A program made the position numbers and the translations under genes. This document shows, piece by piece, positions 1-64,000 of a stretch of 64,000 nucleotides of DNA; position 1 is the stretch's first letter; every line of letters starts with the position of its first letter. The stretch is from Mya arenaria (Eukaryota; Mollusca; Bivalvia; Myida; Myidae), in contig NC_069125.1 of NCBI RefSeq assembly GCF_026914265.1, positions 75,455,546 to 75,519,545 of the forward strand, given 5' to 3'. The notes beneath the pieces were generated by a model. The model did not search any database and was not told the DNA's origin. It saw only the letters and a list, made by a program, of their open reading frames with translations.

Positions 1-432
1 TGTTATGAAGCAGCGTCCATCCATACACGCTGATGTGACGTATATAGTTAACTATTGATGACCATGTTATGAAGCAGCGTCCATCCATACACGCTGATGT
101 GACGTATATAGTTAACTATTGATGAATATGTCAGGAATCAGCGTCCATCCATACACGCTGATGTGACGTATATAGTTAATTATTGATGAATATGTATGGA
201 ACCAGCGTCCATCCATACACGCTGGTGTGACGTATATAGTTTTAGGTATCAGCGTCCATCCATACACGCTGATGTGACGTATATAGTTAACTATTGATAA
301 ATATGTCAGGAATCAGCGTCCATCCATACACGCTGATGTGACGTATATAGTTAACTATTGGTGGCCATGTAAGGAACCAGCGTCCATCCATACACACTGA
401 TGTGACGTATATAGTTAACTATTGATGATCAT
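1..432. repeat. 64-bp minisatellite, partial block
   Basis: Units recur every 64 bp (for example CAGCG at 11 and 75). Each unit holds a 6-bp-arm hairpin (CAGCGT, loop of 10, ACGCTG), the sequence TGACGTATA and the perfect 12-bp palindrome ATAGTTAACTAT. The block is cut by the window start and is the right-hand end of the block seen whole at 4247-5626. A shortened unit near 240 lacks the palindrome. Confidence 0.95.
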
Positions 433-1914
433 TTACGGAATCGGAGTAAAATGCATACTCATACGCGTTGGATTTTGGGAGTTTTGTCACAAAGAGATGT
501 AAGATTGTTTTCATCATTTATTTGTTACAAATCAAAACATTAAATCAAAATGATAAGGTATATAATTATAATGATATTGCTGAAAAGAGCAATACTATTT
601 ATTCTTTTATAAAAAACTATGATGATATAAGGTCAAATAATACTTTGTCATAACAAACTCCATAAATCTTCAAAATGCCATTTACATTTTAAGTGAACTG
701 GTCGCCGTTAATAAACAAGAATTGCAACTTAAGCACAAATGCGATATGATCTTTCGAGTGGCCAGCTAAATTCTGTTTCTTCCTGCAGGTTTTAAAATAC
801 TCTGCGGTTTTTCAATATGTTTCAGTTTTAAGACGAATCTTAAAAGACCTAAGCAACTGAACTGCTGCAGACTGTAGGATGAGTGTATATGTAACGTCTA
901 TATGGACACGTACCCCTCTATTGATGACAGGACCCCAACATGTACGTAAAACTGTGTGTAAAACGGTCACACGATATCAAAAGAAAAAGGTGTAATCAAA
1001 TATGAATGACGACCATATTCAGACTTTGATACCGAGCAGGACACGTTCACATTTGTGCTTATCTTTCATTGTTTTGTTTTTCAACAGCCGTACACAGTAG
1101 TATTAGAAACTAAGATTTTAAATAAGTTTTTGTTATTATACATGGATTTGGACCCTTTCAACATCGTAACTTTTAAAATGATTAAACCAGTGTTATTCAA
1201 ACGTCAGTGTATTTCTTCATTGGCAGTTCTAAATAGGACTAAAATAACAAATACAATAACTAATGTTAACAAATATCTATATATTCACAATTTGATTTAC
1301 AAAAGTAAAATTTTACTCATGGCAAGAAAAATGTAAATATCAATGATGACTCCAACATACTAATAAATCATAGATTTAAATCCATAGAGCATATATCCGT
1401 CATGCTAGACCTACTTAAGGCTCTTCCTTAAACCAAACCTTTGGTGGGGAGGGCGACAACTTAAAAAAAAATGTTTGTTATTAAATTAATAAAACATACA
1501 TGAACAAAAAGTGGAAGCATTTAGCTTATAAAAGATCAAAAGGTTGTAACAATCCGTATAGTAAATCCTGGCAAGAGCGTGCCTTCCCCAACGAATTGTG
1601 TTTGAGACAGATCCCTATACTTACACATATCTGGGACCAATATCACTCGTCAGAAATGTTGGCCCCAGAGCATATCAAAACAAACGAGTATTTTGCTCAA
1701 AGGTAATCGAAGAAGGGGAATTGCAATATCCAACATCTTGCAGTCTGCATGTGTCCGCGTGCTAACGCTGCTTCTGCGAGGGACGGGGCAGTACAGTTAA
1801 CTAACGGCTCATTAAAATGTCACAAGCACAGTCCACACGGCCAGTTCCCTCCGCCCCCTTTCCCTTTTCACTCCGCGGTAACAGCCACAGCGCGCATCAC
1901 GTGTCGACACTTCC

Positions 1915-4246
1915 TCAATATTTCAAGACGGCAGCAACGAGTGGCGCCAGGATGAGGAAAAGGGAAGCGAGGGGCAGGGCGGCGTCACCGGAAGGATTGT
2001 TGATGGATTCTTTGGCGCCGTAGACGCTGGTGGCAGGCTGATTGCGGACGAATATGCGGCGACCGTTGAGGCTCTGGATGGGCCGGTAGTTGTCCGTCAC
2101 GTTAGAGATCTTGGACAACATACGCACCTGCTCAATCTGAAACAAACCCCGCGAGAGAGTGAAACCACTGAGATGGGCAAATGCGAAAGTGTCATATAAG
2201 TTGGATACTAGTGTAAATTGCATACTTGCGGCCGGATAAAAAACAAATCGTTACTTATAACTTAATGAGGGACCTTTTAAATAAGGCAATACCATTTATT
2301 GTGTCAAGCAAATATTTTTTATTCGAATATAAGTTACATGGAATTCAACAATAAGTCAAGTGTTATTTAAATAATAGATTATTCAATTATTTTAATAACT
2401 GATCAATCAACCGATAACTGCACCAATGTGAGGTCTGGGCATCGACCAAACAGTTTGCGGGAATGTTTTGACAAGTATGAAGGTTATACTTCTAAAGCGC
2501 TAGCTCAGAACGGGAATTGTCGAGGGGCGTGTTCCTATAAATTGAGGTCATGTTTATGTCGAAGATAGTCAGCATCGTCACAAAATGGAGTTGAGAAATA
2601 AAGTGAAAAACAAAAACACTTTTCGATGGAGACTTCTTTTTGCCCTAATAATAAGTCAATTTAAAAGTAGATCAGCCTTATAAGCGATTTTACACCAATA
2701 ATGATATTGATTTGTATACTAATTTCTAAATAGTACACTAAATACCTTTGCAAACCTGCAAACAATGATATTTGTTTTCTTTACGACATGTTAAGCGAGT
2801 GTTATTGACCTTGAATCCATGTGTGTTAATGGGTCCACTAGCCATTTCACATTATAATGTCGCAGTTCACGTAAAACCAAAACGCAATTAAACAAACGGA
2901 CAAAAGGACCAGAGGTTATTAAAGTATTAGGTAGAATCATAACAAGCGGCCACCCTTCCGTTACCTGTTCCTCTGAGATCTCGATGGGTTCTCGGAACAC
3001 AGTCCACACGACACTCTCGGAGCAGGGCGGGGTGGTAAGGGAGCCGTTGTACCGGTAGTACGTCTCCCGGTTGCCAGGCAAAAGCTCGCTCATCGGGAAC
3101 GGACGCACGTTCGCGTAGTCGCCTGTAAAACATAACGTTCAGGCGGTCACGTCTAAACACTAGCCAGGCTGGTAATTTAATAATTTCTGTAAAGTTACCC
3201 TGCTGAGATGGACACTACTGCGACATTTAAAAAAATGCTGTATTGAGCAAAGACTTATAATAACTAGCTCATTTTTAGAGGTGAACGAGGTATAAGCGCG
3301 GAGGGTTGGGGTGGGAGGGGGTCATTCCTGTTTATTTGTTGATCTGACACCGGCTTCATTTAACTATATTTTTCATACATTACAGGTAAACATGAGCTGT
3401 AAGCCATTGGCCCATGATCGAGTGGAGATTATACATTGATATAATATCTTATAATTGGTTGATCACTGCCTTGTTTTCCATGATAAACACGCCGAGTATT
3501 AACATTCTTTATCGATGCATTCCCAGTTGATGCATCACAAAACATCAGAGACAACAGACTTGACTGTTTGATAGATGTTTTATGATAGAGCAAAGGTCAA
3601 AGAGCCCAGTAATTATTTAAGTGATACATTCAGGTAATCAAATATAACTGTTTTTAACTTGATTTTAAAAAAGCGGGTTGATAGTTATCAGTTATAATTA
3701 CCGGATTAAGCGGAAAAATATCCCAAATGCTACAATATGATACTCTGACCATTAAAATTATATGCAATTAAAGGCGTCTTTAAAATGAATGAACTATTTG
3801 GTAAAGTGCATGTTCCTGTATAATGTTTTCGATATTTTTAACTAAAAGGTTGACAAATACTTGATATATTCATTTCAAATTTGTCAACAATAACGGCTTC
3901 ATTTCTTTTAACATTTGGGACGAATAATGCCCCCGACCATGTTAGTCGTAAAGTCACCCTCCTTTCAATTACTCCATTATAAGGGCAAACGTAAACCTCG
4001 CGGAAAGAAAGCGCTCTTAACATAGCTCTTATCAATAATATGCATAAACAATAGATTCATTAATTGGTATATGTTTTGGTTAGTGATCAATGACAAGCTG
4101 TATAAGGCTGACACTGACACGAGATAGAGATGCAAATCTGTATAACTGACCGATGTCGAGAAGCCTAAGGTTATCTATGATGGCCTGGAAGTAGGGGTGG
4201 GGCCGCCCGATCTTGGCGAACACTCCGAGCACAGCCAGTCCCTTGG
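1915..4246 (-). pseudogene. Duplicated 3' end of the carbonic anhydrase gene (left copy): partial exon 5, exons 6 and 7
   Basis: This third copy lies 5,194 bp left of the middle one: truncated exon 5 (4151-4246), exon 6 (3122-2965) and exon 7 (2136-1915). Protein-level sequence is identical to the other two copies and no stop or frameshift is visible. It has no 5' exons of its own. The window begins inside the minisatellite of this unit, so further copies may lie to the left. Confidence 0.85.
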
Positions 4247-5626
4247 AACATGTCAGGAACCAGCGTCCATCCATACACGTATAGTTAACTATTGATGAAC
4301 ATGTCAGGAATCAGCGTCCATCCATACACGCTGATGTGATGTATATAGTTAACTATTGATGACCATGTAAGGAATCAGCGTCCGTCCATTCACGCCGACG
4401 TGACGTATATAGTTAACTATTGATGAACATGTCAGGAATCAGCGTCCATCCATACACGCTGATGTCATGTATATAGTTAACTATTGATGAATATGTTAGG
4501 AACCAGCGTCCATCCATACACGCTGATGTCACGTATATAGTTAACTATTGATGAATATGTTAGGAACCAGCGTCCATCCATACACGCTGATGTGATGTAT
4601 ATAGTTAACAATCGATGAACATGTTAGGAATCAGCGTCCATCCATACACGCTGATGTGATGTATATAGTTAACTATTGATGAACATGTCAGGAATCAGCG
4701 TCCATCCATACACGCTGATGTGACGTATATAGTTAACTATTGATGAATATGTCAGGAACCAGCGTCCACCCGTACACGCTGATGTGATGTAGATAATTAA
4801 TTGATGACCATGTTAGGAACCAGCGTCCACCCATACACGCTGGTGTGACGTATATAGTTAACTATTGATGACCATGTAAGGAACCAGCGTCCACCCATAC
4901 ACGCTGATGTGACGTATATAGTTAACTATTGATGACCATGTTAGGAACCAGCGTCCACCCATACACGCTGATGTGACGTATATAGTTAACTATTAATGTC
5001 CATGTTAGGAACCAGCGTCCACCCATACACGCTGATGTGACGTATATAGTTAACTATTGATGGCCATGTTATGAAGCAGCGTCCATCCATACACGCTGAT
5101 GTGACGTATATAGTTAACTATTGATGACCATGTTATGAAGCAGCGTCCATCCATACACGCTGATGTGAGGTATATAGTTAACTATTGATGACCATGTTAT
5201 GAAGCAGCGTCCATCCATACACGCTGATGTGACGTATATAGTTAACTATTGATGACCATGTTATGAAGCAGCGTCCATCCATACACGCTGATGTGACGTA
5301 TATAGTTAACTATTGATGAATATGTCAGGAACCAGCGTCCATCCATACACGCTGATGTGACGTATATAGTTAATTATTGATGAATATGTATGGAACCAGC
5401 GTCCATCCATACACGCTGGTGTGACGTATATAGTTTTAGGTATCAGCGTCCATCCATACACGCTGATGTGACGTATATAGTTAACTATTGATAAATATGT
5501 CAGGAATCAGCGTCCATCCATACACGCTGATGTGACGTATATAGTTAACTATTGGTGGCCATGTAAGGAACCAGCGTCCATCCATACACACTGATGTGAC
5601 GTATATAGTTAACTATTGATGATCAT
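4247..5626. repeat. 64-bp minisatellite, complete block
   Basis: About 21 units of about 64 bp. It starts exactly where partial exon 5 of the left copy ends and stops near the sequence TCATTTACGG. Variants affect mainly the linker between the palindrome and the hairpin, such as GACCATGTTATGAAG against GAATATGTCAGGAAC. Confidence 0.95.
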
Positions 5627-7108
5627 TTACGGAATCGGAGTAAAATGCATACTCATACGCGTTGGATTTTGGGAGTTTTGTCACAAAGAGATGTAAGATT
5701 GTTTTCATCATTTATTTGTTACAAATCAAAACATTAAATCAAAATGATAAGGTATATAATTATAATGATATTGCTGAAAAGAGCAATACTATTTATTCTT
5801 TTATAAAAAACTATGATGATATAAGGTCAAATAATACTTTGTCATAACAAACTCCATAAATCTTCAAAATGCCATTTACATTTTAAGTGAACTGGTCGCC
5901 GTTAATAAACAAGAATTGCAACTTAAGCACAAATGCGATATGATCTTTCGAGTGGCCAGCTAAATTCTGTTTCTTCCTGCAGGTTTTAAAATACTCTGCG
6001 GTTTTTCAATATGTTTCAGTTTTAAGACGAATCTTAAAAGACCTAAGCAACTGAACTGCTGCAGACTGTAGGATGAGTGTATATGTAACGTCTATATGGA
6101 CACGTACCCCTCTATTGATGACAGGACCCCAACATGTACGTAAAACTGTGTGTAAAACGGTCACACGATATCAAAAGAAAAAGGTGTAATCAAATATGAA
6201 TGACGACCATATTCAGACTTTGATACCGAGCAGGACACGTTCACATTTGTGCTTATCTTTCATTGTTTTGTTTTTCAACAGCCGTACACAGTAGTATTAG
6301 AAACTAAGATTTTAAATAAGTTTTTGTTATTATACATGGATTTGGACCCTTTCAACATCGTAACTTTTAAAATGATTAAACCAGTGTTATTCAAACGTCA
6401 GTGTATTTCTTCATTGGCAGTTCTAAATAGGACTAAAATAACAAATACAATAACTAATGTTAACAAATATCTATATATTCACAATTTGATTTACAAAAGT
6501 AAAATTTTACTCATGGCAAGAAAAATGTAAATATCAATGATGACTCCAACATACTAATAAATCATAGATTTAAATCCATAGAGCATATATCCGTCATGCT
6601 AGACCTACTTAAGGCTCTTCCTTAAACCAAACCTTTGGTGGGGAGGGCGACAACTTAAAAAAAAATGTTTGTTATTAAATTAATAAAACATACATGAACA
6701 AAAAGTGGAAGCATTTAGCTTATAAAAGATCAAAAGGTTGTAACAATCCGTATAGTAAATCCTGGCAAGAGCGTGCCTTCCCCAACGAATTGTGTTTGAG
6801 ACAGATCCCTATACTTACACATATCTGGGACCAATATCACTCGTCAGAAATGTTGGCCCCAGAGCATATCAAAACAAACGAGTATTTTGCTCAAAGGTAA
6901 TCGAAGAAGGGGAATTGCAATATCCAACATCTTGCAGTCTGCATGTGTCCGCGTGCTAACGCTGCTTCTGCGAGGGACGGGGCAGTACAGTTAACTAACG
7001 GCTCATTAAAATGTCACAAGCACAGTCCACACGGCCAGTTCCCTCCGCCCCCTTTCCCTTTTCACTCCGCGGTAACAGCCACAGCGCGCATCACGTGTCG
7101 ACACTTCC

Positions 7109-9440
7109 TCAATATTTCAAGACGGCAGCAACGAGTGGCGCCAGGATGAGGAAAAGGGAAGCGAGGGGCAGGGCGGCGTCACCGGAAGGATTGTTGATGG
7201 ATTCTTTGGCGCCGTAGACGCTGGTGGCAGGCTGATTGCGGACGAATATGCGGCGACCGTTGAGGCTCTGGATGGGCCGGTAGTTGTCCGTCACGTTAGA
7301 GATCTTGGACAACATACGCACCTGCTCAATCTGAAACAAACCCCGCGAGAGAGTGAAACCACTGAGATGGGCAAATGCGAAAGTGTCATATAAGTTGGAT
7401 ACTAGTGTAAATTGCATACTTGCGGCCGGATAAAAAACAAATCGTTACTTATAACTTAATGAGGGACCTTTTAAATAAGGCAATACCATTTATTGTGTCA
7501 AGCAAATATTTTTTATTCGAATATAAGTTACATGGAATTCAACAATAAGTCAAGTGTTATTTAAATAATAGATTATTCAATTATTTTAATAACTGATCAA
7601 TCAACCGATAACTGCACCAATGTGAGGTCTGGGCATCGACCAAACAGTTTGCGGGAATGTTTTGACAAGTATGAAGGTTATACTTCTAAAGCGCTAGCTC
7701 AGAACGGGAATTGTCGAGGGGCGTGTTCCTATAAATTGAGGTCATGTTTATGTCGAAGATAGTCAGCATCGTCACAAAATGGAGTTGAGAAATAAAGTGA
7801 AAAACAAAAACACTTTTCGATGGAGACTTCTTTTTGCCCTAATAATAAGTCAATTTAAAAGTAGATCAGCCTTATAAGCGATTTTACACCAATAATGATA
7901 TTGATTTGTATACTAATTTCTAAATAGTACACTAAATACCTTTGCAAACCTGCAAACAATGATATTTGTTTTCTTTACGACATGTTAAGCGAGTGTTATT
8001 GACCTTGAATCCATGTGTGTTAATGGGTCCACTAGCCATTTCACATTATAATGTCGCAGTTCACGTAAAACCAAAACGCAATTAAACAAACGGACAAAAG
8101 GACCAGAGGTTATTAAAGTATTAGGTAGAATCATAACAAGCGGCCACCCTTCCGTTACCTGTTCCTCTGAGATCTCGATGGGTTCTCGGAACACAGTCCA
8201 CACGACACTCTCGGAGCAGGGCGGGGTGGTAAGGGAGCCGTTGTACCGGTAGTACGTCTCCCGGTTGCCAGGCAAAAGCTCGCTCATCGGGAACGGACGC
8301 ACGTTCGCGTAGTCGCCTGTAAAACATAACGTTCAGGCGGTCACGTCTAAACACTAGCCAGGCTGGTAATTTAATAATTTCTGTAAAGTTACCCTGCTGA
8401 GATGGACACTACTGCGACATTTAAAAAAATGCTGTATTGAGCAAAGACTTATAATAACTAGCTCATTTTTAGAGGTGAACGAGGTATAAGCGCGGAGGGT
8501 TGGGGTGGGAGGGGGTCATTCCTGTTTATTTGTTGATCTGACACCGGCTTCATTTAACTATATTTTTCATACATTACAGGTAAACATGAGCTGTAAGCCA
8601 TTGGCCCATGATCGAGTGGAGATTATACATTGATATAATATCTTATAATTGGTTGATCACTGCCTTGTTTTCCATGATAAACACGCCGAGTATTAACATT
8701 CTTTATCGATGCATTCCCAGTTGATGCATCACAAAACATCAGAGACAACAGACTTGACTGTTTGATAGATGTTTTATGATAGAGCAAAGGTCAAAGAGCC
8801 CAGTAATTATTTAAGTGATACATTCAGGTAATCAAATATAACTGTTTTTAACTTGATTTTAAAAAAGCGGGTTGATAGTTATCAGTTATAATTACCGGAT
8901 TAAGCGGAAAAATATCCCAAATGCTACAATATGATACTCTGACCATTAAAATTATATGCAATTAAAGGCGTCTTTAAAATGAATGAACTATTTGGTAAAG
9001 TGCATGTTCCTGTATAATGTTTTCGATATTTTTAACTAAAAGGTTGACAAATACTTGATATATTCATTTCAAATTTGTCAACAATAACGGCTTCATTTCT
9101 TTTAACATTTGGGACGAATAATGCCCCCGACCATGTTAGTCGTAAAGTCACCCTCCTTTCAATTACTCCATTATAAGGGCAAACGTAAACCTCGCGGAAA
9201 GAAAGCGCTCTTAACATAGCTCTTATCAATAATATGCATAAACAATAGATTCATTAATTGGTATATGTTTTGGTTAGTGATCAATGACAAGCTGTATAAG
9301 GCTGACACTGACACGAGATAGAGATGCAAATCTGTATAACTGACCGATGTCGAGAAGCCTAAGGTTATCTATGATGGCCTGGAAGTAGGGGTGGGGCCGC
9401 CCGATCTTGGCGAACACTCCGAGCACAGCCAGTCCCTTGG
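7109..9440 (-). pseudogene. Duplicated 3' end of the carbonic anhydrase gene (middle copy): partial exon 5, exons 6 and 7
   Basis: This is the same sequence as the 3' end of the full gene, shifted by exactly 5,194 bp. It contains a truncated exon 5 (9345-9440, splice donor intact, 5' half and acceptor missing), exon 6 (8316-8159) and exon 7 with the GPI tail and stop (7330-7109). Exons 1-4 and both histidines of FHFHWG are absent, so it cannot encode an enzyme alone. The splice sites and frames of exons 6 and 7 are intact and the translated exons match the full gene residue for residue. They could serve as alternative last exons for a transcript that reads through. Exon 5 runs directly into the 64-bp minisatellite. 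Confidence 0.85.
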
Positions 9441-10820
9441 AACATGTCAGGAACCAGCGTCCATCCATACACGTATAGTTAACTATTGATGAACATGTCA
9501 GGAATCAGCGTCCATCCATACACGCTGATGTGATGTATATAGTTAACTATTGATGACCATGTAAGGAATCAGCGTCCGTCCATTCACGCCGACGTGACGT
9601 ATATAGTTAACTATTGATGAACATGTCAGGAATCAGCGTCCATCCATACACGCTGATGTCATGTATATAGTTAACTATTGATGAATATGTTAGGAACCAG
9701 CGTCCATCCATACACGCTGATGTCACGTATATAGTTAACTATTGATGAATATGTTAGGAACCAGCGTCCATCCATACACGCTGATGTGATGTATATAGTT
9801 AACAATCGATGAACATGTTAGGAATCAGCGTCCATCCATACACGCTGATGTGATGTATATAGTTAACTATTGATGAACATGTCAGGAATCAGCGTCCATC
9901 CATACACGCTGATGTGACGTATATAGTTAACTATTGATGAATATGTCAGGAACCAGCGTCCACCCGTACACGCTGATGTGATGTAGATAATTAATTGATG
10001 ACCATGTTAGGAACCAGCGTCCACCCATACACGCTGGTGTGACGTATATAGTTAACTATTGATGACCATGTAAGGAACCAGCGTCCACCCATACACGCTG
10101 ATGTGACGTATATAGTTAACTATTGATGACCATGTTAGGAACCAGCGTCCACCCATACACGCTGATGTGACGTATATAGTTAACTATTAATGTCCATGTT
10201 AGGAACCAGCGTCCACCCATACACGCTGATGTGACGTATATAGTTAACTATTGATGGCCATGTTATGAAGCAGCGTCCATCCATACACGCTGATGTGACG
10301 TATATAGTTAACTATTGATGACCATGTTATGAAGCAGCGTCCATCCATACACGCTGATGTGAGGTATATAGTTAACTATTGATGACCATGTTATGAAGCA
10401 GCGTCCATCCATACACGCTGATGTGACGTATATAGTTAACTATTGATGACCATGTTATGAAGCAGCGTCCATCCATACACGCTGATGTGACGTATATAGT
10501 TAACTATTGATGAATATGTCAGGAATCAGCGTCCATCCATACACGCTGATGTGACGTATATAGTTAATTATTGATGAATATGTATGGAACCAGCGTCCAT
10601 CCATACACGCTGGTGTGACGTATATAGTTTTAGGTATCAGCGTCCATCCATACACGCTGATGTGACGTATATAGTTAACTATTGATAAATATGTCAGGAA
10701 TCAGCGTCCATCCATACACGCTGATGTGACGTATATAGTTAACTATTGGTGGCCATGTAAGGAACCAGCGTCCATCCATACACACTGATGTGACGTATAT
10801 AGTTAACTATTGATGATCAT
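9441..10820. repeat. 64-bp minisatellite, complete block
   Basis: This is the same block as 4247-5626, one unit (5,194 bp) further right, including the odd short units at the same places. It separates the full gene's exon 7 from the truncated exon 5 of the middle copy. Confidence 0.95.
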
Positions 10821-12302
10821 TTACGGAATCGGAGTAAAATGCATACTCATACGCGTTGGATTTTGGGAGTTTTGTCACAAAGAGATGTAAGATTGTTTTC
10901 ATCATTTATTTGTTACAAATCAAAACATTAAATCAAAATGATAAGGTATATAATTATAATGATATTGCTGAAAAGAGCAATACTATTTATTCTTTTATAA
11001 AAAACTATGATGATATAAGGTCAAATAATACTTTGTCATAACAAACTCCATAAATCTTCAAAATGCCATTTACATTTTAAGTGAACTGGTCGCCGTTAAT
11101 AAACAAGAATTGCAACTTAAGCACAAATGCGATATGATCTTTCGAGTGGCCAGCTAAATTCTGTTTCTTCCTGCAGGTTTTAAAATACTCTGCGGTTTTT
11201 CAATATGTTTCAGTTTTAAGACGAATCTTAAAAGACCTAAGCAACTGAACTGCTGCAGACTGTAGGATGAGTGTATATGTAACGTCTATATGGACACGTA
11301 CCCCTCTATTGATGACAGGACCCCAACATGTACGTAAAACTGTGTGTAAAACGGTCACACGATATCAAAAGAAAAAGGTGTAATCAAATATGAATGACGA
11401 CCATATTCAGACTTTGATACCGAGCAGGACACGTTCACATTTGTGCTTATCTTTCATTGTTTTGTTTTTCAACAGCCGTACACAGTAGTATTAGAAACTA
11501 AGATTTTAAATAAGTTTTTGTTATTATACATGGATTTGGACCCTTTCAACATCGTAACTTTTAAAATGATTAAACCAGTGTTATTCAAACGTCAGTGTAT
11601 TTCTTCATTGGCAGTTCTAAATAGGACTAAAATAACAAATACAATAACTAATGTTAACAAATATCTATATATTCACAATTTGATTTACAAAAGTAAAATT
11701 TTACTCATGGCAAGAAAAATGTAAATATCAATGATGACTCCAACATACTAATAAATCATAGATTTAAATCCATAGAGCATATATCCGTCATGCTAGACCT
11801 ACTTAAGGCTCTTCCTTAAACCAAACCTTTGGTGGGGAGGGCGACAACTTAAAAAAAAATGTTTGTTATTAAATTAATAAAACATACATGAACAAAAAGT
11901 GGAAGCATTTAGCTTATAAAAGATCAAAAGGTTGTAACAATCCGTATAGTAAATCCTGGCAAGAGCGTGCCTTCCCCAACGAATTGTGTTTGAGACAGAT
12001 CCCTATACTTACACATATCTGGGACCAATATCACTCGTCAGAAATGTTGGCCCCAGAGCATATCAAAACAAACGAGTATTTTGCTCAAAGGTAATCGAAG
12101 AAGGGGAATTGCAATATCCAACATCTTGCAGTCTGCATGTGTCCGCGTGCTAACGCTGCTTCTGCGAGGGACGGGGCAGTACAGTTAACTAACGGCTCAT
12201 TAAAATGTCACAAGCACAGTCCACACGGCCAGTTCCCTCCGCCCCCTTTCCCTTTTCACTCCGCGGTAACAGCCACAGCGCGCATCACGTGTCGACACTT
12301 CC
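10821..12302. other. Non-coding 3' flank of carbonic anhydrase (also at 433-1914 and 5627-7108)
   Basis: AT-rich sequence downstream of the carbonic anhydrase stop codon. Short open frames of 61-93 codons occur but are unrelated to any family I know and have AT-driven composition. It presumably holds the 3' UTR. I found no AATAAA on the minus strand close to the stop; minus-strand AATAAA signals lie only about 1.3 kb downstream. Confidence 0.5.
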
Positions 12303-22984
<10,682 letters not shown>

Positions 22985-24104
22985 GATTGCTAGCTGAGTG
23001 GTCAATGTTTCAATGCCGCCCGTGTTCGTGTGTTCCTCCCAGGTCGAAACCTTACTCACAACTGACTGCACTGAAAAAGGAATAACTCAGGCAGAGCAAG
23101 ACAATATTACCACATTACGGCTTTATGTGTGTAAAACTGTCATATATATAGCGACACTGACGATACCTGGCTTCAACAAGCGGATCTTGGTAGGCGGACC
23201 GTCCGTGTCGTAATCAACAGGCTCCACCCCCCATCGTAGTGACAATTAAGAATGTAATATCATATTCATGCACGTCAAAAGTGCGGTTTGAGAAAATGTC
23301 TCGATCTATATAGTGCAATAAAAAATGCAATATGACAATTTGTTAAAATCGCGCATAAATGATAATAATATGTTGTAAAACGTATTTCCTTTTCCAATCT
23401 TTGATTAAAAAACTGTTACGAGCGAACCAATTAACACACATGCGGTTAGCATTGGAAAATAATTATCCGTAAACAAACATTTTTCATTTTCATGCCAAGC
23501 AAAAAGTATGTTATTTATGTTTCAAATGGGAGCAAAAAATATACTGTTAGGTAAGTGCGCTCATTTGTTTCATCTGCTGCTGGTGGTAAGACATCAATGT
23601 TTTTTTAGGAGATTTACTGGTGTTAGTATATTGGTCCAATGCACATGATGCAACAATCGTTAAAAACGCTACACTGAATAGTAAATGATTTGATTTTAAA
23701 GCTTCAGATTAAAACAATTAATGTTATGTTAAGTGTCCAAACGGTATATATGGGTTGCTTTCTTTCATCGTCATCATTATTTTAGCTATTATAACTATAT
23801 TAAAGATTCTAACAAAAATGAAGATGTATAAAAGCGTGGTGTTGTATTACCCCCATTGAACATGAAGAAGTATTCATTGCGTACCAAGCCTGATTTTCGA
23901 TCGTTTCCATTTATGCAAAGGTTTTTCAAGAAAGGTCAAATATATAATGAAACACTTGAAAAGGCATTTGAGCAAACAAACATAAATCCCCTTTGTTAAT
24001 TAAACCTACGATTTTTTGCCGCACCATATTTTAGAAAGGGAATTCGAAAGCATTATCCGTCGAAAAACACCTGAGTATCGTTCGAATTATCTACGACTAT
24101 TCTA
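22985..24104. other. Upstream region of the carbonic anhydrase gene
   Basis: Contains the probable 5' UTR and promoter (to about 23.2 kb), then AT-rich sequence with no gene or repeat I recognise. Confidence 0.45.
23142..23150 (-). promoter_or_regulatory. Possible TATA box of the carbonic anhydrase gene
   Basis: TATATATA on the minus strand about 160 bp before the start codon, followed in transcript sense by a GC-richer stretch. It would give a 5' UTR of about 125 nt. Position and sequence fit a TATA box; no other promoter evidence is visible. Confidence 0.35.
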
Positions 24105-24690
24105 AGAATTTCCACAATATTCTGTAATAGGCCCTTCCACAATATTCTGTAATAGGCCCTTCCACAATATTCTGTAATAGGCCCTTCCACAATATTCTGT
24201 AATAGGCCCTTTCACAATATTCTGTAAAAGGCCCTTCCACAATATTCTGTAATAGGCCCTTCCACAATATTCTGTAATAGGCCCTTCCACAATATTCTGT
24301 AATAGGCCCTTCCACAATATTCTGTAATAGGCCCTTCCACAATATTCTGTAATAGGCCCTTCCACAATATTCTGTAATAGGCCCTTCCACAATATTCTGT
24401 AATAGGCCCTTCCACAATATTCTGTAATAGGCCCTTTCACAATATTCTGTAAAAGGCCCTTCCACAATATTCTGTAATAGGCCCTTCCACAATATTCTGT
24501 AATAGGCCCTTCCACAATATTCTGTAATAGGCCCTTCTACAATATTCTGTAATAGGCCCTTCCACAATATTCTGTAATAGGCCCTTCCACAATATTCTGT
24601 AATAGGCCCTTCCACAATATTCTGTAATAGGCCCTTTCACAATATTCTGTAATAGGCCCTTTCACAATATTCTGTAATAGGTCCTTTCGT
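24105..24690. repeat. 25-bp minisatellite
   Basis: About 23 units of CACAATATTCTGTAATAGGC plus CCTTC. Variants carry CCTTT, or AAAAGGC in place of ATAGGC, and recur in pairs about 225 bp apart (near 24215 and 24440), a higher-order repeat of nine units. Open in all three minus frames because 25 is not a multiple of 3 and the unit has no stop on that strand. Confidence 0.97.
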
Positions 24691-25239
24691 AAACCTGCTG
24701 TACGACGTATGTGGCAGGGGCTCAAAACGAGTCATGGGAAAATTGGTAAAGATTAACACAGGTCAATTGTGCGATGTTCCTACGATGATAGTCGTAAGAA
24801 ATTAATAAAGTCGTAGGATTAACCCGCGCCAGTCGCAGAAAAGATATACGCTGGAGGATCATTCGTAGGAGTGAAGTGGTTTCGGAGTATGATAATCGTA
24901 GGACTACAAAAACACCACGACTTCTGGGGCTTCAGATGACAAAAAAAACGTACCAAATATTTAGGTATATAATAATACCGTCGCAGGATGCCGTAAGGTA
25001 ACGCACGACAGATCTATGAAATGTGCCTCACGTTCGGAGTTAACGACGATGTTAAAAACTCCTCGACAGTTTCTACAGTGTTTGCAAAAGCACAACTTTG
25101 GGTTAACAGTTGCGACAGGAAAACATCGACAATTTCTATCGCAAGCAACTGAATGCACTAATTCAGCGATTGAGAAACGCTTATTCAAAGTCCCGAGTCC
25201 AGGGAGTGTATACCACGTTCTCCAGGGGACCCTTAACAA
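24691..25239. other. Unassigned sequence with ATCGTAGG-type motifs
   Basis: Includes several short repeats of the type CGTAGGA and TCGTAAG (24.78-24.95 kb). The open frame at 25016-25348 has no recognisable domain in its first two thirds; its end belongs to the integrase remnant. Confidence 0.4.
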
Positions 25240-25560
25240 AAACATTAAGGAATATTTTACTGTCAATGAAAAACTGGTAGCTGTAGGGTTCTTGATTTTG
25301 AGCGGCAACCGTATCGTAGTTCCAAAAGAGTTACAACATAAATTATAATGTTTGAGACACGATGGTCGTCCAGGCGTCTGTTTGTTCAATGTAATACATG
25401 TGTAGTTGTTTTTTCAGACGCGATTGGTGGCCAACAATTAACAAAGCTGTCAAAAGAATGGTCAAAAACTGTCATGGCTGTCAAATGGTCAACAGGAAGA
25501 CACCATCAGAACCCATCCGGCCAACCGAATTGACCTTTAGATCATGGGATTACATATAGT
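25240..25560 (+). pseudogene. Decayed Ty3/Gypsy-type integrase fragment
   Basis: Pieces of the integrase zinc-binding (H2C2) region in two frames. First comes a stretch ending in VVPKELQHKL, like the segment before the HHCC finger. After a stop and frame change, RHDGRPGV marks the degenerate histidine part. In the third frame, RRDWWP is followed by VKNCHGCQM, the C-x2-C pair, then a short P-rich linker. Stops and frame changes show that it is dead. No LTRs, reverse transcriptase or RNase H were found around it. Arg-rich reading at about 26.19-26.26 kb could be the tail of the same polyprotein, but weakly so. Confidence 0.7.
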
Positions 25561-25664
25561 TTGTGATATCTTAGGACATGTAAGATCGTCACTAACCGAG
25601 GTGTTGAAGTTGAGGCTAAAAGGTATGTGACGTCAGAGAATCTTGTGACAATATTTCACATGCA

Positions 25665-26060
25665 TGTCCTACCCGCAACGTTTCACAGACATGTCCTACC
25701 CACAACGTTTCACAGACATGTCCTACCCACAACGTTACACAGACATGTCCTACCCACAACGTTTCACAGACATGTCCTACCCGCAACGTTTCACAGACAT
25801 GTCCTACCCACAACGTTTCACAGACATGTCCTACCCACAACGTTTCACAGACATGTCCTACCCACAACGTTTCACAGACATGTCCTACCCACAACGTTTC
25901 ACAGACATGTCCAACCCACAACGTTTCACAGACATGTCCTACCCACAACGTTTCACAGACATGTCCTACCCACAACGTTTCACAGACATGTCCTACCCAC
26001 AACGTTTCACAGACATGTCCTACCCGCAACGTTTCACAGACATGTCCTACCCGCAACGTT
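25665..26060. repeat. 27-bp minisatellite, open on both strands
   Basis: About 15 units of CATGTCCTACCCACAACG plus TTTCACAGA. Because 27 is a multiple of 3 the frame stays open, as MSYPQRFTD on the plus strand and a GHVCETLWV-type repeat on the minus strand. It lies between the integrase remnant and the possible end of that element. No start context or domain supports a gene. Confidence 0.95.
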
Positions 26061-27547
26061 TCAAACTGATTATGCGCCGTATGCCTAATGTGAAACCTTT
26101 AACTAATTCATGCATGAAAATGGCATCACGTTTAGACATAACCCGAACACGCAAATGTAAAACACAAACACAAACCCCTCATGTTCCACACGTATAAGTC
26201 CAGCTGGCACACACTCTCGTAGAAAGACTAGGTCAACGACTGCCAAGTTTAATGAACGTAATATCAATGACAACGACCGTGGCGCCGAAAACAATACAAA
26301 TTCTAGATAATATGCTAATTCCCGCCGGCACAAACGTGAAAGTGACATTAAAGTACACAACAAAGTTATTTTGCACCAACTGGAAAGCTAAAAAACTGTG
26401 TTTATAAGCCCGACGACATCTTGCCGCTTATATAGCAATTAGGATAAAGGGATATTATGAACACTGAAATGTCAATACTTTGCGTTGAAAAGTACAATTA
26501 AATAACGATGAAGCTATATTACAAACGCGATATTATATTGCAGTATATTTGGGAAAAATATATGTGAGTGTTTCAAAAATAAATATTTATGAAATTTAAA
26601 CTGTATGAGCTCAAGTTTCCCGATTTTATTCTAAAATATGTTTAAAGTTGATAACTTCAAAGTGTCAGCTGAAATAGGAGTGCAGTATCTTATGATTAAA
26701 TGTATTTTGACAGTTTAACACTATTTCGATAGCATGCATACATATGGTTGTGTTTCAAAGAAAGACGACATAACCAAAATTGAAAAGAAGTAATCAGACA
26801 AATAAATGGTACTACAAGCATTTCAATCTTTTGTAGATATATATGTATTGGAAAGTGATTGGAAATAGTCATGCAGTGTCTGTAACTAATTACACATACA
26901 TCTTCAATAGTCCTTTCCTGACAAATTGCTCCATTTTAAAGCATTGAATATTCATTAGATTCAATACCCGAGAACCTCATTGCTATAGACTCGAGAAGCA
27001 GCTAATTACAGTTAAACTGGACAACCATTAAACCGGGGTTTTGATGGTTAAATGTCATGATAATAAATTGGCTTCCTGGTCAAGATAAATGTGTGGTTGG
27101 CCAAGTTTGGTCATTGTTCGGGTTGTGAATGTTTGGATGTGAAATGCATTAAAATTTAAATAGCACTGTTCCATGATTTTAGTTCTATACGAACAATAGA
27201 GATGCAGTGGCTATCTTTTTACATAGGTAGAATGTAGTTAGTGCAGGAGTCCGCAGGTTGGGATGAACGAGTAAAAACGTTTGAAACTTACAATGCGTTT
27301 TCTTTTATTTTGAGTCCCACAGACAATACACGACAGAACCAAAACAAATCTTACCGCAGCATTTTGAAACAACTGCATGTATTTTATCACAGCTACGCTC
27401 ATAAATAAAGTGTTAAACACTGAATGCATGCTTTATTGACTGAAATGGCTGTATATGAGGAAATGTTTAAACCAATTCGGATATTCGCATGCCTGTCAGA
27501 GCGAAAAAAACAGTAGCACTTTGGCATCTTTTTGGCTTGAAGAGTCG
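26061..27547. other. Unassigned AT-rich region
   Basis: No gene supported. The first 250 bp may be the end of the Gypsy remnant (Arg/Ser/Thr-rich frame). The rest shows scattered short frames only. Confidence 0.4.
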
Positions 27548-27642
27548 ATCATGCAAAAATACGCCAAATGGAAAGAAAGTACGGGAAAATTCCGCCACTT
27601 GGCGTATTTTCGCCACGGCAAATAGAGCATCTTCGCATGATC
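27548..27642. repeat. Short palindromic (MITE-like) element
   Basis: Two nested inverted repeats: GATCATGC at 27548-27555 with GCATGATC at 27635-27642, and AAAATACGCCAA at 27556-27567 with TTGGCGTATTTT at 27599-27610. Together they make a foldback of about 95 bp, without coding capacity. Confidence 0.7.
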
Positions 27643-28072
27643 ACACTATCGGCCACCATATCAACCTATGCATCAACACCATTATCATTCGCGTGAAATG
27701 TTTGTGGCAACCTTAGACAGGACTAATGGCATGTTCAATAATGCTGTCACTCGCGGTTGTAAAACGACAATTTTTCATGTATCAATTTGTATTGACATGG
27801 TATTTGACCTGGTGATATAGCGACGTAAATCACTGGTAATTTGGATACTGTCATTTATATTATACTTTGTGTCATTTGAAATGTTTTGCTGTCTGTATTG
27901 GTCATCTCATGTAAACAAATGTCTCTTCATTGTAGTTATCATATCTACTTTCTGGATGTTGAATAAGTGCAAACACCTACTAAGTATCATGTTACGCCAA
28001 AGTTTCATTTATCGCAGTGTTAAATGTTGAAGTCTAGAAACTTATTTTAGATACTTATATATATATATATTG

Positions 28073-28259
28073 ACAGTGTTTCTCACGAAGATACATCCCT
28101 GTACATGCATACAACTACATTTAGCAGGTGACTTCTATCCATGTGTACTTTTCAACCAGTTGGTAGTTTGGGATTCAGATGTTGTATTGTTTTATGGTTA
28201 AAATGTACACATGGATAGAAATCACCTGCTAAATGTTATTTGTTCCTGAGAAACACTGT
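28073..28259. mobile_element. MITE-like element with terminal inverted repeats
   Basis: It begins ACAGTGTTTCTC and ends GAGAAACACTGT. The arms (28073-28158 and 28195-28259) pair over most of their length, with CATTTAGCAGGTGA and CTATCCATGTGTAC strongly conserved; the left arm has about 20 extra bases. The CAGTG termini resemble those of hAT elements, but no convincing 8-bp target duplication is visible. Confidence 0.7.
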
Positions 28260-28546
28260 TTTATTTGAGTATTCAGATTGTGTCTATAATGTAATTAGAT
28301 TAAAGGCTTTAATCACACGCTTAAAGTATGTTTATGCATGTATGCATATGTATCTACACGACAAGCACAGTTTTAATTCACTATTGTTCGTACATTCGCC
28401 GGTTGGTTGTTCAAACATTTCCAGTTGGTTAATCGTGAATCCCCTTCTACCAACTTGGATTCAGAATTTGTTTTACTAATGGTTAAAAGGTGCACATTTA
28501 ACGATACGAAGTTAAATAGATATTTATTTCAATTTATGTACATATA

Positions 28547-28755
28547 CGTATCTTCGTAACAAAAACTGTTTTAATCACTATTGTTCATACATTCACCAGT
28601 TCTACACCATTTCAAGTTTGTCCCCAACCCCCGACTGAAATTCGCGAATATTCAACTACCAACCAGTCGGGAGTTATTGACAAACTTGAAATGCTCAAAC
28701 AATTGGCGAATGTAAAGAATAAAAGTGATTTAAAGCAGTGTTTGATAAGAAGATA
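28547..28755. mobile_element. Second palindromic MITE-like element
   Basis: Arms of about 80 bp at 28547-28625 and 28675-28755 are imperfect inverted copies (core CATTTCAAGTTTGTC). A further direct relative of the arm lies at about 28350-28430, so this short region has been hit several times by the same family. Confidence 0.6.
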
Positions 28756-29284
28756 GTTGGGTATGAGCGTATAACCAACTCGAAATGGTCGAGTAGCTTA
28801 ATATCAACATCTTCTATGTAGTTGATAATTCAGTTCCCAATTTAACTTTACCATCATATAAATTTTTCATCATTGCCTTTTGTGGCTTTATCGGAATATA
28901 CAACACGCTTCTAACATTGTTCAGCAGTTTTGTTGCATAACATACGGAAAATTCCTCCTAAATTGGGGTATCTGCATTGAAATGATCAATAAAGTTATAT
29001 CACTATGTGTAAAACAGGGTTTCGAGCCCATTGCCAAAATCCCAATAAACAACACTACTATTCGGAGCATCTCGGCCACCATCCAACACACAATGACCTG
29101 AAGCTTGGCGATGACGGCCGACTTGTTACAAGCCTTATTCAATCCAGCCAAACTTTTACCAACAAGTTAGTAATAAAAAAATAGGGCTATACGGTAAAGT
29201 CCGCTCGCGTCAGGTGAATCAACATAATAAATTCGTCCAATTGTTTTTCTTATATCTGGAATATAAACATATTCTAATACACAG
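28756..29284. other. No recognised feature
   Basis: AT-rich sequence with short frames on both strands around 28.88-29.15 kb that overlap each other and match nothing I know. Confidence 0.4.
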
Positions 29285-29785
29285 CTAATGCCTCGGTCAC
29301 ATTTCCGTACGATGTCCATATGACATATAAAATCGTACGATTCTACGAACTTTTAAAATCAGTACGGTCTACGTCCAATCGTAACTTCATGTGTACGTGC
29401 GCCGCACGAAGATACACTCGTACGATAACCGTACGAACACCGTGCGGAGCTCGCAAGTTCACCGCCCGGTGTTCGTACAAACGTAATGATATCGCATTGG
29501 TCGTGCCACTCCTTCGAAATAGTCGTGCGAGCAACGGCAACCTCTATCGGGCCCCGCGTTGTTCCAAATTCCAACGTACACCGTGCAATGCCCGGGGACA
29601 TTGCGAGCTGCTCTCGACTTCGAAACTTTTTACGAGCTCGGCGAGAACTCAGGAGCTCGGTGATAACTTTTCCTCTACGAGTTCATAATCTGTACGATGC
29701 CCGCAATAGTCAACTATGTCAGTACAGACTCTCTGCGATTTTGCAAAACTCGACAGAAAATCTACTCGTATGATGTAAATAACCA
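29285..29785. repeat. GC-raised island rich in CGTACG and ACGA motifs, probable dispersed repeat
   Basis: Starts with GCCTCGGTCACATTTC, which I associate with dispersed repeats of molluscs. TCGTACGA-like palindromes recur through the block. Overlapping frames of 65-122 codons on both strands follow from the low stop density and not from visible protein domains. Confidence 0.4.
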
Positions 29786-30004
29786 GAGCATAAGATGATG
29801 GGTCTAAAGCGCACATCAACTCGCTCAATGTTGGTGGAGAATGTCTCAAAACCCGGTAAGTTATTGTTTCATGTATTTTTAAAGGACCCGTGAGTGTATT
29901 CTCACAATGTAAAGGGACAGATCGTCAGATGAAATTCAAGAGGAAATATTTTCCCAGACTTACGAAAATGGCACTAGCAAACAAAACAGCAACTGAGTAC
30001 ACAT
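29786..30004. other. Left flank of the 33-bp array, nothing recognised
   Basis: About 220 bp of unique-looking sequence before the array. There is no promoter, signal peptide or splice context that would make the array the body of a gene. Confidence 0.4.
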
Positions 30005-33000
30005 GGTCAGCTTGTGTAAGAATGAAATTGCTTGGTTAATTTGTGCAAGCGTGACACCATCCGAGTGGTCAGCCCGTGAAAGCATGAAAAGCAAGGCATC
30101 AACTAAGTGGTCAGCATATGCAAGCATGATACCAATTAAATGGTCAGTTGGTGCAAGCACAACAGCAACTGGTTGGCCAGATTGTGCAAGCATGACAGCA
30201 ACTGAGTGGTCAGCTCGTGCAAGCATAACATTTACCGAATGGTCAGTTTGTGAAAGCATGACAGCAACTGAGTGGTCAGTTGGTGCAAGCACAACAGCAA
30301 CTGGGTGGCCAGATTGTGCAAGCATGACAGCAACTGAGTGGTCAGTTTGTGCAAGCATAACATCAACTAAGTGGTCAGTTGGTGCAAGCACAACAGCAAC
30401 TGGATGGCCAGATTTTGCAAGCATGACAGCAATTGAGAATTCAGTTCGTGCAAGCATAACATCTACTGAGTGGGCAGTTAGTGCAAGCATGACAGCAACT
30501 ACGTGGGCAGCTTGTGCAAGCATGACAGCAACTACGTGAGCAGTTAGTGCAAGCATGACAGCAACTATGTGGACAGTGAGTGCAAGCACGACAGTGACTA
30601 CGTGGGCCTTTTGTGCAAGCATGGCAGCAACTACGTGGGCAGTAAGTGCAAGCATGACATCAACTACGTGGGCAGTTGGTGCAAGCACGACAGTGACTAC
30701 GTGGGCCTTTTGTGCAAGCATGGCAGCAACTACGTGGACAGTAAGTGCAAGCATGACATCAAATACGTGGGCAGCTTGTGTAAGCATGACAGCAACTACG
30801 TGGACAGTTAGTGCATGCATGACAGCAACTACGTGGGCAGCTTGTGTAAGCATGACAGCAACTATGTGGACAGTGAGTGCAAGCATGACAGCAACTACGT
30901 GGACAGTTAGGGCAAGCATGGAAGCGACTACGTGGACAGTTAGTGCAAGCATGACAGCGACTACGTGGACAGTAAGTGCAAGCATGACAGCAACTACGTG
31001 GGCAGTTAGTGCAAGCATGACAGCGACTACGTGGACAGTTAGTGCAAGCATGACAGCGACTACGTGGACATTTATCTCAAGCATGACAGCAATTACGTGG
31101 ACAGTTTGTGCAAGCATGACAGCGACTTAGTGATCAGTTAGCTCAAGCATGACAGCAACTACGTGGACAGTTTGTGCAAGCATGACATCAACTACGTGGA
31201 CAGTTTGTGCAAGCATGACAGCGACTTCGTGGACAATTAGCTCAAGCATGACAGCAACTACGTGGACAGTTTGTGCAAGCATGATAGTGACTTAGTGGTC
31301 AGTTAGCTCAAGCATGACAGCAACTACGTGGACAGTTTGTGCAAGCATGACATCAACTACGTGGGCAGTTAGTGCAAGCATGACAGCAACTACGTGGACA
31401 GTTAGTGCAAGCATGACAGCAACTACGTGGTTTGTTTGTGATAGCATTACAGCGATTACGTGGACAGTTTGTACAAGCATGACAGCAACTACGTGGACAG
31501 GTTGTGCAAGCATGACAGCGACTTATTGGTCAGTTAGCTCAAGCATGACAGCAAATACGTGGACAGTTTGTGCAAGTATGACATCAACTTCGTGGACAGT
31601 TGGTGCAAGCATGACAGCGTCTACGTGGACAGTTGGTGCAAGTATGACAGCGTCTACGTGGACAGGTTGTGCAAGCATGACAGCGTCTACGTGGACAGTT
31701 GGTGCAAGTATGACAGCGTCTACGTGGACAGTTGGTGCAAGTATGACATCAACTGCGTGGACAGTTTGTGCAAGTATGACAGCAACTACGTGGGCAGTTA
31801 GTTCAAGCATGACAGAGTCTTCGTGGACAGTTGGTGCAAGTATGACAGCGTCTACGTGTACAGTTGGTGCAAGTATAAAATCAACTTCGTGGACAGTTTG
31901 TGCAAGTATGACAGCAACTACGTGGGCAGTTAGTTCAAGCATGACAGCGTCTTCGTGGACAGTTGGTGCAAGTATGACAACGTCTACGTGGACAGTTTTT
32001 GCAAGTATGACAGCGTCTACGTGGACAGTTTGTGCAAGTATGACAGCGTCTACGTGGACAGTTTGTGCAAGTATGACAGCAACTACGTGGGCAGTTAGTT
32101 CAAGCATGACAGCGTCTTCGTGGACAGTTGGTGCAAGCATGACAGCGTCTACGTGGACAGGTTGTGCAAGTATGACAGCAACTACGTGGGCAGTTAGTTC
32201 AAGCATGACAGCGTCTTCGTGGACAGTTGGTGCAAGCATGACAGCGTCTACGTGGACAGGTTGTGCAAGTATGACAGCGTCTACGTGGACAGTTTGTGCA
32301 AGCATGACATCAACTACGTGGACAGTTTGTGCAAGTATGACATCAACTTCGTGGACAGTTGGTGCAAGCATGACAGCGTCTACGTTGACAGGTTGTGCAA
32401 GCATGACAGCAACTACGTGGGCAGTTAGTGCAAGTATGACATCAACTTCGTGGACAGTTGGTGCAAGCATGACAGCGTCTACGTGGACAGGTTGTGCAAG
32501 TATGACATCATTTTCGTGGACAGTTGGTGCAAGCATGACAGCGTCTACGTGGACAGGTTGTGCAAGCATGACAGCAACTACGTGGGCAGTTGGTGCAAGC
32601 ATGACAGCGTCTACGTGGACAGGTTGTGCAAGCATGACAGCAACTACGTGGGCAGTTAGTGCAAGTATGACATCAACTTCGTGGACAGTTGGTGCAAGCA
32701 TGACAGCGTCTACGTGGACAGGTTGTGCAAGCATGACAGCAACTACATGGACAGTTTGTGCAAGCCTAACAGCGACTACGTGGACAGTTAGTGCAAGCAT
32801 GACAGCAACTACGTGGGCAGTTAGTTCAAGCATGACAGCGTCTTCGTGGACAGTTGGTGCAAGCATGACAGCGTCTACGTGGACAGGTTGTGCAAGCATG
32901 ACAGCGTCTTCGTGGACAGTTTGTACAAGCCTAACAGCGACTACGTGGACAGTTAGTGCAAGCATGACAGCAACTACGTGGGCAGTTAGTTCAAGCATGA

Positions 33001-34960
33001 GAGCGTCTTCGTGGACAGTTGGTTCAAGCATGACAGCGTCTACGTGGACAGGTTGTGCAAGCATGACAGCAACTACGTGGACAGTTTGTGCAAGTATGAC
33101 ATCAACTACGTGGACAGGTTGTGCAAGCATGACAGCGACTTATTGGTCAGTGAGCTCAAGCATGACATCAACTACGTGGACAGTTAGTGCAAGCATGACA
33201 GCGACTACGTGGACAGTTTGTGCAAGCCTAACAGCGACTACGTGGACAGTTAGTGCTAGCTTAACAGCAACTACGTGGATAATTTGTGCAAACATGACAG
33301 CAACTACGTGGACAGTTAGGTCAAGCATGACAGCAACTTCGTGGATAATTTGTGCAAACATGACAGCAACTACGTGGATAATTTGTGCAAACATGACAGC
33401 AACCACGTGGGAAGTTTGTGCAAGCATGACAGCAACTATGTGGGCAGTTTATGCAAGCATTACAGCAACTACGTGTGCAGTTTGTGTAAGCATGACAGTA
33501 ACTACATCTACAGTTTGTGCAAGCATGACAGAAACTACGTGGTTAGTTTGTTCAAGCATGACAGCAACTACGTCGGCAATTTGTGATAGCATGACAGCGA
33601 CTACGTGGACAGTTTGTACAAGCATGACAGCGACTACTTGGACAGTTTGTGCAAGCCTGACAGTGACTACGTGGACAGTTAGTGCAAGCATAACATCATC
33701 TACGTGGTCAGCTTGTGCTAGCCTCACAGCAACTACGTGGACAGTTAGTGCAAGCATGACAGCAACTACGTGGATTGTTTGTGCAAGCATGACAGCAACT
33801 ACGTGGATTGTTTGTGCAAACATGACAGCAACTACGTGGACATTTAGTGCAAGCTTGACAGCAACTACGTGGACAATTTGTGCAAACATGACAGCAATTA
33901 CGTGGGAAGTTTGTGCAAACATGAAAGCAACTATGTGGGCAGTTTATGCAAGCATTACAGCAACTACATGTGCAGTTTGTGCAAACATAACATCAACTGA
34001 TTGGTCAGTTTATGCAAGCATAACCGTAACTACATGGTCAGTTTGTGTAAGCATGACAGCAACTACGTCTACAGTTTGTGCAAGCATGACAGAAACTACG
34101 CGGTTAGTTTGTGCAAGCCTGACATCGACTACGTGGGCAGTTTGTGCAAGCATGACAGCGACTACGTGGGCAGTTTGTTCTAGCATGACAGAAACTACGC
34201 GGTTAGTTTGTGCTAGCATGACAGCGACTACGCGGGCAGTTTGTGCAAGCCTGACAGCGACTACGCGGGCAGTTTGTGCAATCATGACAGCGACTACGTG
34301 GGCAGTTTGTTCTAGCATGACAGAAACTACGCGGTTAGTTTGTGCTAGCATGACAGCGACTACGCGGGCAGTTTTTGCAAGCATGACAGCAACTACGTCG
34401 GCAGTTTGTTCTAGCATGATAGCGACTATGTGGGTAGTTTGTGCAAGTCTGACATCGACTACGTGGGCAGTTTGTGCAAGCATGACAGCAACTACGTGGG
34501 CAGTTTCTGAAAGCATGACATCAACTGAGTGTTCAGCCCTTGCAAGCATAACAGCAAATGAGTGCTCAGTTTTTGCAAGCATAACAGCAACTAAGCGGTC
34601 GGTTTGTGAAAACATTACAGCAACTGCGTTGTCAGTTTGTGAAAGCATGACAGCAACTGAATGTTCAGTTTGTGAAAGCATGCTAGCAACTGAGTGGTCA
34701 ATTTGTGCAAACACGACAGCAACTGAGTGGGCAGTTTGTGAAAGCATAATAGGAACTGAGCGGTCGGTTTGTGAAAACATTACAGCAACTGCGTTGTCAG
34801 TTAGTGCAAGCATGACAGCAACTGCTTGGTCAGTTTGTGCAAGCATAAAATCAACTGAGTTATCAGTTCGTGCAAGCATAACAGCACCTGCGTGGGCAGT
34901 TTGTGCCAGCATGACAGCAACTACGTGATCAGTTTGTGCAAGCATAACAGTAACTGAGTG
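30005..34960. repeat. 33-bp minisatellite, about 150 units, in frame on both strands
   Basis: The consensus unit is GTGCAAGCATGACAGCAACT plus ACGTGGACAGTTT (33 bp, so 11 codons). The plus strand reads as repeats of CASMTATTWTV, with one uninterrupted frame of 1,204 codons (31314-34928) and only a few stops before it. The minus strand reads as MLAQTVHVVAV-type repeats in frames of up to 535 codons. Subfamilies are zoned: CTGAGTGGTCAG units at both edges, GCGTCTACGTGGACAG units at 31.6-33.1 kb, CTACGTGG units between. A real protein cannot be excluded, but there is no signal peptide, splice context, unique-sequence terminus or preferred strand. Confidence 0.93.
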
Positions 34961-35401
34961 ATGAGTTGCGTACATGTCAAAGCAGTTGAAGGTAGGTTCT
35001 GGAAGACAGGCATAGCCATTGAAAGAGCAATTGAAGCAACAAATAAAGCGTGTCAACGCCAACCGAAGTATTATAAAATGCAAAATTACGCCCATTGAAA
35101 CATAAGGGTTAAAATTACTTCATAAAAAACTGGTTATGAATTTGTATGTTTTTTGCTTAAATTACATATACGTTTGTTATATGCAGCGGTTATATTCAAT
35201 TGTTCACGTTTTAAAAAATATAAACTTTATTGATTTTAGGAGATTGGTTCAAGTACTCGTAGTACATCAGTACTTAGGTGGATTAGTTTGGCGGGACACT
35301 AGTAACATGATTTCCTCGTGTTTTTGAGGGTACATGGGGAAAACGATTTTGTTTTCGTCACTCGTTGTTTTGTATTTGGTGGAATAAGAAGTTATTTTAA
35401 A
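34961..35401. other. Spacer between the 33-bp array and the recombinase element
   Basis: Unique-looking AT-rich sequence. The left boundary of the following element is not marked by any inverted repeat or split direct repeat that I could see; the run AGTACTCGTAGTACATCAGTACT-like at about 35,250 is locally palindromic. Confidence 0.35.
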
Positions 35402-35791
35402 ATGTCTGAAAGCGAAGATATAAATTTGATCAGTTCTTCGGTTAAACAATTTCAGTGGTATTTCGACAAGAATTTTGACCAGCTGAGAAGGACTGTGGAA
35501 ACTGAAACAGAATGGGCGGCGGAGACTGTTGGGAAAAAGCCTTCTTCTTTTTGAAGTTTTCGGGGAGGTCTAGGCGGCGTAACTCTGGCAGAAGGACGTT
35601 TTGTGCAGGGTGGAACAGTCCTCTGTTTCAAATGCGGCTCAGAGGGGTACTTCGCTAGCGGATGTGCCGCAGACCTGCAAGGAACCACCAACTTCATGGG
35701 TATCGGGCGTGGCCGAGGAGTTACCAGACTGGTGGCAGCAACCGCCTCTCCACGGACACAGCTGTGCTTTCAAGCCAATGGTGGACAGTGA
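35402..35791 (+). pseudogene. Gag-like ORF with a CCHC-type zinc knuckle, one in-frame stop
   Basis: From the ATG (MSESEDINL) a single frame runs to 35791, broken once by TGA at 35552-35554. Removing nothing else, about 130 codons read through: an acidic N-terminus, a charged helix-like stretch, a Gly/Arg-rich segment, then CFKCGSEGYFASGC, a knuckle of C-x2-C-x8-C spacing with Tyr where the His would be. This layout resembles the first ORF of tyrosine-recombinase retroelements (DIRS-like). The knuckle with its replaced His and the stop suggest decay. Confidence 0.5.
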
Positions 35792-36254
35792 TTATGAAAA
35801 TTGTTTAAAATAGACTGAATTGCAGATTTATTTATTTTTTTTCTGAATATTTTGAAAACTCGGTTGATATTTATCAACATTCTGGAAAGATACTTCAAAG
35901 CCTGATTATGAAATTTTGTCTTTTTAGATGTATACGTTTTATCTTTCATTATCAAACCACTAAGTTTTATCATGAAAAACAATCAATCAACATTACGAAA
36001 TAATGAGTTTGTATCTTTAGCAATTCATGATTTGATTCAGAAAAAGTGTTTTTATGAGGTTTCATTTCATATAATTTCAATGCGTGTGATATATTTTCAA
36101 GGTGAGTCTAAAGGCGTTTTATGGAACGGTGATTGATACATAGAACACGAAATTCGTTGATCGTTAAGTATAATTGTTGATTATGATGATTTTGGGACTT
36201 GTCAGGATTTTTGTAATTATTTCAATACATTGTATAAGCCGCATTATGAAGACA
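35792..36254. other. Interior of the recombinase element, no recognised coding sequence
   Basis: Many stops in all frames, with no reverse transcriptase or RNase H motif. If the element was a DIRS-like retroelement, its central genes are missing here. Confidence 0.35.
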
Positions 36255-36612
36255 GATTTGCTAAAGATGCACTCTTACTCCAAATTACCAAAATTAATAC
36301 AATCGATTTGATGTACCCAAAAAGGATGTTTAAATGTCGAATACAATGGTTCTTATGAAGGATACCGAGTTTAATTTGAAAAGAAATGAGCATAATACAT
36401 GATATTTCTACTCTATGAGATGATAGTAGACAACAGTAAATCTTTTAGCATTCACCAATCATATAATATTTTTGCGTTTAAAGCTATTAAATACACGGTT
36501 ACACTCTTGTTCTCCTTATAATATTTTCCATAAATGCATTATTTAGTAAGTAGTTAAAGGTTTATCACTTAAAAATTGTGTTTGTTGTACAAGTGTATTT
36601 ATTGATTTTGAA
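36255..36612 (+). repeat. Dispersed element, copy C
   Basis: Close relative of copies A and B in the carbonic anhydrase intron (shared AAAAGGATG, GGATACCGAGTTTAATTTGAAA, CCATAAATGCATTATTTAGT, TATTGATTTTGAA). Here it is alone, without an inverted partner, and sits between the zinc-knuckle ORF and the recombinase. Confidence 0.8.
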
Positions 36613-37320
36613 CAATACGGTCCCTTTATTAATGATTACACTCATAATTTGCCAAGATAATTCATTGTTTTGGACTCCGTTCACAGTGGCAATTGATTAT
36701 TTTTCTGTTTATTGGGGGGAAAGAAAACAATCTGTCGGTACCTCCAGTTTATTAGATACCAAATGTTTTGAATCATTTGGCATATTGTAAAGGTGTGGGG
36801 ACATTAGCTAGTTGCACCCTATTGGCATTCCAGTCTGTTTTGCCTATGTTGAGAAGTGAGAATGCTTCATTTAAGAAGTATATTATGAAGTTTTGATGTT
36901 AAGAAAAGACAATATTTATGTTCAAGCTAGAAATACTTTTACAATGTTTGGTACAGACGGATGTACAAGTGATGTTCTTGTAGTAAGATTGGCTTGTGAT
37001 TTGTAATGGCAACTCATGGAATGCATTACTCTAGTCTACAAGATATAGTTACTAATTCATTATTGATAATATTATAAAAGTTGTTTTACTTGTATTAAGT
37101 AAGATTTCTTTTTTGTATAATGGTTGTATATTCGGATCTGTTAGATGGTAGAAAACAGCTAGCATCTGTCAGACTGTCTCAAACAACCCAGAGGAGCGGT
37201 TCTCAGAAGTTAAAGATTGTGATTTTGCATGTGAGAGAACATTCTACTGTCTACTGTTACTGTTCCTGAGCTTTTAACAAATTTAGAGCATGTTGTAAGA
37301 AATCAAAATTAAAAAGTTAT

Positions 37321-38070
37321 CCAGCTTCACCTGTATCTGTAGCCTTAAGTTTAGTGATCGTTATTGAGGAAGATAAAGCTAGTAAATCAAAACTGAAATC
37401 TATACTTTACGGTATCAATTGGGCAAATGTTGTTGTTTATGAAAATTATCTTTTTGGTGATGCTTGGTTGAACTGTCTTTTGGGTTGCATAAGGAAAGTG
37501 GGAAAACCAGTTAATAAAAAGGAGCCTATAAATAGTGAAATTTTAAAAAGAAAGATGATTTTGAAAGACGCTTCAGTTTCTGAGAACAGTTCTTTGGGAG
37601 ATTTTAGAGATATTACTAGTTTTGTGCTTGCAATTGCAGATTTTTTTCAGGATTAAAGAAATTCTTTTAAATTAAGTCATTCCAATACAGTATAAGACAC
37701 ATATTGTGAAATTTATATTGAAAAGCCAATGACTGACGTTTAAAGAGAAGGAAATAACGTTGTTATGGGTAAGACGCATATACTGAATTTTGTCATGTAC
37801 AATTGCTACGTACATATTTGATAAAATCTGGCATAGACAGTGATCCATCAGAATATGTTTTTAAAGCTGTGCGAATTTGTAGAAAAACTAATACGTATGA
37901 ATTGAGAATTTTGGATAAACTGATTAGTTTGACAACTGTACATGAATTGTTTAAGACCAAATTAGTTGAAATAGGTAAAGATGCTAGTCATTTTGGTTTA
38001 CATTCGTTTCGTTTTGGTGGTGTCATAGCTTGTGCTGAATAGAAATTATTTGAAAGAATATTAGTTTGAT
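37321..38070 (+). pseudogene. Decayed tyrosine recombinase
   Basis: The N-terminal part at 37321-37656 reads PASPVSVALSL, then YGINWA and KKEPINSEILKRKM, the usual order in the core-binding domain of metazoan mobile-element tyrosine recombinases. After a frame change, 37803-38040 reads into HFGLHSFRFGGV, the H-x-x-R catalytic box, followed by a TAG and then KLFERI in the same frame. The first catalytic Arg region is lost between the two pieces and the nucleophilic Tyr is missing because the 40-bp array begins about 20 bp later. It cannot be active. Confidence 0.7.
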
Positions 38071-38085
38071 TATTTTCTATTCAAT

Positions 38086-40400
38086 TAAGGTTGTGATATT
38101 TGGCTTGGATAGCCAGGGCTAGCTGCCCTTTTGTGATATTTGGCTTGGATAGCCAGGGCTAGCTGCCCTTTGATATTTGGCTTGGATAGCCAGGGCTAGC
38201 TGCCCTTTTGTGATATTTGGCTTGGATAGCCAGGGCTAGCTGCCCTTTTGTGGTATTTGGCTAAAGTGGCCAGGGCTAGCTGCCCTTTTGTGATATTTGG
38301 CTTGGATAGCCAGGGCTAGCTGCCCTTTGTGATATTTGGCTTGGATAGCCAGAGCTAGCTGCCCTTTTGTGATATTTTGTTTGGATAACCAGGGTTATAG
38401 ACCCTTTAGTGACATTTAGTTTAGATAAAAAAAAGGGATAGAGGCCGTTTTGTGTTAGTTGTTTTGGATAGCCGGGGCTAGAATTCTTTTTGGATATTTA
38501 GCTCAGATAGTTGGGGATATATTCCCGTTTGTGGTATTTGGCTTGGATAGCCAAAATGTAAGTCCTTTTGTAATATTTTGTTTGGATAGCTAGGGATAGC
38601 TGACCTCTTGTGATAATTTGTTTAGATAGTCAGGGTCATAGGCCAATTAGTGGTATGTAGTTTAGATAACCAGGGATGGAGGCCCTTCTGTGATAGTTAT
38701 TTTTGATAGCCGGGGCTAGAGTTCTTTTGTGATAGTTGGCTTTGATAGGCATGGCTAGCTGCCCTTTTGTGATTTGTGACTAATAACCAGGGCTAGCAGC
38801 CCTTTTATGATATTTGGCTTAGATAACCAGGGCTAGCTGCCCTTTTGTGAAATTTGGCTTAGATAACCAGGGCTAGCTGCCCTTTTGTGAAATTTGGCTT
38901 GGATAACCAGGGCTAGCTGCCCTTTTGTGATATTTAGCTTGGATAGCCAGGGCTAGCTGCCCTTTTGTGAAATTTGGCTTGGATAACCAGGGCTAGCTGC
39001 CCTTTTATGATATTTGGCTTAGATAACCAGAGTTAGCTGCCCTTTTGTGAAATTTGGCTTGGATAACCAGGGCTAGCTGCCCTTTTGTGATATTTAGCTT
39101 GGATAGCCAGGGCTAGCTGCCCTTTTGTGATATTTGGCTTAGATAACCAGTGTTAGCTGCCCTTTTGTGGAATTTGGCTTGGATAACCAGGGCTAGCTGC
39201 CCTTTTATGATATTTGGCTTAGATAACCAGAGTTAGCTGCCCTTTTGTGAAATTTGGCTTGGATAACCAGGGCTAGCTGCCCTTTTGTGATATTTAGCTT
39301 GGATAACCAGGGCTAGCTGCCCTTTTGTGATATTTAGCTTGGATAGCAAGGGTTAGCTACCCTTTTGTGATAATTGGTTTGGATAGCGAGGGCTAGCTGC
39401 CCTTTTGTGATATATGGCTTGGATAGCCAGGGTTAAGGGGCCTTTTAGTGATATTTAACTTAGATAACCAGAATAGAGGCCCTTTTGTGATAGTTTGATT
39501 TGATAGTCGGAGTAGAGTTTTTTTTGGATATTTAGCTTTGATAGTTAGGGCTAGACGCTCTTTTCGAGATATTTGACTAAGATAGCCAAGGCTAGCTGCC
39601 ATTTTGTGATATTTGAATTGCATAGCCAGTGCTAGCTGCCCTTTTGTTATATTTGGCTAAAGTGGCCAGGGTTAGTTGCCCTTTTGTGATATTTGGCTTG
39701 GATAGCCAGGGCTAGCTGCCCTTTTGGGATATTTGGGCTGAGATAGCTAGGGATAGCTGCCCTTTTGTGATATTTTTTGGATAGCCAGGGTTACAGGCCC
39801 TTTATTGATATTTAATTTATATAACTAGGGACAGAGGCCCGTTTGTGATAGTTGGCTTTGGTAGCTGGGGTTAGAGTTCTTTTCGGATATCAAGCTAAAA
39901 TAGTTACGGCTAGATAGCCAAGACTTGAAGTCCGTCTGTGATATTTCGTTTGGATAGCCAGGGATTAAGGCCCTTTTATGATAGCTAGCTGATATAGCTA
40001 GGACTTGAGACACTTTTGTGAGGTTTAGCTTAGGGCAAAATGCACTTTGTGAGCTTAAGTTTAAATAACTTTGGATATAGGCCTTATTGCGATATTAAGC
40101 TTGGATATCCAAGGATAGCTTGGATATCCAAGGATAAAGGCCCATTAGTGATATCTTGCTTCGTCTAGAGACCATTTTGTGGTATGTTGTCAATATAACT
40201 AAAGCTAGAGGCCCATTCAAGAAATTTAACTTCGATAGCTAGGAGAAGAGACCCTTTGTGATAGTAAGGTTAGATAACCAAGGATAGAGACCCTTTGTGA
40301 TATTTAGGTTTGATAGTTAGGTATAGAGATCTTCAAGTTAGTGATCCAGGTTAGATAGTTAGGTAATGAGACACGTTTGTCATTTTATGTAGGTTGAGAA
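38086..40400. repeat. 40-bp minisatellite, degenerating to the right
   Basis: The unit is about 40 bp: GATATTTGGCTTGGATAGCC then AGGGCTAGCTGCCCTTTTGT. AGGGC-TAGCT-GCCCT forms a small hairpin in each unit. Copies at the left are near-perfect, while those beyond 39.4 kb are strongly diverged. Period variants of 37 and 40 bp occur. Short open frames across it are artefacts. Confidence 0.95.
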
Positions 40401-41076
40401 GTGTCTTGATGACTTCAATTTGGAACGGACGCTGTTAAAGGTAATATTTACTTTTTATTGTATTTGTTACATATATTTTTTTATCTGTTACATGAATAAT
40501 AAGAATAGATATAGCAATAATTGATTGGATATTACCCTCTTTGTTTGTCCCGACATGTTCACAAAATACATTGCCAATTCCTAAACTGTTTGTGTTGTTA
40601 TATTTTGAGATTAGTGAATAATTAGTTTACTCACGTATTGAGTGAGTAACAAATGTTTTGGCTGGCTTATTTAATATATTCATGATTACATGAGCTTAAA
40701 ATAAAACAATTTAAGTGAGGACACGAGTTTGTGTTTCTTCATTTTGAAATGTTAGATGCAGGGTTTCTGACGCTATTGTGCAACGTGACTGTTGTACATC
40801 TTTCCATGTTAACATATATAAGTTAGGTTATGATGCGATGACATGTTACTTTTGAATGGTAGAGATGTATTGATAATCGTTGTAATCTCCGGGTCCATTG
40901 AACCCGGTGACTATTTCATGTGTAGGGGATCACCAGGTGGGTTAACTTTTCAGCATTACGCCAAAGCCTTCGACGAAAACAACCGCCAAATTCCCATTAA
41001 GTCATGAAATGGTTTTATTATTTTTGTCATTTGGAGGCTCGCGCATGTGCGCTGGCAAATATAGGTAATAGTTGGA

Positions 41077-41168
41077 TGGCATGAAGTTATATCTTAATGA
41101 TTAAGAAGGGCTAGTTCACTACGCTCAATTCGCCCATTCTTAATCATTAAAATGTTACTCCATGTCAT
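41077..41168. repeat. Hairpin element
   Basis: ATGGCATGAAGT and TTAATGATTAAGAA on the left are repeated in inverted order as TTCTTAATCATTAA and ACTCCATGTCAT on the right, around a loop of about 25 bp. Confidence 0.65.
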
Positions 41169-41913
41169 CAAAGTATTACTTAGAATACGACCTCATTGGC
41201 TGACAGATTGTCTATGACGCAGGGAATGAGTATCAGATGAGTGTCAGTGGGTGGACCTTTAAATACCCGCGAAAGTTGAAATTCCTAATGATTAAGCCTA
41301 GTACTTAATGGTTGCCTATCTGGAATTTCTGAAAATATAGGTTGTATTCTGAAGGTATTTCGAACTCAATATTAAGAAAGTTAGTCTCCATGTTTGGTAA
41401 AAAGTAAACAGTAACTATCTAACATTGTCTTTTAATGACCACACACGATAACATGGTTGCCACTTTGCACATGCAAACTCACGAGGAAAAGCATCTGCCA
41501 TCTCCGCCGAGAGGTCGGCTGACATCTAAACATTCTATATATATAAACTGAATGCTGCACTTAAAAATTTGGACTGAGGTCTATTCAGATCTAAAATTAA
41601 TAAATAATTAAAAACAATGAAATGTTAAAAGTCCTGGTCTCAAGCAATAAGTTATATTTGTATTTAGAATCCAACACTTTACGCCAACGGAATACGGATT
41701 AATACTTGTGCTTATATCTACTCTAATTAAGTTACCTGTGTGCGGGTGAAGGTGATCTATTTATATGTAGCCCAAAACTGATTTTTTTTTTGTAAAAATA
41801 AAGTTGTCGATGTAGTTAAAGCAGGGAAAACCAATCAATAAAGTGATTCATATGTAGCCGGTGTTGGTGGTTTATTAACGCTCATATTTTAAAGCACCGA
41901 ATTCCTTCGGACA

Positions 41914-41966
41914 GAAGGCGGGTCGAAAATGCGAAATATTTGTTGGGCGCATTTTCGCCCGCCTTC
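41914..41966. repeat. Strong GC-rich hairpin
   Basis: GAAGGCGGG plus CGAAAATGCG on the left pairs with CGCATTTTCG plus CCCGCCTTC on the right (one unpaired T), loop about 14 bp. Related GGCGAAC and GCCTTC pieces occur to about 42.2 kb, so it is probably the core of a larger palindromic element. Confidence 0.7.
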
Positions 41967-44266
41967 TGGCGCCATATGTTCGCATCACCCCCTGCGCACT
42001 GTCGGATGTTCGCCTTCAACTAGGCGTGCATATATCCCATTGTATTAACAAGTGTTTAAATCTTTGAACTTGTATGTACGATTCGTTTATTCGTTTAAAA
42101 AGCACATATATGGACAAGTTTGAAAAGGCAGCGATATATAATTTAATACCGTTTTGCGCACGCCTATCGGAAGGCGAACATGCGTGTTCACCCCGCCATT
42201 TGTCGCACTGTCACACCTTTGCCGTAAAAATACATGAACACGAAAGGTAGAAGTCAGTCACCATAATATCAACATCTTAAAAGTAATGACTTCTTCAAAC
42301 GCCACATTGACATATGAAAACAGTCTCATATAGGAATTATTGAACGACAATTTCAAAGGAAATGCAAAGAAGTCTTATATACATGCCATTCACCGTACGT
42401 TACTCAAGTGCACCAACAGTACCAGTATGTACACTATAATATTTCCAAGGGTAATAGCCAAAATAAGCCATGGACAAGGTCAATGAACAGTATGTATTGC
42501 ACTCATGAACTACTCAGCTAACTGACCATTTCTTGCCGTGTGTGAGTAATTTTATTGTTCGGAAAAAATCTTAATCTTAAAAGTTTTTTCTTTCTTCAAG
42601 CGAAACTGGTATTACTAACTATATATGACGCGGGCAGTAAGTATAACTAGCCAAGGTCAAACACCGGGAAAAGTGTCTTGCACTACTCATATCTAAAATT
42701 TTAGAAGACATTCGACAAAAAGTGCGGAATATAAATCATTTCATGTCAGTATTACGTGGAATATGAACGACATACCTCTCAAATAAGGTTGAACGATCCG
42801 AAGCTACAAACCACCGACGCGGGCAACAACTTAGGTCCTCTGTTTCTCACATCTACTGATCGCTAAGATGCTTCTTAAATGTTGCGAGAAATCTTGGATA
42901 ATTGGATTTTATGGTGTTCTGGGATTTCAGTCCTGTCCACACACACAAGGAATGATTTATAGGCACAGTCACTGGCAATTGCAGTTTGGCCAAAAAGAGG
43001 GAAAATACAAACGGTAACGCAGAGTAAGTTATTGATTGGATCGAATAAAATCTGCCTATTAGGGACATTGTCGTTTTATGTAAGAAATAGCGGGGGAGGC
43101 CATGTATGGTCGTGACATGGATATGTATCAGTTAACGCATAAAGTCATGTGTACATATATATTTACAAAAACAGAGTATGGCTTAACACTCTCTTATTGG
43201 CAACATTGACCTGCAATTTCGAACCTTTGAGCTGATACCACTAACGTTATGCGCGACACATACTCCCATGGGCTCTATAAGTTTGTGAAGTTGACTTGAA
43301 ATCCCTTCACTAGTAACTAAGTTATGACCTCTCTAAGTATCACGTTGATCTTTGAGCTCAAAACACAAATGTAATGTTTTAAGTGGTGCTCGGCAATTCG
43401 AAGACATTTAATTGATATTCTGATTTGCAGTACTAATAAGACACGATGTTTACGGAGGACAGAACGATTTAATACCAGCATGCTATGCGGATCGAAACTG
43501 TTCGCCACCATGCACTACGTGCATCTGACTGCAAAGTTGGTAGTTTGTTTCTTTTTGTCCGAAAGTTGTCTACATGCTAGGTAACTTGTCACTGGTTGGC
43601 CTTCATGAAGAATCGCTCACAGAATACAAAGTACGGTTAATCTTTTTTCTTCTTCAAAAAATCCGCTTGCGTAGATTGGCTCAATTCGCACGCACACTAC
43701 AGAGAAACGGACTTGTTTTACATTTGAAATTAATTCATTGACAAGCACTATTCTAGTCATTCTAAAAAATCCCTATTTAATGACGAATTAAGATGATTTT
43801 GAAAAATAAACAATTTGTTTAGTTCGTGTTTTATCAATTAAGAAGTAATTGTTGTTGCACAATTTTCACAAGGCAATTCATCAATTATGTGCAAACCGGT
43901 ATTTGACACGGTATTTGTTTATTAATTGGCATTTACAAATCAGACTGCCCTAACATGCTGCTCGTGATAGAAGCCATGTACAGTCATGTACTCAAGGATA
44001 TGATCGACTAACTGCCCGAAGTTAATGGCCTTCCACATCAACGGTAATTGGTTCATAAATGATTTTAAACATGTCATGCGACACATTTAAACAATAACGT
44101 CAACGTGAGTCACGTCCCAGCCCTGATGGCGATGGACCCCTGGTCAACCAATAGAACAACTTACGAAAGAGGGCCAGGTAATCATAGGACAATAGTTCGA
44201 GACAAATACATCGTTAATATCATCAGCTTAAGACATTCTCGATGTAAAATATATTGGAAATGATGT

Positions 44267-44349
44267 ACATGTATTTTCACATTTATTTCGCGTCAGACCA
44301 ATACCTCACATGTATTTTCACATTTATTTCGCGTCAGACCAATACCTCA
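44267..44349. repeat. 41-bp tandem duplication
   Basis: Two perfect copies starting ACATGTATTTTCACATTTAT and ending CAGACCAATACCTC. Confidence 0.9.
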
Positions 44350-44649
44350 TCTTCAAAATTGATGGACACCAATAATTGTTTAAAACTATCTTTGCATCAA
44401 CTGTTTAAAAAAAGTTGCAACAAGGAATTTAAATTTGTCATAGTTTTCATGGGTTCGAATGTAGTTTTCAAGAGAGTAACCCATGACTACAGCTAGCCTG
44501 CCAACAATCAAAGCGAAAATAGGATAGAACAGTCCTGGAAGTCACGACTAAGTCTGTCTCATTTTACCTCCTTTTTACTTGAACTTGCATCGAATACACA
44601 TTTGGCTTAGATTTCATGAAAACAGTGACTCTTATCAAATTTCATGACC

Positions 44650-45380
44650 ATTCTAATACAAATGTGCCCTCAATGAAGTAAAGTTGAACCAGTATTTGGC
44701 AGTATCACATTGAAAACACAGTCTGGCAATATATTTTACAGTCAGACACTGCCAATATGATATCAATATAAATAAGATAGGCAGATTACTGCCGACACAT
44801 GTATATGATGTAGGGTCAAACAACACAATCAGGTTTTGCAAATATGATATCAACTCATAGTCTATTAGTCAGCTTATTGCCAATAAGATATCCAGTCAAA
44901 CAACACAAGTACGGCTACTGCCAGTATGATATTGGGTGAAAGAACAGTTAATTATGGTTAATGCCAGTATGATATCCAGTCAAAGAACATAGATAACATC
45001 AAGGAGAATATTCTGACCACAGTTTGAACAAAGTCTGACCAATCAATTTGGTTCCGTACATTTTTTTAAAGATTTGACCCAGTTTCAAATTGGTCCATGA
45101 TTTTATAAAAGAAAACAATAAGTTCCATAGATATTTAACCAGATATATATTGCCATAAACAATATATATTCCCATGACTTTTTTCCAAGATTTGAACTAC
45201 ATTGTAGTGACCCATTTTTTACCACATGTGACCCACTTTTATAAGCAGTCGAGATTTCATCAAGGGGAACATTCTGACCAAATTTGAACATTATCTGATC
45301 TGAATACCTACCAAGATTGGTTCTGGACAGAAAATGTGACGGATGGACAGACGTACAACGAATGATATAGGACTCTACTA
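44650..45380. repeat. Degenerate interspersed repeat
   Basis: Irregular repeats of about 65 bp with TGCCAGTATGATATCCAGTC at 44.7-45.0 kb, then two related segments with AACATTCTGACCA and a GGACAGACGTACAACG end. This composition is common in molluscan dispersed repeats; no boundaries could be set. Confidence 0.5.
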
Positions 45381-45802
45381 TTGGTTGGCTATCCATTTTC
45401 CAGCCTTATGTTACATTTATTGCCGAGACAGGTTTACATTTCAATTCAACAAAGGCCAAAAATTGCTGGTAATACAGCATATAATGCCATTAAGATGTAA
45501 AAGTCAGAAACAAGACTGGTCATATTTCATTTCATTTTAAACAATTCCACCCCTAAATTCATCATATGTAGAGTTCATTATAATCAAATCTTGTTTTCTT
45601 AACATCATTCTTCTTTCATGCATTTATCAAGCCCCATAATGACCACCAACACTGTCAGCTACTAATGAATGGTGCAAGGTTAACGACCTACATGCCCACA
45701 GGCATACAAAGCAAAGTGACTTGTTGGACAGTTTATTCAAGATTTTACAAATGACCATACAATAAGCGATAAATAAAATAATGACCTAAGCACTATGGTG
45801 TC

Positions 45803-45870
45803 TGGGCAGACTGGTAGAGATGGCATTTATAACAGTCATATTAAGATGTTAACAAAAACCAGTCTGCCCA
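45803..45870 (-). repeat. Stem-loop downstream of eIF3c
   Basis: TGGGCAGACTGGT at 45803-45815 is a perfect 13-bp inverted match of ACCAGTCTGCCCA at 45858-45870, loop of 42. It lies between two possible poly(A) signals, so it would be in the longer 3' UTR form. Confidence 0.7.
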
Positions 45871-45911
45871 TATAGTTAGAGGGGGAGAAATCTTGTACAT
45901 TGAAAAAACAG

Positions 45912-45917
45912 TTTATT
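45912..45917 (-). promoter_or_regulatory. Candidate poly(A) signal of eIF3c
   Basis: AATAAA on the minus strand, about 215 nt after the stop codon. A second one lies at 45732-45737. Confidence 0.4.
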
Positions 45918-46128
45918 TTGATAAGAACACAAACTCTTAAGTGTCAAGTTCAGACAGATGTTACCATTAATGTTCATTATTGGTACATAAGCAAATAAAT
46001 AAGAAAAATTCAGTACCATACAACTATAACATGATCTCTTCAAACAGTTCATCTTCAAAATATAGCAACAATGCTAACACACACTAAAACGTTGACTTTA
46101 AACAACTATTTCAAGGAATTTGGGCAAT

Positions 46129-49100
46129 CTAGTAGGCTCTATGTTGACGTTGGTTTCGACGATCTGAAAGACAAAAAACAAATTTTTATTTGAGAGATTA
46201 AATCTTTTATTATAAGACTGCAAGCCTGGGGCCGATTTCATCAAAGGATCTTAGTCGTAACTATCTGATGAAACGCTTGGCAACAAGTATTGTTCTCTAT
46301 GGTTTCCTTAACTGAGTTTTCAACTAAAACACTATCAAAAGTTCAGTTCTTACAAATATGAGATGCAGTCAAAAAGTTCCTGGACAGATTAAATATTGTA
46401 CAATTTTGATGTCCGACTTTCAGGACGATGCTTGTCACCTATATATTAATAACTTTTTACATTTTGTTAGCAAAATTAAAAACATAGCATCCATATTTCA
46501 CTAGAAAAAGCTTTTAATTATAATATATAACCAATGCTACAGATCACTTTGAGTTATTAACACTAGACAAATTGCCCTCACTGCTGTTACAGTAATGCTA
46601 GATATGCATTAATTTGGTGCTGTTTTATCGTGAAAATTTATGATGCAATTTTATTTTTTCTACTCCAAATACTGACAACAGTACAAAGGCAGTCCAGAAA
46701 CTTTTTGTCTGCATTATGTACGCTAGAAGAATAATAATGAAATTATGGCAAATGAAGATGATTTCACTTCATAACTTATATCTTTAAAGAAACTGGGCTC
46801 TGGGGAACAAATATTCTAGACAGTTTTAATTTTTAGCCCCTATCAATATTTTCATAATGTCCACTGATAATCACTTGGAGGATGAATACAGATTTTCAAA
46901 CACAAGATTGCCAAACAAGTAATAATGTTACAGATATCATAAACATCTACATTGTTACCAGGCCTCGAACTTAATGGTAGCCTGAGGCTATCAGTTTTTC
47001 AGAAGGACTACTTATTTCTTCAAGTTGTGATGTCTGCCAGGCTACTTGATTTTTTGTCTTTATAAAAAAAGTTTAATTAAAACATCATTTGTTTACACTA
47101 AAACAGAATGAAGCTAGTTATATAAACTCCACTATATTGTTACGAAACACCACACAGCAGTTACTTCCCTTGCTTAAAATAGCAAAGGGAAGTAACTGTG
47201 GTGTGAGTTTGTGTACAGTACTGTAGGAGTTCTAAAATAAGGTTAGCCACTTGCAAAAAATTAAAGCTTCGTGATCGATTTAATGACATTCGCGACTGTC
47301 ACCTTTATCCCCATCTTTTATGTGATGAAAAATTAAAAGACATTCACATCAGAGATATTAAATTGTTGCAAAAAAGCATATAGATTGTTGAAGGACCTAA
47401 TAAATTAGAATGTCGAGTTGGAGTGATTTTTTCCCCATTCCAAAATAGGTCTACTTGATTTTCATTTTGGGATGTCCTGCTGGCTACCTGATGAAATGGG
47501 TTAAGGTCGAGGCCTGGTTACATTCATTTTGTTGAAATCAACTATAAACAGACGATGTCTGCAGGAGTCTAGTGGACCAACTGCTGGGATGCATGTAAAC
47601 TACTATATGCAGGATTATACACATATGAGACACATATATTAGGGGTTAGCCATTGTACAACAGTGAACAACAATGTATGACTACAATATGGTTCACATAC
47701 TCCAGTTGCTATGCTGGTAGTTGTAATCTCTCGGCTCTTCAATAAAGTAAACATACAAGTTTATACTTTCTTACTTGATTTTTTACTTGGAGTTAAATAA
47801 CACTTAAAAAATATTTTTCTAATATGAGTAATAACAAGGAACATTAATTTGAATTCAACTGATGGATTAAGAGGATGACACCTACTTTGTGAAGACTTAT
47901 TCCAGTTCTGTTGATTCCCTTGATACCCGCCACCTTGCTGTTGGTTTTGTTGGTCTGAAAAAGAGCAGGAAGTGTACGGTAAGGGAAACACAGGCATTCA
48001 CTTAATGGTAGGTACTGGATGGTTTCAGTCTTTAGACAGAGTTGACACTGCAAACGAGTCCTTGTTACATGCTTGAAACAGGATTTTAAAGACAGTCCCA
48101 GAAAAATTCATATATAGACAAATTTTCTAATTTTTAATAACAAAAATAAATTGGCCACAATTTGTGATACAATAACCTTGAGAAATTAATTACTGAAAAA
48201 AGAAGACAATAACAAAATTCTGCATTCATTTACAAGAAATAAAACTTAGTTTACCAATATCTGGTCATTAACAAACTCTCATTGTTTGAAACAAAGAAAC
48301 TGAACATCCAACATTTACATGTAAATAACAAGGAAATTGAGAACACATGTACGGTCACCTTCACCAGACCCGTTGGCCTCTGCCTGTGGAAGAAAGCAGT
48401 CAACACTTACAGGGATCAGTCAACTTGGAACAGTTACATAGGTAGCAGTCAACATGGCACAGTTACATAGGGTTTCATGGGGACCCGGGTGAACATGTAA
48501 CACGCACCTAACCTATTGGTTATAGCCAGGTACCATCTAAATACCAGGCACAGTTTCAACAAAAAATAATTCCGACTCGCACCTTGGTTTAAATTATCAA
48601 TCATAATATACCATGTAAGAAAAACCAAAACTCACCCACAGTGAATTGTTAGTCATGCTATATCTATGAGGTAGTAACAAAATTCTTTGTAAAAGGAAAC
48701 TAATAGTTAACATTTCAAACAGACTTAAGAGGTATCCAAGCAACTTTATGTAAGTCCTGTTACTATGAAACTGTTTGAAATATAAAGAGAGTGTCCCTAG
48801 ACAGCAATCAATGTATTTTTCTGTTGTTGACATTGAATCAAATGAAACATTGATTATGTAGTTTGTTGATCATGACTGTCAAACAATGTAAATTGGAAAA
48901 TGTTTTATCTATCCAAAACAAAATTGTATTTGTATGTGATGCCGGGAATCTAATAAAAAGCACCATTCAATCCCTTAATCATTACGAGGCTCTCAGTTAT
49001 TTATCAATGTAACAGTCAAGAAAAAACCACATTTATCAATAAGTGTGTCTTACTTCCAGACTTGTTGAAGAAGAAGTTTCCTTGTTTGATTTCTAGTATG

Positions 49101-52100
49101 CGCTCGTTGTTCTCCACAAGGTTTCCCACCTTCTCTGAGAGCTGGAGAGCGAGGGCTTGGAGACGGGTCGGCTCAGTGCGGTGCATGATCACGGTCTGGG
49201 TCGGCTCATCAAGGGATGCCTGACATAAAACAATAACATAGTGGTCACCTGGGTCGGCTCATCATGGGATGCCTGACATAAAACAATAACATAGTGGTCA
49301 CCTGGGTCGGCTCATCATGGGATGCCTGACATAAAACAATAACATAGTGGTCACCTGGGTCGGCTCATCAAGGGATGCCTGACATAAAACAATAACATAG
49401 TGGTCACCTGGGTCGGCTCATCAAGGGATGCCTGACATAAAACAATAACATAGTGGTCACCTGGGTCGGCTCATCAAGGGATGCCTGACATAAAACAATA
49501 ACATAGTGGTCACCTGGGTCGGCTCATCAAGGGATGCCTGACATAAAACAATAACATAGAGGTCACCTGGGTCGGCTCATCAAGGGATGCCTGACATAAA
49601 TCAATAACATAGTGGTCACTAGGAACGCCAAACATATAACAACCACAAAGTTGTCACCAGGGATGCTTGAAATATAGCAGCAACCTAGTTGTTACCAGGG
49701 ACGCTTGAAATATAGCAGCAACCTAGTTGTCACCAGGGACGCTTGAAATATAGCAGCAACCTAGTTGTCACCAGGGACGCTTGAAATATAGCAGCAACCT
49801 AGTTGTCACCAGGGACGCTTGAAATATAGCAGCAACCTAGTTGTTATCCAGGGATGCTGGACATAAAAACATGGTGGTCATCCAGGGACACTTCAAGGAT
49901 TTAATTATCATTTATGATAATAATTGTTCTGTTTAATACTTTTAACATTGATCAATTAAGACTACTGCTACCAAAAACTTGTCAGATAACCAAGTTGACA
50001 ATAGGATTACCTTTAAATTAACACTAGAACTCCGCGAGTCGGATATGTCGCCTGACGAATTATTTACTGTCGACATTATAGCTGTTAGATTGGCATTTTA
50101 TTCATTTATAGACAATGATGTTGCCATTTAACTTTCAAGTGTAGGTGGCATTTGAACCCTCAATCAGATATACCTACGGAATAAGTTTCAGGTTGAAACC
50201 TCCTACAGTTTACGAGATATGCCACGGACAAAACCTAAGCAAGAAAATTAACAAAGGGCAATAACTCTAAAAATATAGCAGCAAGAGTAACGGTTCTTGT
50301 GCACTGCACTTGCCCTCAATGAGATCTATCTAGCTATGAAGTTTCAAGTTGATACCTCTTATATTCTTCAAGATATGCCCCGGACAAAACTTTAAGCATG
50401 AAAATTAACAAAGGGCAATAACTCTAAAACTAAGAAAGCAAGAGTTACTGTTATTGTGCACTGCACTTTCCCTCAATTAGATCTATGTACATATGAAGTT
50501 TCAAGTTGATACCACTAATAGTTTAGGAGATATACCCCGGACAAGCGAAAATGGGACGCGGATGCTGCCGCCGCCGACAAAAGTAACCCCTATATGTTGT
50601 CTTTTCAGGCGACACAAAAACCAAGAAACAAGCATGACTTACCATAAGTTCCTCATTAATGACCATCTTAGAGATGATGGAATGAACTTTGTAGACGTCC
50701 AGCTCGAACATGTCTGCAAGGGTGACAAGGGAGAGTGTGTCATACACGCTGCTGTATGTGAACAGGTACGTACGCAGACTCTCCTCCTGGATCTTGGACA
50801 CAATCATGTCACACACTTTATTACGGTCATCCTGGAACAGCTCCCACACCTGAGTGCACAGGAAGGAAATGGAAAGTGTTTGTGTAAAACAAGATAATAA
50901 TAGGTTAATATATCAATGATGTCTCATAGTGAACAATCTCAAGAATAACAAAAGCTGTCGCAGGCGTGCTTGACTACTCACCGCTTTGTCTTAGAAATTA
51001 ACACAATAATAATGTAGTATGTGCCTGTTCAAAGCAATCAAAAGTGGAAATAAAATGTTAAGAGGAACTCCGCAATACACCAAAACCTGGTACTAAATGA
51101 TTGACAAAAGAACTTCAGCCTTTGTTGTGAGATTCAGTTTCAACTGTTTTTTCTGTTTGGTACCTATATGTTGGTTATTGGTTGTCAACAATTGTGCAAA
51201 GTATTAAGTCAATTGTATTAATGGTATAGAAGTTATTAATAGAACTCCCAACTTGCCCTAAAACTTTAAATTAAGTTCCTAGGTCAATCAGGGGCCATAA
51301 TTAGTAACAAGGAGAATATTGAATTATGAAACCTCATTGTGTGAGGGTCCTGAACAACTGTGAGAAGTATTAAGTGAATTTAATGAAGAGTATTGGAGTT
51401 ATAAGTGAAAATGCCAACCTGCCCTATAACTTTTACCGGACGCCGACGCTAACGCCAGGGCGAGTAGTAAACCCTCCTTATACATCTAATAGTCGAGCTA
51501 AGTACATGGGTTTATTTGAGCTGTTGTAAGCTATACCTTTGTATTCATCTTCTCGTTGATGATGAAGTTTTTGCAAGCCTTCCAGTCTCCAGTTTTCATG
51601 GCACGGGAGGCGGCCACAATGTGTTCCCGCATGCTCTCTGGAGGTCCCGTCAAAGTCTGACGCTCGCTCATACGCAACACGTGGTGAAAGTTCTTACTGA
51701 TCATACGCCGTCGGGCGTCCATCTCATGGGCTGCAAAGCATTCCGAATAAGAGAATATAGATTCAGAGAAAGATTAAAAATAAAGAATGCTAACAATCTC
51801 TACATTAGAGCTTTGGCAGTGAAATGCCCTATCAGTGTCGAGTTTGCTTCTGCAGAAGATCAAATCATAAATATGAGACTCATATTTTTTATTGTCATTG
51901 TTCTTTGACCTGGAATGCAATTTGAGGCTAACAAGCAAAACATGAAACCTGACCAATGATCCCCAAGTGGAACTTAACCTTTCATTGATATGGGTTTTGC
52001 ATGTCAGTCACACAAGTTCCCATTGTGAACATTTGTAAAAGATACTCTAAAATCTACAAATGTCCACAGACACAGGTCTTGCACGCAATTTGACAGCTAA

Positions 52101-52873
52101 TCATAGCGACCATTTGTGCCATATTTTTATTAAACCAAAACATGTATGGGACCGACATCATTGGACAGACATCCAGACGTATCAACAAACACACGACTGC
52201 TGTTGTGGAAACAAATGTCATGCTCATTGCACGCTGCTCCAACAACAATCATAATCATAATTATTACTTTTCATAATTTTGTTAAATATCTGAATTTTCA
52301 ACTTTTTTTTCCTGTCTAAACGAAAAAGGTGGTTCAAAAATGGTGATGATTCATGTAAGGGCATACCCGCCATGTAGGGGATCTCCATGAGCATAGCTGA
52401 GACGAGGTAGACACACTCTAGTAGTTCCAGGTTGATGTGCATGTGGTATGGCAACAGACGTCGCTTTTCTATTTTCTCCTGCTCTGGCGTACGCTCATGT
52501 TGACGCTGCAGCAGCAGGCCCTGACAACACAACATGAACATTAACACCTTGACTGGTTGTGAACATGATATTCTGTTCATCAATGTTTAAAACAATGCTC
52601 AATAACTTCAAAAGAAAATGATCAATGTGGACATTTTCATGTCCTGTTTCATCATTCATGCCACAATTCTGAAAAATGTATGTTCCAGAGAATGGCAATA
52701 GACTTGTTTGAGCAGAACATTCTGGTTTCTTTGCATCTACCACTTACCTGAGCAAGAAGTTCCTTGGCTCTGCCGCCACTCTGGATGTCAACGAGGGCAT
52801 TATGGGCATCCTTTGTCATGCCCTGGCGGAACGAACACAGACCTAGCTGTACCATCGTGCGGTTGTACAGGAT
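46129..52873 (-). CDS. EIF3C: Eukaryotic translation initiation factor 3 subunit C, C-terminal 316 residues (last 7 exons)
   Basis: Exons in transcript order: 52873-52748, 52520-52367, 51730-51537, 50849-50643, 49219-49054, 47954-47886, 46163-46129 (stop TAG). The sum is 951 nt and all phases agree. Landmarks known from eIF3c: [11 protein letters not shown] and [37 protein letters not shown] and [21 protein letters not shown] with VHSIISKM, the winged-helix end of the PCI domain; SLDEPTQTV and [10 protein letters not shown]; then a Gln/Gly/Asn-rich low-complexity tail ending HRAY. eIF3c is a core scaffold of the eIF3 complex on the 40S ribosomal subunit. The N-terminal two thirds are not in the window: no matching exon exists from 52,874 to 64,000, so that intron exceeds 11 kb. 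Introns hold the splice-site-derived array (49249-49590), a 38-bp array, a hairpin and older repeats. Confidence 0.95.
47148..47214. repeat. Hairpin element in an eIF3c intron
   Basis: CAGTTACTTCCCTTGC is mirrored by GCAAAGGGAAGTAACTG, with outer ACCACA and TGTGGT also pairing; loop about 9 bp. Intron between the last two exons. Confidence 0.75.
49220..49621. repeat. 53-bp array that copies an eIF3c splice acceptor and exon start
   Basis: Seven units of 53 bp follow the exon 49054-49219 directly. Each unit repeats the 24 nt spanning the exon start (in transcript sense GCATCCCTTGATGAGC and on) together with the intronic TTATGTCAG. Exon-like blocks: 49249-49272, 49302-49325, 49355-49378, 49408-49431, 49461-49484, 49514-49537, 49567-49590. 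In transcript sense each is preceded by AG and followed by GTGACC, and encodes ASLDEPTQ (ASHDEPTQ in the two blocks nearest the exon). Confidence 0.93.
49622..49862. repeat. 38-bp array, diverged relative of the 53-bp array
   Basis: About six units of ACCAGGGACGCTTGAAATAT plus AGCAGCAACCTAGTTGTC. The order of GTCACC, AGGGA(T/C)GC, TG and A(C)ATA matches the 53-bp unit, so this looks like an older or internally deleted version of the same array. Confidence 0.9.
50100..50642. repeat. Interspersed repeat in an eIF3c intron, two or three tandem copies
   Basis: Segments of about 180 bp recur with AACAAAGGGCAATAACTCTA, GTGCACTGCACTT(G/T)CCCTC and AAGTTTCAAGTTGATACC. Common molluscan type. The plus-strand frame at 50493-50897 runs antisense through an eIF3c exon and is not a gene. 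Confidence 0.6.
50850..51536. other. eIF3c intron with an old interspersed repeat
   Basis: Two related segments (about 51.13-51.25 and 51.33-51.42 kb) share AACTG(T)GAGAAGTATTAAGT-like sequence and end near a CCGGACGCCGACGCTAACGCC stretch, as in dispersed molluscan repeats. No exon seen. Confidence 0.45.
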
Positions 52874-54004
52874 CTGCAATACATACAAGCTAAATGAATA
52901 AACAGGCTAGGATAATTGTATATTGATTCACGCATCCTGTGACAACACATACATTATTTTGTAATTAAAAACACCCTTCACTTTGTTCTTGTTTCTTCAT
53001 TGCTTCATTGAAAAGACTAGACGCAAACAGGCAACTTGTCAAAACCATCCAAAAAGCCTTTGACACAGACATATTTAAACCCTTGAGCTCTAAGCGTGAA
53101 CTTGAACTTTGATGTGCATACATTGGCCTTGTGTCCGACAAGCCATCTCAGCTTGATGAACCTTCATTGCCAGTTTTGAAAATCCTATAAAGCAGGGACC
53201 TTTCTTGAAAATGCTATTATGCATGGTAAAGCTTGGAGAATGTACAGTCTTATCAACTGTAATCATTTCAACCTTTAACCTTTAAACTTGACCTCGTCTT
53301 TTGAGGTACAGACCTGGGTGCTGCGCAAAACACGAGCTTCATCATTGTTAACATTCATGGCGAGTTTCATCCTATAATGCATGGTAAAGATAGAGCCCGG
53401 ACAAGGTTCAGTCCTGACTTGAGTCCCACCAACCGTACTCATTTTCACATTAAGCCAATAAGTGCAATCTTGACCTTTGAGGTACGGACTTGGTACTTGT
53501 ACGTGACATGCAGTCTTATTTTTCATGAATGTTGATGTCAAGTTTCCAGGAAATCCTTTGACAATAGGTTTAGAGGCAGCCTGGACAAGGTAGTCATTTC
53601 AACATTTATCATTTCAACCTTTGACCTCTAAGCTTGACCATGACCTTTTAGGTACAGACCTGGGACAATGTCAGCTATGTCCAGCTGACCACATGTGGGC
53701 TCTGATGGACATCTGACAAGTTTTTTGAAGATCCTATCAAACATGGTCAAGATACAGCCCTTACAAGTATCATTTCAAGCTTTGACCTCTAGGCATAACC
53801 TTGGCCTTTGATGAACAGACATTGACTTTTTCCGACACACCACCTCATCATGGTGAACCTACATGGTTATTTTTTTTGCAAATCCTATAATGTAAGGTCA
53901 AGATATAGCCCGGACAAGATCATTTCAACCTTTGACCTCTAAAGAGACCTTGACCTTTGAGTTTCAACCTTTGAACTCCTAAATGACCTAGACCTTTGAG
54001 GTAC
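52874..54004. repeat. Interspersed repeat fragments in the giant eIF3c intron
   Basis: Repeated phrases TTGACCTTTGAGGTACAGAC, TTTCAACCTTTGACCTCTAA and CCTATAATG(C/T)A recur at intervals of about 150-200 bp from 53.1 to 54.0 kb. No coding exon found here. Confidence 0.55.
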
Positions 54005-54525
54005 AGACCTTACTCATCATTTATCCTTGCCAAAGTGATGAGTGATGGGGCTTGTTACACATAACTCATCATTTATCCTTGCCAGAGTGATGAGTGATGG
54101 GGCTTGTTACACATAACTCATCATTTATCCTTGCCAGAGTGATGAGTGATGGGGCTTGTTACACATAACCCATCATTTATCCTTGCCAGAGTGATGAGTG
54201 ATGGGGCTTGTTACACATAACTCATCATTTATCCTTGCCAGAGTGATGAGTGATGGGGCTTGTTACACATAACTCATCATTTATCCTTGCCAGAGTGATG
54301 AGTGATGGGGCTTGTTACACATAACTCATCATTTATCCTTGCCAGAGTGATGAGTGATGGGGCTTGTTACACATAACTCATCATTTATCCTTGCCAGAGT
54401 GATGAGTGATGAGGCTTGTTACACATAACTCATCATTTATCCTTGCCAGAGTGATGAGTGATGAGGCTTGTTACACATAACTCATCATTTATCCTTGCCA
54501 GAGTGATGGGGCTTGTCACACATAA
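54005..54525. repeat. 52-bp minisatellite
   Basis: About ten units of CTCATCATTTATCCTTGCCA plus GAGTGATGAGTGATGGGGCT plus TGTTACACATAA. CTCATCA and TGATGAG make a short stem in each unit. The last unit is truncated. Confidence 0.95.
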
Positions 54526-55640
54526 TCATTAAATATGTAGATACACAACCAACCTATAGTTATTCAATTATTTTTAATAACAACACCAAAATCACTCCCA
54601 GCAACAGCAACATCAATCTATGACAACCCTTTGGTCTTGTTAAAAAAAAAAAAAAAAACACACTGATTTGTAGGTAACTTATAAATAAATAAGTTGTTGT
54701 CATAAAGAAATAATGTGTGCTTAATGTTGCAGAATGCTATTGAAACGAAGTATTTAAATAAGACGGATCAAAATGTTATGTTTCAAGGACATGATATGAT
54801 GCATTACTATTGATTCACTTGTTTATCTGATTATAATTAAGGAAGGTAATTACAGTTATTATGTATTTTGGAGAATTTATTTTGTATTCCATCTAAGGTT
54901 TTTGTGTATCCTTCTGCGTTCAGTTATAACAATTGTGCTGGAAGACATCAATCACTTCCATTGTTAAAGGGAGCATTCATTATGAATAATGACAGTATTT
55001 TGGCTGGAGTTTGTCAAATGACATGAATTTGATGTAAATATAGCTAACAATGCGTGCCATACAGGAAGAAATGCAGAGTCAAATCAATTGAATGCATTCA
55101 ACTGATTTTACCTCGATCTGGGGAAATTTCATCTGTTGTGACCATTATCTCATTGAATATATGATATTTACAGCTGTGATGCATTAACTAGCCAGTTCAG
55201 TAATAATGAAACAATTGACAATTCAAGGTAATAAGTACCCGTATTTTCTTCATAAACAGCAGTTCTTACTATTGAGTTGTAAATCTTAATTAGAACCCAG
55301 GGGTAAGTTTAAATAGCTATGCATAATGTTTACAGGCTAAAGGTGATACTCTGAATTCATAAATATTCATGGGACATTAATTTTCGTGGATTTCGTGGTT
55401 TGGCTTATCCATGATTTCAAGATCCCAACGAAAATTTTACTCTAAATCTGAAAGTAGAGCTGTCACAGGTGTGACGAATACCCCCAAATGCCGCCTGGAC
55501 ACAGGAATGGCAAACCATTCCTTTGAAAATAGGCCATAACTCCAAGGTTACTGCACACTGCATCTTCTTTTATCATGCATGTATTGTTTTATTTAAATCT
55601 GTTGAGTAATTTAGAAGTTACACTGCTGACAAGAAAAACT
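54526..55640. other. No recognised feature
   Basis: AT-rich intron sequence with an A17 run near 54,642; no exon or clear repeat unit. Confidence 0.45.
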
Positions 55641-57272
55641 AGCCTTTCATGAGTTATCGTCCGGAAACTGTTTTTCTATTTCTAGTAACAGTGACCTTGA
55701 CCTTGGCCCCACCAGCCCCAATATCGAACTTGACCTGTATCTTCTGATGTTACACCTGTGTACCAAAAATTGTTCAAATCTGTCTAGCCTTTCATGAGTT
55801 ATCGTCCGGAAACCGTTTTTCTATTTTTAGTAACAGTGACCTTGACCTTGGCCCCACCAGCCCCAATATCGAACTTGACCTGTATCTTCAGATGTTACAC
55901 CTGTGTACCAAAAATTGTTCAAATCTGTCAAGCCTTTCATGAGTTATCGTCCGGAAACTGTTCTTCTATTTTTAGTAACAGTGACCTTGACCTTGGCCCC
56001 ACCAGCCCCAATATCAAACTTGACCTGTATCTTCTGATGTTACACCTGTGTACCAAAAATTGTTCAAATCTGTCATGCCTTTCGTGAGTTATCGTCCGGA
56101 AACCGTTTTTCTATTTTTAGTAACAGTGACCTTGACCTTGGCCCCACCAGCCCCAATATCGAACTTGACCTATATCTTCTATTGTTACACCTGTGTACCA
56201 AACTGTATCTTCTGATGTTACACCTGTGTACCAAAAATTGTTCAAATCTGTCTAGCCTTTCACGAGTTATCGTCCGGAAACCGTTTTTCTATTTTTAGTA
56301 ACAGTGACCTTGACCTTGGCCCCACCAGCCCCAATATTGAACTTGACCTGTATCTTCTGATGTTACACCTGTGTACCAAAAATTGTTCAAATCTGTCTAG
56401 CCTTTCATGAGTTATCGTCCGGAAACTGTTTTTCTATTTTTAGTAACAGTGACCTTGACCTTGGCCCCACCAGCCCCAATATCGAACTTGACCTGTATCT
56501 TCTGATGTTACACCTGTGTACCAAAAATTGTTCAAATCTGTCAAGCCTTTCACGAGTTATCGTCTGGAAACTGTTTTTCTATTTTTAGTAACAATGACCT
56601 TGACCTTGGCCCCACCAGCCCCAATATCGAACTTGACCTGTATCTTCTGATGTTACACCTGTGTACCAAAAATTGTTCAAATCTGTCTAGCCTTTCATGA
56701 GTTATCGTCAGGAACCCGTTTTCTATTTTTAGTAACAGTGACGTTGACCTTGGCCCCACCAGCCCCAATATCAAACTTGACCTATATCTTCTGATGTTAC
56801 ACCTGTGTACCAAACTGTATCTTCTGATGTTACACCTGTGTACCAAAAATTGTTCAAATCTGTCTAGCCTTTCATGAGTTATCGTCCGGAAACCGTTTTT
56901 CTATTTTTAGTAACAGTGACCTTGGCCCCACCAGCCCCAATATCGAACTTGACCTGTATCTTCCGATGTTACACCTGTGTACCAAAAATTGTTCAAATCT
57001 GTCAAGCCTTTCATGAGTTATCGTCCGGAAACCGTTTTTCTATTTTTAGTAACAGTGACCTTGACCTTGGCCCCACCAGCCCCAATATCGAACTTGACCT
57101 GTATCTTCTGATGTTACACCTGTGTACTAAATTTTTTTCAAATCTGTCTTGCCTTTCATGAGTTATCGTCCGGAAACCATGAAAACCGACAGACCGACAG
57201 ACCGACCGACCGACCAACCGACCGACAAGCTCACTCCTATATACCCCTTCAAACTTCGTTTGTGGGGGTATA
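55641..57272. repeat. 145-bp tandem array with a GACC simple repeat and a terminal hairpin
   Basis: About 11 units of roughly 145 bp, each with AGCCTTTCATGAGTTATCGT, AGTAACAGTGACCTTGACCT and ATGTTACACCTGTGTACCAA. Two places (near 56,200 and 56,800) carry an extra partial unit. The array ends at 57180 in a run of ACCGACAG/ACCG units and then TATACCCC ... GGGGTATA, a short hairpin. This order (tandem core, simple repeat, hairpin) is typical of a widespread bivalve repeat, perhaps a non-autonomous transposon. Frames of about 95 codons on both strands are artefacts. Confidence 0.9.
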
Positions 57273-57622
57273 ATCATAATTGTCTATGTACAAGGGTATA
57301 CATGTATTCACATGAATATACATGGTCGCAATTTACAAATTGTACTTAGATCCACCTAAATCATTGTTTATTTTACTATTAATATAATTTATATTATATA
57401 TTATTTAACCTCAAAGATAATTAATTAAAGTTGACCATTAGTACTTGCATTCAGTTTCTTTGTATGACATTGCCGGAACATTGAAACAAGCTGAATATCA
57501 ACCACCTGTGCAGCATGTGTAAAACGTGCTTATTATCACCTGTGCAGCTCATGTAAAACATGCTTTTTTATTAACTACGTGTGTTTGAGCGTCACCACTT
57601 GATTTTGTATCTTTGATCAAAT
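57273..57622. other. Spacer before the transposon
   Basis: AT-rich intron sequence; a small duplication of CACCTGTGCAGC(T/A)T(G/C)ATGTAAAAC-type sequence occurs at 57.5 kb. Nothing else. Confidence 0.4.
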
Positions 57623-57759
57623 CGTCCCATTGGTGCAAAAAGGTACCAAACAACATTTTGACCAAAACTGACTTTTCACTAATTTCAGTAATAAATTACT
57701 ATTATCTAGCTTGTCTAAAACAATCTCCACTAAATATTGAATATTGACTGAGATATTGG

Positions 57760-57950
57760 TTCATGCAGTTTGGTACCAAGTGAAATTTGTGCTTTTGATT
57801 GGTGGAAAAAGGTACCATATGCCATCTGGTGTATACAAAAAGGTGCTATAAGACACATGGTACCTTTCTGCATTAAATTATTGTTACAAATTATATATAA
57901 GTTTTATGCAAAAAGGAGCCTTATGGCATGTAGTACCTTTAAAGGGACCA
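57760..57950. repeat. Left subterminal GGTACC palindromes
   Basis: At least three motifs of the form TGCAAAAAGGTACCATATG...GGTACCTTTNTGCA, some paired into hairpins: around 57801-57873 and 57907-57948. The same motif makes the inner part of the terminal repeat. Candidate transposase binding sites. Confidence 0.6.
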
Positions 57951-58444
57951 AACTGCTTTGTTTAAAAGGTGTTATTTTTGGTCAGAAATGTATTGCATTT
58001 CACTATTTCTGGCAAATTTTCACAATTAAATGCATTTATCTTGTCCGGTTGATCAAAATATGCTATTTCCTGGTTTTCACAACTTTCGCCTATATATTTT
58101 TTTTTTAAATGAGCCGTCTGCAATCTTAGGAGCACTAAAAATGTCCAAATTTGGTGAAAATTTGACTGGGAGAACTTGAAATGTGTGCAAAGATGTGAAG
58201 AACTGCCCCATTTGATGCTTAGAGTGCCATTTGAGTCAAGGTTCAGTTGAAAAACCTCTTAAAGAATGGCATTTTGGGCCAAAACGCCTTAGAAAATACA
58301 GACGCACAGGCACTTGGGGGACAGGCAGTGAAACTGGAAAACCTGACACAGACTATCAGATTGAGCTAGCTTTGGGTGTATTTATGTATGAAGGACTAAT
58401 CAAAAGTGTTTTTCATAAAAAATGCAGGGACGGGTGTAGTTATA

Positions 58445-59022
58445 GGAATGACGTCACCATTACGTCATATGTACTTCCGTTGTGTGGAAAATTCTCAATA
58501 AAAAAAAAATGTTCTTATGATTGATAGACATGTTTTCACATGCTCAATACACTCAAATCAAAACTATCATTATTCCTGAAACTTTTATACCTTAAGTATC
58601 TATTCTTGCTTGATTTATCATTTAGAGTAGAGATTAAAGCATAAACCGCTGCCCTATAGTTGAAAGGTCATTTTGGAAGAACTGTCATGGCGGACGGTGC
58701 AATTTTTAGAGTTTGTTTTTCAAGTGGAGTGATTTTTCTTAGGAATAACTGAGGTTTTAGGTTACACACCACCATTGTTTTTCCCTATATAATTCAATGT
58801 AAAATTATATTTTTCAGACAACATTTAAAGGCATTTCGAGCGAATGCAGGCTATGATAACCACATATATTCTTAAAGTACAAGCTTTAAATTACATTTTA
58901 AGCCAATAAAAAAGGGGGGTCAAGTTATTCCTAAGAAAAATCACTCCACTTGAAAAACAAACTCTAAAAATTGCACCGTCCACACAACGGAAGTACATAT
59001 GACGTAATGGTGACGTCATTCC
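58445..59022. mobile_element. Nested foldback element with 100-bp perfect inverted repeats, left arm split
   Basis: The right arm 58923-59022 is matched, inverted and without mismatch, by two left pieces: 58445-58488 (44 bp, begins GGAATGACGTCACC) and 58692-58750 (59 bp). The pieces share GGA at the break and are separated by 203 bp, as if another sequence inserted with a 3-bp duplication. It lies upstream of the transposon gene. TGACGTCA, a perfect CRE palindrome, occurs in both arms. No coding capacity. Confidence 0.8.
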
Positions 59023-59063
59023 TTAATGCATCAAACAATTTTAAAATATTACATAGATATTGC

Positions 59064-59245
59064 GATGTAAAAAGGAGCCATATGACTTGTGGCACCTTCT
59101 TGCATGAACTTATGCTAACTAAATAAGTAAAAAAAATGTGCAATAAGTGACCAAGTGGCATATGGTTCTTTTTTGCATAAATGATTTTGATTAGAATGTT
59201 AACATTTTGCAATATATAAGATGTTTACATGGTACCTTTATGTAC
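59064..59245. repeat. Internal GGTACC/CATATG palindromes before the transposon gene
   Basis: Two hairpin-type motifs (59064-59106 and 59148-59178) and a GGTACC at about 59231, related to those at the transposon ends. They sit about 170-350 bp before the proposed first exon, so they may be regulatory as well. Confidence 0.5.
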
Positions 59246-59418
59246 TGATAGCAATACACAACTTTCTACTAATTAACTCTGATAACTGTGCTATCAAGTT
59301 AACAAGTGTCCGAGAGGTAATTATCACTTTCTGGGGGATTAGATTACAGCAGGTGTTCTTAACTTCACATTCCAAAAGTGTATTTTGTTCATTAGGAAAA
59401 AAGATTTTGCAGGGAAAT

Positions 59419-62400
59419 ATGGATACAAAAACAAATGTAAGTATTTTATTCAGTTAATTACAAAAAAACAATAATTATAACTAGTTTTGGTGCATTAAAT
59501 AAAACTCATTATATTATTATTCTATAAAGTTGTGGTATTGTAGGAATTAAGTGTTCTAATTTTGCATTGCAAAATGACCTATTGAATGTGTTATTAGCGT
59601 TAAATACTTTTAAATTAGTTCTATAAATTTAGTAAGGCAATTTTAACATAATAATGTTTCAGGAAGATGATATTACATGGTCAGATGAGGATATCTACTA
59701 TGCGGCCCCAATTGATAATTTAGTTGGTATTACACAAACTAAAATTTGTGCAGATATTCTAGCATCAAGCAGCACTGTTCATGACAGTTCTGCTTCACAG
59801 AAATCCGATTCTGAAGATGAGATTTCATTAGCAGATATACAAAGGCGTCAAGGACTGCGCTTACCTGTCAAAAGAAAATTAATAGATGCAAGTGAAGAAG
59901 ATACCAATGACAGCGTTTGCGATGAAACCTACAAACCGAGCAAGGATGATACAACGTCCACTGAATCAGAAAATGAGACTGTATTAGGAAAAAATAAACA
60001 AACACGAAAACGCAGATTTCAGCGAGAAAAGGCATGGAAGAAAAATTCCAAAACCTACCAAAATCAAGCAAATTAATTTAAATAAAAGATGTGAAAAAAC
60101 ACAGAGAGATGTCCATCGAAAACTAACGAACAGAATCAAACAGTTACAAAATAGGAGACGCAAAAAGACAAGCGATTCAAGCCCTTTGGAAAGAGCAAAG
60201 CGTTTAAGTAAAAATATGCATACAGTGCAAACAATTGTACGACGGTCACACATATCACGACTGGATAATTTGCTTGCAAGCAACGATCTTAAGCGAGTTA
60301 ACGTACGTGGAGTCGGAAACTGCTTTTTTAGTGCAATCAGAGAAAGTGGAAATAAATTTATTACTGATGATGTATACATACAAATCTGTGTAAATTTATG
60401 TCGGAAAACAGTGAACATTATATTTCATTCTGTTCAAGCAAAACCACAGATCAAGTGTTTGGTACTGAGCAGTTCACAAGTGAAATTGAGAAGTTAAAAA
60501 CCAGTGGGCAATGGGATTTAAGTGTAGGTGATGTTTTGCCATTGGCAGTGGCAAATTACTACAAATGTGCTGTTCGTACATTCTCCAGCTCACTATCTAC
60601 ACCAGTTATTGAAATACGGCCGGAAATTGCATCTGAAAAGGTTATACATCTTGCTTACGTGGCAATAAGAGGAGAAGAGCACTATGAAGCAACATGACAT
60701 GTACATGATACAGCTTATCAAAGTCCAAAGAAAACAGTTTCAAGCCGTAAGAAGAAAAGAAATCCTGAACAGTGGAAACGAAACATACAGAAAAAAAGAG
60801 TAATACGGGTAGTGAATATATTTCATCAGCTGGTAAATTTGTACCAGGAAAAAACGTCCAAGCTCACACGTGCACCAAATGCTGGTTTAAATGTAGTGAA
60901 AAGATATCAGAAGAACAGAGAAAAGAAATCTTTGACTTTTATTACGGACTTGCAAATTATGAACGACAAAGACAATATATATGTGACATGGTTGAAACCC
61001 TTTTGCCAACCAGGAAGGGTAAAAACAAACGCTCTATATCACACAAGTTTCACCTTCCATCTCAAGATAAAAGGCAACGTGTATGTCGTGATTTTTTTCT
61101 GAAAACATTAGACATCAAAAGAAAGACAATTGATTACACAACTTCAAAACGACAGCATGGTGCATATGGAGGGAGTGATGGGAGAGGAAAAGCTAAAGCT
61201 GTAAACAGACTTAACCAAGAATCAGTTGACTTTGTTAGGCAGCACATTGAGTCATTCCCAAGAATGGAGTCACACTATTCCAGAAAAAAATCCAAAAAAG
61301 AATACTTAGCACAAAATCTTAACATAAAAAAGATGTGGAAACTGTACAGCACACAATGCGAAAAGTAAACTGTGTATCCAGTTAAGCAAAGCAAATATCA
61401 CCAGATCTTCTGTGAGGATTACAATCTTTGTTTCTACAAACCAAAAAAGAATCAATGTTCATTATGTGATTATATAAAAGAAAGCAAGCAGCTGGTAATA
61501 TTGATGAAAAGTTGATCAAAGCCTACGAAGAACATCAGTTGAACAAAGTAAAAGCAAGAGAAGAAAAGGAAAAAGACAAAGAGAGTGCAAAGCTGACAGT
61601 AGTGTTTATGTTGCAACATTTGACTTGCAGGCAGTTCTTACAACTCCATGTTCATTGGTCAGTGAGCTATACTACTGTAGAAAGCTATGTTGCTATAATT
61701 TGACCATTTATTCATTAAGAGACAAACAAGTCTTTTGTCACCTTTGGGACGAAACCCAGTGTAAACGAGGCTCTTCCGAGATAGCTACATGTCTCATGAA
61801 AAATACTATGTCAGTTTGTTTACAAAGTAATGTTAAAGAGATTGTGTATATATCTGACACTTGTAGCGGGCAAAACAGAAACCAGTATGTAACAGCATCC
61901 TTTCTGTATACACTTTCACAAGTACCACAACTCAAAACCCTTAGTCACAAGTTTCTTCTGTCAGGACATTCTCAAATGGAATGTGATTCTGTTCACTCAA
62001 CAATAGAAACAGCAAAAAGAAAAACGTCCATTTTTGTTCCATAGCAATGGAGTACACTAATAAGTTTGGCAAGGAAGACAAACCCTTATGTTGCAGTTCC
62101 AATGAAATACAACCATGTGGTAGACTTCAAGAAATTTGTGAAAAAATACTGTCCAAACTTAAAGGTGTCAACATCAGGTCAGCGTATAAAGTGGATGCAT
62201 GTTAAATGGATTCAAGTAAGGCAGTCCTCACCAAAAAGTGTCTTTGTGAACTATTCATTTGACATGAACTCATTTCTAGAGATAGCTGTACAAACCACAA
62301 CAAGACAGAAGGGAAGGGTATTGAAGTGGCCTGAATCTGCAGCTGACATAGACATGCTATATGACAGCAAACTACCGATCTCCGTGCAAAAGAAAAATGA

Positions 62401-62533
62401 CTTAGTTGGCCTTTGCACCAAGGATATCATACCAGAGGAGTTCCATACTTACTTCACCTCACTAAATGTCAGCAAAACAAACACAGATGTCGTGCCAATG
62501 TCATCGGACGATGAAGATACTGATATTGAATGA
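59419..62533 (+). pseudogene. Transposon gene: acidic N-terminus, OTU protease-like domain, transposase-like region (frame-broken)
   Basis: A possible first exon MDTKTN (59419-59436) ends at GTAAGT; the acceptor at 59661-59662 opens EDDITWSDED. Blocks: (1) acidic/Ser-rich, 59663-60076; (2) basic linker then OTU start RGVGNCFFSAI, to about 60390; (3) after a frameshift the rest of the OTU domain with the histidine box EEHYEA, TGA at 60695, then RNPEQWKRNIQKK; (4) after a shift near 60800 a Cys-rich region (CTKCWFKC), then HIESFPRMESHYSR and NLNIKKMWKLY, TAA at 61366, then KPKKNQCSLC; (5) a charged helix from about 61,500; (6) from about 61,615 FDLQAVLTTPCSLVS, SDTCSGQNRN and SGHSQMECDSVH, TAG at 62042, then a C-terminal part ending in an acidic tail. 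The three acidic motifs of block 6 look like an RNase H-fold (DDE/D) active site. Three in-frame stops and about five frame changes mean this copy is dead. Confidence 0.75.
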
Positions 62534-63275
62534 ACCGCGTATTTCAAAATGCAAGGATTCATTTTTCATACCTGAAAATGCTAGTGCTTTATTGTAGAAC
62601 TATTATCCTCATAAGCTTGATGTAGGATTTCTTTGCATAACACAGCGAGTACTATTGTGTGTACATGTATACGTATAATAAGTATGTATTGCAAACCGTT
62701 TACATGTTTAACGATTATGATACTGAACGTGACACCAAACCTTGATCTTTGTAAAATATTAGTAGTTCAAATTGTTGTACATGTACCATATATTAACAAT
62801 TATGACATTTACTAAACTATAATATATATAAATAATCTTTTTATTCACTTATATTTGACATATTGTACCAAATGTTGCATTATTAAAGATCAATGAACAT
62901 CTCTTATGTTATGAGTTTGATATTTATGCCACATAGCATTAAACATTAAGGTACCATATGACATAAGGCACTTTATAACATGATCATTTTATCTGATTAT
63001 CCCAATTGAGGTTTATGCAACAAGGTACCACTTGCCATATGGTTCCTTTTCACATTATTTGTTTTACCATATCACCTTATGCAAGAAGGTACCATGATAC
63101 AAAATTAGCTAATTAACCTTAATTATCCATTGTATTGATATGCAATAAAGGCAACATTTAGAATAAACCATTTAAGATGAGTGATAAAAGTTTCACTGGC
63201 ATTAAATCATTTTCTGATTTTTTAGGAGCCGCCAAACCTTTAAACTCATTTTTCTCGAAAGTATGAAAATGTCAC
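62534..63275. other. 3' part of the transposon with right subterminal palindromes
   Basis: Non-coding. GGTACC motifs occur at 62948-62975, 63015-63053 (TGCAACAAGGTACCACTTGC, paired with a later GGTTCCTTTT) and 63079-63100, mirroring the left side. Confidence 0.6.
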
Positions 63276-63302
63276 TTGGTACCTTTTTGCACCAATGGGA
63301 CG

Positions 63303-63837
63303 AAAAATTTAATCAATTATTTAATTAAACACCCGTACTATGTTTTCACAGTTTGCAAAAATACTTAATTGAAACTCAATGGCATAACTAATTTATATTC
63401 TTGATGTTGGTGCATGGGTTTCTGCGCTAATTGACATATTGTCCCATTGTATTGTCATAAACATGAGTAGGGTAGACGTAGCATGAGATTGGCATATTGA
63501 GAATTTGCATATGATTTAGGAACACAGTTTCGATTATTCTTTTTTTCCAAAAAAAAGAGAAAATTCATGAAATATAGTACCTCAGAAAATGTCCTTTTTT
63601 GAAAAACCATGAAAATTGAAGCCCAAAAATATAAATGATTTAACAGTATTTGTTTCATATTTTGAAGACTTGTCTGGATTTGTTGTATTAAATGTAAAGT
63701 TATTACATAAAAACTTATTACCTTTTGGTATTAGAAGCTTATTTTTTTTAAAAATCCAGGTAAGTAAATTTTTTGTATGGAAAATGAAACAAGTACAATT
63801 TTAAACAAGAATTAGATTGGAAACATATATTTTTGAA
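63303..63837. other. No recognised feature
   Basis: AT-rich sequence right of the transposon; one 67-codon minus frame without a domain. Confidence 0.4.
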
Positions 63838-64000
63838 GTATTTTTGGCAAAAAAGGGCCGTAACTCCTAAATGACTAAAGCGATTTCCATGACTATCGAA
63901 CTTGATCAAGATATTATGGTCACAAACATGTGTTTAAAGTTTGGTGAGGATTGGACAAACAGTTTTCAAGAATTAGATCGGAAACAATCTTCGGGACGTA
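63838..64000. repeat. Partial interspersed repeat, cut by the window end
   Basis: AAAAAGGGCCGTAACTCCTA ... CATGACTATCGAACTTGA ... TTCAAGAATTAGATCGGAAAC. It has the same layout as one unit of the 145-bp family (compare AGTTATCGTCCGGAAAC at 55.6-57.2 kb), as is common in bivalves. Confidence 0.6.

Follow-up and report, generated by a model that had tools for sequence, protein, structure and literature searches.

Transposons that carry an OTU cysteine-protease domain are already known, among them Ginger1 and the Helentrons, and the fusion of OTU with the Pfam domain DUF7869 described here is a new variant. According to the parts of the literature drawn on throughout, Ginger1 is an element with terminal inverted repeats (TIRs) and a transposase fused to OTU, with Ulp1 in other families (Bao, Kapitonov and Jurka 2010, PMC2836005); table 1 of that paper places OTU in Ginger1 families of Hydra, Aplysia and the pea aphid. 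In Helitrons and Helentrons, OTU and the herpes-tegument-type VTD domain occur in the same class, either together or with one replacing the other, and 121 VTD-bearing Helitrons also have OTU (PMC9741609, PMC4067079). The large tegument proteins of herpesviruses and alloherpesviruses carry VTD in one group and OTU in a related group (PMC9741609). The name DUF7869 is absent from the literature searched, which lay mostly outside subscription journals, and the same body of literature, again mostly outside subscription journals and supplements, yielded no DUF7869 or Sola element with OTU or VTD.

The locus compared with these systems lies in a stretch of 64,000 nucleotides of Mya arenaria DNA, hereafter the window. 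It is, judged from its relatives, a decayed member of a TIR DNA transposon family in this 1.2-Gb genome. The limits and the perfect 27-bp TIRs, 5,680 bp apart, given in the preliminary description are exact (57623-63302, CGTCCC...GGGACG), and over 38 nt the arms are 92% identical. The features of the window element are as follows.

57619..57622, no strand: left target-site duplication AAAT (right side AAAA, 3 of 4 positions equal)
57623..57649, + strand: 5' TIR, perfect over 27 bp
57940..59020, no strand: nested insertion, approximate limits, not part of the element proper
59419..59436, + strand: probable first coding exon, ATG...AAT
59663..60043, + strand: acidic/basic N-terminal segment of the fusion (tblastn with the L065 protein, 36% identity)
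60306..60694, + strand: OTU cysteine-protease domain, with a frameshift separating the Cys box from the His box
60306-60338, + strand: OTU Cys box RGVGNCFFSAI, Cys codon at 60321
60674-60691, + strand: OTU His box EEHYEA
60796..62524, + strand: transposase region, interrupted by frameshifts and by a TAG at 62042
61727..62029, + strand: DUF7869 (PF25273) match, including SDTCSGQNRN and GHSQMECDSVH
63276..63302, - strand: 3' TIR, perfect over 27 bp
63303..63306, no strand: right target-site flank AAAA

The OTU Cys and His boxes were located upstream of the transposase-like motifs, as had been claimed, and the latter fall in and beside a Pfam domain. The frame 61508-62044 holds FDLQ, SDTCSGQNRN and SGHSQMECDSVH and matches DUF7869 with 33.5 bits (cut-off 26, E 4e-8), FDLQ lying about 35 residues N-terminal to the match. 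The small exon is followed by a donor GT at 59437 and an acceptor CAG at 59660-59662, and an intact sister in the same genome, L065, has the same exon and intron layout; the gene probably contains one 5' intron. Transposase pieces align to L065 by tblastn with 60% (60796-61467), 48% (61431-61580) and 68% identity (61538-62524). The 3' end alone has at least 45 matches in the genome (40 scored of 97 candidates), and the termini and gene order are repeated in intact copies, so that the element goes beyond chance.

The window copy is dead, with frameshifts, stops (TGA at 60695, TAG at 62042) and an inserted repeat of about 1.08 kb. The proposal of one readable plus-strand gene does not hold for this copy, whose pieces are spread over three frames against the 974-aa relative (tblastn). 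The segment at about 57940-59020 is missing from three relatives (L040, L041 and L044), in which element positions 1-318 join 1400 onward; it consists of a unit of a repeat of about 500 bp, tandem elsewhere, and a foldback with perfect arms of 45 and 59 nt. Unlike the window copy (AAAT/AAAA), intact OTU relatives show perfect 4-bp duplications.

The intact sister L065 encodes OTU and then DUF7869 in its single 974-aa frame, with Pfam scores of 26.0 bits for OTU (cut-off 23.3) and 34.7 bits for DUF7869 (cut-off 26); OTU and transposase are joined by a basic linker some 50 residues long. The OTU pieces of the window on their own gave no Pfam match above the cut-off; the domain is assigned there because the homologous L065 reaches Pfam OTU (PF02338). 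Alignment to the OTUD3 structure 4BOU brings GDGNC and EHYD into register, and the triad residues of L065 are C201, H318 and D320. Two designed helical proteins outrank OTUD3 in the structure-sequence search, but these are sums of weak repeat matches and were discarded. By profile and Cys/His/Asp, the L065-type OTU qualifies as a predicted deubiquitinase (DUB) domain. The OTU of L104 is not recognised by Pfam and was identified through L065 only. A second intact OTU lineage likewise encodes OTU together with the transposase in a single open frame, and Cys, His and Asp are retained in both lineages. The in-frame fusion rules out OTU as a separate, unrelated insertion, which the preliminary description had named as a refuting case.

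The predicted transposase of about 600 aa has DUF7869 as its core and is fused C-terminal to OTU. Further DUF7869 matches score 36.4 bits in L066, 48.2 in L067, 28.3 in L068 and 29.5 in L104 (cut-off 26). Across five aligned proteins D, D, E and D are invariant, with spacings of 77 and 40/42, from which a putative DD(E/D) enzyme is inferred that would use D674, D752 and either E793 or D795 (L065 numbering); which of the last two is the third catalytic acid is uncertain. A single-sequence AlphaFold2 model of window 61508-62044 alone reached a pLDDT of 36.9, too poor for a reading of the fold. The transposase profile found no match among PDB sequences up to E 10, no relative was confirmed in viral or in bacterial and archaeal contigs, and the NCBIfam search returned a single match, due to chance.

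The signs of mobility come from the L065 family, a compact 4.2-kb unit with precise ends that begin CG. Fourteen copies were examined, two of which lack a left end at the expected place, and all 12 with both ends are flanked by perfect 4-bp target duplications (8 AWWT; the others ATGA, ATGT, ATAC and GTAT). Empty paralogues were found for all three insertion sites queried out of the 12, and two copies are 99.88% identical over 4,101 bp. Because 4-bp duplications, empty sites and near-identical copies coincide, DUF7869 is read as marking the transposase of a TIR cut-and-paste DNA transposon that has been recently active; the idea of an OTU-armed cut-and-paste element is thus borne out in intact relatives that join the OTU-transposase frame to TIRs, duplications and empty sites. 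Some genomic DUF7869 matches are split across short, exon-like frames, as might be expected of a family of host genes that combine OTU and DUF7869, but identical ends, duplications at 12 places and empty sites refute this for the L065 family, and a host gene origin can practically be dismissed. For the L104/L105 and L067 lineages, the sequence stretches searched revealed no termini.

Sola DNA transposons were reportedly treated by Bao in 2009. The excerpted description of Sola2 gives short TIRs, AT-rich 4-bp duplications and a large transposase (PMC3627910), and Sola elements are reported from bivalves (PMC10294476). The OTU family resembles Sola2, compared by description only, in its short TIRs, its AT-rich 4-bp duplications (ATAT, AAAT, ATTT) and its large transposase, and the target duplications suggest a possible Sola2 affiliation. 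By contrast, VTD-bearing relatives have the duplications ACTT and ACCT, not AWWT, and that excerpt names no DUB in Sola2. Kolobok and KolobokP, the latter rich in bivalves, are described as DDD/E transposons with 4-bp duplications, an accessory enzyme and a C/DxxH motif (PMC9587614, in part). The duplications and the accessory enzyme are shared, and DSVH of the window element fits C/DxxH; however, Kolobok is TTAA-specific with RR...YY termini according to the same excerpts, whereas DUF7869 elements have varied targets and CG...CG termini. Kolobok was rejected on these grounds, none of 14 duplications being TTAA.

Ginger1, as far as its description was consulted, shares with DUF7869 elements the TIRs and the OTU-transposase fusion, but combines a Gypsy-type integrase with a C-terminal protease, whereas the protease of DUF7869 elements is N-terminal. 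No rve match was obtained in L065, L066, L067, L068 or L104, and hhalign of the DUF7869 core against a Ginger-like integrase core gave a probability of 0.2%, that is, no similarity; Ginger1 was accordingly rejected. A separate locus of the same genome, L008, has rve integrase and OTU frames and is likely a Ginger1 member. Helitrons, in the accounts excerpted above, are rolling-circle elements with RepHel, and some have OTU and VTD together, in contrast to the DUF7869 elements. A Helitron was also rejected, since TIRs and duplications are present and no match to Rep or to a helicase appeared up to E 0.1.

In a sister clade whose termini are related, VTD, a domain unrelated to OTU, stands at the place of OTU. 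Its elements have CG termini and 4-bp duplications, and the transposase shares 37.6% identity over 590 aa. VTD (PF04843, Herpes_teg_N) scores 27.3 bits in L067 and 19.9 in L066 (cut-off 25), the L066 region being 33% identical to that of L067. Against structure 8ADD, QC and FDSHSR of L067 fall in register, and by profile and the QC ... DxH motif L067 is classed as a predicted VTD deubiquitinase. The exchange resembles that in the tegument proteins, as these are described in part, which are viral and without a transposase.

Upstream of 130 merged transposase places genome-wide, OTU was found at 35, VTD at 21, both at none and neither at 74; among the 47 places with frames of at least 300 aa the counts are 25, 12, 0 and 10. 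Related transposases without OTU thus do exist, and 12 of the 22 with long frames have VTD instead. A DUB is not universal among DUF7869 transposases, because 10 of the 47 have neither and L068, without a DUB, shows a PHD-like finger upstream, read by eye. OTU evolves faster than the transposase in both pairs compared, with pN/pS of 0.53 (a rough value under saturation) against 0.20-0.29 between window and L065 and 0.64 against 0.52 between L104 and L065. This weaker constraint, together with the 10 long-frame relatives in which neither domain was found, would fit an OTU that is a passenger of chance fusion and has no function in transposition; that is quite improbable, given the conserved Cys, His and Asp in both intact lineages, an OTU pN/pS below 1 and the absence of OTU and VTD together at any of the 130 places.

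The whole explanation preferred here, and thought probable, joins an OTU-transposase fusion in a TIR family, exchange with VTD and a DUB that strips ubiquitin. The transposase would carry the fused DUB to the transposon ends, and the DUB would remove ubiquitin from the transposase, the transpososome or nearby chromatin or repair proteins; the transposase would thereby escape degradation, or integration would be completed. The domain arrangement suggests that ubiquitin removal may be part of how DUF7869 elements live. Of the two roles first proposed, maturation would have the protease cut the fusion into OTU and transposase. The two are parts of a single polypeptide, with the basic linker between them, and polyprotein processing is common for viral DUBs (PMC9741609, in part), but the unrelated OTU and VTD folds share deubiquitination as classes, and maturation is improbable. 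Protection through deubiquitination is favoured over such self-processing on predicted domains, since one and the same position is filled by either of two unrelated DUB folds. Alternatively, the substrates of the DUB may lie not in the transposase itself but in chromatin or in host repair and signalling pathways, such as ubiquitinated histones or damage-response factors. The Ulp1 and OTU domains of Ginger1 were suggested to activate downstream DNA-repair factors (Bao et al., PMC2836005, in part), and the PHD-like finger of L068 points the same way, but a fusion in cis is compatible with either substrate, and such a target seems somewhat unlikely.

DUF7869, a domain of unknown function, gains a role as part of a recently mobile TIR transposon. 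A young and compact 4.2-kb family adds a case of OTU/VTD swapping in a mobile element, and the older idea that ubiquitin control matters for transposition becomes testable. VTD fused to a cut-and-paste transposase is a possible source of domesticated and viral VTDs. More tentatively, DUF7869 may define a superfamily of eukaryotic transposons that use the DUB as a working part of transposition and carry OTU or VTD, but not both, before the same transposase, a pattern shared with herpesviruses and alloherpesviruses and partly with Helentrons. If this is true, hosts would generally raise ubiquitination of the transposase or of its target as a barrier, and DUF7869 transposons would overcome it.

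The preliminary description had placed the element exactly: it opens with CGTCCC at 57623 and closes with GGGACG at 63302, and its 27-bp terminal arms are identical. It is flanked by AAAT (left) and AAAA (right), a 4-bp target duplication in which one base differs; close to each end, a terminal motif of GGTACC type recurs internally in several short copies. Past its probable first exon the gene is broken, aligning in three frames to an intact copy of a sister family (L065, on contig C3 of the same genome), with stops at 60695 and 62042.

Features of the element in the window
57623-63302: whole element, 5,680 bp
59419 (ATG) to 59437 (donor): probable small first exon, laid out as in intact L065
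up to 59662: probable intron, likewise laid out as in L065
60306-60338: OTU cysteine box, in another frame than the histidine box
60674-60691: OTU histidine box
61508-62044: frame with the DUF7869 match (Pfam, 33.5 bits, cut-off 26)
62500-62530: acidic tail with DTD

The stretch of about 57940-59020 is a later insertion into this element: in a comparison with six relatives, three of these (L040, L041 and L044) join element position 318 directly to 1400. They also lack element positions 2799-3797 and are therefore regarded as deletion derivatives, L040 and L041 being counted as one insertion on account of their common flanks. Window 57933-58440 is one unit of a repeat of about 500 bp, whose copies listed in the genome are mostly 91-97% identical and which is tandem on several contigs, with periods of about 501 bp or about 970 bp; it may recall the terminal direct repeats of KolobokP described from bivalves (PMC9587614). 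Window 58444-59023, also within the insertion, is a foldback whose inverted arms, 45 and 59 nt long, are perfect. Elsewhere in the window, the long open frames at 21926-26197 and 29960-35119 are translated tandem repeats, on both strands, and probably satellites.

The search for intact copies proposed in the preliminary description succeeded in the animal's own genome, where DUF7869 (PF25273) has at least 139 Pfam matches among the best 150 of 308 candidates scored, including near-identical copies with 974-aa frames. L065 is a 4,210-bp element with ends of the same kind as the window element and one 974-aa frame, in which OTU occupies residues 197-312 (Pfam, 26.0 bits, cut-off 23.3) and DUF7869 residues 715-858 (34.7 bits, cut-off 26). 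Its OTU domain can be aligned along its length to OTUD3 (4BOU; E 5e-4), GDGNC and EHYD falling in the same columns, and has C201, H318 and D320. Used as a protein query, this domain finds 14 places at 99-100% identity, with the 974-aa frame in 12.

Both expected ends were inspected in L065 and 13 further copies. The left end is not at the expected place in two (C9:43,583,590 and C11:69,621,391); in the remaining 12, the outermost 30 bases of each end are the same in every copy and the 4-bp duplication is perfect (ATAT in five, AAAT in two, and ATTT, ATGT, ATGA, ATAC and GTAT), which, on sequence grounds, indicates a staggered cut of 4 bases. The C2 and C3 copies share 99.88% identity across 4,101 bp. 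The flanks of all 12 insertions were joined and three of them queried; all three have an uninterrupted site elsewhere. The C12 site has at least 10 full-length empty matches (92-98% identity); once joined, its flanks can be read through with no stop codon, giving a product that may resemble a Gypsy RNase H. The other two insertions sit in tandem arrays, whose adjoining units lack the element. Together, the duplications, shared ends, near-identical copies and empty sites place the OTU domain within a transposon that moved recently.

The union of OTU and transposase in one frame, read at first from the decayed copy, recurs in the L065 family and in a second OTU lineage, represented by L104 (949-aa frame) and L105 (1,412-aa frame, 1,169 aa of it read). 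Here the OTU domain retains HGNC and EHYD and shares 36% identity with its L065 counterpart (E 2e-14); the one Pfam match in this lineage is DUF7869 (29.5 bits). By these shared frames, OTU is not an insertion into a transposase element.

In the sister elements L066, L067 and L069, a different deubiquitinase (DUB), VTD (PF04843), stands in the place of OTU. L066 and L069 are two copies of one 9,700-bp element (98.6% identical over 8,559 aligned bases), and a third copy of its VTD, 98% identical, lies on C10. The N-terminus of the 1,466-aa frame of L066 resembles the herpesvirus tegument DUB family at 19.9 bits, under the cut-off of 25. In L067 the domain scores 27.3 bits, shares 33% identity with that of L066 (E 5e-39) and can be aligned to the Helitron VTD structure 8ADD so that QC and FDSHSR coincide. 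Across 590 aa, the transposase parts of OTU and VTD elements share 37.6% identity (E 5e-121), and their N-terminal parts give no match to each other by blastp. The termini of the L066/L069 element read CGAGGGG...CCCTCG; its two copies are flanked by perfect 4-bp duplications (ACTT and ACCT), and its inner terminal motifs resemble those of the OTU family (GCGAAAAGGTTCTA against GCAAAAAGGTACCA). An acidic tail with DTD ends the three OTU-lineage proteins read to the end (L065, window and L104; SEEEDTD, SDDEDTDIE, ESDADTDVE) and is absent from L066 and L067. Long in-frame tandem peptide repeats occur in the middle of the L066 frame (DKSCRDGVTRDV-like) and at the start of the L105 frame (EQQSTAGVL-like).

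The transposase core query gave at least 150 matches (the best 150 of 264 candidates scored), which merge into 130 places; the L065 OTU and L066 VTD queries gave 42 and 61 matches, and a DUB was counted if it lay on the strand of the transposase and no more than 7 kb upstream of it. Among the 130 places, 35 have OTU, 21 VTD, none both and 74 neither, many of the last being fragments. Where the frame reaches at least 300 aa (47 places) the figures are 25, 12, 0 and 10, the 25 OTU places not being independent events because 14 near-identical copies are among them; for each place, the chance rate is about 3 in 10,000. Within the same transposase set, a transposase lies downstream of 35/42 OTU and 23/61 VTD matches. 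In a small tree built from nine core sequences, a single branch (support 99/98) separates the five OTU rows, which include two near-copies, from the three VTD rows, so that one exchange suffices; the DUB-less L068 forms a long branch, and the tree does not give the direction of change. L068 carries, read by eye, a PHD-like finger upstream in the DUB's stead. A DUB is therefore common but not obligatory.

Related fusions are known. Ginger1 joins OTU or Ulp1 to a cut-and-paste transposase (PMC2836005), and Helentrons carry OTU and VTD, whose exchange has been noted in herpesviruses and Helitrons (PMC9741609). What sets the elements described here apart is the type of transposase, the N-terminal position of the DUB and the absence of any place that combines OTU with VTD (0/130, from the best 150 of 264 candidates). 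A Ginger1-like gene is also found in this genome (L008, 1-3249, with frames for rve integrase and OTU). Among the best 150 of 221 OTU candidates scored, the L008 place has 49.1 bits and at least 24 further places all have 48.4; a high-copy OTU-bearing repeat has at least 87 places at an identical 41.1 bits, with a 646-aa frame in 83. Sola2 duplications include ATAT, AAAT and ATTT (PMC3627910), which makes a relationship of the OTU family to Sola2 plausible as judged by target duplications; however, the ACTT and ACCT of the VTD family are not of Sola2 type.

Four acids of the transposase region (D674, D752, E793 and D795 in L065), spaced by 77 and then 40 or 42 residues, are invariant in five proteins of each of two alignments. 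No solved structure matches this region by sequence; the predicted order of strands and helices, read by eye, would fit an RNase H core. With synonymous sites saturated, pN/pS between L065 and the window copy, which is dead, is 0.53 for OTU and 0.20-0.29 for the transposase, and between L065 and L104 0.64 and 0.52. OTU thus seems less constrained than the transposase, yet its pN/pS stays below 1.

Of the two roles first suggested for the protease, protection or maturation of the transposase, the second would make it the maturation enzyme of the fusion protein; such an enzyme is not expected to change its fold so freely. OTU and VTD domains as classes have ubiquitin removal in common, and this activity has been shown for VTD (PMC9741609). 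That two unrelated folds occupy one place is the main argument for deubiquitination. Being fused to the transposase, the DUB would travel with it to the transposon ends, where it may act on the transposase itself, on the transposase complex, or on chromatin and repair proteins.
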